A stretch of 64,000 nucleotides of DNA from Tetracentron sinense (Eukaryota > Streptophyta > Magnoliopsida > Trochodendrales > Trochodendraceae), in the NCBI GenBank assembly GCA_015143295.1, contig CM026554.1, positions 50,218,627-50,282,626 of the forward strand, written 5' to 3'. The position numbers and the translations under genes are program-made. Positions 1-64,000 of this stretch are shown here, one piece after another. The first letter of the stretch is position 1. Every line of letters starts with the position of its first letter. The notes under the pieces were generated by a model, which searched no databases, was not told the origin of the DNA, and saw nothing but the letters and a program-made list of their open reading frames with translations.

Positions 1-449
1 GTTAGGCTGTAGATGCTTTTCTGAATTTAGTATGGTTGGTAAAATCAATTTTCTTTAAAGGCTATTATGGTTAGTATTACGTAATATAATTAGATTCTCA
101 TGGTTTGTAGTTTCAGAGTCATGGAATTTGGAGAATAATATTTAGGTATAATTAATCTAGATAGTTATGGACAATCTCCATTATTATTACTTTTTTCTAA
201 TATTATTAAAGTTAATTTATTCTCTTACCATATTATTATTTTCAAATATTTTTAACCATTTCAGTACGCTTATTTTAAAGTTTCTTAAGTTAGGAAAGAA
301 AAATTTTTTGGTACACAATTATAAAAGTCTTAAGTTTATAGAAATTTATATTCTTCAATATAATACTTATATTCATAACTTTGTATTACATCTTTTATTA
401 ATGCATTTTAGTATTTAAGTATCCGTGCATCGCACGGGCTGCTTACTAG
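1..449 (+). mobile_element. Helitron 3' portion (5' end outside window)
   Basis: The segment ends with a short hairpin (CCGTGC-ATC-GCACGG, 423-437), then GCTGCTTA and CTAG at 446-449, followed by T. This is the hairpin plus CTRR terminus with a 3' flanking T expected of Helitrons. The body is AT-rich with no coding sequence recognised; the 83-codon ORF inside it is low-complexity AT noise. The same hairpin and terminus recur at 15772-15799 and, on the other strand, at 35255-35280. The 5' TC end is not in the window, so length and autonomy are unknown. Confidence 0.6.
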
Positions 450-459
450 TTAATAATGA

Positions 460-561
460 AGCCCGGCCCGGCCCAACTAGATAATGGGTAGTGTTCGGGC
501 CTATATATATCAAGCCCACTTAAAACCGGCCCGGCCAGAGCCCGGCCCATTGACACCCCTA
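460..561. mobile_element. Remnant of a GGCC-rich hAT-type MITE
   Basis: The stretch is rich in CCCGGCCCGGCC words and ends with CATTGACACCCCTA, the terminal motif of the hAT-type MITEs found intact elsewhere here (for example 38435-39008). The opposite terminus is missing, so it is called a one-ended remnant. Confidence 0.4.
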
Positions 562-1183
562 AGTAGGTCATTCTTGGGCTAGACACTGTTCTCTTCTAGT
601 GGAATTCAAATTCCCACCCACAAAAAAAAAATATTGTTGAACACACTAATTGTATTTTGCTTTTAAGTAATATCAGAATCAAAATCCCGATAAAATGAAT
701 GCTGAGGTCAAGTGCGTGTTTCTTGATCTACTTATTGTTCAGTTTGAGAAAATATTTTGGTTGGACTAAGTTATTCAATCTATGATAGTTTACTTTGCAT
801 AGAAAAAACCATTTTAGGTTAGTTTTACCTGTCCAAGAGAGTGTTTGGTAACTAGTCCACTTTTATGACGAATCACCACATGTTGTCATGTTTTTAGAAC
901 AAACAAGCAGATACACATCAAACCATCCAGGGTTTTCATTCATGCTCTGAAATTTTTCAATGACTAAAGAGATTAAAGGAGCTATAGTCATTACTAGATT
1001 AAAGGAGCTATAGTCACTACTCACTACCAGTATTTATAACCTTTATGTTGTTTTCACAGATCATTTAGGAATCCCTCAAATTTCAGATCATGAGTTCAAT
1101 TCAAAGGAGTAACTGAAGTTATACTTACACCTTAAAGGAGTAACTGAAGGTATGCTTACATGTAGATTTCTTACTCTGTATAA
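562..1183. other. Gene-free stretch
   Basis: No coding region or complete element was recognised. Two small imperfect duplications occur: an ATTAAAGGAGCTATAGTCA word at about 975-1020, and an AAAGGAGTAACTGAAG word at about 1104-1150. It presumably lies in an intron of the PTB gene. Confidence 0.4.
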
Positions 1184-2296
1184 GGCGGCCTTTGATAACT
1201 CTAAGCAATAAGAGCTTATTTAGACTTTAGAGCTTATTTGGACTTTAGAGGGTTTGATAAAACTCTAATTGCATCTCTAAAAATTTTAGAACTAGAGGGA
1301 AAACCTCCAATCTAATAAGCGGCAGACGGCTACTTATTTTTAGCTCCAAAGATTTAGAGGACCTGCGTCAAGAGAAGTCGGAAGATTTTGGACATTTTTA
1401 CCCTTAAATAGTTTTCATAAACCGTTAGAAAGCCTAACCAAATGTTAGAAACCCTTTTTTAGAGGGATTTGATTTTTACAGTGGACCACAATGCTGGAGA
1501 AGGAGGTGCTAGGGATTGTAGACTGAAGGTGTTCCTCTAACTCCATAGAGATTCGATTAGGTGTGTATTGGGTGTTGGGTTTAATTTCTTTTATTCCATT
1601 GTTATTGCAAAAGGAAGAAAATAAAAGGGAAGAGAAGAGGCATAGGTACAAAAGAAGACAGTACATAATTTAAGGAAGTATTGCATTGCTGTTCTTGCAA
1701 ATGCCAACATCTGCAATTTTTTTTAAACCATGCATACATGGTATGCTAACAAAAGCAATTCCAATTTTTTTTTGTGAGAAACTTTTTTTTGTCTTTACAA
1801 AAATGTTTCTGTTGTACTTGTGAATACAACATCTGCATGCACAGTTTGGTCGAGCTTGTAGCTCAATATGTTCATATTTGGTGATGCAACTGAGATGGTG
1901 GAGGTTCGGTCCAGCCTATAAACTCAAAGGAAATGTATAGTTTTAGAAATGAAGGGAAGCCTGAATAAAGCCATGCCTGTAAACGCCTTAGGTTTTTTGG
2001 TGGAGGATGGTGTGTGGGGGGAGGAGGAGAGTGACAGAGAGGATGATGGTGGTTCATAATAATGGAGAAGGATGTGATGGTGAGAGAAGGGGGGCTCTTA
2101 CTTGTATATTTAGAAAATGACATCGCTTACCCCTCTTATAAGCTCTTAAAAAGTGGAAATAAGAAGTTTAACCAAACATGCTACTATTATATTAGAGGAA
2201 TTTTTTAGGGTTTTATCAAACGATCAAATTCTAAAAAACTATTAGAGCTTATTTTTTAGAACTTATTATATCCCAATAGAGTTTTCAAACAGACCC
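1184..2296. mobile_element. PIF/Harbinger-like non-autonomous DNA transposon
   Basis: The left end reads GGCGGCCTTTGATAACTCT and the right end is the complement of GGGTCTGTTTGAAAACTCT, giving imperfect terminal inverted repeats of about 19 bp. The inverted similarity continues inward over words such as AGAGCTTATTT. The element is flanked on both sides by TAA (1181-1183 and 2297-2299), the target duplication typical of PIF/Harbinger. No transposase reading frame was recognised in the 1.1 kb interior. Confidence 0.6.
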
Positions 2297-2986
2297 TAAG
2301 TATTATAGGGCAGGAGAACAAAAATTCAACAAAATTGAGAACTTGTGGAAAATATATTATACTGAAAAAGCCATTGTGATCTGCTTGAGAATTATATACA
2401 AATTTAGCATTCAAGCTATGAGGTCTCAAACCAAGTTGACTAGATCTTTCAACTTTCCATTAGCCTGGGCATAGAAGTCATCTCGTGAATCCGGATTAGA
2501 AAAAATAATAAAAATGTATCATCCCAGAAAATACATGTTGATCACAAAAAGTTAAAGAGGGTTCAACTTTTTGGGAAACTATTGATAAGATTGAAGTCCA
2601 AAATGGTTGACAAGTGTCTGCACCAATGAAACAAAGAAGTGATTTAACTTTCATTTAGTGCATTCCAGGGAAAAAATGGGGAGGAGGACTCTAATATTCT
2701 AAAAAGATTCCATTAAAAAAGAGACATTAAATCATTATAATGAGATGAAGGGATTTACTACGCGTGCAAACAGACACATCTGTGTTTCTGGCCACCAGGC
2801 TTCACTAACCCTAAACAAAGCAGACATCCATTAGCAACATCTCATTTGCAAAAATCAACAATATATAAATATAAGGATGAATGAGAGAGTCAAAAAATGG
2901 ACATGATCTAGTACAAAAATAATACTTATTATTATAATTTAAAAAAAATATATGCAGGATTAATGCCCTCATGAGACCCCTAATAC
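2297..2986. other. Intronic sequence 3' of the last visible PTB exon
   Basis: The minus-strand donor GT at 2986-2985 opens an intron that runs leftward. I searched this stretch and everything to position 1 for the next PTB exon (the linker before RRM3) and did not find it, so the rest of the gene should lie beyond the left edge. Confidence 0.5.
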
Positions 2987-5900
2987 CTGCTCCGATGAGA
3001 CTGAAACTTGATATTCAAATCAGTATGTGCGGAAAACGAGAAACGCAAGTGGCATGATCCAACATGCTCCGGAAGCAAGTATCTGAAATTTAAATTGTTG
3101 AAGCCACATTTAATCCAAACCAGGAAATTAGCATTGTTACTTCTCAATTCAAAGAAATTGAAAAAGGAGCTTGCCTTGGTATACATCCCCAGTCCAGTGC
3201 ATTCTTTGCTGAAGATGCAGTCTCAGCATCACTGAATTGAATTAAAGCCTGCCAAAAATGTGTTATCACATTGGTGAATAGAGAGAGACTAAAATGAAAA
3301 CATATTATCTCAAGAAGATATCCAATGAAAATGCAGATATCTCACCTGGAAACCAGCAGCTTTTTCAAAAGTAGCAATTTTGTGGACAAAACCAAAAGCA
3401 GAGAACACCTTAAAATACAGCTTGAGTCAGATACTTGCACACAGAAAATAAAAAAAACATTAACTGTCCAGAACCAATCCAGACATAGCTACAATGCGAT
3501 GTGAGGGGAAATACCAACATATCTTATTGAGAGCAGAAAAACACATGTGGGTAAAAGTATGACAATAGACCTTAAAAGAAGTATGATACGCATATTATAT
3601 TTCCTAACTATAAACCACAAAAAAATCTAAATGAGGAGGATTGATCGGTGTTAATTGTTACACATTTATGCACCTTAAACTGCATTTGTTAATTTTGTTG
3701 AGCCCCTTTATCTACTATGTTACTTCACTTGGGTATGTTTATGGTTTTCAGGTTCATGCGAGGAAAAGAAGACTAAATTGAGGATTCATAAACTTCAAAG
3801 ATCCAAATAAATCACAACCAAGCAAAGATCCGAGCCAATGAGAAGAAAGGGGAAGAAAGACGAGCAAAATAGGGAAAATCGCATATCTGCGATCGATCGG
3901 CCGACCTGGGCCAATCGATCGGTTGACTTCGTTTTGTGTGTTTTTAATTGCGCGAAAACCCCTTTTTTGAGCCGTTTTGGAGACTTCTAAAGCCAAATCT
4001 ACAAGGTTTCCCTTTCTCTATAAATAAGAAAGTGACATCCTCATACAATAGTTAGAAGATGGGTTCTTCGTGTTCTTCATCGAAAACGGTGTTCTTCACC
4101 CTCGCCATGAACCAATCTCTTTTTCTAGGATTTAGATGAAACTCTAGACAAGTAATTGTATCTCATGTACTTTATTTAGGTTTTTCTCCATTTTGTAAAC
4201 AATAATTGCATGATGAGAGGGTTGTTCTTCAACCAAATTTAATGGATTTTATATTCGGTTTCAATATGATCTTATCCTTGTCTTAGGTTTTATTGTGTTG
4301 AGATTGAAATCATTTATATCGTCTTTCTGTAATTAGTGGTATGGATTTTATGTTATGGTATTACTGCCGAGGAATTGAATTATAAGATATTTTAGGCATA
4401 GAGAAGACGAGTAATTTCACAACCCTAGTTTAGTGTGTATCACTTGTGCTAACCAAAGATGGGATATGCCTAGAGTTTGATCCCTTGAATTATTCTTGAT
4501 TCGATGAGTTGAGACTTGTAGTCACTCTCATCCCTATTGTTTACACTTGAAAGGCCTGAATGAAATCAATGAATGCATGTAGGCTTAATTAGGAGGTTAG
4601 TGGTGGATTCAAACACCCTAAATCTTCTCTCCTTGATATCACAAAAACTATTAGTTTGAGTTAGTTAAAATAAAATTCATTAGTTCAAATTCTACTCTTA
4701 GGTTAAAAATAGCAATCAAATCAATCACTTCTGCTACTCATTGACTTAGAATTAATCTTGAGAAAAAGGCAACGAAACCAGCGCAATCTTCTGTGGTTCG
4801 ACACCCCAGACTAGTCACTATTCTATGGAATTATAACTACTACGAGGTTTATTTAATTGATAAACAAGGACCACCATAAGTTATGCAACACATTTTAATA
4901 AAGAACTGCACACAACTTTATCCGGATGCCATTTCCAAATAAAACTAAGAACAAATAATAAGTAAATCAGCTCTTTAGTAAGACACTAAAACCAAGAATA
5001 TTAAATCAAAGGCTATATAGGATGGTGTAAGAACCCCAATTTAAGAATCAAGTCATCCAAAATAGGAATTGAATGGAGTTAGGATTATGAACAATGAAAA
5101 AATTGGAAGTTTACAACCAAAAATGGGAAAAAATAGAGGGAAAAAAAACTTCCATACAAGTTAATGTGTCACTACAACTTGAAATAAGCATGACGCGGCA
5201 AGAGCAGTTAGAAATAATAACCTTAATATGATACTACGTTCACAAGGCCTAGAACAAAATGTTCAAAAGAAAGAGATAAGAGATAACTGATAAGCAAAAC
5301 ACACGTGAAATTTCTCACAAGGCAGTATGCTGACAACGAGGATTTCTCCAGGCCTAGAACAAAATGTTCAAAAGAAAGAGATAAGAGATAACTGATAAGC
5401 AAAACACACGTGAAATTTCTCCCAAGGCAGTATGCTGACAACGAGGATTTCTCCGGGTAACATGGACCTGCTGATCCATGCAGAGTGTGTCAACTAGGAG
5501 TCAATACATTAAGTAGAAGCCTAAGACCACCTTTCCTTACAAATAATAATAAACGTCAAATATTTTCCTTATGTACTCCATACTTTTCTTAACTTGATCA
5601 GACAGACAAGAAAAGAGCTTGTTACATTTGATAAGCAAGAGCACAAAATGAGCTAATAAGCACTTACCAAGTGAATAACATCTATACTGACATCACCAGC
5701 CTCTACACCCTCAATGGTTACCAGCAAGACATTCCCAGCAACATCTCCAGAGCTCTTATTGTTGACAATTTCTTGTCTGTTTGAATACTGAATATACATA
5801 GTTTTGCCACGAACCTGTGCAGGCTCTGAAGAAGATGCATAATATGAAACCATTGAAATAGCCTGATTCAGGTTTACCTGCAAAAGAAAGAAGAGGCTCC

Positions 5901-8900
5901 AGTCATGATACTGCTGAACTTAAGGAACATAAAGATATTTACACATTCTAAACCCCTTTAAGGAATTTTACTCGTTTCAAACATAATATTGAACAGCTGA
6001 TCTCCACACAGATTAAAACAATTAGCATTGATAATGATATAAGACTAGGGCTGTAAATGGAGCGGATTCGGAGCGGATATTGGTATATCCGAATTCGTAT
6101 CTGATTATATATCCGGATATCCGAATCCAAATAAATATCCGGCAGATAGTGAAATATGATATCCGTATCCGACTCTGATTAAAATATCCGGATTCAGATA
6201 GTATCCGAATTATCCGATTAATTTAAAAAAATAAAATTAATATTTAAAAAATGTAAAAATATATAAATATATAAATTTTTATTTAAAAAATATATTTTAA
6301 AGGTTATATTAATTTTATAAATTTAAAATATATTATTTATATATATATATATTATATAACCGGACGGATATTTATCGGATTGGATATAACAGTATCCGAA
6401 TACATATCCGATTATAAACGGATAGTATTTTACTATCCAAACCCGCTCCGTCAGATACCTATCCGGATAATTATCAGACTAAACGGATTCGGATACGGAT
6501 AATATCCGCATCCGTTTACAGCCCTATATGAGACTAATCCTACCTAGCTTTCCACTGACAAGTACAACACCTGCTCAAACTGAACAAACAAAAGTAAACA
6601 TGAAGATCCACAAAAACTCCATGACTGCTAAGCCTAGTATCTAGGGAATGGGAGAAGGAACTTAGAACAATTAGATAAGATACATCAATTTACACGCAGA
6701 AGAAGAGAGAAAATATGCCTGTCAAGCAAAAATTCACTTCGGGTTTGTTTGGCAAGTCTTATCAATCTTATCTGATCTAATAAGAGCTATTCAAAATAGA
6801 CCTAAAATTGTAGACATTTGTTTGAAATAGGCCAAATGTTGTTTGGAAATGTCACTATTTTGCAAAGAAAAAACTCTGATTTATGAAAGTCTGTTTGGTA
6901 AACTATACAAATCAGAGCTTACTAGAAGGGCATTTGTTGTCAGTTCTTAAAATATCATTTTATTAGATTGTGAACAACTATCAAAACCAGTGTAGGTAGT
7001 TTGCTATCAACATACACAATTGTAGGAATACAAACAATCTGTATGATCTTTGTAAAGCAATAACAAGATTTTTTTTAACGAGTTGAACTACAACCAGGAG
7101 CTCGCTCAAGGGGGTAAACTGAATTCACACATGTAATCTCTTGGTCACACATTTCGAAATGTTACTGAATCAACAAGAAAGAAAATTTATCAAAATTTGC
7201 ATTTAATTCATTTTCAAGCCTTTAAATTACAAAAAAAAAAAAAAAGGAATGTACCCAGGAAAGGTTGTTCCCCCACGAATTTTACAAATTCATGAAATCT
7301 CTCTGGGCATCAGTCCATCACCATTTTCATCGAAAGTTTCAATCATCCTTCTGCACTCCTCCACCTCCGACCCTTCTTTGAATCCCAAACTGCAAAGAAC
7401 TCTATGCAACTCCCTTGCATCTATGAACCATCTTTGTTCTCATCAAGCACATCTAGCCGCACACGAGCCGGGCCAGCTTGGTTGTTCGGCTCGACCCGGC
7501 CCGGCCTGATCAAGTCGAGCTCAAGCTTGATTTTTAGGCTCGGTCGAGCCGGGACGGGGCCGAATAACCAAGCTTGAAATTTATTTCGGGCGGCTCGGCT
7601 CGAAGCTTGGCCCAGCTTGAATAATATATATAAAAAAAAATTATTTATATATAATATAAAATGTTAATATTTTTATTTAAAAATAATTTATTAAATAAAA
7701 CAAGCCGAGCTCGGCCCGAGCTTGAATCAATTCGAGCTCGAGCCAGCTATTTGAATTCGGGCCGAGCTTCGAACCGAGCCATTCAAACACCATTTCAAGC
7801 CGAGCTTTGGGCCGAGCCTAGATTACCCCCTTTCAAGCCAAGCTGAGCTTGGCCAAACCCAGCTCAGCCCGGCCCAAATACATCCCTAACCACATCAAAA
7901 GCTTCCTTCACCTCCCCTGAGCTCGTTCTTTCTCCTTAAACAGGACTGAAGCCTCATCTAAAAATACAAATCGGCATACCTTTACTGACACCCTTGGGAG
8001 GAGATGATCTTCACAAACGACATTGGGAGGGGATGATATTCACAGACGACCTTCACCGACGACCTTGGAAGAATGGCAGAGCTCACAGTCGAACGCCTTG
8101 GACTTCTATCTTTCAAGCTTGGTTTCTCTCATTTCTAAACGGGTACTATGGTGATCAGTGTTTAGGCACTTCAGTTTTCCTAAATTTTGTCGTGCCGACA
8201 CTTGAACACGACACTCTATGGTACAACACTCCTTGGCACATGCCTATGCTGTGTCATGGTGACGTCAATATTATAATTAGGGATGTGGTGCTTCAAGTAT
8301 GTCGTGTCATTTTTAAAATACAATTGTTATGAATTTTTTGTCAAAACGTGTTGCTTTTTTGAAAACATAGAGGAAATTTTACTAAAAGATCAGCGGCAAT
8401 AACAACGATCAATATATATGTCTCTCTCTCTTCTCTTTCTTCTCTCTCTTGTTGATTTCTACTCTCTGTATGAGTATTTTTTATAACTTAGTTATATACT
8501 TTTTTAAAAAAATTGGGGACAGTCAAGATTCTTCAAATTGAGCAGGGGTGCAGTAGTTTGGAGCCTAAATTCTATAGGAAACTCTATTAGTATGAAGCTT
8601 CAACCTCTATTGACCTCTTCTCCACATCTTAATGGTGAATAAATCCTAATTAATGGTCAAGATAGAAAAATCGGAAGTGAGAGCCATTATGGTTTTAAAT
8701 CATTCTATCCCATTTTAGCAGGGAAAAAGTTGGAGCATTTTCTTCTACGTTTTGGGATATGAATATTCCTTCCAAATTTCTTTCTTCTTAAAAGGTGGCC
8801 TAAGAAAATATCCTCACTGCTGGTACTCTTGACAGAAAGAAGAAAATTTCTTGACAAATGTTTCCCTAATGTGAGGTACTAGAGGAAATGATTAAGCATT

Positions 8901-11900
8901 TGTTCATTCCTAATTCTTAGTTGAGAGAGAGATATTTAGGTAGCATTTGGGAATGCTTAATAGTTAAGCTCATGTCAGTTAAACTGTTAATTGTCAAGCT
9001 AAGACTGACTGGTAACACATACCTGAACCTGAAATAAGACAGTGTAGTCAAAATGTCGCCTAGGCAACGCCTAGGCCACTACCTCGCTTAACCAGGACCC
9101 CTATCGCCTAGATCATGATCTAGGCGGGCACTCATTAATTCTTCAATAATATTATATAATATGAACAAAATAAATAAATTTTGGTCGCCTAGGCAACGCC
9201 TGGGCCTCACCTAGGGAACCCCCTGTCGCCTAGGCGTCGCCTGGACGCTTTGACTACACTGAAATAAGATCAAAAGCTCATTTGGTCAATGGCTAGAGAT
9301 GGGTTCTGCTTTGTTGAGGCTCTACAAATTTAGAATTCAATCAGAGTAGTTTAAGGTAAGGGTGTTAGAGCAGTTGAGTTTAGGAGGGATGAATCAGATA
9401 AAAGTTTGATCAGATCAGTGGGAGAAGGTTCTTTGGTTTCGCTGCTGCTACTGCTGCTGTAATTTCATTTTGTTGTGATTCTCTGGCTCTCACGGAGTCT
9501 CTGGCTCTTGCTTTCCCTGTTTCTCAAGCTTGTGACTTGTGAAGTAATCAAGTTGGTGTTTTTAATCATTGTTGCTCTAGTTCCAAAGTTTGTTTAAACA
9601 CATCTAATTATAGAGAATGAATCCAAAATTATGCATAGGCATTCAGAGGGTAATATCTAGATACCATGAAGGATGGCTTTCAGTTCAACATAGTTAATGA
9701 TAGAGCCCTTTCTACAAGGGTGTAAGAGTATCTCCACTGCTTGATCTAATACATTATCTGTTAATGTCCCGTGTCAAAAGAACAACGGAATTTGAAGTCC
9801 TGAAAATTCACTCAAAAATTCTCAAGTACAAAAAACACAAAACATCAAATGCTCAGCCAGTGAAAGTCCCGAATCTTACATGTCTCAGGACTTTTATAGT
9901 CCCAGCCCTTTAATGTCCTGGTAAAAGAACACAATCTACAAGATATTGAGGACTTTATCTATAAAGGCTGATCGGAACATACTTGTTATATAACTCTAAG
10001 CTATCATACCAATGTTTTTTCTTTTGATAAATAAAGAGAATAAGAAGATATCGGTAGTGCCATTTTTCAGCAGATGACTCTACAAGTCAATTATGATGCG
10101 TAAGAACAAGTTTCATATCCAGATACAACATTTGAGTTGAAGCATGATACCAAGTAAGGCTAATAGAACCAAGCTTGAGCTCGAGTTCGTTTCACAATTA
10201 ATTTTTGTACTGCATAGCAACCACAAAGTTATGGGTTTGATCTCAGTTTATCACCCAAGAACAAGACAAATCTGACCATGATGCATTAATCTGTTGGATT
10301 TGTTGGATATTATTACCCTTTAAATGGGCTCTAACAACAGAAAATTCCTCTAGCTAGTTGTTCAACACCATCAATCAGTTTTTTAACGGGTGTGTAAAAC
10401 CTACACTTTCAGGTTTGCCTAGAGGCGAGGCGATCCTTAGGGAAAACGCCTCTGAGAGAAGCTTAAAATCCCCCAAGGCTCATGCCTCAAAAGAGTGAGG
10501 CCCACATGATGCGCATGCCTTGCACCTCAATGTCTGAAGTGTGCGCCTCCTAAATAGGATTGAAAAGAATCATTTATTGTGATTTCTGTTTTTTCGGACT
10601 AACACTTCATTTATTATATTAATGTATTTATATTTTTAAAACCTTCTTGAGCTAAATATTTTCCTAGTAGGCATTAAAGGGATATGGAATCACTGTCATA
10701 CAATGTAGTTTTACGTGGCTTCTTTGTGACTTTAATGGCATGGATAATCCACCACTTGAGGATTAAATCAATTGAGATAGGGGTTAATGTCTTAAAGTGT
10801 GAGACTCGCATGAGGCTCACTTTTTTGCACCACTTGAGGCTTAAATCCCCTGAAGTTGGAGATTATGCTCAAACTGTGAAACTCACAAGAGACACACGCC
10901 TCATTTCTTGAGGCTCACTTTTATGTATGAAGTGTACGACTCATACATTAACCAAAAATAGGGTTGTAGCCCCATAACTGAGAATAATTATCTCGACTTC
11001 TTTGCGACTATATGTTAGAATTCAACTTCCACTATATGAATTCCACTATATGAATTGATGACTGGGCATCATTTATGTTTCAATATGTATATGAATAGAA
11101 AAGTAAAATTGTACTGCAGTGTTTGCTTGCCTCTTAAATTTATTTATCTTTTTATATGATGGTTAAATCGTTTGTATAGTATCCATATATATAATTCATA
11201 TTGTATTTATATTTATGTAGATTATCTTTCAATAAGTTTTTTTAATTTTTTTGCAAATTTTTCATCTTTATTTAGTAATTTATTCAAAAATGAGAGAGAG
11301 CGAGGCTTAAATCTCATGCCCTGAGGCTCATACCTCATGCATCTAGAGATCCTAACCCCTAGCCTCACGTCTTCACTTTTTAAAATATTAATATGTGTGT
11401 TGGGGAGGAGCTATATACATAATTACACACATATGTTTTTTTTATCGATATACACAGATATACATATGTTAGAATCTTTCTTTACTTGTCTAGATATTTT
11501 TGCGATTTTTACTGTTCGTAACTATATTTTTAATTATAAAAATGAAGAAGCATGAGGCTTAGACCTCAGACATCTTGAGGTCGCCTTCGCCTTTTAAGAA
11601 TTGTCATTGACTTTCTACTTGTAGTGACATAAATACAATAATAAAAGTACATGCCTATATGTGTCTATGATATTACTGGCATGCTAGGCAAATCAGGCAA
11701 GGCAACTGCCAAGGTTTCAAACCGATCACCTTGACGCTCAGAATTTCACCTAGGTGATTTAACAGATTCATGTTGGCATCTTGGGTGTTGCTATGTTATA
11801 TTTTAATCTTTTGTAAACAACTTGTTTAATCTTATGCACTAACAACCGCGATACATTTGTACATAACATATTGAACGGGCAATTAAATGTTAACAGGACA

Positions 11901-12967
11901 CTGTATGTATTGATCAGACAAATAAATTTTTTTATAACAAAATATTTAACATGACACACAAAGATATGGCTTTCTCCGTGTTGTTTTTGCCCTGCCATAG
12001 CTACAACATTTGCTACAACATTGTTCCAAACAATTCATTTTACATTTGATTGATTAGACCACATTTCCATGTCAGATGTGGTTTTCTTGACTATGAAGGC
12101 TAAATCCTATGCTATCATTTATCTGGGAATTATAGACCATACCAACAGCAAAAGCTGGGCAACAATTGAACGTGTATAAATAACATCTTTTTTCGAGGTA
12201 GGTAAATCTCTACATAAGCTAAGGATGGAAGGTCCTAAGAAGAGCACCATATACGCGAATCAGCTGAATTTTTCATGTAATCATGTGATACCAAGACCAA
12301 CTTCATGAAGTGCTACAAAGTTCGTGCAGATCCCGACAAAACACCCTAAATCTTCTGAACCCATCTTCTTAAATTTCTGATACGTACCTGGTAGTTATGC
12401 GGATAGTTATTTAGGGATAGGAGTAGTGGTTGGTTTGGGTAGTTTGTAACTGTTTATTTCTCTATATAAGGCATGTAAAACCTTGTTTCTAAATACGATT
12501 AATTAAGAGGTTTGCTTGCCCCCTCGAAGAGGCATCAATGGAGGTCCGGGCTGCCTCGAATCAGCCATATCTCCTCTCCATTTCTTCTTAAATTTATATT
12601 TTAATTTAATTAAAAAGGTACGTAACAGTATCTAAACGTTCAATGCCCAAACCATGGTAGTGGTACTTCACAAAGTAGTTTGAATTGAGGATCTAAACCA
12701 GTTCATGAACAAATGAGTGTACTGAAAACGAATCATAAGAGAATTGAAATCGGAACTCGAAGCAAGAACAAAGGCACTCACGAATTCAACAAAGGCCAGG
12801 TTCCGATTTGCGCCAGCATTGCATTTGGTGTTGAAAATCTCGCCAAATGGCTTACAGAGGTCCACGAGCTCTTCTTCGGTACACTCCCATGGCAAATTAC
12901 GCAGATGCAGCACCTTCGACGGCGTCTGCGTGTAATGGAACTGTGGCTGCCCCGAAGAAGTAGACAT
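2987..12967 (-). CDS. PTB: Polypyrimidine tract-binding protein (PTB1/2-type), first five coding exons
   Basis: This nuclear RNA-binding splicing regulator binds CU-rich RNA. Coding exons by splice sites and protein continuity are 12782-12967, 5668-5877, 3346-3408, 3175-3248 and 2987-3082. They give 629 nt, about 209 residues, in one frame. RRM1 starts near residue 18 (RNP2-like VLHLRNL, RNP1-like NRNLAFVEF at 54-62) and ends with MYIQYSNRQEIVNN. RRM2 starts near 111 (NVLLVTIEG) and runs through IHLVFSAFGFVHKIATFEK and RYLLPEHVG to FSAHTDLNIKFQSHRSR. Both match the plant PTB1/PTB2 subfamily as I know it. The full protein should be roughly twice this length, so RRM3 lies off the left edge. The start codon is the one giving the family's MS..S.QPQF.YTQ.PSKVLHL N terminus. 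Intron 1 is 6.9 kb and TE-filled; the intron between exons 4 and 5 is GC-AG. No frameshift or stop was seen in the exons. Confidence 0.9.
3083..3174 (-). other. GC-AG intron of the PTB gene
   Basis: On the minus strand the upstream exon ends ATACCAAG and the intron begins GCAAGC; it ends TTTCAG before ATACTTGCT. Only this junction (AAG|GCAAGC, a good GC-donor consensus) keeps the reading frame and rebuilds the conserved IPRYLL; the nearby GT (GATGTATACC) would break the frame. The intron is 92 bp. Confidence 0.8.
3642..4866 (+). mobile_element. Probable solo LTR (Ty3/gypsy-like) in PTB intron 2
   Basis: A 1.2 kb block starts TGATCGGTGTTAATTG and ends TTGATAAACA, the TG...CA form of LTRs. It is flanked by AGGAT (3637-3641) and AGGAC (4867-4871), a 5 bp target duplication with one mismatch. 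A segment containing TGTGGTTCGACACCCCAGACT near 4792 resembles 3' LTR ends of plant gypsy elements. No second LTR or internal region is attached, hence solo. The orientation and exact borders are inferred. Confidence 0.45.
5246..5455. repeat. 105 bp tandem duplication
   Basis: A unit starting GGCCTAGAACAAAATG is present twice in tandem (about 5246-5350 and 5351-5455) with only about two differences. It lies in PTB intron 2, about 210 bp beyond the 3' end of exon 2. The near identity points to a recent local duplication. Confidence 0.85.
6046..6526. mobile_element. hAT-type MITE (TAGGGCTGTAAA family), copy 1
   Basis: Terminal inverted repeats start TAGGGCTGTAAATGG and end CCGTTTACAGCCCTA. The flanks are TATAAGAC (6038-6045) and TATGAGAC (6527-6534), an 8 bp target duplication with one mismatch, as for hAT elements. 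The interior is an AT-rich core between many GGATAT and ATATCC words, with no transposase. It sits in PTB intron 1. A related copy is at 60997-61458. Confidence 0.85.
7454..7888. mobile_element. hAT-type MITE, GAGCCGGGC-rich
   Basis: The right end reads CATCCCTA; the left end starts TAGCCGCACACGAGCCGGG, a degraded version of the same inverted repeat. The flanks AGCACATC (7446-7453) and ACCACATC (7889-7896) are an 8 bp target duplication with one mismatch. The interior consists of GAGCTCGGC and AAGCTTGGC words around an AT-rich core and is non-coding. It lies in PTB intron 1. Confidence 0.7.
7897..9039. other. Gene-free intronic stretch
   Basis: No coding exon was recognised. The stretch holds a TC-rich microsatellite-like run at about 8418-8460 and, at about 8160-8300, TE-like words such as GTGCCGACACTTGAACACGAC. 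It lies in PTB intron 1. Confidence 0.4.
9040..9261. mobile_element. hAT-type MITE with CGCCTAGGC core words
   Basis: Perfect 13 bp terminal inverted repeats CAGTGTAGTCAAA and TTTGACTACACTG enclose 222 bp. An exact 8 bp target duplication AAATAAGA lies at 9032-9039 and 9262-9269. The interior repeats GTCGCCTAGGCAACGCCT words near both ends around an AT-rich centre. It is non-coding and lies in PTB intron 1. Confidence 0.85.
10405..11610. repeat. GAGGCTCA-word-rich degenerate repeat
   Basis: The stretch is bordered by AGAGGCGAGGCG at about 10417 and GAGGTCGCCTTCGCC at about 11577. Imperfect repeats of CTTGAGG(C)TTAAATC and TGAGGCTCACTTTT occur about 100 bp apart (10753-10920). It looks like an old non-coding transposon, but no clean termini were found. 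It is within PTB intron 1. Confidence 0.3.
12378..12627 (+). mobile_element. Candidate small solo LTR in PTB intron 1
   Basis: The 250 bp block starts TGATACGTACC and ends GGTACGTAACA: TG...CA termini with inverted TACGTACC/GGTACGTA arms. It contains a TATA-like CTCTATATAAGGC at about 12461-12473. No convincing 5 bp duplication flanks it, so a TIR element is an alternative. It lies about 155 bp inside the donor of PTB exon 1. Confidence 0.35.
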
Positions 12968-13095
12968 CTAGGGTTAGGGTTTCGGAATACACGTTAAAAT
13001 TACGGATCGAGTTGCTACGAAATGCAGGGTTTTTAAAAGGGATGAGAACGAAAATGACGAATCGCATGGATTTTAACGGTTTTCTTGTCCGTACA
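12968..13095 (-). promoter_or_regulatory. PTB 5' leader and proximal promoter with telo-box motif
   Basis: On the minus strand, AAACCCTAACCC lies at about 12971-12982, directly before the start codon at 12967. This telo-box-type motif is common in leaders of plant genes for RNA-processing and translation proteins. A TTTTAAAAACC TATA-like stretch is near 13035. Transposon sequence begins about 130 bp upstream of the ATG, so little native promoter remains beside the gene. Confidence 0.45.
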
Positions 13096-13192
13096 TAACC
13101 GATTAGGCGACTACTGACTTCGGCTTTTAGAAAAAAGAGTGCTGAGAAGAAGGACCCAGGGTCCTCTTCTAAGCTGACCGGAGTGTGCCATT

Positions 13193-13484
13193 TGAAGACA
13201 AACTAATTTTATTGAAATGCCAAAATGATTACAAAGAGGCCAACTAAGGTTTATATAGATAATAGTATATAGATAAAAATAGAAACTAAATCTAAATCAA
13301 ATATTCTAATCTCTCAATCACAATCTCTTTCTAACTCAAATCTTTCCAATAATCTCAATCTCTTTCTAAATCCAATTCTTTCCAATCATCTCAATTTTAT
13401 TCTAAATCCATTTCTTTCCAATTGTGATGATGGTAATGATATGGTGCATCTCATGCATATCATTACCATACATGTACTCTATTA
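13193..13484 (-). repeat. 3' LTR of the gene-carrying element
   Basis: This 292 bp block is about 97% identical to 14828-15120. Read on the minus strand it starts TAATAG (not the usual TG) and ends CTTCA. It holds TATATAAA (complement of 13250-13258) and AATAAAA near its end, so it retains promoter and polyadenylation signals. The TATA lies about 285 bp upstream of the PTB start codon in the same orientation. Arms 13430-13443 and 13456-13469 form a perfect 14 bp inverted repeat. Confidence 0.85.
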
Positions 13485-13499
13485 CTCCCCCTCAAACTC
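13485..13499 (-). other. Polypurine tract
   Basis: The minus strand reads GAGTTTGAGGGGGAG and abuts the 3' LTR exactly. This is the expected plus-strand primer position and fixes the LTR border and element orientation. Confidence 0.85.
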
Positions 13500-13681
13500 A
13501 TGTAGATTTGAAAATATACGTGAGTTTGATACTTAATCAGTTAAGGTAGCTTGCTAGTCATTCCAATGTCGTTGCAGATCTTGATAGGTGGCAATCGTCA
13601 CTGTTGTTTATGTGTTGTATGATGAGAGAATAATAGGAGCCTCAATGGGCTAGACCTCTATGAGTCAATGAAAAGGGGGTG

Positions 13682-13929
13682 GACCTCAATGGGTCAGGGC
13701 CTCAATGGACCGAATAGCCTCTTGGGCAACGAAATGGGCCTCATGGGCCATAAAAAAGACATCCGTGATCATGCCTATGGTCTTGCCAAAAGGGTCACGG
13801 GTTTGGACCTCAATGGGTTAGGGCCTCAATGGGCCAAATAGCCTCTTGGACAATGAAATGGGCCTTGTGGGCCATATTCAAAAAGACACCCGTGATCGTG
13901 CCTATGGTCTTGCCCAAGGGGTCACGGGT
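13682..13929. repeat. 124 bp tandem duplication, GGCC/CCTCAATGG-rich
   Basis: Two diverged units start GACCTCAATGGGT at 13682 and 13806. Each contains CCTCAATGG, AATAGCCTCTTGG and GTCACGGGT. They form the 3' internal tail of the gene-carrying LTR element, between the captured ORF and the polypurine tract. The sequence is unlike the captured gene and is probably native to the element. Confidence 0.7.
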
Positions 13930-13931
13930 CT

Positions 13932-14411
13932 TCAAAAGGGCCTCTTTGGGCCTAAAAAAGAAAAAATGAGCCTTTCGCTCTTTCTTATGGGCAAAATGGG
14001 TTTGCCTAGCTCCCTCTCACCATGGGCAAAATGACATTTGTCCCCAAACTTGCACCCTTCTGCACTGTTGAATTTGTTGCACATGCAGGTCTTGACGACA
14101 AGCGAAGAAGAACCATCGGGGAAGGATGGTGGTGGGACCACCGGATTTCTCGAAACTGGAGGATGGGCTGGATGCCCACCCAGATTGGTCATGTGAGCCA
14201 CTGCATTGAAGCCACCAGGGACATAGTGCATGAAGTGGCAACCCTCTCCAAATGGGCAGCCAGAAGTGCTGAAAAACTTGGTGCATGGCTTCGATTTGCT
14301 CTCCATACCAGTTGGAAAGGACTCCATTTCTTGTTTGGATCTCTTAAATCCCCCATTTGCATTCAAGGCAGTGTCCGGCCTCCCCCTCTTGCGAGCATGA
14401 CCGAAATCCAT
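13932..14411 (-). CDS. Captured KHZ-type CCCH zinc-finger protein fragment (C-terminal KH domain missing)
   Basis: The 159-codon ORF begins MDFGHARKRGRP in a good context (GTCGCCATGG). Two CX8CX5CX3H fingers are intact: C43/C52/C58/H62 (CTKFFSTSG...CHFMH) and C111/C120/C126/H130 (CNKFNSAEG...CHFAH). The sequence closely follows plant KHZ1/KHZ2-type RNA-binding proteins (nuclear; flowering and senescence in Arabidopsis), which continue after the second finger into a KH domain. Here similarity stops at about residue 138 (ERELGKP); the last 21 residues read into element sequence and no KH domain follows. The ORF runs with the LTR element, between its PBS and PPT, preceded by leader sequence containing AAACCCTAG. 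It may encode a fingers-only protein, or may be non-functional. It could also be annotated as a pseudogene. Confidence 0.75.
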   Translation of the reverse strand: MDFGHARKRGRPDTALNANGGFKRSKQEMESFPTGMESKSKPCTKFFSTSGCPFGEGCHFMHYVPGGFNAVAHMTNLGGHPAHPPVSRNPVVPPPSFPDGSSSLVVKTCMCNKFNSAEGCKFGDKCHFAHGERELGKPILPIRKSERLIFSFLGPKRPF

Positions 14412-14739
14412 GGCGACAAGCACAGATCGAGTTCGAAACAGAGAGAAGACAGGAACAAAATAAAATTAGAATTTGAGGAAATCAAAACCTCGGGTTTGCA
14501 GAAAGCCAAACCCTAGAAAAGGAAGATAGAAAGTTTTTTTTTTTTTTAAATAAAAAAAAAAAACTAGGGTTTGCAGGAGACGAAACGAAAGGGTGTGGTC
14601 TCGAAAAAAGAAAACATTAACAGGCTCTCTAGGTTATAAGGTGAATGAGAGGACCTGTGAAAGAGATGCAGACTTTGACGTGAAGCACTGTTGGCGCCTA
14701 AAAGCTAAAAGTAAAGGTCACGAAACAAGAATTTCACAC

Positions 14740-14769
14740 CCGGCGGGCGGTGGCAGCACCACCCGCCGG
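14740..14769. other. GC-rich hairpin in the retroelement leader
   Basis: CCGGCGGGCGGTGG and CCACCCGCCGG are imperfect inverted arms around a short loop, about 50 bp downstream of the PBS in element orientation. The position resembles leader structures used for packaging or dimerisation in retroelements; function here is inference. Confidence 0.45.
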
Positions 14770-14815
14770 AAAAGCGGAATTTGAAAAAAAAATCAAAATA
14801 AGCAGTGGATCGCCC

Positions 14816-14827
14816 GCTCTGATACCA
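14816..14827 (-). other. Primer-binding site (initiator-Met tRNA type)
   Basis: The minus strand reads TGGTATCAGAGC immediately after the 5' LTR terminus CTTCA. This is the standard plant initiator-Met tRNA-complementary PBS and proves that the enclosed zinc-finger ORF is internal to an LTR retroelement. Confidence 0.9.
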
Positions 14828-15120
14828 TGAAGACAAACTAATTTTATTGAATTGCCAAGATGATTACAAAGAGACCCAACTAGGGTTTATATAGATAATA
14901 GTATACAGATAAAAATAGAAACTAAATCTAAATCAAATATTCTAATCTCTCAATCACAATCTCTTTCTAACTCAAATCTTTCCAATAATCTCAATCTCTT
15001 TCTAAATCCAATTCTTTCCAACCATCTCAATTTCATTCTAAATCCATTTCTTTCCAATTGTGATGATGGTAATGATATGGTGCATCTCATGCATATCATT
15101 ACCATACATGTACCCTATTA
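14828..15120 (-). repeat. 5' LTR of the gene-carrying element
   Basis: The 293 bp partner of 13193-13484. The TATA motif (complement of 14886-14894) and AATAAAA (near 14843) are about 40-45 bp apart, implying a short R region. The perfect inverted arms ATGGTAATGATATG are conserved at 15066-15079 and 15092-15105. Confidence 0.85.
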
Positions 15121-15441
15121 CCCTTGACCCTTTTAACACATTTTTAATCATGGGTAAGCTTAATTAAATTAAAAATAATATTTTTGTTTTTCTACAAACC
15201 ATGGTTAGATTGCTTAACCGTAGGGAGTGAATGAATCCTAACCACAGTTGATGGGTGGTAACAAAGAGGCGTGGGCCAATAAGATCACGGATCAGCTTCT
15301 AAGTTGACCCGGTCCGTTCTTCATTTACCTTTTAGGAAAGAGCAATAGTTTTCAAGTATTTTATTTTTCTAAAAACTAATGGTAGATGGGTGAACCTTTT
15401 TAGGGTGAGTGAATGTGACTCGGTTTTCTTTTTTTTTTACA

Positions 15442-15799
15442 TCTCGACAATTATACTAAGAGAAGCGAGATTAAAAAGTTGGTTGATTTTTTTATAATAT
15501 TTCTAATAAGTCGCAATTTTAAGGAATAATGATAAATTTTTTTTATAAAATTTAAGATATTAAATTATCTTATAAAAAAGGTTAGTAGGGGTATTGAAGT
15601 AATATCAACTACAACTAATAATAATCCCTCAATATCTCTACGATTCCCTCTCAAGAAAAAATATAGGGACAAGTGTTATGATATAGTTTCAACTCACAAC
15701 TCATCTTTTCAAGTTAAAATTTTAAAATGACATCACTAGAGTCCCTCTTCTCTCCCCCCCCCCCCCTCTTTCACGTGCATTGCATGTGCCGCCTACTAG
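15442..15799 (+). mobile_element. Short non-autonomous Helitron
   Basis: The 5' end is TCTCGACAATTATAC after an A; the 3' end is the hairpin CACGTGC/GCATGTG (15772-15788), then CCGCCTA and CTAG, followed by T. This gives A-TC...CTAG-T, the Helitron insertion signature. It is 358 bp with a long C run (about 15757-15769) and no coding sequence. Confidence 0.6.
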
Positions 15800-17040
15800 T
15801 ACAGTTAAATAGAGTTTAATAAGGGACACATGTGGCATTAAAAGGACCCGCACATTCTTGCGTAACTTACCGAGGAGGTGATTATTTTCCTTTAAAAAAA
15901 TAGCAATAGCTTGCTCCACTGGCAAAGAATGAACAATTGCTTCTCGCGCTTAGATAGCTGACCGTTGAACTCCCACTAACTAGTTAATGTTTTTAATCCT
16001 TTTTTTTGTTTTTCAAAGGGAACACGTGGCAAGAAAATGGGAGCCGAGATACCCCATCTTGCGTCACCTACCAAGGAGGTGATTATCATAATCACTCTTA
16101 ATTGAGTGACTCAAATGGATTGATGTCCCAACTCAGAAGTTATGAAGAATATAAAAACATCTCTTTCTTGTAAGAGACAAAAGAGCTTCTCATCTAACCA
16201 GCAAAGAAGAAGAGAGAGTTGAAACCCTACGGAAAATCTTTAAATACCTACAATCCAATCAGGTAAATAATTTACTTTATGTTGTTTTCTGTACAAAGCT
16301 CCATGATTCGAGACTAAAAGAGATTTTTTTTTTTTTTTTTGGAGAAATGGTGTAGGACGGGTGAGAGAAACGGCATCCAGCCTATGAATGAAATTTGGAG
16401 AAGAAGAAGGTTGGGACTTGGGTGCGCATAGAAAAGACACAGAGAGCACCCTTATATAAAGAGAGAGTAACGTCTCCATCTTAAAGAGAGAGCCGTAATC
16501 CCCTAGTGCCCTAGAAAACCCTAATGGCCTTACCATCTATATATCTCAACGCGTACTGCAGAGGCAGTAATAATCTCGAATCTGAGGTGTATCTTTTTTT
16601 TTTGAATCATACGAGGTATATATAATCATCGTACTCGATGTATATTATTTTCTTACTATATAGTTTGATCCGTGTTTGTCGATGAATTCTATGCAAATCG
16701 ATACGTATTACGTGTATTTTGATTAGCATCTAGAAATGTAGAGACGGCTGTTTGATCACATTTCGCTCATGCACTTCGAGGATGCTGAGGCTCCAGTAGC
16801 TTGCAGAGTGAGTGTTTGGCAACTTCCCAATCCCGCGTCAGGCCAAGGTATGGATTTAATTTAATTTAATTTTATCCATTGTTTGATTCTCCTCCTTCTA
16901 AACCTGTTTTGCTATTCTCTTCCATTGAAAAATCTGTCTGGGTTTGTTTTCTGAGATTTGAGTGTTGGATGGCTGAGGGGAATCTCCTAATCATGTTAAT
17001 CGTATAGCCAAGGAATGATAGAGAGGTAGTAGATGAGGTT
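15800..17040. other. Gene-free stretch
   Basis: A diverged direct repeat is seen: GGGACACATGTGGCA...GGAGGTGATTAT at 15823-15885 and GGGAACACGTGGCA...GGAGGTGATTAT at 16018-16087. An open segment at about 16744-16848, ending with a possible donor CAAG|GTATGG, could be an exon, but I recognise no protein family and claim no gene. Confidence 0.35.
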
Positions 17041-17245
17041 ATTCAATGAAGATTATAAAGCTGGAATGTTAAGAGGGCTGTGCTGCCTAAAAAGAGGAGA
17101 ATGATAAAGAAAACTATAAGGATGGTATGACCATCTATAGTCATCCTTCAAGAGACAAAACTGAGAGAGATCAACAAAATAACTATCAAGGCATATGGGG
17201 TAAGAAGAATAGGAATTGATTGATCGCCTTAGTGGCTGAAGGAAC
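17041..17245 (+). pseudogene. LINE endonuclease remnant
   Basis: With several stops and frameshifts, the plus strand reads pieces like a plant L1 endonuclease N terminus: a lysine/arginine-rich KKRRMIKK segment, then ILQETKL (17148-17168), the conserved catalytic-glutamate motif seen as CIQETKL in the LINEs at 30.9 and 52.0 kb. It is truncated on both sides and meets Copia LTR-like sequence at 17246. Confidence 0.4.
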
Positions 17246-17640
17246 TGTAGGTGGTGATTTAAATTATTTGAAAATGATTAAAACCTGGTCACTAGGATCC
17301 ATGTTTTCGATTTTAATCAGAAAATAATTCCCCCAACTTTTTTCTTGTTGATTAGGATGAGTGTTTGATCTATTAAATGGTAGAAAACACTCATTTGCAA
17401 TATTTTTTTTATTGATTTCTTTTAGTCTCACATCGCTTATGGAAAGAGAATCCTTTAGATTTATTTATCCCTAGTGGTTGCTTAGTTGTAACCAACTATT
17501 TCATATGGTGTGTAATCCCCTTCTTTTTATCATTTACACCATTCATTGGGTCCCTGAGTGGCGCTTGCAGCAAGCGTGCATGCGCTCATGCACGGTCTCA
17601 GGTGCGGGGGCTGGCAAAGGGCTTTGGGCGCTATGAAGCC
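17246..17640 (+). repeat. Copia LTR 5' part, plus orientation
   Basis: It starts TGTAGGTGGTGATTTAAATT and continues through GGATCCATGTTTTCGATTTTAA to TTTGGGCGCTATGAAGCC. The same order is found in reverse complement at 28276-28232 joined to 19125-18780 (TGTTGGTGGTGATTCAAATT onward). It is therefore an inverted, truncated copy of the LTR belonging to the Copia relic at 28-35 kb. Confidence 0.6.
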
Positions 17641-17899
17641 TAATCTGGTTTAGTCTAATCCTAGTTCTAAACTGTTTTGGAATTGGTCTATTTTAGATTA
17701 TACTATACTGGTTTTGGGACATTTTCCAATCTATCTGGCGAGTTCTGATTTGGCTAGAATCTACTCTACTCCAATTATGTTTGGTTATGGAGTTATAGAT
17801 AATCCAGTTTTAACTTAGTTCAATTTCTGTTTGGTCACAAATTTACTTTTAATCTAATGTTTCAACTGTTGTTTGGTCACGAGTTTAGGCATGTCTAAA

Positions 17900-19130
17900 A
17901 TTGACCAATTCACAAGTTACCTTGTTTGGGTGCAAATGGTCCTATGTAGGATCCATCATGAGGATTAGCTAGGTTTCCATCAAGATCAGATGGCCGCCCA
18001 AATGGTTCTATCCGTAGGATAGATCAACTAGATCAATCCCATAGGTTTGATCATCAAGCCATTTTGGTTACCAAGATTGAGCAATCGAACGGTCCACATA
18101 TGAACTGTTCTACAGACGGTTGAGAAGCCCAAAGGTATTCAGAGCTGGACAAAAGTCCGTTTTCAAGCACCCATGGATCTGGATTGACCTTGGACAGCCT
18201 TCTGGATATAGGTTTTGGGTTTCTTCTTCCTTGAGCTTTAAGGTCTATTAATGGAGATCTTTGGTTTAGATTCCTCCTATGGACCAGGTGGTTCAAATCT
18301 ATCTGGATCAGGGTTGACCTGCTTTGGACTTGGTCTGGGTTTCTTCTCTTTGGTACGGGTTCCAACAAAATTATGAACCAACTCTGGGCCTCTTATTTAT
18401 AGAGGACCAAGGCCGTCCTGCATGAGAATGGACTCAACCACTTGGCTAGGCCATTCTGCCTGGGCAGGCCCTCCCCCAGGCAGGCCATGCGAAGGCCATA
18501 TGGAGCTCTGGGTTAGACCACCCCATGTGCTCAATGATGGGTCTGAACCACTATTATTAAGCAATGATGGGCTTGAACCATCTGCTCACACCAATGTGGT
18601 TCAGTCGGTCCTTGGACTAGACACCCATGATCGGACGACCCAGATCGAATATAAGCTACAACCAAGATCAAATGAATATGATCAATACAGGATGATCAAT
18701 CAACATTGTCAAGCTTGATTAACGATGAAGATCTAACGGATGGTCCAGAATCCAAATTAGTCAAAAGAAAGGGTGACCCCTATCGACGATGGCTCCTCAT
18801 AGCACCCAAAGCCCTTTGCCCTGCATCCAAACCCGAGCCCGTGTGTGCTCGCTGCGAGCACAACTCTCAGACCTAAGAAATGATCAATGATGTAAAGAAT
18901 AACAAGGAGAGAATTATACATCTTATAAGATAGTTACAACTAAGCAACCGGTTGGGATAAATAAACCCAAAGATTTTTCTTTCTATAAGTGATGTGAGAC
19001 TAAAGAAAAATAAGAGAAGACACTACAGATGAGTGCTTTCTCTCATTCAATAGATTAAGCACCCTTCCTAATCAATAAATAAAGTGTGGGGTTTTAATCT
19101 CCCATTAAAATCGAAAACCCGGATCCTAAT
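17900..19130 (-). repeat. Copia 3' LTR, minus orientation, split by a gypsy insertion
   Basis: The LTR starts at 28276 on the minus strand (TGTTGG after polypurine AAGTGAGGGAT), runs to 28232, is interrupted by the gypsy element 19131-28226 with its CTAAT duplication, and resumes at 19130. A TATA-like CTCTATAAATAAGAG is at 18405-18390 (minus). Its first about 350 bp are repeated inverted at 17246-17640. The inner end is not clear; 17900 is approximate. Confidence 0.5.
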
Positions 19131-20484
19131 TGTAGACACCCCATTTTTGTATGCCCCGATGATTTAACTCCAAGTGTCGAAAGGCGAGCTTCAAATGACG
19201 AGATCCGGACTCCGAAATAGCCCCAAACACACTCCAAGGTCGAAGCCTAAAACAAGCCCAACCCAAGCCCGAGCGTAAATCAGCCAAGACCCAAAGGATA
19301 GGGCCTTTTAAGGCCTAGAAAATCCCGTGCCCTTTAAAAGGGCGCGCCACCTATTGTTGCCATAAATCCTCTCTGCGGCTTCTTAAAGGGTGCGGCACGG
19401 AAAACCCGAAATCCGTCTTCGTTCTGCGTGCTACCTCGTTTTTTGGGTTTTGGGTTATTTTTTTAGTCCCACATCGGGAAAAAACGTGAAAATCCTATTG
19501 TTTTACCTTATAAAAAGAGCCTTACTCCAACCCATAACTCATTTTGGAAAATCCGGAAAGTCTTGAAGACTATGAAAAGACAGAGAAAAGTCTTGAAAAC
19601 TGAGGGAAAATCCTTGAGAGCTTTGAAATTCCGAAGCTTGGGAGAACTCCAAACAAGTTTAACCTAACCCTCGAATCCCAGAAATTCCAGCCATCAAGCC
19701 ATCAACCTAGGAAGGATCTTCACCAACTTTGGGGGAAAATCTTGGGAGTTCGGATCTCGTCGAAGCGTTTTCTTCAAACACTTGGAGCATTAAAAAGGGA
19801 AAAGGTATGCCACATCCCCATCCTCGGTTCTACCCGTCCAAGTCTCTTCTTCTCTCGCTTTCTCTGAGTAGCTCGGAGATTTCCCTCTTCACGGTTGTGC
19901 GGACGAGGAAATCCGGGTGAAGGAAAGGGCCGGAAGACTAGATCTTCGACTTCTCTTTCATTTTTTTATTATTAGTATTTTGCCCCTTTTCCACCCAAAG
20001 GTAGGCGGGACCCCTCTTAACTCGGTTGAGGAGAGATGTGTGGCCGTTCGCCGATTTAGGGAAAAAGGATTTTGCCGCGCAAGTGGAGAGAAACTCACCC
20101 TAACTCGGTCGAGGAGGGGTGACTTTCCAATCTCGAAATAAAAGAAAACAAGTAGGGATGAAATCGCCTTAACTCGGTCGAGGAGGGGTGGTTTTTCTCG
20201 AAATAATAATAAAAAAATAGAAAATAATTTCGAATTAATTTAATGGAGAAAGTTAAGAGGTAACCGTCGCTCGACGGATGAGGTGGGGTGCCTAACACCT
20301 TCCCCAACTCGTAAAAGAATCCCCGGACCCATTCTCGGTTTTTTATTTAATCGAGGGTTCTTAATTGTGGGTGACCAATCACACCCAGAATCTTGATTGG
20401 TGGCGACTCTAACATATCTCGGCTCCTCATCGGTTGAAAAACACGGATGTGGGGAGGGGATCGACTCGGGCCGGCTATCGCACA
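19131..20484 (+). repeat. 5' LTR of the gypsy element
   Basis: The TATA-like TTATAAAAAGAGCC lies near 19507. Downstream, the phrase TAACTCGGTCGAGGAGGGGTG recurs in three to four variants (20022-20190), a small internal repeat of the R/U5 part. The first 3 bp and last 3 bp (TGT...ACA) are perfect inverted. Confidence 0.9.
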
Positions 20485-20486
20485 GC

Positions 20487-20505
20487 TGGCGACTTTGCTG
20501 GGGAT
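20487..20505 (+). other. PBS-like site of the gypsy element
   Basis: TGGCGACTTTGCTGGGGAT starts 2 bp after the 5' LTR end. Similar TGGCGACT..CTGGGGA sites are characteristic of plant Tat/Ogre-type elements. The cognate tRNA was not determined. Confidence 0.7.
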
Positions 20506-21160
20506 CTAGAGGATTCAAGCCTCGATTTAATTTTCTCCATTAAATTAATTTTTTGTTATTTTCATTTTTTTATTTGTCGCTTTCTTCTGTTTTATCTTGT
20601 ACACCGTACACGGCATTCACTTTCCCCCATATTGTCCGAAACCGGACTTACCCCCATCTTTGGAACTAAGTAGTTGAACGACCGTGGATAGCATCCCGGA
20701 AACGGCGACGAAACATTCCAACCCCGATCGTTTTGAATAAAGGAAGTGCACAGGTTGTGCATAGATATTCTAAGATTGAGGGACCCTTTTTAGGAGGAAC
20801 TTGTGAACCCCATATAGAATTATTTGTGAGGACACGTTGACTTGCATGGTTTTGATAACAATATTGAATGATGAAATTGTTTAGAATAGTCATCTGCACA
20901 ATGTTCAACTGAGTGGTGCTGTAAGTCTTTGGTATCCGCACTGGATATTACAGAGCAACTACCCAAAAAGCTCAGGCATTAGAACATTCCATGTTCACTA
21001 TTTTGGTTATCTTCATGCTTTGTTATATGTTGATGATTCAAGATTTTTAAGTCTCTGTTGATGGATACTTAGTTGTGGGTAATTTCTCTTTAGCTAAAGC
21101 TTCGGACCTCGAAAAAAAAAAATAATTATAAATAAAAGAATTGAGTCATTGTTTTATCCC

Positions 21161-21468
21161 TTAAGTCCTACGGGCAACCTTGTTAGAGGCTAAAAACCTC
21201 TATCCCGCTTTTGTGTTAAAATTCCCCGAAGTCCTACGGGCAACCTTGTTAGAGGTCTCGCCTCTATCTCGCCTTTGCGTTTTTCCCCTAAGTCCTACGG
21301 GCAACCTTGTTAGAGGTTAAAATATCTATCTCGCCTTTGTGTGTTTTTCCCCTAAGTCCTACGGGCAACCTTGTTAGAGGTTAAAACCTCTATCCCGCCT
21401 TTGTTTTTTTCCCTAAGTCCTACGGGCAACCTTGTTAGAGGTTATACCTCTATCCCGCCTTTGCAACC
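21161..21468 (+). repeat. Five tandem 61-66 bp leader repeats
   Basis: Units begin at AAGTCCTACGGGCAACCTTG (21163, 21229, 21290, 21354, 21415), with period 61-66 bp. Each holds a potential small hairpin such as AGAGGTTAAAACCTCT followed by ATCCCGCCTTTG. They lie in the untranslated leader between PBS and gag. Confidence 0.9.
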
Positions 21469-21701
21469 TTGACTCATTTGTTTTGAAAAAAAAAAAAAAA
21501 AAAAATTTCGAATCGAATCAAAATTTTAGCTTAAGGAAAGTTTCTCACCAACAAAAGTGTCCATCGTCAGGGATTTTTCTATATTTGATCTTTTGGTTTT
21601 CAAAGTTATTATTAACAGCTCTAGGGAAGGAAGTATCGTTTGCATTGACTCAGCTTAAAAGGAGCTCATATTTACTGAGGTCTAGATAAAGCATACTCGG
21701 G

Positions 21702-23867
21702 ATGGAAGAAGGCAATGGCCCCGCCCGAGCAAAATTTAGGCAAGAAACCGAAGCTGGTTTGGCCGAGTTAAAAGGCAACCTTCAGAACTTGACACTAATG
21801 ATGGAACGGCTCTTGGCTCGATATGACCGGAACAAGGGACCGAAGATCCCTGGAACATCTGATGTACCTCCCCCAAATTCTTCAAAGCAGACGCGGATAG
21901 ATGCTCCGTCACCATATCCACCACATGGGGATCAAAAAAATCCAATCTACCTTCAAAAGAAAGAAGAATGGCGTCATGAGAGACCCAAAAGTGCGCTAGC
22001 CACACAAGTAGAAAAGCTTGCAAAAGATCTGAGATCGGTCAAAGGCTCCGACCCCTTTTCTAAGATTGGTATTGACGATCTCTGCCCTTATTCCGTATCA
22101 AGTCTCCCGCCAAGTTTTGAGATTCCCAAGTTCAACAAGTATAGTGGCCAAAGCTGTCCTGTGGCACATTTAAAACTCTATGGAGGTACTCTGGGGATAT
22201 AAGGGAAGAATGAGCAGCTGATGTTGCAGCTTTTTCAAATAAGTCTGTCAGGAGGAGCTCTTCAATGGTTTGCAGAACTTGATCACTCCAGAATCAAGTG
22301 CTGGATGGACCTAGCAGAAATGTTTGTGGCTCGATATCGGTACAATATGGAGGTAACTCCCACCCGGTTAGATCTCCTCAAAATGGAGAGAAATGCATCA
22401 GAATCATTCAGGGAACATGCATACCGGTGGCGCGATACAGCCGCCAAGGTCAGGCCTCCCATGATGGAAGAGGAGATGGTCAGTACTTTCATTTCAACGT
22501 TGAAGGCCCCGTATTACGAGCGCCTAGTGACACAAACAAAGTCGAGCTTCGCAACTATTGTCCGGTATGGGGATGACATTGATGAAGGGGTCAGGACTGA
22601 GAGAATCATGGATTATACCACTTTTCAGAATGTAATGTACTATCATGGCGGTGAGAACTCTGCCCCAACAAAAGCATATGAGGGGAACTTTCAACCGTTT
22701 CAGGTGCACTCTCAGCCTCAACCATCAGAAGGATATATGCAACCCGCTCAAGTAGAAATGCTTCAACAAGAGCAACAATGCATAAATCAGAGTCAAAATT
22801 CGCCCTCGATGTATGATGAGGACATCACAACTACCTCTCGGGCAATCAATGTCATAGACATGGAAGGATGCAATGTTGGCCCGTCTCCATCTCAAGCCCA
22901 ATTTCAAGCTCATTTGAACAAGAGTCAAGTCTCCCCTATCTCCAACACCATATCCAAACAGCAACCATCAATTCGACAACAGCCTGTCGTCTTTAGCCAA
23001 CCCTCTCCCATCATTATCTCATCCAATCCCACACCACCACAAGTAGTGTTTGATTGGCCTACCCCTCCACCACCTAATCCCATGCCACAACCAATCGTGT
23101 TTGATTGGCCTACCCCTCTACCACCTACTCCTATGCCACGACCAATCGTGTTTGATTGGCCTACCCCTCCATCCAACCAAACTCTCACCCCAACAGACTT
23201 GAAAAGGGCTCCCTACGATTGCAACAATATCCAACCAATAAGGAATGAAGTCCCAGGAGAGGTAGTTGTCGAGGTCGAAGATTTCAGTAAGTGCAGACAA
23301 ACTTGTAAACCAGACTTGGCCAAAGAAATGGGGAAAATTAGAGAAGATGAGCAAGAAAGAGAAGAAGGGAAGGAAGGAAAAGAGACAGGGGGAGAAAAGA
23401 AAGAAATAGAGACTGAGAGAGAGGATGAAAGAGAAGAAAAAGAAAAAGAGGAAGGGAGAGAAGAAGAAGAAGAACAAAGAGATGATGAAAGGGAAGAAAG
23501 AGAAAGAAGAGAAGATGAAAGAAAAGAATTTGGAAAAGCGAAAGGGTACACAATCTTCAATGGCTCTATGGAGGACATCTTTGAGCAGGTTGAGAAAACA
23601 AAGTATTCCGTCTTTGAACAGATGAGTCCACAAGAAAAAGCATCCGAGGAAGATTGGGATAAAGGTCAGAAATGTCAGAAAGAAGGTTCAAACCAATCAG
23701 GTATTTTCTCTTGTGCAGGTAAGGAAAATTCAATCTACCATTTGAGGGCAAATGGAAAGATGATGAATTGGGAGGTGGCTCCCATCTGGTGGCGCAAGCT
23801 CGACCATACCTCAATGGTCTCCGAAAAGCAAGGTTTCATTAGTTGCTTGGTTACCACCCGAGGATAG
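21702..23867 (+). pseudogene. gag: Gag-like protein of the gypsy element, interrupted by one stop
   Basis: A single frame of 722 codons is broken by TAA at 22200-22202; the downstream part stays in the same frame. The capsid-like core (about codons 155-310) contains FNKYSGQ, ALQWFAEL, WMDLAEMFVARYRYN, ESFREHAYRWRD and ISTLKAPYYERL, matching Tat/Ogre-type retroelement gag. It forms the particle that packages element RNA. Downstream are a Gln/Pro-rich region with three FDWPTP repeats (about 23050-23165) and a long Glu/Arg/Lys-rich stretch (about 23335-23535) likely to be helical, then a C-terminal domain I do not recognise. No CCHC zinc knuckle or protease motif was seen. The start at MEEGNGPARAKF is the first in-frame ATG. 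Confidence 0.8.
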
Positions 23868-26519
23868 GCCTTCGGCCTCGGGTGGGATTAATTTAGAAGG
23901 CAACTCTTTTTGTAAAAAAAAAAAAACTTTGGAAAAATATGATGAAAAGAATTTGACTGAAATAAATGAAAATGGGCAAAATGGATCCTCTAAAGAAATT
24001 TCAGATTCTTTCTGGACCATCATGAGAAAGACATTAAGAGTTAAGACCAATATAGGGGAATCTGAATAAAAAAACCTAGGTTCAAAGGAGAAACCCAAGA
24101 TGGACCATCAGAGGTAGCAAGCTAATGTGATTGACATGCAGATATGAGATTTAAATGAAATAACTTCAAGAACAAGCAGATGAAAGTACTATGCGAGTAA
24201 TCCAAGATCACCCATCACAATTCCTCCTGATATAGACAACGGGTGAATGGAGTCATAGAGGTAGCAAATAAGAGACCTGAAGTGGATAATTGAAGGATGT
24301 TCATCGAATATCAGGTGGTGTCATTCTATGATGAAAGCCAAAACATGACGACACGAGTTTACCTCAAAGACGATGGTGCTTCCACACAAATGACTCACTT
24401 CAAGAATCCATGTCAAATCATCTCAACATAATCAGAATGGTATTTTCCGGGAGAGCTCTCATCATGATAGACAAAGAATTTGGACTCTATCAAAATTCAA
24501 AGGGTACCATGCATAGTTCAATATTGAGTTATATGGTTAAAATTGAAAGGAAGAGAGGCCATCCTTGCATTTCTCCCATCAACATTATATGTCATCTAGT
24601 CAGCCCCTTTGAGCCTTAGCATTCGTTTCACAACCAAACATGGACATTTTGCACCCACACTGGGGCATTTTTGGTACAATCGGGTAAAGCCGAAAGTTCA
24701 AGGTACCCCAGTGTCCATAAACTGGGGCAATTTTTGTGATCAATTATGAAAGAAGAAAAAAAAAAAAAGAGGTCAATTGCTTCCGCCAAAATTCAGGGTA
24801 TCCCAGTGTCCGGGAGGGGGAACAAAAAATGAGAAAATCAAAGCAGTACAAGTGGGCCAAAGCAAAAAGTTAGAGTAACCCCAGTGTCCATACACTGGGG
24901 CAGTTTTTTAAAAATGCCCAATGAAGAAGTTGGGAAGGGAAAAGCAAGACGAGCGGGAAAATCGCCCAAGGAGAAAAGGAACAAAACCCAAAAGCAAGCA
25001 AATGTCTCAGTTCTTCCCAATTATCACAACCTTTGAGCCTTCATCATTTCTTTCAAAAACCCTAACCATAGCCCACGTTTCGTCCTACCATTAAAGTCCT
25101 CTCGGATCAATGATAATCATAAAAGCTTAAGATTGGATTACGCATATGCATGCATGAGTTCAGGCGATGACGGATTAGAGTGATTGAGAGAAAACTATAA
25201 AGAAAAGCATGACTTGAAAGGGCACAATGAAAACCCGAAAGGGCGTTGCGAGTAAAAACATCAAGTCATGGCAAGATCAAATTACTGCGGGCATGATGAA
25301 AACCCCTTTGGGGGCGTCAATGCGCAAAAATTACGCAGGCCAGACCTGTTGAAAACCATAATTGGCATCAGGGATAAAAAAAAAAAAAAAAAAAAGCTTC
25401 AGCTGTCAATTTTACATCATAACCAGGTCTCAATGCTCAGGATGAGAACAGAAGCAGTTTCAAGTCGGACAGTACCATATAGTTGTTACACCATTGAGGG
25501 TTAATCCAAATGACATAGGCAAATGCGATGAGGTGGATACTATGTTGGTCTAAACATTCTGAAAGTGGTCTGAATCATGCCCATCAATTTTAATCTTATC
25601 ATAATTCTAGTCATCATATTTTTCAAAAAAAAAGTGTGCTTGCTTGGATGTTTTTGAACTACGCTGGTCTGATTTTCTTTTCAAGGGATACGTAGGCAAC
25701 CGTCATAGGTGCGACCCCATTGGTGGAAAGTTTTCTGTTTGTTTTCGTTTGTTTATTTATTTTTCTTTCTTAAAAAAAAAAAAAAGAAAAAAAAAAGAGA
25801 GTTTGTGATCCCCATTCCATTGGACTCTGCAATGATTTCCAATAATATTCTTCATTTGTTTTATTACAAATTACATACAAAATCATAAATGCAGAAAGTG
25901 AAATCTCTAAATCTTTTCCAATGGTTCTCGGCTCAGTTGACTTCAGCGACACCATGCCCATCATCAGCCTCCGGCTCTCTTCTGCTCCGCCTACCTGCAA
26001 AGGCACAAATACAGGGAGTAAAGTACATTGTTTCTTTTTGACATAATAATACTGCATAAACTGACAACTTTCAGAGAATTAAATGGTAAATGTCAAGGTA
26101 TAAACATGCATGTTTTGAAAGAAATATCAACTAACCAGTACTTACCTGTGCAGGACCAGGGGCAATATCAAAGTTCATATCCGAGTCGAAAAAGTACTTT
26201 CAGCTGGAGCTCTATGCAAGAAGAGAATCAACAATGGATCACAAAAAAAAAAAAAAAGATTTTTAAGCATGCTTACCTCGCTTACCTACAATCAATCAAT
26301 GGTTGTATGGTTGGAAACTATGCTACATTAAACTTTGTGTTCGTTTTTCGAACTTAATATGCATACCAATCGACAGTCTGATTCATGCCATAATCATGAT
26401 TGTTTGACTATTGCTACTATGAAAATGATGTGAGCATCCTCGAACTGAGTTGCAAATTTGGAAAAAAAAAATATATATATATTTTTGAAAAATTGTTTAA
26501 AAGCTTTCAAATCTACCTT
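23868..26519 (+). other. Non-coding 3' internal region of the gypsy element
   Basis: About 2.7 kb contains no pol domain in any frame that I can recognise. It holds inverted CCCCAGT...ACTGGGG motifs at 24707-24727 and 24879-24900, with further partial copies near 24656 and 24806, plus A-rich runs. Similar CCCCAGTG/CACTGGGG sequences are familiar from 3' regions of Tat-lineage elements. Confidence 0.6.
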
Positions 26520-26523
26520 ATTT

Positions 26524-26716
26524 ACCACCCCCTTTGCGCAGGTTCGGATCGAACCTGTGAGGGAGATTGAGGTCCATGATAATGCCCACGTGCCGGATCC
26601 GTCTCCATTTTCCTTTTAAACTACCCCCTTTGCGCAGGTTCGGATCGGACTTGTGAGGGAGATTGAGGTCCATGATAGTGCCTACGTGCCGGATCCGTCT
26701 CCGTTTTCCTTTACCT
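26524..26716 (+). repeat. Two 96 bp tandem repeats near the gypsy 3' LTR
   Basis: Units share CCCCCTTTGCGCAGGTTCGG, GTGAGGGAGATTGAGGTCC and CGTGCCGGATCCGTCTCC; they differ at a few positions. They lie about 160 bp upstream of the polypurine tract. Confidence 0.85.
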
Positions 26717-26860
26717 TTTTTTACCGAGCTTTTAAATTATTTTGAAAAAATTGATTTGTGAAAAATGTTTGACTCAATCACGGATGCACACATTAGTTTT
26801 CAAGTGCAAAAATGGGCCTATGTCTATTATTCTTTGTCGTTCTTTGCAAGCAAATCCGAC

Positions 26861-26873
26861 AAAGAGGGGCAGC
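26861..26873 (+). other. Polypurine tract of the gypsy element
   Basis: AAAGAGGGGCAGC ends directly at the 3' LTR start TGTAGACACC, the usual plus-strand primer position in plant gypsy elements. Confidence 0.85.
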
Positions 26874-28226
26874 TGTAGACACCCCATTTTTACATGCCCC
26901 GATGATTTAACTCCAAGTGTTGAAAGGCGAGCTTCAAATGACGAGATCCGGACTTCGAAATAGCCCCAAACACACTCCAAGGTCGAAGCCTAAAACAAGC
27001 CCAACCCAAGCCCGAGCGTAAATCAGCCAAGACCCAAAGGATAAGGTCTTTTAAGGCTTAGAAAATCCCGCGCCCTTTAAAAGGGCGCGCCACCTATTGT
27101 TGCCATAAATCCTCTCCACTGCTTCTTAAAGGGCGCGGCACGGAAAACCCGAAATCCGTCTTCGTTTTGCGTGCTACCTCGTTTTTTGAGTTTTGGGTTA
27201 TTTTTTTAGTTCCACATCGGGAAAAAATGTGAAAATCCTATTGTTTCACCTTATAAAAGGAGCCTTACTCCAACCCATAACTCATCTTGGAAAATCCGGA
27301 AAGTCTTGAAGACTTTGAAAAGACGGAGAAAAGTCTTGAAAACTGAGGGAAAATCCTTGAGAGCTTTGAAATTCCGAAGCTTGGGAGAACTCCAAACAAG
27401 TTTAACCTATCCCTCGAATCCCAGAAATTCCAGCCATCAAGCCATCAACCTAGGAAGGATCTTCACCAACTTTGGGGGAAAATCTTGGGAGTTCGGATCT
27501 CGTCGAAGCGTTTTCTTCAAACACTTGGAGCATTAAAAAGGGAAAAGGTATGCCACATCCCCATCCTCGGTTTTTACCCGTCCAAGTCTCTTCTTCCCTT
27601 ACTTTCTCTGAGTAGCTCGGAGATTTCCCTCTTCACGTTTGTGCGGACGAGGAAATCCGGGTGAAGGAAAGGGCCGGAAGACTAGATCTTCGACTTCTCT
27701 TTCATTTTTTTATTATTATTATTTTGCCCCTTTTCCACCCAAAGGTAGGCGGGGCCCCTCTTAACTCGGTTGAGGAGAGATGTGGCCGTTCGCCGATTTA
27801 GGGAAAAGGGATTTTGCCGCGCAAGTGGAGAGAAACTCACCCTAACTCGGTCGAGGAGGGGTGGCTTTCCAATCTCGAAATAAAAGAAAACAAGTAGGGA
27901 TGAAATCGCCTTAACTCGGTCGAGGAGGGGTGGTTTTTCTCGAAATAATAATAAAAAAATAGAAAATAATTTCGAATTAATTTAATGGAGAAAGTTAAGA
28001 GGTAACCGTCGCTCGACGGATGAGGTGGGGTGCCTAACACCTTCCCCAACTCGTAAAAGAATCCCCGGACCCATTCTCGGTTTTTTATTTAATCGAGGGT
28101 TCTTAATTGTGGGTGACCAATCACACCCAGAATCTTGATTGGTGGCGACTCTAACAGATCTCGGCTCCTCATCGGTTGAAAAACACGGATGTGGGGAGGA
28201 GATCGACCCGGGCCGGCTATCGCACA
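26874..28226 (+). repeat. 3' LTR of the gypsy element
   Basis: Partner of 19131-20484. It is colinear, with most differences being transitions and one 2 bp indel (GATGTGTGG versus GATGTGG). It is followed at once by the CTAAT duplication and the continuation of the Copia LTR. Confidence 0.9.
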
Positions 28227-28918
28227 CTAATAATGTGGTTTTAATCATTTTTAAATAATTTGAATCACCACCAACAATCCCTCACTTAATTTGAATTTAG
28301 TAAAGTAATTAAGTGAATATAATTAAAATAAAATTGGGCATTCATGGATATCCTGTGCATAAATGTAGGTGTCTTTCGACTTGAACTTACACTTAATGCA
28401 AACAAATCAAGATAGGTCAGAGAACTCAGTGGACTATGCTTTGAACTGTATAACTTGTATCGGACTTGTCGCACACAAATTCCTTTCAGAAGATGTGTAC
28501 ACTTACAACTTAGCATTTTAACGACCATGCTTTAATCTTGATCTTCTGAGAGGTTTAGATATAAGCCATAATCTCATAAGAGGTGACGAGTCTTTGACAC
28601 TCAAAAGGATGAGTCTATCAAGAGTGCTTTTGCTACACTTCAGCCAATTATAGGCCTATAGTTACTGATTTAAAGAATTCATTTAAATTCTCAACTTTAT
28701 CGCAAAATCATCTACAGATCAACAATCTATAGGCATTTTGAACTATTGACATCATCCTTAGGAAGTGATACTTCTCAAAATTACATTTTCATTGATAGTG
28801 CATTTACAATCTTTTACAAGTTTTGTTATTCTCATTGACCCTTAGAAACTAATTAGGTTGGGTTTCCACTTAATACAACTGTTCGACTGCATCAGTCCCG
28901 TTCCTCTAGATGTCTTCA

Positions 28919-29500
28919 TCACAAGGTCCATGCTAAGGCCCTTGAATAAGAGTAAGCCAAATTCTCTTTGGACTTTACATATTGAATTGCGATTTTACCA
29001 TCGACAATCTGACCCCTTACCTGGTTATGCTTAAGGCAGATCTGTTTGGATTTGCCATTATAGTTCTCTCTGTATACTTTGAGCATAGCCACTTGATTAT
29101 CATAAGAAATTGTGACTATTGACATTGGTATTTCCCACATTGGTATATTAACCAAAATACTCTTGAGCCATTCAGTTTTCTCTCCAGCTGACGAAAGTGC
29201 AATGATCTCTGATTTCATTATGGAATGAGTTATGCATGTTTGTTTCCTGGACTTCCAAGAGATTACTCCTCCCATAGTGAAGATCTATGCAGTGATTGAC
29301 TTAGATTTGTCTGGGTAGGAATTCTATGGCACGTCACTATATCCTTCTAGTATTGGGGTGATCTATTGTAGTGCAGAGCATATGATATTGTACTATTTGA
29401 TGTACCTCAGAATTCTAATTAATGCTGCCCAATGCAATCTACCAGGGTTATTGGTATGTCTACATAACATCCCAACTGCTTGAGCTATATTTGGCCTGAT
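28919..29500 (-). pseudogene. Copia RT C-terminus and RNase H remnant
   Basis: The minus strand reads RPNIAQAVGMLCRHTNNPG, HWAALIRILRYIK and LEGYSDVP, with several stops, then an open RNase H segment (29275-28919) with GGVISWKSRKQTCITHS, MKSEIIALSSAGEKTEWLK and NGKSKQICLKHNQVR. These are standard Copia RT/RNase H motifs. In the conserved HDYVR-type position this copy has HNQVR, and the C-terminal LADPLTK motif is degraded to LAYSYSR. Confidence 0.8.
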
Positions 29501-29504
29501 GCAT

Positions 29505-29995
29505 AGTGGCCAAATCCATTATGTCTCATCCCTTCTCTTATTCTGGAACTTTTTGTTCTTATTCTTCCTATAATCTCTCGCATAGTGGCCAGTCTTGTCA
29601 CAAGAGTAACACTCCAAATTCTTCTTGGAGTTATTGTTGTTGTTGTCGTCCTTCTGGGGATCTTTCTTCTTTCCAGACTGGCCTTGCTTCTTTCCAAACT
29701 TGTATTGCTTGTTAAATATTTCTTCTTGGGAAGAAACCTCTTTGATGGTTTCGACTTGACGACATGAGCCTTGGGAGTAGGCTCATCCTTTTCACGCATG
29801 TTGCTCTCATCCTCTACCCTGAGATGATGTAACAGGGTTTCAAGACTCCAACTGTCTTTCTTGTGCATCTGCTTCAACGGTACTCTTTCTAAGAGGAAGG
29901 AAGCTTAGTAATGACAACATTGACATCGAAGGTTTCATCCAAAACCATTCTTGCAGAGGTTACAACCTATGCAATCTTCTGAAGCTCTTGTGCTT
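29505..29995 (-). pseudogene. Copia gag C-terminal part with degraded zinc knuckle
   Basis: The minus strand gives QAQELQKIA, MVLDETFDVNVVITKLP and SWSLETLLHHLRVEDESN, typical of Copia gag. After a frameshift comes a basic stretch and CYSCDKTGHYARDY, a CCHC knuckle with the last cysteine replaced by Tyr. It runs directly into RT sequence near 29500, showing that the pol-containing middle has been deleted. Confidence 0.75.
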
Positions 29996-30026
29996 GTTTC
30001 AAGAGGCAAGGACGAAGCCTTCGGTG

Positions 30027-30256
30027 GAGAAGAATGGAGATTTCGTTACGCCTTCTATTATTAAACGAGGTAGGGAAACCGATGTAGGGGAGTATCACGA
30101 TGCTTCCATTGGTTCAGACGGTCGTTTGGAGGGGCGTTTCTGAGAAGAATGGAGATTTCGTTACGCCTTCTATTATTAAACGAGGTAGGGAAACCGATGT
30201 AGGGGAGTATCACGATGCTTCCATTGGTTCAGACGGTCGTTTGGAGGGGCGTTTCT
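30027..30256 (+). repeat. 115 bp tandem duplication at the LINE 5' end
   Basis: A unit beginning GAGAAGAATGGAGATTTCG occurs at 30027 and again at 30142, virtually identical. It is the first recognisable LINE sequence. Confidence 0.85.
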
Positions 30257-30881
30257 GGGAAGAGGGGTCAGAAAGTTCTGAGGTAGAGCACTACACACCT
30301 CTGGTGTTTGCAGAGATGCGGCCTGGAAATTCCGGGGAGGAGGGGGGTAGGGAAATACCAGTCTGCAGTATGCTCCAGGGTATGGTGAAGGAGTTCGATC
30401 CAAATGAAAGGGGAATAGTCCAAGGGGCATTAAGTGATGAGGCAGGAGGAAGAATTCGACATCCATCGGGGAAGGCAGAGTCGACTAAAGGTACGTATGT
30501 TCTCAGTTAGGACGAGTCTACTCCAACAGACCAAGTCCGTTTGGGGAAAATTGGTGAGAGTAAGGGGGATCTTCAGGAACTTCTCCCTCAGATGGAGGAG
30601 GAGGACGTTGCAGTTTGGGTGACAAGGCATATGAAGGGAGTGGGCACAGTGATGGGGCTATCTACGGAAGGGATTGAGAAAGAAACCAGCCGAATTTTTA
30701 ACACCATCGAAGGAGAGTTTAAGGGGGAAAGGGGAAGATCCATAGTGAAGCAGAGTGGAGGTAGAAGAAGTGCCTCAGAAAGGGAAAGAAGGCATCTGGA
30801 ATGTAGTATTAACTACGACAGTGGAAGGGGGAAAAGGAGTTTGGGTAGCTCGCAATCTTCTAGGGACCTTAGGGGTTTGCG

Positions 30882-31931
30882 ATGAGGGGCCTCTCTATAC
30901 TCTCTTGGAACATTCGAGGTTTGGGGCAGGAGGCGAAGAGGGTGGCGATAAAGCAGTTTGTCCGAACCAAGCACCTGGCGATATTATGCATTCAGGAAAC
31001 CAAATTAGCAAAGGTGCAAGAGTTTCACATTAGGGAGTTGTGGGGGAGTCGGATTCTAGGGTGGCTAGAGATACCGGCTTGGGGAGCGTCAAGGGGTATC
31101 TTGCTCTTGTGGGATCCAGAGAGAGTGGAGGTGGTAGAGTCGGAGATGGGGGCTTTCTCGTTATCCATTTTATGCCGGATGACCGGGGAGGATTTTCAGT
31201 GGGTTTTCTCCGGGGTGTATATCCCGGTAGGGAGGACAGATGATATTGAGTTCTGGGAGGAATTAGATGTGAGGGTGAGGTGGGGCAAACCTTGGTGTTT
31301 AGGAGGGGACTTTAATAGTATTCTGTTTTCCTCGGAAAGAAAAGGTGGTTGCCCGATTTCTCCCAAGATGAGGAGGTTTGGCGAGTTTGTGTTTCGGCAC
31401 GGGTTGATAGACTATCCAACTAGAGGAGCGCAGTTCACGTGGTCGAATGGGGGAAACAAGGGAAGGGCAAGCCGTTTGGACCGGTTCCTTGTTGATCAAG
31501 AGTGGGAGGATCACTTCCATAATGCTATTCAGTGGTCTCTGCCGAGACCGATTTCAGATCATGTGCCCATCCTTTTGGAATCAGGGAGCTTTATAGGGGG
31601 CCCAAGCCCCTTTCGGTTTGAGAACATGTGGTTGGAGGATGAGCGTTTTCAGGCCCTAGTAGCCGAGGTGTGGGGCCAAACTAGAGGATGGGGGTCAGCA
31701 AGCACTAGATTTGGGCTCAAACTTAAAGCTTTGAAAGAAAGGTTAAGAATTTGGAACAAGGAGGTTTTCGAAAATATTCAAGTGCGACTTTCTGGTTTGT
31801 TAAGGGAGATAGAAGTTTTGGATGAGAGGTCCGAGGTGCGTGATCTTAGTCCCTATGAAGCTAGAGAGAGAGATGACAAGAAGTTGGAGTACATCTCTAC
31901 CCTTAAGCTCGAAGAGATCGGTTGGAAGTAG
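30882..31931 (+). pseudogene. LINE endonuclease (APE-type) domain
   Basis: The 349-codon frame starts MRGLSILSWNIRGLG and carries apurinic-endonuclease-like motifs: ILCIQETKL (catalytic Glu), GGDFNSI, TWSNGG, SRLDRFL and PISDHVPILL (Asp-His). It nicks target DNA to prime reverse transcription. It ends at TAG (31929-31931) where the family continues; the same frame resumes downstream with FFHRMANHHRK, so this is one nonsense mutation in a long ORF2. Confidence 0.85.
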
Positions 31932-33741
31932 AAAGCGCGGATTCGATGGCTAAAAGAGGGGGATGGGAACACGAAATTCTTTCATAGAATGGCTAACCAC
32001 CATAGGAAGAACAATTTTATCTCCAGGTTAAAGGTGGATGGGAGGTGGGTGGAGGAGAAGGGGGAGATTGAAGATGTCATTGTCTCTTATTTCAAAGGGC
32101 TTTATAGGGAAAGGGACAGGTGGAGGCCTAAGTTAGACGGGCTCCATTTTGATGGGATATCTCAGGGGCAAAGGGAGGGCCTGGAGAGGCAGTTTGAGGA
32201 AGGGGAGGTGCTGGAGGCTATTCGTGGCTTGGCAAGTGATAATGCCCCCGGGCCCGATGGGTTCACCATTAAGTTTTTCAGGGGGTATTGGGAGATAGTG
32301 GAGAAAGATTTACTAGAAGTGATGACAGAGTTCTATGAAACAGGGGGTTTTGACAGAGTTATGAATAGTACTTTCCTTGTGTTGATCCCCAAAAAGGAGG
32401 GAGCAGAGGAGATAAAAAGATTTCAGAGCCATTAGCCTCCTTAGCTGTACGTACAAAATCCTATCTAAAGTTTTAGCCTCATGTATTCAGAAGGTTATGG
32501 CTTCCATCATCTCTCGTCACCAAAGCGCTTTCGTCGGTGGGCGTCATAATTAAATGAAGTTCTAGTGGCAAATGAGTGCATAGACTCCAGGGAGCGTGAG
32601 GGGGACCCGGGCATATTGTGTAAGGTTGACTTAGAGAAGGCATATGACCACGTAAATTAGGAGTTTATGAACTATATTTTGGATAGAATGGGGTTTGGTT
32701 GGAAATGGAGGAAGTGGATGAAGTCTTGCGTGGAGACTGTATCGTTTTCTGTCCTGTTAAATAGAAGTGCCGTAGGATTTTTCCCAAGCTCCAGGAGGTT
32801 GAGGCAAGGAGATCCTATCTCCCCTTTCCTCTTTGTGATTGTAGTAGAGGCGTTGAGTAGAATGTTGACAAAAGCTGAAGGGGATCTGTTTGAAGGCTTT
32901 CGGATTGGTCAGCAAGGGTTGAGGATTTCTCATCTTCAATTTGTGGATGATGTTCTCATTTTTTGCAGGGCTTCGCTAAGGGATCTTCTAAACATCAGTG
33001 TTTGTTGCGGTGTTTTGAAGTGGTGTCAGGTTTAAGAGTCAATCTGGCAAAATCAGAGATTCTGAAGGTGGGGGAGGTGTCTATCATGGATCACCTTGCC
33101 ATTTGTTTAGGATGCAGAGTGGGGTCTCTGCCAGCAGTGTATCTTGGCTTACCTTTGGGAGCGAAATACAAGGCCAAATCAGTTTGGAATCCTGTGTTAG
33201 AACGCATCGATCGTAAATTGTCAGCTTGGAGGGCTTCCTATTTATCGAAAGGGGGGAAAATGACCTTGATTCGAAGCACGATGCAAAGCCTGCCAATTTA
33301 CTTCATGTCGGCTCTTACCATACCTCGAGTGGTGGCATTTTCCATAGAAAGGATCCAGAGGGATTTCTTATGGAATGACAGAGAGAATCGTGCAAAGTAC
33401 CACCTAGTAGCGTGGGATCAGTTGTGTTGGCCAAAGGAGTTTGGGGGTTTGGGGGTTTGAACTTTAAAAAGCCAATTCATATGAACAAAGCGTTGCTAGG
33501 AAAGTGGGTGTGGCGTTTTGGAGAGGACCGAGACAGTTTGTGGAGGGAGGTGATAGCGGCTAAGTATAGGGAGTCTTCCTTTTGGATCCCTAAGGAGGTT
33601 AGAGGCACTTATGGGAAGGGGTTATGGAAGGGCATAATGGCTATTGCTAGGGAAGTAGTGCCGTTCTTCAGGTTCCGAGCAGGGCAAGGAGCGGAGATCA
33701 GGTTTTGGAAGGACATATGGATAGGTTCCTCTCGATTCTAG
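31932..33741 (+). pseudogene. LINE reverse transcriptase, frameshifted
   Basis: RT motifs follow in order: NAPGPDGFT (32240s), a 1-nt frameshift in an A run near 32415, SRHQSAFVGGR, another shift near 32548, [13 protein letters not shown] followed by a TAG in place of Trp (32658-32660), LRQGDPISPFLF, and FVDD at the catalytic site in place of FADD (32940-32951). The thumb/connection region GLPLGAKYK, SKGGKMTLI and FGGLNFKKP continues to 33741 with further frame changes. It is non-functional. Confidence 0.85.
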
Positions 33742-34623
33742 GACGAATTTGGCAATCTTTTTATTGTTTCTTCGGACAGGGAAGCTCTTGTGGAGGAGTC
33801 CTATGAGGTAACTCCAGAGGGAGTTGTTTGGTGCTCAAGGATGAGACGGGACCTGAATGATTGGGAGATTGGAGATTTTTTTCGGCTGTTGGAGCGCCTC
33901 ACCTCAGGGAGTGTGTGCCCAGGGGTTAGGGATTGCAGGACATGGACTAGGAGCAGCAACGGGAGGTTCTCGGTCCGGCAATTGTATCAGGCTTTGTCTC
34001 CACCTCTGGGAGGTCCGTTTTCTCATAGAGGTGTGGAAACCGGGAATACCCTCAAAGGTCTCTTTTTTCCTGTGGTCAGCATATTAGGGAAAAATTCTTA
34101 CAGGTGATCAACTGAAGCGTAGAGGGTGGAGTTTGGCGAATAGATGCTTTTTGTGCTTTCAGGAGGAAGAAACAACGGATCATCTCCTATTGCACTGCCC
34201 AGTAGCGTATGAGGTGTGAAGTTTTTTCCTCAACAGGATGGGAGTGGGGTGGGTGTTCCCTTCCTCTTTCAGTAATTTCCTTGATTGTTGGAATACGGAA
34301 AAAGGAGGGGGAGGCAGGGAGGTGGTTTGGGGAGCTCTTCCAGGGGCGATATCGTGGTCTCTTTGGAAAGAGAGAAATAAAAGAGTTTTTGAAGAATCTT
34401 CGACTCCAGTGCACAGGATTTGCGACCGCATCAGATTGGGAGTCTTGGAGTGGGTTAGTATAATTGGGGCTAGGGTGGATGTCCAGTTGTTTTTGTATTA
34501 GCCTTTGTAGGCGCAGGGTGGGGTTCTAGGAGTAGTTTTGGCTGTTTTCGGGTTTACTTGCTTGTAAACCCGAAGGCGTTTGTGTAAAGGGGAGTTTGCT
34601 TTGAATAAAAGGAGATATTGATC
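33742..34623 (+). pseudogene. LINE C-terminal zf-RVT-like region and 3' UTR
   Basis: Across three frames the sequence reads WTRSSNGRFSVRQLYQAL, then LKRRGWSLANRCFLCFQEEE and DHLLLHCPVAYEV, a zf-RVT-type CxxC...HxxxxC motif, and ISWSLWKERNKRVFEES. These are the usual last segments of plant L1 ORF2. The tail carries AATAAAA before the A tract. Confidence 0.75.
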
Positions 34624-34632
34624 AAAAAAAAA

Positions 34633-35004
34633 AGTTCTAGATTCTTCTGCTAAATAAACCAATCTCAGCACTTCCCATAAATCTCCAACTTGCTTGGTCT
34701 TCTTAGAGTGTTTTTTATACAACAATTCTGACAATGAATTAAAGATATGATTATATGCTGTATCATCATCATCAATCGACTCAATCCACTTTTGCATTTG
34801 CTCGGTCGTAGTAGTAACTTCTTGAGTAGAAGCACCTGGGCTTCCTGGAAAGCTTGGACACTCCTCATTCAGGACATAATCGATCTTAGCTTGCTTTAAG
34901 AAGAATTGCATCCTCTGTTCCTAGCGATAGTAGTTCTTTCCATCAAAGCGAGGCATAGGCTCTGTCTGGTTCACTCCACGAGATTGTAATACTTAAACAG
35001 CCAT
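34633..35004 (-). pseudogene. Copia gag N-terminal part
   Basis: From an ATG at 35004 the minus strand reads MAV, a stop, then MPRFDGKNYYR, a stop, QRMQFFLKQAKIDYVL, WIESIDDDDTAYNHIFNSL and DLWEVLRLVYLAEESRT. This is the typical start of a plant Copia gag. It breaks off exactly at the LINE poly-A tail and resumes at about 29995. Confidence 0.75.
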
Positions 35005-35622
35005 GAAGATGGACAATACCTTCAAGAAAGACTCTTTGTAGCACCCCTCAGTGAAGTGATTCTCGATAATAATTAATTAAATCAATTGTTTGATTAGTTA
35101 CTCATTATTTCTGTCTATGTTTCTAAGTGGCCATGTGTGCAGGGATTTAACCCAAAGTATCCAACATGAACAACGAGTGAGTGATTATTTGGGGCATCAG
35201 AGATGTGACTTGTACTAAGGAGTTGGTGGGTAACTTTTCTCAATATATAAAATACTCGTGGGCAGCACGTGCGATGCACGTGAGGGAGAAGGAGAGGGAA
35301 AGGGAAAGGGAGAGGAGAGGAGAGGAGACCGGGAAGAGGGACCCTAGTGAGGGCATTTCAAAAAAAATGAGGGAATATTTTGGGTATAGAAACTTGAGGG
35401 ACATTTTGGATATCCCCTATGAAAAAATTGTGAGGGACACGTTGGTTATAGAAATATGACGTAGGGACATTTTGAGACTCAAAAAGTTTTAGGGGCATTT
35501 CGGGTATAGCAAAGGGGGTGGGTGGGGCCTTGGGAGACCTTCTTCGGAGCGTTTTGCCAAGAGAGCGAGGAGTCCGGTTACGCCACTAAGGTCACCATGT
35601 GTCCCTTTTAACACTCTTTAAT

Positions 35623-35797
35623 TGTGGTTAAGATTCACCCACCCCTAAAGTTCATCCACTTATCCTTGGTTTTTAGAAAAAAAATTAACCTTAGGAGTTA
35701 TTGAATTTTAATCAGGTTTTTAAAAAAATTGATTTTTTTTCTTCTAAAAACCAAGGAGCAATGGGTGAACTTTAGGGGTGAGTGAATCTTAACCACA
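35623..35797. mobile_element. MITE, TGTGGTTAAGATTCAC family, copy 1
   Basis: Long inverted repeats run from TGTGGTTAAGATTCACCCAC inward through CTTATCCTTGGTTTTTAGAAAA, mirrored by TTCTAAAAACCAAGG and GAATCTTAACCACA. It is 175 bp with an AT-rich core and is non-coding. It is the first of three neighbouring copies inside the Helitron. Confidence 0.75.
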
Positions 35798-35850
35798 ATT
35801 GGAGTCCAGTTACACCCTTGAGGTGTGTCTCTTTTGACACCCCTTAACTA

Positions 35851-36010
35851 TGAGTTAAGATTCACCCACCTAGGGTTCACCCACCTATCCTTGGTTTTTA
35901 GAAAAAAAATATGATTTTTTCTAACCTTAGGAGTTAGTGAATTTTAACCGGGGTTGAAAAAATTATTATTTTTTTAAAACCAAGAATAAGTGGGTGAACC
36001 CTAGGGATTC
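35851..36010. mobile_element. MITE, same family, copy 2 (one end degraded)
   Basis: The left arm is TGAGTTAAGATTCACCCACC and the mirrored right arm is AAAACCAAGAATAAGTGGGTGAACCCTAGG; the outer part of the right terminus is missing. Flanking GTGTCTCTTTTGACACC words are shared with the other copies. Confidence 0.6.
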
Positions 36011-36037
36011 CATGTGTCTCTTTTGACACCCCTTAAT

Positions 36038-36215
36038 TGTGGTTAAGATTCACCTACCCCTAGAGTTCACCCACCGAAGGTTCACCCACTTATCCTTGGT
36101 TTTTAGAAAAAAATATTAATTTTTTAAAACCCTGGTCCAAATTCACTAACTATTATTTAAAAAAAAAACCAAGGATAAGTGGGTGAATCCTGGGGGTGGG
36201 TGAATCTTAACCACA
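36038..36215. mobile_element. MITE, same family, copy 3
   Basis: Arms TGTGGTTAAGATTCACCTAC and GTGGGTGAATCTTAACCACA enclose 178 bp with the same CCTTGGTTTTTAGAAAA inner arms. GTTCACCCAC is duplicated in its left arm. Confidence 0.7.
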
Positions 36216-36903
36216 GCTAAGAAATATATAACTGTAGAGAATTTCAAGTCTATTATAGATGAGTAAAGGGTACAATGAGAATTAAGCAAACATTTAATGG
36301 AATTTTTGTCTTGTATACATGATTATGATAAGGGCAATTTGGGAATCTAGAAAAATATATTCTATGTTTTTAATGGAAGCATTCTCAATAATAGAGTATT
36401 AGTAGAAAAAATTAGTTTACTAATATAAAGAGGATTCCTCTGTTCAAAATGTTGATTGATATTAGTGTTAATTCCAAAAATGCCCTTCAAATGGAGCATT
36501 CTTAATAATAGAGTAATAGATGGATAGAAGTCAAAAGGGTATTTTTGGAATTAACACAAATATCAATCAACGTTTTGAACAGAGGAATCCTCTTTTGTAG
36601 AGATGTATCAGATGAGTTTGTGTGTTGCTATTACAAACATGTACTCGACAAATGTTCCTAGAAGCAGGAAGGATATGTGGTTTGAATTGGCTAGCTTATA
36701 TTTTGAGTGTGATGTTCCTTCATGCATCAGAGGGGGTTTTAAAATAATTTGATTTGTTCATGAAAACTTAGGGGCTAGTTGAATCACTCAAAACACGAGA
36801 GGGTTTGATGACTTTGTAAATGTTGTAACATGAGAGATCTTAACTTGCATGACACTAATTTTACATGGTTGAACTTTCAGGAGAATCAAAGGTGTAAAAG
36901 GAT

Positions 36904-37475
36904 TAGGGCTGTCAATGGGTCGGGCCTAGGTATTATCATGTTCGTCCCTCACTTATAAGGGTGAGGCCCTAGCCTTCGGATGACCTAAACTGGCTAGGCC
37001 CAAGCCCTGTGCTCAAGGGCTAGGGTTGGGCTAGGGGACAGGCCACGGCAAGGGCAATTTGCTTTTTATTAAGTCATGTCATGGGACTTAGGGGGGTTTT
37101 ATACTCTTTTTAACCTGATGCAACCCTCCTTTTAGCTTTAGGTATTTATAATAATGGGGGTTGGTTGAAATTATCACCATACCTTCACATTATAACTGTT
37201 ATTGTAAGGGTATACTTGTAACAACATAAACATTAATTGAATAAAAGACTATGTACTGTAATATACATATAGAAACTATTGATATGTATAATAAGGAGTG
37301 GAGGGCCTGACTAGGCTTGGCTCTGCAGGGTATTTACCAAGCCCGACACCCTCGAGTAAGAGAGTTTTGGAATATCAGGCCCAGTCCAACCCTCAGGCCT
37401 TGAGAAAAAAGCCATCCACTTTGAGGGCTTCTGAGGGCCGGCCCCCCTCACCAAATGGCTGGTTTGATACCTTTA
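36904..37475 (+). mobile_element. hAT-type MITE A in the LINE relic
   Basis: It starts TAGGGCTGTCAATGGGTCGGG and ends GGTTTGATACCTTTA. It lies between the two halves of a conserved LINE motif (KRI and RFVVS). The flanks AAAAGGAT (36896-36903) and AGTAGAAT (37476-37483) agree at 5 of 8 positions, an eroded target duplication. It is a sequence relative of MITE B in the opposite orientation. Confidence 0.6.
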
Positions 37476-38434
37476 AGTAGAATTAACAGATTCGTGGTGT
37501 CACCCAAATAAGAAGTAGAAATCTCCATCAAGAGGCTCTTTCTATAATGGTTTCGGATTACCATTCAATGTTGTCCACATATAACGTTAAAGGTGGTCCT
37601 CCCACTTTTAGATTGAAAAACGTGCGATTAACTCATCTTTGTGGTTTTAAAGTAGAAGTTACGAATTGTAGAAGGGTTGCGAGGTGAATGGGTGGGCTGG
37701 TCACAGGTTTATTAAGAAGCTTCAACATGTGAAGTCCAAGTTGAAACTTGAAAGAGTGGAAATTGGTTAATTGAAGAATCAACATAAAATCACTCGGGAG
37801 ATAGTAGTGTTGGATAGAAAGGAAGACAATGGCTCTTATCACCACAGAGGATGCAAAAAATAGAGCTAATCTAAAAGCTAATCATGAAGAAGTTCTAAAA
37901 AGTGAGGGGATTCATTGAAGACAAAAGTCGAGGCACAAGTGGATCAAAGATGGGGATGGGATGGGAATACTGATTTCTTTCATAGGATTGCCAATGATAG
38001 AAGGAAAAACTTCTTTGCTAGCATTCTGGATGACAACACTATCGTGGAGGGTCAAAGTAAAATCAAATCAACATTTGTAGACCACTTCAACAATCTTTAC
38101 ACAAAAGACAAGTCAAATATGATTAATGTGGAAGGCTTAGATTGCTGTAGGACTCTCCATTTTGATGAAAAGAAACAAAGAGACTACAAACAATTTGAAC
38201 AAGGTTAAAGGGGTTCTCATTAGTCTTCTACTAGGAATGTTAGGACATAGTGAAAGGAGACGCTTTGAAGGTTTCAACAATTTTTTTTTAGAAAGGAGCA
38301 GTGAACAAGAGTATGAACATTATTTTCATTGTCCACATTCTGAAGGACGGGGTTTGGTGTCCTGACTATATCCCAGTTTTAACGTGCTTTCTTAAAAACA
38401 TGCAAATTCTGGATGAGATCCTCATTGCCACAGG
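37476..38434 (+). pseudogene. LINE relic: end of endonuclease and start of RT
   Basis: Readable pieces include RFVVSPK and SIKRL, then GNTDFFHRIANDRRKNFFASILDD (37965-38035) and FVDHFNNLYTKDKSN, then QILDEILIAT up to MITE B. This is the segment between endonuclease and RT domains of plant L1 ORF2, with stops throughout. Confidence 0.65.
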
Positions 38435-39008
38435 TAGGGGTGGTCAAACCTACCCTTAAGTGAGGGGGCCCGGCCCTTCAAGGCCCTCAAAGTGGAGGGC
38501 TCCCCCCCGCCGAAGGCAAGAGTGCCGTGCCTAATATTCCAAAGCCCTTTTACTTGAGGGTTGGGCTTAGTAAATACCCTACAAAGCATGGACGACCATG
38601 CCTTCCACCCCCTATAATACATATTTGTAGTTTATATACATACATTATAGTATAGAGTTTTTATTTGATTAAAGTTTTATGATATAAAAGTATACCCTTA
38701 CTGCAACGATTATAATGTGGGGGGTATGGTGGTAATTTCAACCAACCTCCATTGATATAAATACCTAAAGCTAAAAGGAGGGTTACGTCGGGGGTGGCTA
38801 TTGTCGTAAAAACCCTAGTAAATCCCATGACATTACTTAATGAAGATATTTTTTGCTTTTTTAGGTCCTGGCCTGACCCTAGCCCTTGAGGGGAGGGCTA
38901 GGACCTAGCCAGTTCAGGCCCTCCGAGTGCTAGGGCTTTACCCTTATAAGTGAGGGCCATGCTTGATATGACCTAGGCGTGGCCCTGACTCGACCCATTG
39001 ACAGCCTA
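38435..39008 (-). mobile_element. hAT-type MITE B in the LINE relic
   Basis: The termini are TAGGGGTGGTCAAACC and GACCCATTGACAGCCTA. Flanks GCCACAGG (38427-38434) and TCCACAGA (39010-39017) agree at 6 of 8. LINE RT motifs DEILIAT and ECVEERF are interrupted by it. It is related to MITE A (inverted). Confidence 0.65.
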
Positions 39009-40065
39009 ATCCACAGAATGTGTTGAGGAAAGGTTTATGACCAGAAAATTTGGGTTAGTGATCATGATTGATTTGAACAAGGTGTATAACCTACTAGATT
39101 GGTACATTCTCCCTCCTTATGAAGCATTTTGGGTTGAGATAGAGAAGGTGGATAAAGGGTTGCATATCATCAACATTCTATTCAATTATCATCAATGTAT
39201 CCTCCAATGGTTTCTTTAAGTCATCCAGAGGTATTCGCCAAGGGGATTCTTTGCCCCTCCTTTTTATGCATCGCAGTGGGGGATCTTTTGAGCAGGCTAA
39301 TTCTAAAAGCAGAATATCGTGGTTTGGTGAAGGCCTTCCAAGTTGGAACTTGAAAGGAACCTGTCATCATTTCTCATCTCTATTTTGCAGATGACACAAC
39401 ATTATTCTGCGAGGTTGATGAGGTTATGATCTCTAACTTGAGATACATTCTAAGATGCTTTGAGGTGGTGTCAGGTTTGAGGATTAACTTGGGCAAAAGT
39501 TGCATGGTGGAGATTAATAGTGACAAGGAAACTATAAACAAATTGGGTAACATTATGGGGTGTGTGGTTGGCAAATGGTTTCCTTTAGGAGTCAATTCGA
39601 GATGCTTGGACTTTTGGGACCCAGTTGTTGAGAAAGTTGGGAAGTGTATTTTGGCTTAGAAGAGAAACTACTTGTCTTTGGGTGGCAGGATTACGGTCAT
39701 CAAATCCATTATGTATTTATGTCTAATCTGCCTACTTACTACATTTCCTTGTTCAAAACTTCTGCGAAGGTTTCGAAGAAGCTGGTCGGATTCAAAGGAA
39801 TTTTATTTAGGAAGGAAAAGCCCATCTTATAAACTAAGAGGATGTAGTGAATCCAAAGGAGTATGGAGGCATAAAAATCTTTAGAAGCAAGGAGAGGAAC
39901 GTAGCCCTTTATGGAAATGGTTATGGTGGTTCCCCTAGATTCTAATAGCTCTTAGGTATCAGTTACAATGATTGGGAGCATTTGTTGGTTATTTTTAGAA
40001 TTTTAAGCGAGGATTAGGGTCGGATTCTTCTATGTGGGGAGCAAGATTGCTTTCTGCTGGAATTT

Positions 40066-40300
40066 TCGCTGGTTTTACTTTGCAGCTCGGTGCCATGTAT
40101 TCTAACACATACATGATCTTAGCACTAGACCAGTATGATATCTTGCAATATCTATAGCATATATGATCTTAGCCTTAAAACCAAATGGAGGCATGGTTAA
40201 ATTGATTGCTTCTGATGTATATATTAGTTTAGCCCTAAACCAGTATAATATCTAAAACATGTATGTTGTTAGCCATAAACCAGTTAGAAGGGGTGGTTAA
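40066..40300 (+). repeat. Imperfect tandem CATATATGATCTTAGC repeats
   Basis: About four diverged units of roughly 50 bp share (A)TGATCTTAGC and TAAACCAGTATAATATCT. They lie just after the recognisable LINE coding sequence. Confidence 0.5.
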
Positions 40301-40815
40301 ATCGTTTGAATCCCGCTTCAAACGAAGTCTCAAGTGTAGTTAACCCAACAATGGATATATAATAGTCAAATCAATTTTGTTTCTATTCCAAGTAAACCAT
40401 GTCTAAATATATGAGCTTCAAAGAAAACAATGGCTTATTTTTTGTTGGGAACATTATAAACTGCCGGTGCAAAAAAAAAAAGATTGCAATGTCACTCAAT
40501 ATGTTGTAATCTTCATTTAATTCTATGCTTTTTCTAAATTTCAATTTCAAGGGACCTCTACTTGAAGTAGCACATAATCAATGTAGGTGAGGTCTCTATC
40601 AGCATCAAAGCATGAAGGACATGAACTCACTATATTATTGTTAGGCAATTTGGGGATATGGTTTACGTTTTGTGAATCCATTCAACATATTTGCTTACTT
40701 TTTATATTGGGTTGTACTCAATACTTATTACTTTTGTTTTGTTTGTTTCAAGCACATTAGTCCTTTGCACTCTTATAGCTAGAGAAATACACTATTAATT
40801 TTATCGATAAAAAAA

Positions 40816-43034
40816 AGACACCATTAGTTTTGAAAAAGCATAATTTGGGAACCCACCTGAACAAAACTTCTGCAAATATGAGAAGTTCCATGGAGGCTGG
40901 TGAGAGTAAACACATGAAAGCTTTTTGTATGATGTGTATGACTTTCGGAGATCTATATTTTAATAATCATGTACGAAAGTACATATAACCATAATTTTAA
41001 TAATTGTGTACGAGAGTGAACACATGAAACCATATCATGAAGTGCTGTCACTATACTCATAATAAAAACCACATTAAGATCTTATGTTCATATAACCATA
41101 TATTTCTTCAATGGTATGTAATTTTTTTTGCCCTGGTCGTGTTTAGCATTTTTCATTAGAGAAAGGTAATCAATGTTTAGGATTAACTAGAGGCACGCCT
41201 CTTGGGGATGGTCGATAACAATAACTAAAAACCTTACAGACACCGTAAAATAAAGTTCAAAACCTGAGAAATAGAGCTAACTATGCATGTTTCATTTATT
41301 TTAAATCAACAAATCCTAATCCATTGATACAATTACTGCAGTTATGGTGTTGACCTTCTACACACATCTTTGATCACATGTTTTTTACTTTTGCTCAAAG
41401 AACGAGCATCGAGTAATGGAAGTTTCATGAATGGCGTCTTTGGATGGAAGACAAAATGTGGTATGGAGCTAATTGAATGATCCCTACTCTGATGGTGGTG
41501 ATATGGAGATGGGAAATCAACCATACTTTATTCTTTTTTTACTTGAAATATTCTTCTACAGAAGTATGTGAGCATGGTGAAGGAAAAGATAGTGAGATTT
41601 TATATCGTGAAGTGCTGTCACTATACTCATCTGCTGGTGGGATTGTGACGATTCTTGAAGAAAGGAGAGAGATGGACAAAGACAATGTCACTGTTACTGT
41701 TGCCATTAGGCCCATCACCCATATGAGGAGAGATCAATGTGACATCATAGAGATTTTCACTGTTTTTTCTGTTGATGAGTAGAATAAAATAGTAATATTA
41801 AATAAAATAAACAAACTTATTTTTAATTAGAAGTTTTATGCTTTACTGGATTTGTTTTGCCCCTGCTTTAATTATATAGTTTTGTGCTTAACTGTACAGA
41901 GTAGTTCTGGTTGTTTCGAATGTCTCCCGTGCACTGGACTGGGTTTTTGGTAGTGCCTGTTATTATTGCTTAATATTATACGGGCTAAAGCTTATCAAAG
42001 AGTCAGTCCCTTGACATATTTTCTGAAACAGTTTAGAAATCATAATCTTTAAAAGTCTAATAAAAGAGGAAACAAAAAAAAAGGTTTGCAAGTTCTCATT
42101 GATCACCGATTTCTTCTTTATCTTTTCTATTCATTTTTAATGTAAGGTATTTTCTGAAAAGTCCCTAATTTGTCATATGATAGTTCATGACTTATTTTGA
42201 ATTATTCAAAATAATTAACCCACAGTTCTATTCTGCAACTTGAGTAAGATTACAGAAATTTGTCATCCAATAGAATTTAGTACATGATCCAATTCCACAA
42301 TTTCTTGCTAGAGAGAGAGAGATGGCTTTGACATTTGTGGTTATCCAGGGCTTTAAAGAAAGATGGGGTGTGGGATCATTGATTTTGCATTAATCTCTTG
42401 TAGATGGTGCAGAGCATGGACTGATTTCATGACTGTGATTTGCCACATTGGGCATATCCTTTTTTTCCTTGTTCTCCCCTGGCTTGAGGCAATCACTAGT
42501 CACAACTAATGCCAAATTTATCTAATGACAAATAGCTGCCTTGGTTTTGGATTTAAAAAAATGTTACACAAAGACCAAAATGCTTCTTCTCGGGACTCTG
42601 TTTATATGTTAAAATAGGATAGAGAATGCAAATAATTAGTTTTAAGACTAGTAAAAAAAAAGTGAACCAATTTGATTGTCTGGAATAATCCATTTTTTCT
42701 TTTAATATCAGCAACAGATGGGAACGAACCGACTCCTCTGTTTAACAACTCGTCAGTCCCATGCAATTCAGGCATTCAGCGAATCCCCCCAAAAAATGAT
42801 CAAATTTTAAGGGAAATGTTTAACTCTAAGAAGCATGGGTACCACAATACTTAGATACAAGCGATACGGCAGAAATTATGAAAAACAACTAAGTTTTACC
42901 TTAGAGTGCCGAATCTGATACGGTGATACGGGTACGTTTTCATTTTCGAAGTATCCGTGCTTCCTAGGTTTAACTTACCACCGGATTCTACTATGTTGTG
43001 GAAGGCACGGTCATCATTGGTCCATGTTCCCCCT
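40816..43034. other. Gene-poor stretch with one unrecognised ORF
   Basis: No transposon termini or known exons were identified. An open frame at 41477-41782 (101 codons) has a stretch EVCEHGEGKDSEILYREV... ending IIEIFTVFSVDE with coding-like composition, but I recognise no family. The 24 bp word GTGAAGTGCTGTCACTATACTCAT inside it also occurs near 41040 (one mismatch at its start), so it may be part of an old repeat. Confidence 0.3.
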
Positions 43035-43170
43035 TTTTAACACCCATCAACTGTGGTTAAGATCCACTCATCCCTAAGGTTAAGCAATCAAACAAAGAAA
43101 AAAGACAAAAAATTAACCTCAGATTTCTTAAGCTTAACCATAGTTAAAGGGGTGTTAAATGGGACATGTG
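43035..43170. mobile_element. MITE, TTTTAACACCC...TGTGGTTAAG family
   Basis: Inverted arms TTTTAACACCCATCAACTGTG and AACCATAGTTAAAGGGGTGTTAAA enclose about 136 bp. They share words with the MITEs in the 35-36 kb Helitron and with the split element at 13.1-15.4 kb. Confidence 0.6.
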
Positions 43171-43312
43171 GACATGACAATCAAATGCGTGGTGGGCTAA
43201 TCACTGCCCAATTTAAATATGGCCTCTTATTCTCTTTTAAGGCAATGACAGATAGTGGCACCGAAATTCATTATATTCTCTCACAATGGTGGTACAAAAA
43301 AAATTTATCTAA

Positions 43313-43671
43313 GGGACCGTTTGGATACACTACCGTTTTTCTGTTTTTAAACACAGAAAATGACTTTCTGTTTTCAAATTTTTTAAGTTCGGTAAAATGA
43401 TGAAATAATTCCAATCCATGGTGATGGTAGTAGTGGTTGTGGTGGAGGCTAGTGATGGTGATGGTGTGGCGGTGAGTGGTGGTGGTGGTAGTTGTGGGTG
43501 GTGTGATGGTGGTGGGTTCATATATAAAAAAAAAAAAAAAAAGGGAAACATGTTTTCAAAAATTTTGATACTAATTTTTAACAATAGAAAAAGGAAACAT
43601 GTTTTGTGTAATATTTTTCAAATTTTTGTTTTTAAAAACATAAAACAGAAAACGTGCACCCAAATGGGGCC
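43313..43671. mobile_element. PIF/Harbinger-like MITE
   Basis: Termini GGGACCGTTTGGAT and CCAAATGGGGCC are inverted repeats with few mismatches, flanked on both sides by TAA (43310-43312 and 43672-43674). The inner arms pair TTTCTGTTTTTAAACACAGAAAA with its inverted partner, and the centre is a TGGTGATGG-type microsatellite. It is non-coding. Confidence 0.75.
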
Positions 43672-44608
43672 TAAACTATTTTAATTTTATTTTGCATAAA
43701 AGCCCAAATGATACAGGCGAATTCAACAGGTCAAAACGCCATCTCTACATTTTGCACTTTCTGGGTACATTAGATCAGGTGGACCAACCTCCCAACTAGT
43801 CCTAAGGAATGAAAAGCTTCTATTAGATACCTAACACGAAAATTTGTTTTAGGTTCCCCACAATTTTTTTTAAAATTCTCTGGTACAAGGCATGGTTTAT
43901 ATCTACACTTCTACAACTAGTTGGTTAGTAGTGGTTATCTCATATGTGTATTTCCTGAAATACTAATGTACCAAACAGACATTTGCACTCCTGCCAAAGG
44001 TGTTGTTCTACAGGCTCTGTCATCCGTTCTACAGGTTCTGCTATAGGTAACAATTCTCCACAGTTGGTCGCAAAACTCTGTTTTTCTGATCAAGAATAAT
44101 GACTCGCTCCATAACCACCCGAGGTGTTTCATTGTCTATGATTTACCCTCTCCCATTTTACCATAACAAATTTATTTTTTCCTGTTCATTACTAAAATGA
44201 TGGAAATTTGATCATTGAAAGATGGGGCGAGCAGTGACTAGAGAAGTTTTCCACCCAAGCAAAAACTTTTTTTTTTGATGAAACACAAACCATTCTACAA
44301 TCTAATAAAATGTATGTCTTGATAAGAAAGTAACCGTTGATATATTCTAAGTTTTTTTTGTTTTTGTTTGTTTTTTTGTTTTGTGTGTGTATGTGCACGC
44401 ACGTGTGGGGGTGGGAGGGTGGAATGTCATGTCCAGGAAGAGCATACATGTCTCAGTAGAAGAGCCCTTATAGCATTCTTGTTACAACAGATACAAAAAT
44501 CATTGTGCACCGCTTATTCATGTAAGCAGCCGAAAGGACTCATTATCAATCTTCGACATCAAAATCAGTGCCAGTGATGTGGATGGAAATTGTAAGTCTC
44601 ACTAGCAG
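43672..44608. other. Gene-free stretch, likely 3' flank and UTR of the endosulfine gene
   Basis: Nothing coding was recognised. T-rich and GT-rich runs lie at 44350-44410. The part next to 44608 should contain the 3' UTR of the minus-strand endosulfine gene; no clear polyadenylation signal was assigned. Confidence 0.35.
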
Positions 44609-46057
44609 TTACTCATGGCCGCTCTGATCCTCAGAATTAGTGTTGTCATTGTTGCCACCGTCTACGGGATAAAATGAGAAGGCATTGGTACTATTATCAA
44701 CAAATAAAACCAAAAAGGAATGCAGTTGTGGGGAATGAAATCATCAGTTGCACGCACCTTCACCATCTTCATTAGGGGCATAAGCTGACCGCCTAGAACG
44801 TACTTGCTGATGTGGCGTAGGCTGAAAGTCAATCATATTATGGAAAAGAGAAATGACATCAGAATTACCATACATGCTAGTTAGTAGACATCCCCACAAG
44901 TATATGTGTAGTCAAGGGACACATTTGTACAATTCATGTAGTTGTGTCATAGTTGGATGTTTCTATGTTTTCCCAAGTAATACACAAATGGAGCAGAGAG
45001 ATGAATAACAATAATATTGCCCTAGTAAGATCACTATCATGCAGTCTTTTAACAGATGTAAATTTTGACAGTTAATCAATTACAGGCAGTTTCATGTGAG
45101 TGGCGTGCACAAATACCCACCACAAACTGTGCATTTTACTTGTTCTGGACATAAAACATGACTGAAGCTGTATTAGAAGGAGGGCAAGAAATTGTCCTAC
45201 AATATAAAGAAGCAATTATCAGATATTATGACATCAGGTACCTGTAATTTTGGACGGAGTGCCTCAAGTGGTCCTTTGGGCTTCTGTGCTCCTTGCTGTT
45301 GGACATTGAAAAACAAAATGCAAAAACATGAGGCATTTAATCAGATGTGGTACTGCTCAAGCTCAGGCCTGAAGTGCAGAGCGACTGGTTAGGCAACAAA
45401 AGAAAGGATGGAGCTTACACGAAATCAAGACAATACCTTTCCCAATGCCCAATCAGCAGAATCAAAAAAGGCGCGTTCATGGTCCTGGCAGTATATAGAG
45501 TGAAATTTGTTAGTGGGTGAACTCCACTTGTTAAGAACCAGCACAGATTCGTGTCTATGACCAAAAAAAGAACCAGGAAAGGAATAGTTACCTTGGATAT
45601 CAGTGGAGGCTTCTTTGGTAAAATTCCTCCATACTTTTTCTTGATAGTTTCCTCCTGCAGAAGAGAGGATCATAGATAATAACACGAAGTTCAGAAATCC
45701 TTTAAAATTGATTTGGGAGCTAAAAATAGAACTTAAACAGAAAGAACCATATATAAAGAATACACCTCATGTAAACCATATGAAATGGCATGTATGATGA
45801 ATGCAACACCTTTTGGCTATCTGTACATGCTCATAACTAATCACAATCTAAAATGCAATAAATAATACCTCCTGCTGGCGTGAGGGTATAGGATTTTCCT
45901 CGTCTGTATCTAAATGTTTTGGGTCCACCTCAGAGAAGTCTCCACCAACCTGATCTAAATGTTTTGGGTCCTCAGAGAAGTCTCCATCAACTGGGTCTTT
46001 AAGAATAGTCTCTGCGTGTTCTTGCTCCTTGGCATCCTCAGTGTTTGTGCCTGACAT
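44609..46057 (-). CDS. Endosulfine (ENSA/ARPP19) family protein, complete, six coding exons
   Basis: The animal proteins inhibit PP2A-B55 after phosphorylation by Greatwall kinase; plant members share the core but are little studied. Exons: 45869-46057, 45592-45654, 45437-45484, 45242-45295, 44758-44821 and 44609-44661. All introns are GT-AG, giving 471 nt and 156 residues with stop. The N terminus MSGTNTEDAKEQEH matches plant endosulfines. Exon 1 encodes an acidic region with an internal duplication (GDFSE-DPKHLD twice, residues 25-50). Exon 2 gives EETIKKKYGGILPKKPPLISK in part, and exon 3 HERAFFDSADWALGK, where Ser93 in FDSADW corresponds to the Greatwall site in animal FDSGDY. Exon 4 gives GPLEALRPKLQ; the tail is acidic and polar, ending GHE. 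A 5' UTR intron acceptor (TTATTGCAG) seems to lie near 46093. No damage was seen. Confidence 0.92.
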
Positions 46058-47825
46058 TTATGCTTGATCTAAAATACACGCAGGATAGTAGCTGCAATAA
46101 CAAAACAATAGGCTTTCATTTCGATTGTAATCATAATCATACACTTCCAGTATGAGACAAATAGGGTATTCTGGAAAACAAGAGACTAACCATATTTCCT
46201 ACCTATGTGTTCTAAATGTGGTGCTCATACAAGGTGGGAGTGGGTGCCCATCATCCACCATCTGATGGGTTTCAGAGAAATGTCTAGTAACCATCTTATC
46301 CATAGAAGTCTTCTTGGACTGCTCTTAGTTTTATGACCATATAATATAATTTTTTTTGTTTTGATCGATTAAAAAAAGAAACGTTTAGTACCATATTTTT
46401 TTTACCATATAATATCATGTGATCGGATGTTTAGGATTATGTGAGACCGTCAAATAGTGGTTCCCTACCCCCCAAAATTGTGCACGTATATACTACCATG
46501 TTGGAAAGATGTGAATTCCCGTATTTCTAAAGAACACCCTAGGTTTCATTTTTACAATTGTATGAGTTTAGATATTGTCTGGAATTCAAATAAATATAAG
46601 ATGAAATAGATTGTCTCACAGCGAAAGTAAAAACTGAACAAGGTCAAGAAATATGATTATAGTGCTCTTACAGAAAAGTTTGCGCCAATAATCAAATAAC
46701 AAGATAGGAAGGATGCTTCAGCTTTAGAAATGGTAGGTAGAAGAAGGTACTCAAAGCTTGATGGCTTCAGAATACATAGAAGTGTTTTGATGTTTGAAGC
46801 TATGAGGCCTCATAAACCAAATCAGTCAACTGCATTATATCTAACATTTGTTTATCGTGCTTTGCAACATAGGAACAATGTTTCATACTCTGAACTGGAC
46901 TTCGTCCCCCTCCTGAAGTGGGTGGGCCGGTTTAACCTGTTTTGACTGGTAAGTTGGTCTGGGTTGATTCAGTGACGTCATAAATGAAGCAAGAAATACA
47001 GAAGGTTCAGAAACTATGAAAACAAAATTTAAAATTATTAAAAATGGAAATGTACGGAGCTCCGTGATCTCAGCATCAAATGTCTTTTTTCAGTAATTAA
47101 GAATCTTGCAAGTTGATTTTATGGATCATGGAGCTCATTCACAGAATCCAATTTGAGCAAACATTAATTCAAGTTTCGGTATATAGTTTAGTGATTTCAA
47201 ACATATAGACTATATAAAGCATTGATTTTGAAATTTTGTCAAACATATAAAGCTCTTTGATATCAATTCTAAATTGCTTGTTCAAATTGAAATTTCTTTA
47301 AATTATTATTGCTTTCCAGTTGATCTTTTTCATGCCCATACCATCAATAACAGAATTGTAAGGCCCATTATATCCTTCATGTTAATCACCTTAAAGATGG
47401 ACATCTTTTGCATTAGGATAATTTTCACATAAAAATGCCCTAATGATGTAATATAGATGAGTGGGACAGATTCAAGAAAATCTAGGAGTGGTTCCAACTT
47501 CCAATCGGTGAAAAAAAAGGGAGACTCAACTGAGATGGTTTACATGTTCAATGAAGACCAATGAAAGTACCCATGAGGAATCAACAGGCGAAATAACTCT
47601 TTAATAATAAATGACCTGGTGCCACAACTCACTAATGATGACGATGAAATGCCCTTATGAAAGGAAGAACCCTTAAACCCTCATTTTGCTCCAGTTGCTG
47701 CTTTACAACAAGAGGCAAAACATTAAATGTGCCTCTCAATTTCCCTTTATATTTATCACACTAAGTGTTAGTTATGTTTTAGAAAATTCCCGATCAAGTC
47801 CGGTTTTTACAACATTGAATGTGAG
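46058..47825. other. Upstream region of the endosulfine gene, no other gene recognised
   Basis: Just upstream of the start codon the minus strand has TTATTGCAG|CTACTATCC, a likely 5' UTR splice acceptor, so the promoter lies further right, position unknown. The remaining AT-rich sequence shows no recognisable exon or element termini. Small ORFs such as 46730-46945 lack coding evidence. Confidence 0.4.
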
Positions 47826-47829
47826 TGAC

Positions 47830-48190
47830 TTTATCATCTTGTGTTGTGCCAAATCATCATATGGTAAAGAAGGTCAAACTGGGAGTTAATTGGATGGTAT
47901 TACCATACTTCAGCCACACACCCACCCACACACAAACTATATGCAAAATGTATGCATGTAGCATAGAATACAATTATTATTATATACCTAAGTTATATCA
48001 AAACTCAAAAGCCTTCAACCTCGCCCTCTGGAATCAGAAAAAGAACTCAAGAGAAAATCCCTCCCTGATTTACCAACGCCATCACCCCTCGCATATGCTC
48101 TTCCCTCAAAACATTAGAGTGTGACACTTTTCTTCTTGTGTTGTGTTGAATCTTCATATGGTGAAAAAGGTGAAACTGAGAGTTGATGGT
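47830..48190. repeat. Diverged direct repeat, period about 297 bp
   Basis: TCTTGTGTTGTG..AATC.TCATATGGT..A.AAGGT.AAACT..GAGTT occurs at about 47837-47890 and again at about 48134-48187. The second copy leads directly into the LINE at 48.2 kb, so this may be LINE 5' sequence or a target repeat. Confidence 0.5.
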
Positions 48191-48249
48191 CTGACCACAC
48201 TTCCACTGCAGATAGGACTCCAATTTCTGACTGAAGGTGAACAAAGGAT

Positions 48250-50137
48250 CATGGGTTCGCGCCAAAAGCGACTAGCTATTGAGTCCAAGTTGTTCGATCT
48301 GCAAGCAAGGGAGTTAAAGGATGGTCTGTATATTAAAATTATTGGAAGTGGTTGGAAGGGTGGCCTTAACATTCTCTGGATGCCGGAGGAGGCCTTGGTT
48401 TGGTTGGAGCAATTTTTGGAAGAGTGTCTAGTGGAGAAACATGGCTACTTATTCCGTAAGTTCCGAGGCAGGAAAGGAGCTATCATAGGTGAACGAAGAT
48501 CAAATGATAAGGGGGAGTTTCTGGTCCTCCTGTCTCTTCCTACTTCTGGGATTGGGGGCAGAATCATCTTCCCCACAGGACCTAAGTCATCCGGGTGGAG
48601 AGCTTTCATCAGGCGGTGGGGTTTTTTCTCTACGATGACCGAGCAGCAGGTAAGGAGCTCAACCTGGTTTCCAAACTTAATGCTAGGGGGAAGGGGCATG
48701 AAAAGTCAGGCCCAGTAGTTCTTCGTCAGGACGGAAAACACTTAGGCTCTGCCCCAGGGCCCTCGATCCCGAAGCAAGGGAAGGGAGTCAGGGATTTTAC
48801 CAGGGGGCTGGGCTCTTGGACCCCCTCTCCATTTTAGGGGTCAGCGGTTTTCCCATATGAGTGTAGACTCATCTAAGTTAGAGAATTTGAAAGGAATCCA
48901 GTGTCATGTGATCAGCAGGATGGTGAGGACAGAGTGGTCATTGACTTAGATGCAGGGTCATTTGATAGATGGTCCAAGGCTGTCGTATGTTCAATCGGGG
49001 GATCAGAGCGGGGTGATGACTGGGAAGAGGTGTTGAAAACCATTGGGAAGTTGTTACCTGAGGAAAGCAAGATTTCCCTGTTCCCGTTCGAGGCTCGACG
49101 AGCGATTTTCCACACAAAGAATCAGTCTCAGATGTATACCCTTTGCAGTCTCAGATGTATACCCTTTGCACTGACGAAAAACACGCACTTAGCACAACAA
49201 ATTTTGTGGGTTTTCACCGTTGGTGGCCGGCTTCGAACACCCTATCATATACAGGTCTATCCAAACCTCGTTGGATCGCGCTAAAAGGCATCCATTTTCA
49301 TCTTTGGGTCCCGTCCATCTTCAACAACATTGGCTCCATATGTGGAGGATTGGAAGGGGTTCACCCGTCAACAATAGCCATGACGGATTTGTCGTTTGCG
49401 AAAATTAAAGTAAAAGGCGGTTTGCACAGAACCCCTTGGGTGATCCCACTCATCTTTGGGTCCCGTCCATCTTCAACAACATTGGCTCCATATGTGGAGG
49501 ATTGGAAGGGGTTCACCCGTCAAAAATAGCCATGACGGATTTGTCGTTTGCGAAAATTAGAGTAAAAGGCGGTTTGCACAGAACCCCTCGGGTGATCCCG
49601 CTCATTTTCCATTCCATCAATTACCAAGTAGAGGTCTCTGACTGGGAGGCGGAGCTTTACGAGAATTGCCGGATGTGGCCGGAGTCCATGGAGCTTCGAT
49701 ATCGTCGGAGCTGGGTTGAGGTAGCCGCAGAATCCGTGGAAAAGGAGAATACACGTGGCAGCTGTGGATTGGTTACATCAAATCAACCTCAGAAAGGGAT
49801 TTCAAATTCAAAATTAGAGCATCGGGGGTCGATGCCAAGCAACAGTGAAGCAGGTGAACAGATAGGGGTTGAGGCTCTGACGCAGCGAAGGGGTGGCTCC
49901 TCGGGAGTAGTTGCGAGTTTGAGTACTCGCCGATCAGAGTGCCAGAATGGTACTAAGAGAAGCCAGGAGGAGGGGTCAGCAGGTTTAGGGTCGATCCTAG
50001 GGGTTGAGGCCAAATCTAAGTGCAATCAGAGCCCGTTGCGTGTTAAGGAAGCAAGAGGGGAGGTGGAAATCGCTGGTGTCAGATCTCTGCTGAAAATCAA
50101 CAAAAAAGGTCAGAAGAAGCATCAAAATCAGAAGTGA
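48250..50137 (+). pseudogene. LINE ORF1-like region with a 152 bp internal tandem duplication
   Basis: The first part reads MGSRQKRLAIESKLFDLQ, SGWKGGLNILWMPEEALVWL and FPTGPKSSGWRAFIRR, typical of the N-terminal region of plant L1 ORF1. A DUF4283-type part follows with PRWIALKGIHFHLW, IFNNIGSICGGLEGVHPS and LSFAKIKVKGG. The segment 49299-49450 is repeated at 49451-49602 almost identically; 152 is not a multiple of three, so it shifts the frame. A 22-25 bp duplication (CTCAGATGTATACCC) at 49127-49168 adds another break. The product would bind element RNA. Confidence 0.7.
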
Positions 50138-50358
50138 AACTTCCGTAGAAGGAATCATCGGCAGACGCGGAGGGAGAGAGTACCTTCAGTAGCACCGAAC
50201 CATACTATGCTGGAGGGTGGATTGATCGAGGAAGCGCGGGTAATCGGTGAGGGAGGAGTTTCTCAAAAAGGGGATTCTATATTTTGGGCGAAGAAGACAA
50301 TGACCATCGCATCCCTATTAGGGCACCCTTTATACGTGGCGGGTGTAAAGCCATCTAG

Positions 50359-51630
50359 TTGGATCAAGATCCTACGGTCGGTGTTTTAAGTTTCTCATCT
50401 AACCCAGGCCTGGGGCTCTCGTCTAGCCCGATCCATAGGCTAACCGTTTTGGGCCCATCAGAGTTGGTTTCTAGCCCAAAAGCTAATTGTGATAAGAGGC
50501 CTGGCCTGATATTAATAGACCCTTTAGATCCGTTTGGGTTTGATCCGATCATCGAGAAGTTCGAGGATAGGGCTCAGAAGCATAGTATCCAGTCTGTGGG
50601 GATGGAAGGGAAGGAAGCTTGGGCGGTCGCCCAGCTGAGTTACGAGTCTCCAGAGATGGTAGTAGCTCTCCCCTATGTAGAGGATGAAGCTCGATTATCC
50701 ATGGCGGCAGAGGCTGGGGTTATGGAACTCGTTCTACCATCTGCCTTTGATCAGGAGCCTTTTGTTCAGGAGGAGCATCAGTTCTCTGGGGCACCAGATC
50801 CAATCAGCCCGGTGGCTTTCAAGGCTACAGGAGAGGAGGCGGAGGTGGGAGGGTTAAGGGGGAGTCTGGTTCTTCATATATCAACCAGAGTTTTGAGAGA
50901 TTCAGCTCAGGATTTAGAGGTCCAGAAGTTTAGTAGGGGGAGTTTTCCGCTAGAGGTAGTCTCTCCCCTTCCTCCCCTTCAAGGCAGACTGTGGGATGTG
51001 GAAGATGAGGTTCTTGCAATTGCTCAGCCTCCAAGAGAAGGGTCAGAATTCGGTCAGCAATCTCATCCCGTATCAGATTTTGTGGAAGGAGGCCAAGTCT
51101 TAGTACAAGCGGTTTTAGTAGTCAAGGCCAATCCTCTAAGTTGGTTAAAGCATCTTAGTCCTGTCTCTATGATATCCACCCCAGTTCGTTCTGCGGAGGT
51201 GACGCCGGGACAAGGAATAAAGGAACAAATTATGTCTCATCTGGGAGTGAAAGCTTCTCTCAATTCTATGCAAGCAGTGGGAATGTTAGTGGAAGGGGAT
51301 ACTACGGCTGTTCCCTTGAGAGGTACGCCTAAACCCTCCCTTCTTGAGATCCTTCCTCTTCCTCTTTCAAAGGGGAAGAGGACGGTTCTTGAGATTTCTC
51401 TGTGTCCCATGTCTGAGTCTTGTATTTCAATTTCGTCAGTTCATAGAGATTTGATACCACAGCTCAATGAGGAAGGGGGTTTGGAACCTAGTCCGAAGGT
51501 AGGATTTAGGGATCTCACTGAAACTCCAACAAGACCTAAGACAGTGTCTCTCGGCCTCAGTTCTCAAAGCGGCCAAGGGGGCCAAAGGAGAATCTCTCAA
51601 GCATCATTTAGCGGTCAGACAGGGAGCTAG
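50359..51630 (+). pseudogene. LINE ORF1 C-terminal/linker ORF
   Basis: An open frame of 423 codons, rich in Ser, Pro, Leu and Glu, lies between the ORF1-like domain and the endonuclease. It has no motif I can name and looks like the variable, disordered hinge of plant L1 elements. It is the longest uninterrupted frame in the ORF1 half. A comparable but shorter stretch precedes the endonuclease in the 30 kb LINE (30100-30510). Confidence 0.55.
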
Positions 51631-51903
51631 AATCCAGGGAGCCCAAGGCAGTTAGAGAGTCTTGGGAAGTTTCTTGGTATTTCTTTCGTGGGTCGCGAAA
51701 AGGAAGCTAGGGTGCTATTTCTGCGTCTCACAAGAGAGGGGGTTGACAAGTCGGAGAACTCCCGGCAGAACTCAAGGGCAAGGAGGAGAGGTCGATCAGC
51801 TTCGGAGATGAGGCATTTGGAGTGCGGGATTAACTATGATAGACCAGGGTCACACAGTGATCCGTGCAAGCTGAGTTCAGGAAAGGGCCAAAAAGTTGTT
51901 AAA

Positions 51904-52738
51904 TGGCAGAGTTCTCCGTATTATCATGGAATGTTCGGGATTTGGGGTTACCAGAGAATGTGTGGCTGTTAAGCGGGTGGTGAGATATAGGAGGTCGGCT
52001 ATTATGTGTATCCAGGAGACTAAACTAGAAGTGATCCAAGATTTCATTATCCGAGATGTGTGGGATACCTCCAATCCAAATTGGCTTGAAGTTCCATCTT
52101 TGGGAGCTTCGGGAGGAATTCTTTTGGTGTGGGATAAGGAAAAGCTGGAGGTGGTGGAGTCAAAATTAGGGGCATATTCGATCTCCATTCTCTGCCGTTG
52201 GGTGGGAGAAGAGTTCCTATGGGTTTTTTCGGGCATCTACGGCCCCTCTGGTGGGTCAGACGATGCAGTTTTCTGGAACGAGTTAGATGATGTTATCGTA
52301 AGATGGGGCGCTCCATGATGCTTGGGTGGTGATTTCAACGGTATCCGATTCTTTGAGGAGCGTAAAGGGGGGTGTGTGGTGAACGCTAAGATGAGAAGAT
52401 TTGGGGCATTTATTGAGCGACATGATTTGATTGACTTTCCGATGAAGGGTCTCTTGTTTACGTGGGCTCACTCAGTTTCCAGCAGTTCAGCGAGCAGGTT
52501 GGACATGTTCCTGTGCTCTCCGGAATGGGAGAGTCAGTTTCCTAATTTTATTCATTCATCCTTGCCCCGTCCCATTTCAGATCATGTGTCGTTATTATTG
52601 GAGAATAGGCAGTTCCGAAGGGGCCCTACTCCGTTTAAGTTCGAAAACATGTGGCTTCAAGATGAGAGGTTTAAAGGGGTCGTGGAGGAAGTTTGGAATT
52701 CTAGGGAGAGTCAGGGGCTAGCCATTACAAGATTTGGT
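51904..52738 (+). pseudogene. LINE endonuclease domain, frameshifted and truncated
   Basis: It starts MAEFSVLSWNVRDLG, then shifts frame and continues RYRRSAIMCIQETKL, GASGGILLVWD and FSGIYGPSGGSDDAVFWNELDD, stops at TGA (near 52319), then GGDFNGI, TWAHSV, SRLDMFL and PISDHVSLLL. After TRFG (52738) it jumps straight to FFHRMANYHRK, lacking the 270 bp linker present in the other LINE. Confidence 0.8.
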
Positions 52739-53081
52739 TTTTCATAGGATGGCTAACTATCACCGGAAAAGTAACTTTATCTCCAGACTTCAGGTTTATG
52801 GTGAGTGGCGGGAGGACGCAACCAAGATAGTGGATAGTGTGGTTTCCTTCTACCAGGATTTATATCAAGAAAATGAAGTGTGGCGTCCCAAGTTGGAAGG
52901 TTTACCTTTTGAGAGTCTTCTAGCTGAGCAAAGAGAGTCCTTGGAGGGAGCTTTTGAAGAAGAGGAGGTCCTAGGGGCCATCCGGAATATTGCTAGGAAT
53001 AAAGCTCCGGGCCCGGATGGTTTTAGTATTGAATTGCACCGATCTTGTTGAGACATTATTGGCAAGGACTTCCTAGGGATA

Positions 53082-54167
53082 ATGAAGGAATTGTATGAGC
53101 TTGGGAGTTTTGATAGGGCGATTAACAATATTTTTGTCGTGTTGATTCCGAAACAGAGAGGAGTAGTGCATATCAGAGATTTCAGGCCGATTAGCATTGT
53201 CGGTAGTCTGTACAAGATTCTCTCCAAAGTCCTAGCAGGCCGCCTTAAGAGAGTGATGGGGCATATTATCTCTCCCCAACAAGGAGCCTTTGTGGGGGGA
53301 CGACAGATTCTTGACGGCATCCTAATAGCCAACGAATGCATCGATGACAGACTTAGAGCTAAGGATCCAGGCATTTTGTGTAAGGTGGACATGGAGAAAG
53401 CTTATGACCACGTAAACTGGGAGTTCTTGGACTATGTGATAAAAAGAATAGGTTTCGGTCTCAGGTGGAGACATTGGATCCGGTTGTGCATTTCTTCCGT
53501 GATATTTTCCATTCTCATCAATGGGAATCTAGTTGGTTATTTTCGAAGTTCAAGGGGATTAAGACAAGGGGACCCTCTTTCCCCCTTTCTTTTCATCATG
53601 GTCTTAGAAGCTTTGAGCAGGATTCTGACTCGTGCCGACGAAGTGCTATTTGAGGGGTTTTCTCTAGGGAGAGAAAGATTGAGGATTTCACACCTCCAGT
53701 TTGCCGATGACACTTTAATCTTTTGCAGAGCTTCCCGTCAGGATTTAGGTTCTCTAATAGGACTTCTTCATTGCTTCGAAGCCGTTTCCGAGTTGCAAGT
53801 TAACATGTCAAAATCCGAAATAGTGAGCGTCGGGGAGATCTCAGACATAGACAGCCTAGCAGAGAGCATCGGCTGTAGGGTTGGGTTCTTACCATCAGTT
53901 TACCTAGGGGTTCCCCTCAATGCTCGTTTTAAATCTAAGGTAGTGTGGGCCCCGGTTCTGGAGAGATTTGCTAAGAGATTGTCAAGGTGGCAAGCATCCT
54001 TCTTATCCAAAGGGGGGAAGTTAACTCTGATCCATAGTACTCTGCGCAGTATGCCAACTTATTTCATGTCTACTATGGTCATTCTCCGATCAATGGCGGT
54101 GACCCTTGAACGATTACAAAGAATTTCCTGTGGCATGGGAAAGGAGATCAGGCGAAGTACCATTTAG
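53082..54167 (+). pseudogene. LINE reverse transcriptase core, open over 361 codons
   Basis: The frame contains [68 protein letters not shown] and the catalytic HLQFADDTLIFC with FADD intact, then VYLGVPLNARFKS and SKGGKLTLIH. Upstream, 52734-53051 encodes the preceding AVFE-to-NKAPGPDGF segment in another frame, with a TGA at 53049-53051 in between. The palm is well preserved, but the full ORF2 is broken on both sides. Confidence 0.85.
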
Positions 54168-55262
54168 TCGAATGGAACCGGATTTGTCGCCTAAAGAGTG
54201 ACGGAGGCCTCAATTTGAAGCGTTTGTTGTCGGTCAACAAGACTCTCCTAGGAAAATGGATATGGAGGTACGGGGAGGAGAGAGGGTCTTTGGAGATCGG
54301 TCATCAGTGCCAAATACGGGGATGACACTTGTTGGGTTCCTAAGGAGGTGTCAAGGCCCCACAGGGTGGGGTTGTGGAAGAGGATCATGGCAGTAGCTCG
54401 CCTAATTGTTCCTTTTTTTCAGTTCAAAGTTGGGGATGGTTCTGAGGTAGGTTTCTGGAAGGATGTATGGAATGGGTCTTCGAGGCTACAGGAGGACTAT
54501 GCCACTATCTTTCGGTTAACTTCGGATAAGAAGGCGACAATCAGGGACTATTGATAGAGGCAGTGGAGGGGGGCCACGTGGTGCCCTATTCTGACAAGAG
54601 GATTGAATGACTGGGAAATTGCAAAGTATGGCAGGTTGCTAGAGCGTATGAGGTCTATCCCTTTGGTTTCTTAGGGTCAGGATTGTAGAATATGGTCTGG
54701 AGACAACAAGGATCGTTTTTTAGTGAGATCTCTAGGTCAACTGCTGGAAACTGGTCCTTCCGTCTCCTTTCCTCATAGAGCTGTGTAGAACCCAGGTATT
54801 CTATCTAAAGTATCATTTTTTCTATGGAATGCGGTTTTGAACAAAATCCTCACATGTGATCACTTGAAGAGTCGAGGGTGGAGGATGGCGAATCAATGCT
54901 TTATGTGCCTCTAAGCGGAAGAGTCGGTAGATCACCTTCTCTTGCAGTACCCTTTAGCTCGTGAGATTTGGAGTTTCTTTCTTTCCCGCTTGGGCGTGAC
55001 CTGGGTCTTTCCCTTGTCCTTTCACAACTTCTTATCTTGCTGGGGTGTGGTTCATAGAGATAGCTCTAGGTTAGCATTGTGGAAGATTCTCCCGGGCACC
55101 ATAGCTTGGTCGATCTGAAAATAGAGGAATAGGAGAGTTTTCGAGAATTCTCCCTCTTCTTTTCCCAATATTAGTAATAGAACCAGGTCTATGGTGGTAG
55201 AGTGGGTTTCAGCTAGGCAGGAAGGGGTGAGCTTAGACATGTCGTATGACTGACTTGGTTTA
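54168..55262 (+). pseudogene. LINE RT C-terminal and zf-RVT remnants
   Basis: Frames change often: GGLNLKRLLSVNKTLLGKW, GLWKRIMAVARLIVPFFQF, FWKDVWNGSSRL, then LKSRGWRMANQCFMC and DHLLLQYPLA, a zf-RVT-like motif with cysteine losses. The sequence parallels 33.4-34.4 kb of the other LINE. Confidence 0.7.
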
Positions 55263-55270
55263 GCGGTGGG

Positions 55271-55842
55271 TAGGGGTGGTTATTAAACAAAATGTTTGTG
55301 AACTACTCGGGCTCGGCTTGTTAAAAGCTCGAGTATCGTTCATTTATTTAGTAAACGAGCCGAACCTGAACACCGTTTTCGAACTCGTTTAGTAAACGAG
55401 CCAAGCTTGAACACACCCCTACTCAACTCGATAAAAACTCGGTTCGATTATATATACATATTACCTTATTAAAATATACTTATTTCATTTAAATATTAAA
55501 ATTAAGTATATGTATTATATACTAATAAAGATTAATAATATATAATGTATTTTATATGATAAGAATACCCTTTATATAATTATAATCTTATACTAAAATT
55601 TTAGTTAACACCGTGATTTCTTTGCCTAGGATAATAAAATGAATTTTTTACCTAATATAAATAGCTATATCCAGTAAAACAAGTTGCTCGTGAACTACTC
55701 AATCCCGGCTTGAGTTCGGCTAGTAAAGCTCGAGCTCGTTTATTTAATAAACGAGTCAAGCTTGAACCTGATTTCCAAGCTCGTTTAGTAAACGAACAAG
55801 CTTGAACACACCACTACTCGGCTCAGCTCGATATCACCCCTA
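55271..55842. mobile_element. hAT-type MITE in the LINE 3' end
   Basis: Termini TAGGGGTG and CACCCCTA flank 572 bp. The 8 bp target duplication GCGGTGGG is exact (55263-55270 and 55843-55850). The interior repeats words such as GAGCTCGTTTA and AAACGAGCC around an AT-rich core and is non-coding. Confidence 0.9.
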
Positions 55843-56164
55843 GCGGTGGGGGTTCCTAGTCGGGGGTTAGCTTGGTGCATTTTGCATTTTTGCACTTTGC
55901 TTTGGTTCATAACTTCATGAACCGCGTGTGTTGTGCTCCTTTGTACTTTGGTTGCTCTTTTAGAAATATATTTTCTTGGTTTATCGATTAAAAAAAAAAA
56001 ATCTGGCTAACTGGCCAGGACCAGCCTAGGTACAGGGCATACTGTGCCAAGCCCGAGCTTAATTTTGGGCCCAGAGTTGATTTCCGAGCAAGCTCAGGCT
56101 AAAATTGGTCCAACTCATCCTGGAAAAATTATGAGTATGAGCTATAGGGTAGAGGTGTGCCTAG

Positions 56165-57602
56165 TAGGGGTGCAACTTGGGTTGGGTTGGGCTTTTTATA
56201 CTTAGGGCTGGGAAATGTAAACCCCACCTTACATTCGGTCAAACCCGACCCTATATATGCACTATACACTCTCAATATATATGCGTGTGCAAAAAATAAA
56301 GTAAAAAAATACATATTAGATATTAGAATTGAGTTAATGAAACAAATAATAATAAATACAAGGTGTTTTCCAAAAAACCCCAAGGCTTCTTGGCGCTCTC
56401 AAACAATCTCTCCAAGTGTTTTGAATGCTTTAGGTGTGAATGCATCCATGATATGAGGTTCGTTTTACTAATTTTAATTTAAGCGTCAATATGTTGTGTT
56501 CACTATTTTTAATTAGAAGTGAATACTGCAACCCAAACCAACCCGAGTTGTGGCAAGGTTAAGGTTTTAAGACCTCGGGTTGGGTTGGATACAAGGATTA
56601 AACACTCAGTTTCGGGGACCATATTGGGTCACACCGAAATCGATACATATCGGTTTAGGCCATTTTTTTGTTTGTTTGTTTTTTTCTTATTCTTTTTTGA
56701 AAAAATTCTAAAAAATCACAATAATTTTTTTTTTAAAAAGTAGAGTAGATTGGTAACAACATTCTTCTAAAGTCAATATCAAGTAGAAAATATAAAAATA
56801 ATGAAATATAACGCAGTAGATGAGTCAAAAGTATATACATACTGCTAAAGCTACATAGAATTAGGGCTTAGAATAGGTAGAGAGGAAGACGAAAATGAAA
56901 GAAGTATTTTGAGGTGTTTTTAGGGGTATACATATGCCCTTTTATATGAAAACGTCGAAGGAGTCCTACGCCAAAACCGTTACGTATAGTAGGACTCGGG
57001 TCATACGTAATGGTTTCAGCCAACTTGATACTCAGGTATCGAGTACCGGGTTCTACCGAAACCGAGACATATCGGGCAATATATATCGTTTCAGCGATTT
57101 TTTAACCATGGTTGCAATGATGCCTTGATGGAGGTCAGATTAGAGATCGAGTTGGGTTGAGTTTGGGCTTGGGCTAGGGGTTTTATACATAGGGTTGGCT
57201 CTAACCCAACTCAACCCACCTAAGTTTCACCCAGTGTTACAAATCTCATTCTTGAGTTTTATCGGCCGGAGTTTTTCTCTGGAGATTTTCAAATTTAATT
57301 TTTTCGGGTATTTCTCGACTAAATCTCGGGAATGATTAAACAAATACATTGAAATTACAGAAAATATTAATAAATATCACAAAGTTATAAATTCATAAAA
57401 CCAACAACATTATGTATTTCTCATGATAGTTTTAAAATCTCGACTAAATCTCGCGATATATACGAGATAAAAAAGAAAAATATATATTTCTCGCAAGATT
57501 TTTAAAATATTGTGATAAAAATGGAGTTTTAAACTTTAGATGTTTTTCTATGGGAGAAATTGGGTATTTCTCGGGAAATTTGTAATAGTGGTTTCACCCC
57601 TA
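56165..57602. mobile_element. hAT-type element hosting a nested MITE
   Basis: It begins TAGGGGTGCAACTTGGGTTGGG and ends TTTCACCCCTA. Flanks GTGCCTAG (56157-56164) and GTGCCTAA (57603-57610) are an 8 bp duplication with one mismatch. GGGTTGGGTT words near the left end are mirrored by AACCCAACTCAACCC near 57205. The middle (about 56545-57115), with ACCGAAACCGAGACATATCG-type words, may be a further insertion without clear ends. No transposase was seen. Confidence 0.7.
57232..57590. mobile_element. Nested hAT-type MITE
   Basis: Termini CAGTGTTACAAAT and ATTTGTAATAGTG match at 11 of 13 positions as inverted repeats. The target duplication GTTTCACC is exact (57224-57231 and 57591-57598). It interrupts the right terminus of the 56165-57602 element. 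The interior has repeated TTTCTCG and CTCGGGA words. Confidence 0.85.
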
Positions 57603-57610
57603 GTGCCTAA

Positions 57611-59875
57611 CAGTAGAAGGGGTGGCTGCTCCAGGTGACTGAGACAATGGGCTTGGTAATGAATATGACAGAAAGAGTAATACTTTTCACAAAAATGGAA
57701 GCCAAATGGAGTACAATAGCAGAAAACTTAAGATCCATCAAGCTAGAATGGATCTATAGAAGGACATGCCTTGACCAATGCGAAGAGTTCACGTCAGATG
57801 ATTAAGAGTGTGCACCCTTAGAAATAGCAAGAAATTCAAAGTCTTTTAAGAAAATGGATATGGAGAAAGATGATAACATGCTTTCCTTTCATTCAATTCA
57901 CTGTTATTCGCAAAGTACTTTCAAAGTCTCATGAGCACTAGCCACTAGCTTGGCGCATGATGTAACAATAATATAACTACCATTTATGCGTAATGGTAAG
58001 TTGTTCTTTTTGAAAGTAATAAAAATTACTATGATATTAATTTTAAATTGTTTCTTCAATTACAATCCTATTCCCCAATTCCTTTCCATGCCTCAATGTC
58101 CTTTGTATATACTATGATTCCGGCGTTACCTAAAGGACAATAGACTTCATCTATAGAGAGAAATGCATAAACATACCAACTGATTAGCACAAAAGCCCCA
58201 TCCTTGGATGTCCACTGAAGATCCCATAGAAAGATTGAGTGAATTCCCAATATTGACAAAGCATACACTCAGGACTTCAGTTGTCCCTTGTACATGCTTA
58301 CAATATTATTGAGAGAAAATTTACACAAACAAATTTACCATACACTAAAAAAGAAAAGATAACATTATGGAAAAAAAAAATGTAGTTGATTACTTGATAA
58401 TCTTATACAACTACACAAAGCAAATGCATTTCATGATCATTTGTAATATCAATCAATTACCAATTGAAGAATGTTTGGCTGATCTCCCAGATAAGTTGAT
58501 TAATAAGTCAAAAATCAGGGTTTTGAGATTGGATCTAGAGCATCTTCTCAATTACTTACCTGACTAGCTTCGTCCCAGCTGCAATTCCAATTCTAAGTAT
58601 GAGCATGTTATGCCTTCTACTGCTTTAAGATTGCTCATACAAACTTTATGCACCTACCCACCAAAATTATTCCCAATCAACTATAGACTATTATGTGCCT
58701 GACCCCCTACTTGACTATTTATAGGAAGCGGTGAAACCTCACCTCCCTCACGGGAACCACCAACACTTTGCTCCTCTTTTAGTTTCCATTTTGAATAAAA
58801 TATCTTTGGATAAGCCCCAACTTATTTTCTGATGCATTCTTCTTTGGAAAAACTTGAACTAATTTAAATAGCAGAGAGAGTTGACCTAACAAGAATCTAT
58901 GTTATGTGGATTGTTCAAGACAACAGGCGTGTCCCATGTCGAAACGTATGGACACGGACACACCTCAAACACAGTTGTTGTGATTCATATCAGAAAAATC
59001 TATGTATTTTGGACAGGTGGACATGGATACGTCTGATACCCATAAACTTGTAGTGTTTGTTATACAAAAAATGACATCTAACTACATATAATTACCATAA
59101 ATTATTTCTAGTCTTGTCATCAGAAAAGAGAAACCAATTGGAAAAGAGGGAAAAAATTACGATCCATTTGTTTTCAACAGAAGAAAAAAATAGAAAAAGA
59201 ACATGAGAAATTACTGATCTCTTTAACAAGAGAAAAAGAAAAAGAATATAGGTGTCAATGAGCTGAATTTGAGCCACAAAATCATTTTTAAAATTAATTA
59301 TCTTCGATATTAGCATTAACATTTAGAATTAATATATGCTTATTATTTTATTAGTTCATTAATTTATTTTCTTTAATTTATGTCTCATGTCTTAATTGTA
59401 TTATTTGATAATTATAGTTTGTAATAAATTATTTAGTATTGTTTGCAACAATTTTTCTTTCATCATTAATTTATTTTCTTTTTAATCTTATATAATATTA
59501 TTCATATAACATTTAAAGTAATATATATTTGAAAACTAAATAAAAATCCTCTCGTATCCCCAAATCTTATTTTTTGAGGTTCACCGTATCCGACCCCGAC
59601 ATCCGTATCCTTGTTTGTGCAAGAATACTACGACACCTAACACACAAATTCTAGAATTAGCCTTATTTTAACATTTTGCTTTAAGCATTTTTCAGTTTTC
59701 TTTTTTTCCTTTATAAAGTTATAAGCTTACCTGGGCATAGATTCATTATTACTATCTTCAATGCCTTATCCCAACGATTTGGGGTCCATAACACAAATCC
59801 TATTACGCCATTCCTCTCTATCAAAAGCTATAACTTTGATCTAAGTGCATGCTATCAAATTTGGTTCTCTAATTC
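57611..59875. other. Gene-free stretch
   Basis: No exon was recognised. The small ORF 58367-58567 has no known family. Words such as GGACACGGACACACC (58950s) and CCGTATCCGACCCCGACATCC (59590s) suggest a decayed transposon with an AT-rich core, but its ends could not be fixed. Confidence 0.35.
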
Positions 59876-59879
59876 TTAA

Positions 59880-60540
59880 AACCTATAAGATCTGAGGATT
59901 AGAGAGCTTGCTAAGATGTATCCTGATCCTTCATCTACAAGTTTTTCCTCGTGTATTCTTGGAAGCCTGCAACTCCAAGATAGCCTAAGCCTAGCGCATA
60001 GACCGTTCTTCCTTGAATTTCCAAAAGAGCAAAGCAAAAGAGATGAAGACAAGAATGAATGGATATGATCTGAGGGAGAGAGAGAAAGGATCAATCAAGA
60101 ATATGTAGCAAAATGACGTTTTCTCAAGAATACCGAGCCTCCTTTCTCAATCTCACCAAAGTGCTCTCCTTGGAGAAGAAGAACTCCCCTCCACTAACCT
60201 CCTAAACTCTCCTTGAAATCTGATGATCAAAGAATCCCCTTTCATTCACATGGAAGCACCCCTATTTATAGAGGAGGTGTCTCATCAAGCGGTTTAGAAT
60301 TGATGTAGCATGTAACAAATTCTGACAGGAGACACCTGTATTCAAGTTAGGAAATCGCTAGCTCACTAAATTGCTATAACTGACTTACGGTTATAAGTTT
60401 ATAACTAACTCCTTTGGACTGTTATGACCTAAACAACCCTCGAGATGTATTCTTCAAAGGTTAAAGAGTAAACAACTTTTAAAAGCGTTCATCAATATAA
60501 CTAATTACCTTCAAGCCCTCTGAACCACAACCCACTAGAC
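59880..60540 (-). repeat. LTR-like TATA-bearing repeat, minus copy
   Basis: On the minus strand the order is: CCTTCGAGG-type upstream words, TATA-like CCTCTATAAATAGGGGTGC (near 60270), GGAGGTTAGTGGAGGGGAG (60210), AAAACGTCATTTTGC (60120), CTTGATTGATCC, then GGCTTAGGCTATCTTGG (59980). The same order is found on the plus strand at 61.5-62.23 kb. It could be a solo LTR or the promoter part of an unclassified transposon; no termini or coding region were identified. Confidence 0.5.
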
Positions 60541-60696
60541 CTTTTTACTATTTCTGTCCATAGGGCAAGAGATCCTGAGGATATTGATTCACAATGTCGT
60601 CCAAGGCTTCATGTGACAAAGGTGGACGCAAAGGCTTGGATGAACAAACAATAAGACCTTCATCTTGAGCACCTTTAACAGTAACGTCAACTTAGG

Positions 60697-62232
60697 GATT
60701 CAGTGGATCAGATCACCATGCACCCTAATGCTTTGTCTGGGGGATTGATGTGTGGTAGGCCACTGCTCTCCGTGGGAATGGGCATGTGTGTTCTCCCCAT
60801 CTCTTATTCCAGCAATGCAAATTATTGACTCAACTAATAGCCAGGAGGGAATTTGGGATGATCCTTGCCTAATTTCCTTATGGGCTATTGGAGGAGTGTG
60901 GCCTCTTTGTCTCATTCTCAATAAATTAGATAATTGAGGCCTAATTGGTTCTGCCCTGAGAGTGGTGCCCCTGTCCAACACCTATGATCTCTCTAATAGG
61001 GCTATAAACGGAGCGGATAGTGGTATATTCGAATTTGTATCCAATTATATATTCGAATATCCGAATCCAAATAAATATCTAGCGGATAGTGAAATATAAT
61101 ATCCGTATCAGACTCCGATAAAAATATTTGAATTTGAATATTATCCGATTACTTTTGAAAAAAATATAAATTAATATTTAAAAAATATATAAATTTGTAT
61201 TTAAAAATTATTTTTAAGGTTATATTAGTTTTATATATTTAAAATATATTATTTATACATATCTTACATAATCGGTCAAATATTTATCGGATCGAATATA
61301 CCAGTATCCGAATTCATATCCGATTATAAACGGATAGTAAAATTACTATCCGAATTCGCTCCGCCGGATACCTATTCGGATAATTATCAGACTAAACGGA
61401 TTTGGATACGAATCGGATATGGGGATATGGATAATATCCGCATCTGTTTACAGCCCTACTCTCTAGGACAAGACATCACATAGGCGTATGACTCGCCTTT
61501 AATGATGTATTAGTTTTATACGCTTGGGGGAAGATGATGAGTTGTGATTTGGAGGGCTCGAAGGGAATTTATTAAATTGATTAACACTTTTAAAAGTTGT
61601 TTAAAAGCGGACCCACCCTGAGAGTGGTGTCCTCGCCCAACACCTATGATCTCTCTAGGACAAGACATCACATAGGCGTATGACCCACCTTTAATGATGT
61701 ATTAGTTTTATATACTTGGGGAAGATGATGAATTGTGGTTTTGAGGGCTTGAAGGAAATTTGTTAAATTGATGAACACTTTTAAAAGTAGTTTACTCTTT
61801 CACCTTTGAAAAATACATCTTGAGGGTTGTTTAGGTCATAACAGCCCAAAAGAGTTAGTTATAACCGTAAGTCAAATATAATAGTTTGTAAGCTGGCGAT
61901 TTCCTAACTCAATACAGTTGTCTCTTGTCAAAATTTGTTACATGTCACATCAATTCTAAATAGCCTGATGGGACACCTCTATAAATAGGGGTATTTCCAC
62001 ATGATTGAGGGGGGGTTCTTTGATCATCAAATTTCAAGGAGAGTTTTAGAGGTTAGTGGAGGGAGAGTTCTTCTTCTTCTCCAAGGAGGGCACTTCGGTG
62101 AGATTGAGATAGTCAGAAAGGAGGCTCTGTATTCTTGGGAAAACGTCATTTTGCTTGCTCTTTAGGAAATCCAATGGAGAATGGTCTGTGCGCCAGACTT
62201 AGGCTATCTTGGAGTTACAGGTTTCCCAAAAT
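60697..62232 (+). repeat. LTR-like TATA-bearing repeat, plus copy with internal duplication and MITE
   Basis: It begins GATCAGATCACCATGCACCC, passes CTGAGAGTGGTG, is interrupted by the MITE at 60997-61458, continues to about 61617, then repeats CTGAGAGTGGTG...TTAACACTTTTAAAAG (61618-61790). It then reaches TATA-like CTCTATAAATAGGGG (61977-61991), GGAGGTTAGTGG-type sequence (62045) and TTAGGCTATCTTGGAG (62200). It is oriented opposite to 59880-60540, forming a head-to-head pair. Confidence 0.5.
60997..61458. mobile_element. hAT-type MITE (TAGGGCTGTAAA family), copy 2
   Basis: It starts TAGGGCTATAAACGG and ends CTGTTTACAGCCCTA. Target duplication CTCTCTAA/CTCTCTAG (60989-60996 and 61459-61466) has one mismatch. 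The uninterrupted site, CCTATGATCTCTCTAGGAC, is present in the neighbouring duplicate at about 61643-61661. The family member at 6046-6526 has the same internal order of GGATAT words. Confidence 0.9.
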
Positions 62233-64000
62233 TCATGTGGAAGCACCCCTATTTATAGAGGAGGTGTCTCATCAGGCGGTTTAGAATCAATGTAACATGT
62301 AACAAATTCTAACAGGAGACAACTACATTCAGTTAGGAAATCACTAGCTCGCTAAACTGTTATAACCGACTTACAGTTATAACTAACTCCTTTGGGCTGT
62401 TATGACCTAAACATCCCTCGAGATGTATTCTTTAAAGGTTAAAGAGTAAACAACTTTTAAAAGTGTTCATCAATTTAACAAATTCTCTTCAAGCCCTCCA
62501 AGTCACAACTCATCATCCTCCCCTAAACATTAAAAATTAATACATCATTAAAGGAGGGTCATACGCCTTTGTGATGTCTTGTCCTAAAGAGATCATAGGT
62601 GTTGGACGAGGGCATCACTCTCAGGGCAGAAATGATATCCGCCGTCAAGCCTCAATCATCTAATTTGTTGAGAATAAGACTATAGAGGTCACCCTCCTTC
62701 AATAACCCACAATAAATGGGGCAAGGATCCCAAATTCCCTCCTAACTGTTAGCGCAGTCAACAATCCGCATTGCTGGAATAGGAGATAGGGGGAACACAT
62801 ACGCCCAATCCCACGGGAAGCAATGGCCATGGCCTACAACACATCAATCCCCCTGACAAAGCATTAGGGTGCATGGTGATCTGATCCGAGTTTTGGAGGT
62901 TAGTGGAGGGAGAGTTCTTCTCCAATGAGAGAATTGCGGTGAAATTGAGAAAGTCAAAAAAGAAGCTCTGTATTCTTGGGAAATCGTCATTTTGCTACAT
63001 ATCCTTGATTGATACTTTCTCTCTCCCTCGAATCTCATCCCTTCAATCTTTTCTTAACCTCTTTTTCTTTGCTCTATAGGAAATCCAAGGGAGAATGATC
63101 TGTGCACCAGATTTAGGCTATCTTGGAATTACAGGCTTCCCAAATTTCACGTGGAAGCCTATTTATAGAGGAGGTATCCCATCAAGTGGTTTAGAATTGA
63201 TGTGACATGTAACAAATTCTGACAGGAAACCACTATATTCAGTTAAGAAATCGCCAGCTCACTAAACTGTTACAACCGACTTACGGTTATAACTAACACC
63301 TTTAGGTTGTTATGACCTAAATAGCCCTCGAGCTGTATTCTTCAAGGGTTAAAAAGAAAACAGCGTTTATCAATTTAACAAATTCTCTTCAAGCCCTCCA
63401 AGTCACAACTCATCATCCTCCCCTACACATATAAAACTAATACATCATTGAAGGCGGGTCATACACCATTGTGATGTCTTGTCCTAGAGAGATCATAGGT
63501 GTTGGACAAGGGCACCACTCTCAGGGCGGAAATGATATCCGTCATCAGGCCTCAATTATCTAATTTGTGGAGAATGAGACTATGGAGGTCACACTCCTTC
63601 ATCAGCCCACAAGGAAATGGGGCAAGAATCATCCAAAATTCCCTCCAAAATGTCAGTGGAGTCAACAATCCACATTGCTGGAATAAGAAATGGGGGGAAC
63701 ACACACGCCCATTCCCACAGGAAGCAGTGGCCTACAACACATCAATCCCCCTGACAAAGATTAAGGTGCATGGTGATCTGATACAAGTTTTGGAGGTTAG
63801 TGGAGGGAGAGTTCTTCTTCTTCTCCAATGAGAGCATTTCAGTGAAATTGAGAAAGTCGGAAAGGAGGTTTTGTATTCTTGGGGAAACGTCATTTTGCTA
63901 CGTATTCTTGATTGATCCTCTCTCTCCCTCAGATCTCATCCCTTAATTCTTTTCTTCACCTCTTTTGCTTTGCTCTTTAGGAAATCCAAGAGAAAATGAT
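62233..64000. repeat. Tandem array of composite 0.85-0.9 kb units, continuing past the window
   Basis: Units begin at GGAGGTTAGTGGAGGGAGAG (62047, 62895 and 63794, spacing about 850 and 900 bp). In each, a plus-oriented part ending TTGGA(G/A)TTACAGG is followed by the promoter-side part in minus orientation (GGAAGC...TATTTATAGAGG, GATCATAGGTGTTGGAC, CACATCAATCCCCCTGAC). The last unit runs off the right edge. It is non-coding; the ORF at 63499-63831 is an accident of the repeat. Confidence 0.6.

Follow-up and report, generated by a model that had tools for sequence, protein, structure and literature searches.

A small non-autonomous LTR element of Tetracentron sinense carrying a spliced KHZ zinc-finger gene fragment, and related elements with pieces of other host genes

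A non-autonomous LTR element enclosing an intron-free fragment of a host KHZ gene was analysed in a 64,000-nucleotide stretch of Tetracentron sinense DNA (GenBank assembly GCA_015143295.1, contig CM026554.1, forward strand), which is called the window below. The element very probably belongs to a compact (TRIM/LARD-like) family that is moved by the enzymes of an autonomous element; a spliced KHZ transcript from a gene on contig C12 would have been captured by template switching, the copy in the window would have been shortened from an element like that on contig C459, and the gene fragment would be carried as a neutral passenger. The features of the element are given in window positions; query positions refer to the DNA query 13500-14815.

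13193-15120, minus strand: non-autonomous LTR element, with LTR, primer-binding site (PBS), polypurine tract (PPT) and LTR as one unit
14828-15120, minus strand: 5' LTR, 293 bp, 97% identical to 13193-13484
from 14893, minus strand: TATA box in the 5' LTR
from 14848, minus strand: AATAAA in the 5' LTR
14816-14827, minus strand: PBS TGGTATCAGAGC, flush with the 5' LTR, equal to the reverse complement of the forward letters 14816-14827
14739-14770, minus strand: leader hairpin just after the PBS, 14 pairs (2 of them G-U) and a loop of 4
14608-14815, minus strand: family-specific 5' leader, 95-97% identical to sister matches starting at query position 1109 or 1115
13994-14611, minus strand: captured spliced KHZ segment, with part of the 5' UTR and the first codons (exon 1), exon 2 and the start of exon 3
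13932-14411, minus strand: ORF of 159 codons, KHZ residues 1-139 (fingers 1 and 2) plus 20 novel residues
13986-13993, minus strand: 8-bp filler TGCCCATA between the KHZ segment and the 3' block
13500-13985, minus strand: family-specific 3' internal block, 82-98% identical to sister elements without KHZ (query matches 1-486 or shorter)
13680-13929, minus strand: repeat of two units of about 126 bp inside the 3' internal block
13485-13499, minus strand: PPT GAGTTTGAGGGGGAG, flush with the 3' LTR, read from the sequence
13193-13484, minus strand: 3' LTR, 292 bp, TAATAG...TTCA on the minus strand, containing TATATAAACC and AATAAA
13188-13192, no strand: left copy of the target-site duplication (TSD), CCATT
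15121-15125, no strand: right copy of the TSD, CCCTT

A first-pass annotation, made from the letters of the window alone, had described a structurally complete non-autonomous element, and its LTRs, PBS and PPT were all recovered where it had placed them, on the minus strand. The PBS 12-mer, which we take to be of the initiator-Met tRNA type, occurs once in the window with both strands counted. The LTRs differ by eight substitutions (seven transitions and one transversion) over 292 aligned bases with two gap columns (K2P 0.028); at assumed substitution rates of 1.3e-8, 5e-9 and 2.5e-9 per site and year, this divergence corresponds to about 1.1, 2.8 and 5.6 million years, respectively. The two TSD copies agree at four of five bases. 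Fifteen sister loci were scanned for TSDs, and a perfect 5-bp duplication was present in all nine whose two LTRs are both full and lie on the same strand (the count left out L008, L028, L034, L035, L036 and L039, which are without such a pair); the ends of the window element were verified by these nine testable sisters.

Twelve of twelve frames of the internal region outside the ORF stretch were without a Pfam match to gag or pol, and the ORF itself matched CCCH only, as had been annotated. The element is a non-autonomous LTR element with no gag, protease, integrase or reverse transcriptase match. Matches to EBNA2_Core (15.8 bits, cut-off 35) and TraA (14.4 bits, cut-off 22.6) in scans of the leader and 3' block were taken as chance. 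Strict TRIMs have LTRs of about 100-250 bp and an internal domain of a few hundred bases; since an LTR of 293 bp and an internal region of 1.34 kb exceed these lengths, the element is termed TRIM-like only. The fold of 14640-14860 (221 nt) had a z-score of -2.85, with one of 200 shuffles as good, and the leader hairpin may be a packaging or dimer signal. The leader was also found in the sisters L029-L034, there ahead of a different gene. In the window, leader and KHZ segment overlap by a 4-nt microhomology, TCTT (14608-14611). At the opposite end of the segment, the filler and its neighbours form a second copy of the 12-mer CATTTTGCCCAT, the first copy of which lies within KHZ, 35 nt upstream.

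The assembly itself (1.16 Gb, 1479 contigs, with the window at C4:50218627-50282626) was searched for the parent gene and for further copies. With the DNA query, at least 56 genome matches were obtained (40 of 552 candidates were scored), and most of those listed are confined to the 3' block (13500-13985, or as far as 13841) or to the leader (14608 or 14699 to 14815). The protein search of the genome gave 14 matches, among them the exons of an intact gene on C12; neither a parent nor a second copy was found inside the window. An own-genome search for an intron-bearing parent had been set beforehand as a test of gene capture, and the C12 gene is such a parent. Its exons and the second complete element are located as follows.

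C12:3545583-3545311: exon 1, 94.0% identical to the window element and 97.1% to the C459 element
C12:3544204-3544139: exon 2, 95.6% identical to the window element and 98.5% to the C459 element
C12, from 3532488: exon 3, 98.2% identical to the window element and 97.4% to the C459 element
C459:29176-31733: second complete element, 2558 bp, with the perfect TSD TGTAT

The C12 frame is intact and encodes 304 amino acids with finger 1, finger 2, a KH_1 domain (7.5e-14) starting at residue 179 and a third finger; two of the fingers are scored by Pfam above E 0.001 singly, and the other was read from the C-x8-C-x5-C-x3-H spacing. The first-pass annotation had assumed two fingers, which is correct for the ORF and incorrect for the parent, where there are three. 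Four poplar homologues of At5g06770 are given 284-335 residues and apparently three CCCH motifs in the excerpt of PMC3427045, and Arabidopsis genes are listed with two CCCH motifs in that of PMC2267713.

The two introns of the C12 gene (about 1.1 and 11.7 kb, with GT..AG ends) are exactly missing from both the window and the C459 elements, and it follows that spliced RNA was captured. No family LTR was found in 19 kb around the gene. The KHZ paralogues on C11 and C7 are less similar to C459 (88.7% and 82.9% identity over exon 3). Judged from these alignments, the donor of the payload is the host KHZ gene on C12, outside the element. Over 418 nt the window KHZ segment is 97.9% identical to the C12 coding sequence, and this similarity would suit captured fragments that serve mainly as a source of small RNAs tuning or silencing the parental gene. 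Such a role is considered unlikely, given that the KHZ piece lies in sense orientation, that its middle was matched at only three loci among the matches listed (window, C459 and C11) and that the parent gene is structurally intact.

The 159-codon ORF contains both annotated CCCH fingers in intact form and, like the whole captured segment, has the orientation of the element. Two zf-CCCH stretches were detected by Pfam (PF00642, 5.1e-7 for the whole protein; stretches were counted at E up to 1), and all eight zinc ligands are kept (C43, C52, C58 and H62; C111, C120, C126 and H130). When the parent protein was compared to the window with tblastn, residues 1-139 matched the ORF at 95.7%, the third parental finger cross-matched the two fingers of the ORF, and two more matches had E values of 0.8-0.9. 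This search revealed no KH domain and no third finger in other parts of the window, which speaks against a continuation of the ORF into KH exons there, a possibility raised with the annotation. The ORF had been said to end just before the KH domain. It indeed has none, but its parental part stops at residue 139, about 40 residues short of that domain, and is followed by 20 novel residues. With two CCCH fingers and no KH domain, the ORF product would fall outside the KHZ class (CCCH plus KH), to which the parent belongs by both domains.

The start context of the ORF is good (GTCGCCATGG), and with a transcription start about 30 nt past the TATA box, it would be preceded by two short upstream ORFs of 11 and 17 codons. 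Because the frame is open, the eight ligands are present and the start context is good, a translated product would be possible. Together with the sense orientation and the TATA-bearing LTR upstream, these properties are what would be expected if the element expressed, as a competitor of the parent for RNA, a fingers-only KHZ protein with two CCCH fingers and neither KH domain nor third finger. We regard this as quite improbable. The four codon changes seen only in the window copy (I36M, G37E, P104L and R109C) are all non-synonymous, with none synonymous, at 322 non-synonymous and 92 synonymous sites compared; R109C adds a cysteine two residues ahead of the first ligand of finger 2. In the C459 sister the frame is stopped at codon 63 (Y63*). 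Under simulated neutral drift the frame stayed open in 68-92% of runs in six of six settings, so the open frame is no evidence of function. No sign of purifying constraint on the ORF is visible in the sequence, and four changes are too few to prove neutrality.

An antisense ORF of 164 codons (14022-14516, plus strand) overlaps the CCCH ORF and had nothing in its favour. The ORF pattern gave 361 and 5 matches in collections of prokaryote and viral contigs, respectively, none of which was confirmed. A scan for bacterial promoters and terminators (12 sigma-70-like sites versus 3.8 expected, 4 terminator-like sites versus 2.1) was disregarded as meaningless in a plant.

The C459 element, the LTRs of which differ at 7 of 292 positions, is a further LTR-bounded copy of the fragment, as had been anticipated for a mobile capture. 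Since the copies on C4 and C459 are at different places with different flanks, the KHZ-bearing element has moved after capture. The leader/KHZ junction is identical in both, about 190 nt upstream of the C12 start codon, with TCTT belonging to both sides. In C459, KHZ runs past finger 2 into the KH domain (KH_1 1.7e-10), to about residue 233. It is followed by a 13-nt stretch, AAGTATCAAACTC, which is identical to the family's own 3' end or, equally well, is KHZ with a 2-nt insertion, next by an antisense HSP70 fragment (9.4e-32), and then by the native 3' middle of the family (92% identical to L006 over 135 bases). Candidate HSP70 donors on C2 are 99% and 98% identical over the first exon piece and 96% over the second; they have an intron that is absent from the fragment in C459, which is thus spliced. 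An HSP70 gene on C6 is more distant (90 and 88%). The third KHZ copy, on C11, is 5'-truncated and 99% identical to C459 over 872 bases, and an element on C3 has the HSP70 piece without KHZ.

In the window copy, residue 139 is the last of KHZ and the 3' block follows behind the filler, a 3' junction unlike that of C459. As the C459 element is longer, has the same 5' junction and reaches the KH domain, the window copy is most simply taken as a shortened derivative of a C459-like element, and the absence of KH as a later loss. The simplest order of events would begin with the acquisition of KHZ and HSP70, the middle being lost afterwards in the lineage of the window copy. The different 3' junctions might also result from two independent captures of KHZ, with the window copy ending before KH from the start; this is very improbable, because the 5' junction is the same in both elements and five codon differences from C12 are common to them. 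Over the shared 414 nt, 10 differences were counted between window and C12, 6 between C459 and C12 and 6 between window and C459. Of the five common codon differences, those at codons 12, 14, 82 and 137 look element-derived, because the C11 paralogue agrees with C12 there; at codon 98, it is C12 that deviates. Separate LTR insertions flanking a native KHZ gene or retrogene, against which the annotation had cautioned and for which only the one mismatch in the window TSD could be adduced, can practically be dismissed, as the LTRs are 97% alike, PBS and PPT are in register, leader and 3' block are common to sisters with another middle, and the independent C459 copy has the identical leader/KHZ junction and a perfect TSD, so that all these parts belong together.

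The genome was searched with junction patterns of the window copy. The PPT-LTR pattern was present at 221 genome sites (up to 2 mismatches) and the LTR-PBS pattern at 59, with 0 sites for the control pattern in either case. For 25 of the 59 PBS sites, a partner was found among 100 listed of the 221 PPT sites, and the internal lengths to the nearest partner were 202-3167 bases. No long element of the kind expected for an autonomous partner occurred among these 25 paired sites, the patterns being specific for ends like those of the window copy and missing others. The element L071 on C18, a PBS-variant site, was considered as autonomous partner and turned out to carry cargo as well, in the form of two antisense HSP90 pieces (9.5e-13 and 2.9e-7).

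An antisense piece of a 2OG-dioxygenase gene (DIOX_N 3.2e-17) occupies the same slot at 13 loci with 96-100% identity, the query's own included (further: one locus at 91%, a 61-base remnant on C18); two possible donors on C17 are 85% identical. A piece of a PPR gene was found in this slot at 8 loci with 97-100% identity, again counting the query's own; four of the eight form a tandem array with the TSD GGATC, and donor candidates are 86 and 80% identical. Pfam gave no match for the PPR-like middle, which owes its name to a locus that it matches at 86% in DNA and that encodes PPR repeats in a frame of 912 residues. The middles of L006 and L035 gave no Pfam match above the cut-off (six frames each, 5 of the 12 scanned in part; L007 and L008 were left out), and a Tetraspanin match in these scans was at chance level (16.5 bits versus a cut-off of 32.1). 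The TSD, the KH extension and antisense HSP70 piece of C459, and the sister subfamilies with other host genes go beyond the first-pass annotation. On balance, we lean slightly towards viewing the family as a retroelement counterpart of Pack-TYPE transposons within one genome, in which a slot between fixed leader and 3' block was repeatedly refilled with spliced host mRNA (KHZ, HSP70, HSP90, 2OG dioxygenase and PPR, in sense or antisense; the splicing comparison covered the KHZ and HSP70 cargoes only) and some cargoes were amplified as subfamilies.

The following course is proposed for the capture by template switching. An autonomous relative would package the RNA of the element, possibly by way of the leader hairpin, and reverse-transcribe it. 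The reverse transcriptase would switch between co-packaged RNAs, and onto host mRNA, at short microhomologies; the putative switch points are TCTT (5' junction) and CATTT plus the templated filler (3' junction). From the window copy, the KH portion would have been lost, along with the HSP70 piece and the native middle of the family. The LTR would drive RNA through the ORF, and the KHZ fragment would be a passenger under neutral drift. An effect on the host, if any, would be likeliest via RNA homology to the parent and not through a selected protein. Template switching is read from the junctions, and much the same picture would arise if cDNAs had recombined ahead of integration; the window lineage could also have lost KH and HSP70 later, through a deletion in the DNA. 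For plant LTR elements, the mechanisms reviewed in the excerpted text of PMC13317346 are transduction and abnormal template switching.

Gene capture by small LTR elements is already established. Bs1 of maize is described in passages of PMC13317346 and PMC4717578 as an LTR element with exon-only pieces of several host genes and a chimeric ORF. The window element likewise is an LTR element with captured exon-only host sequence; it differs from Bs1 in the captured genes and the LTRs, and is known here from sequence alone. Three transduced segments are reported for Bs1 in these passages, as compared to two in C459 and one in the window copy. Thirty TRIM elements in seven subfamilies with exon-only fragments, two of them with several donors, are covered in the excerpt of PMC4717578. 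The gene-carrying TRIMs of soybean and Medicago (e.g. GmaRetroS15) given there have 1,172-1,449 bp and exon fragments without introns, and most exist in two or more copies. The window element resembles these in its intron-free exon fragments; unlike them, it is 1.93 kb long and has different donor genes, and its family holds recognised pieces of four further donor genes in this slot within a single genome. For rice and sorghum, full-length LTR elements that have PBS and PPT and enclose host genes, some of them multicopy, are reported in part of PMC3726574; those are annotated genes inside elements, whereas the cargo of the window element is a spliced fragment from the 5' part of a gene, with its donor verified. 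Pack-TYPE elements (Pack-MULE, Pack-CACTA) are characterised in the excerpt of PMC13317346 as non-autonomous vehicles with variable host-gene payload, and Pack-MULEs contain exons and introns according to that of PMC4717578. The window family shares the non-autonomous vehicle and the variable payload; unlike these DNA transposons, it consists of LTR elements and its payload is spliced. Among the titles and abstract openings of the best-ranked open-licence papers, none dealt with a KHZ capture or with a single LTR family having these cargoes.

The window element is new but not unprecedented, and the refilling of one slot across the family is the more interesting part. The case is unusually complete for a single genome, with an intron-bearing donor, longer and shortened copies, junctions with microhomology and filler, and sister cargoes; the template-switch route of LTR gene capture is thereby made testable step by step. 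The cargoes of different age form a natural set for asking with what frequency captured fragments become silenced, disappear or persist.

An antisense piece of a 2OG-dioxygenase gene was found at 13 loci of the family (L029-L034 and others), at 96-100% identity. This subfamily is probably of recent origin, because alignment of the two LTRs over 280-294 bases, carried out for five of the loci, showed 2-4 differences. Another family member, L071 (G000:C18:29158800-29164100), carries two antisense HSP90 pieces adjoined by a 331-codon frame, which we take to resemble a matrixin. A piece of a PPR gene is carried in tandem form:

G000:C12:40306331-40313589 (L037 332-7590), family tandem array with PPR-gene piece

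The array is composed of five LTRs and four internal regions, the latter containing the PPR-gene piece, and is flanked by the target-site duplication GGATC. Its structure resembles that of the tandemly arrayed TRIMs described in PMC4717578.

In the window element, a perfect 12-bp inverted repeat (GGTAATGATATG...CATATCATTACC) is present in the U3 region of both LTRs (window 13432-13467 and 15068-15103) and is a possible regulatory palindrome. The 3' block contains two units of a degenerate repeat of about 126 bp (window 13680-13929), as do sister elements.

Direct repeats of 1.35 kb with 97% identity (window 19131-20484 and 26874-28226) enclose a frame matching Retrotrans_gag (2e-9) and mark another, larger LTR element near the window element. 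Further frames and a neighboring gene were assigned as follows:

30873-34107, LINE-like frame, by resemblance
52000-54167, LINE-like frame, by resemblance and RVT_1 (1.3e-31)
12782-12967, minus strand, first exon of a polypyrimidine-tract-binding-protein (PTB)-like gene, RRM_1 (4e-9)
near 5862-5790, minus strand, further exon of the PTB-like gene, by a later-exon motif

Matches for the PTB-like gene included PTB structures. The window element is located 225 bp upstream of the first exon of this gene, in the same orientation, and its 3' LTR could affect the promoter of the PTB-like gene.
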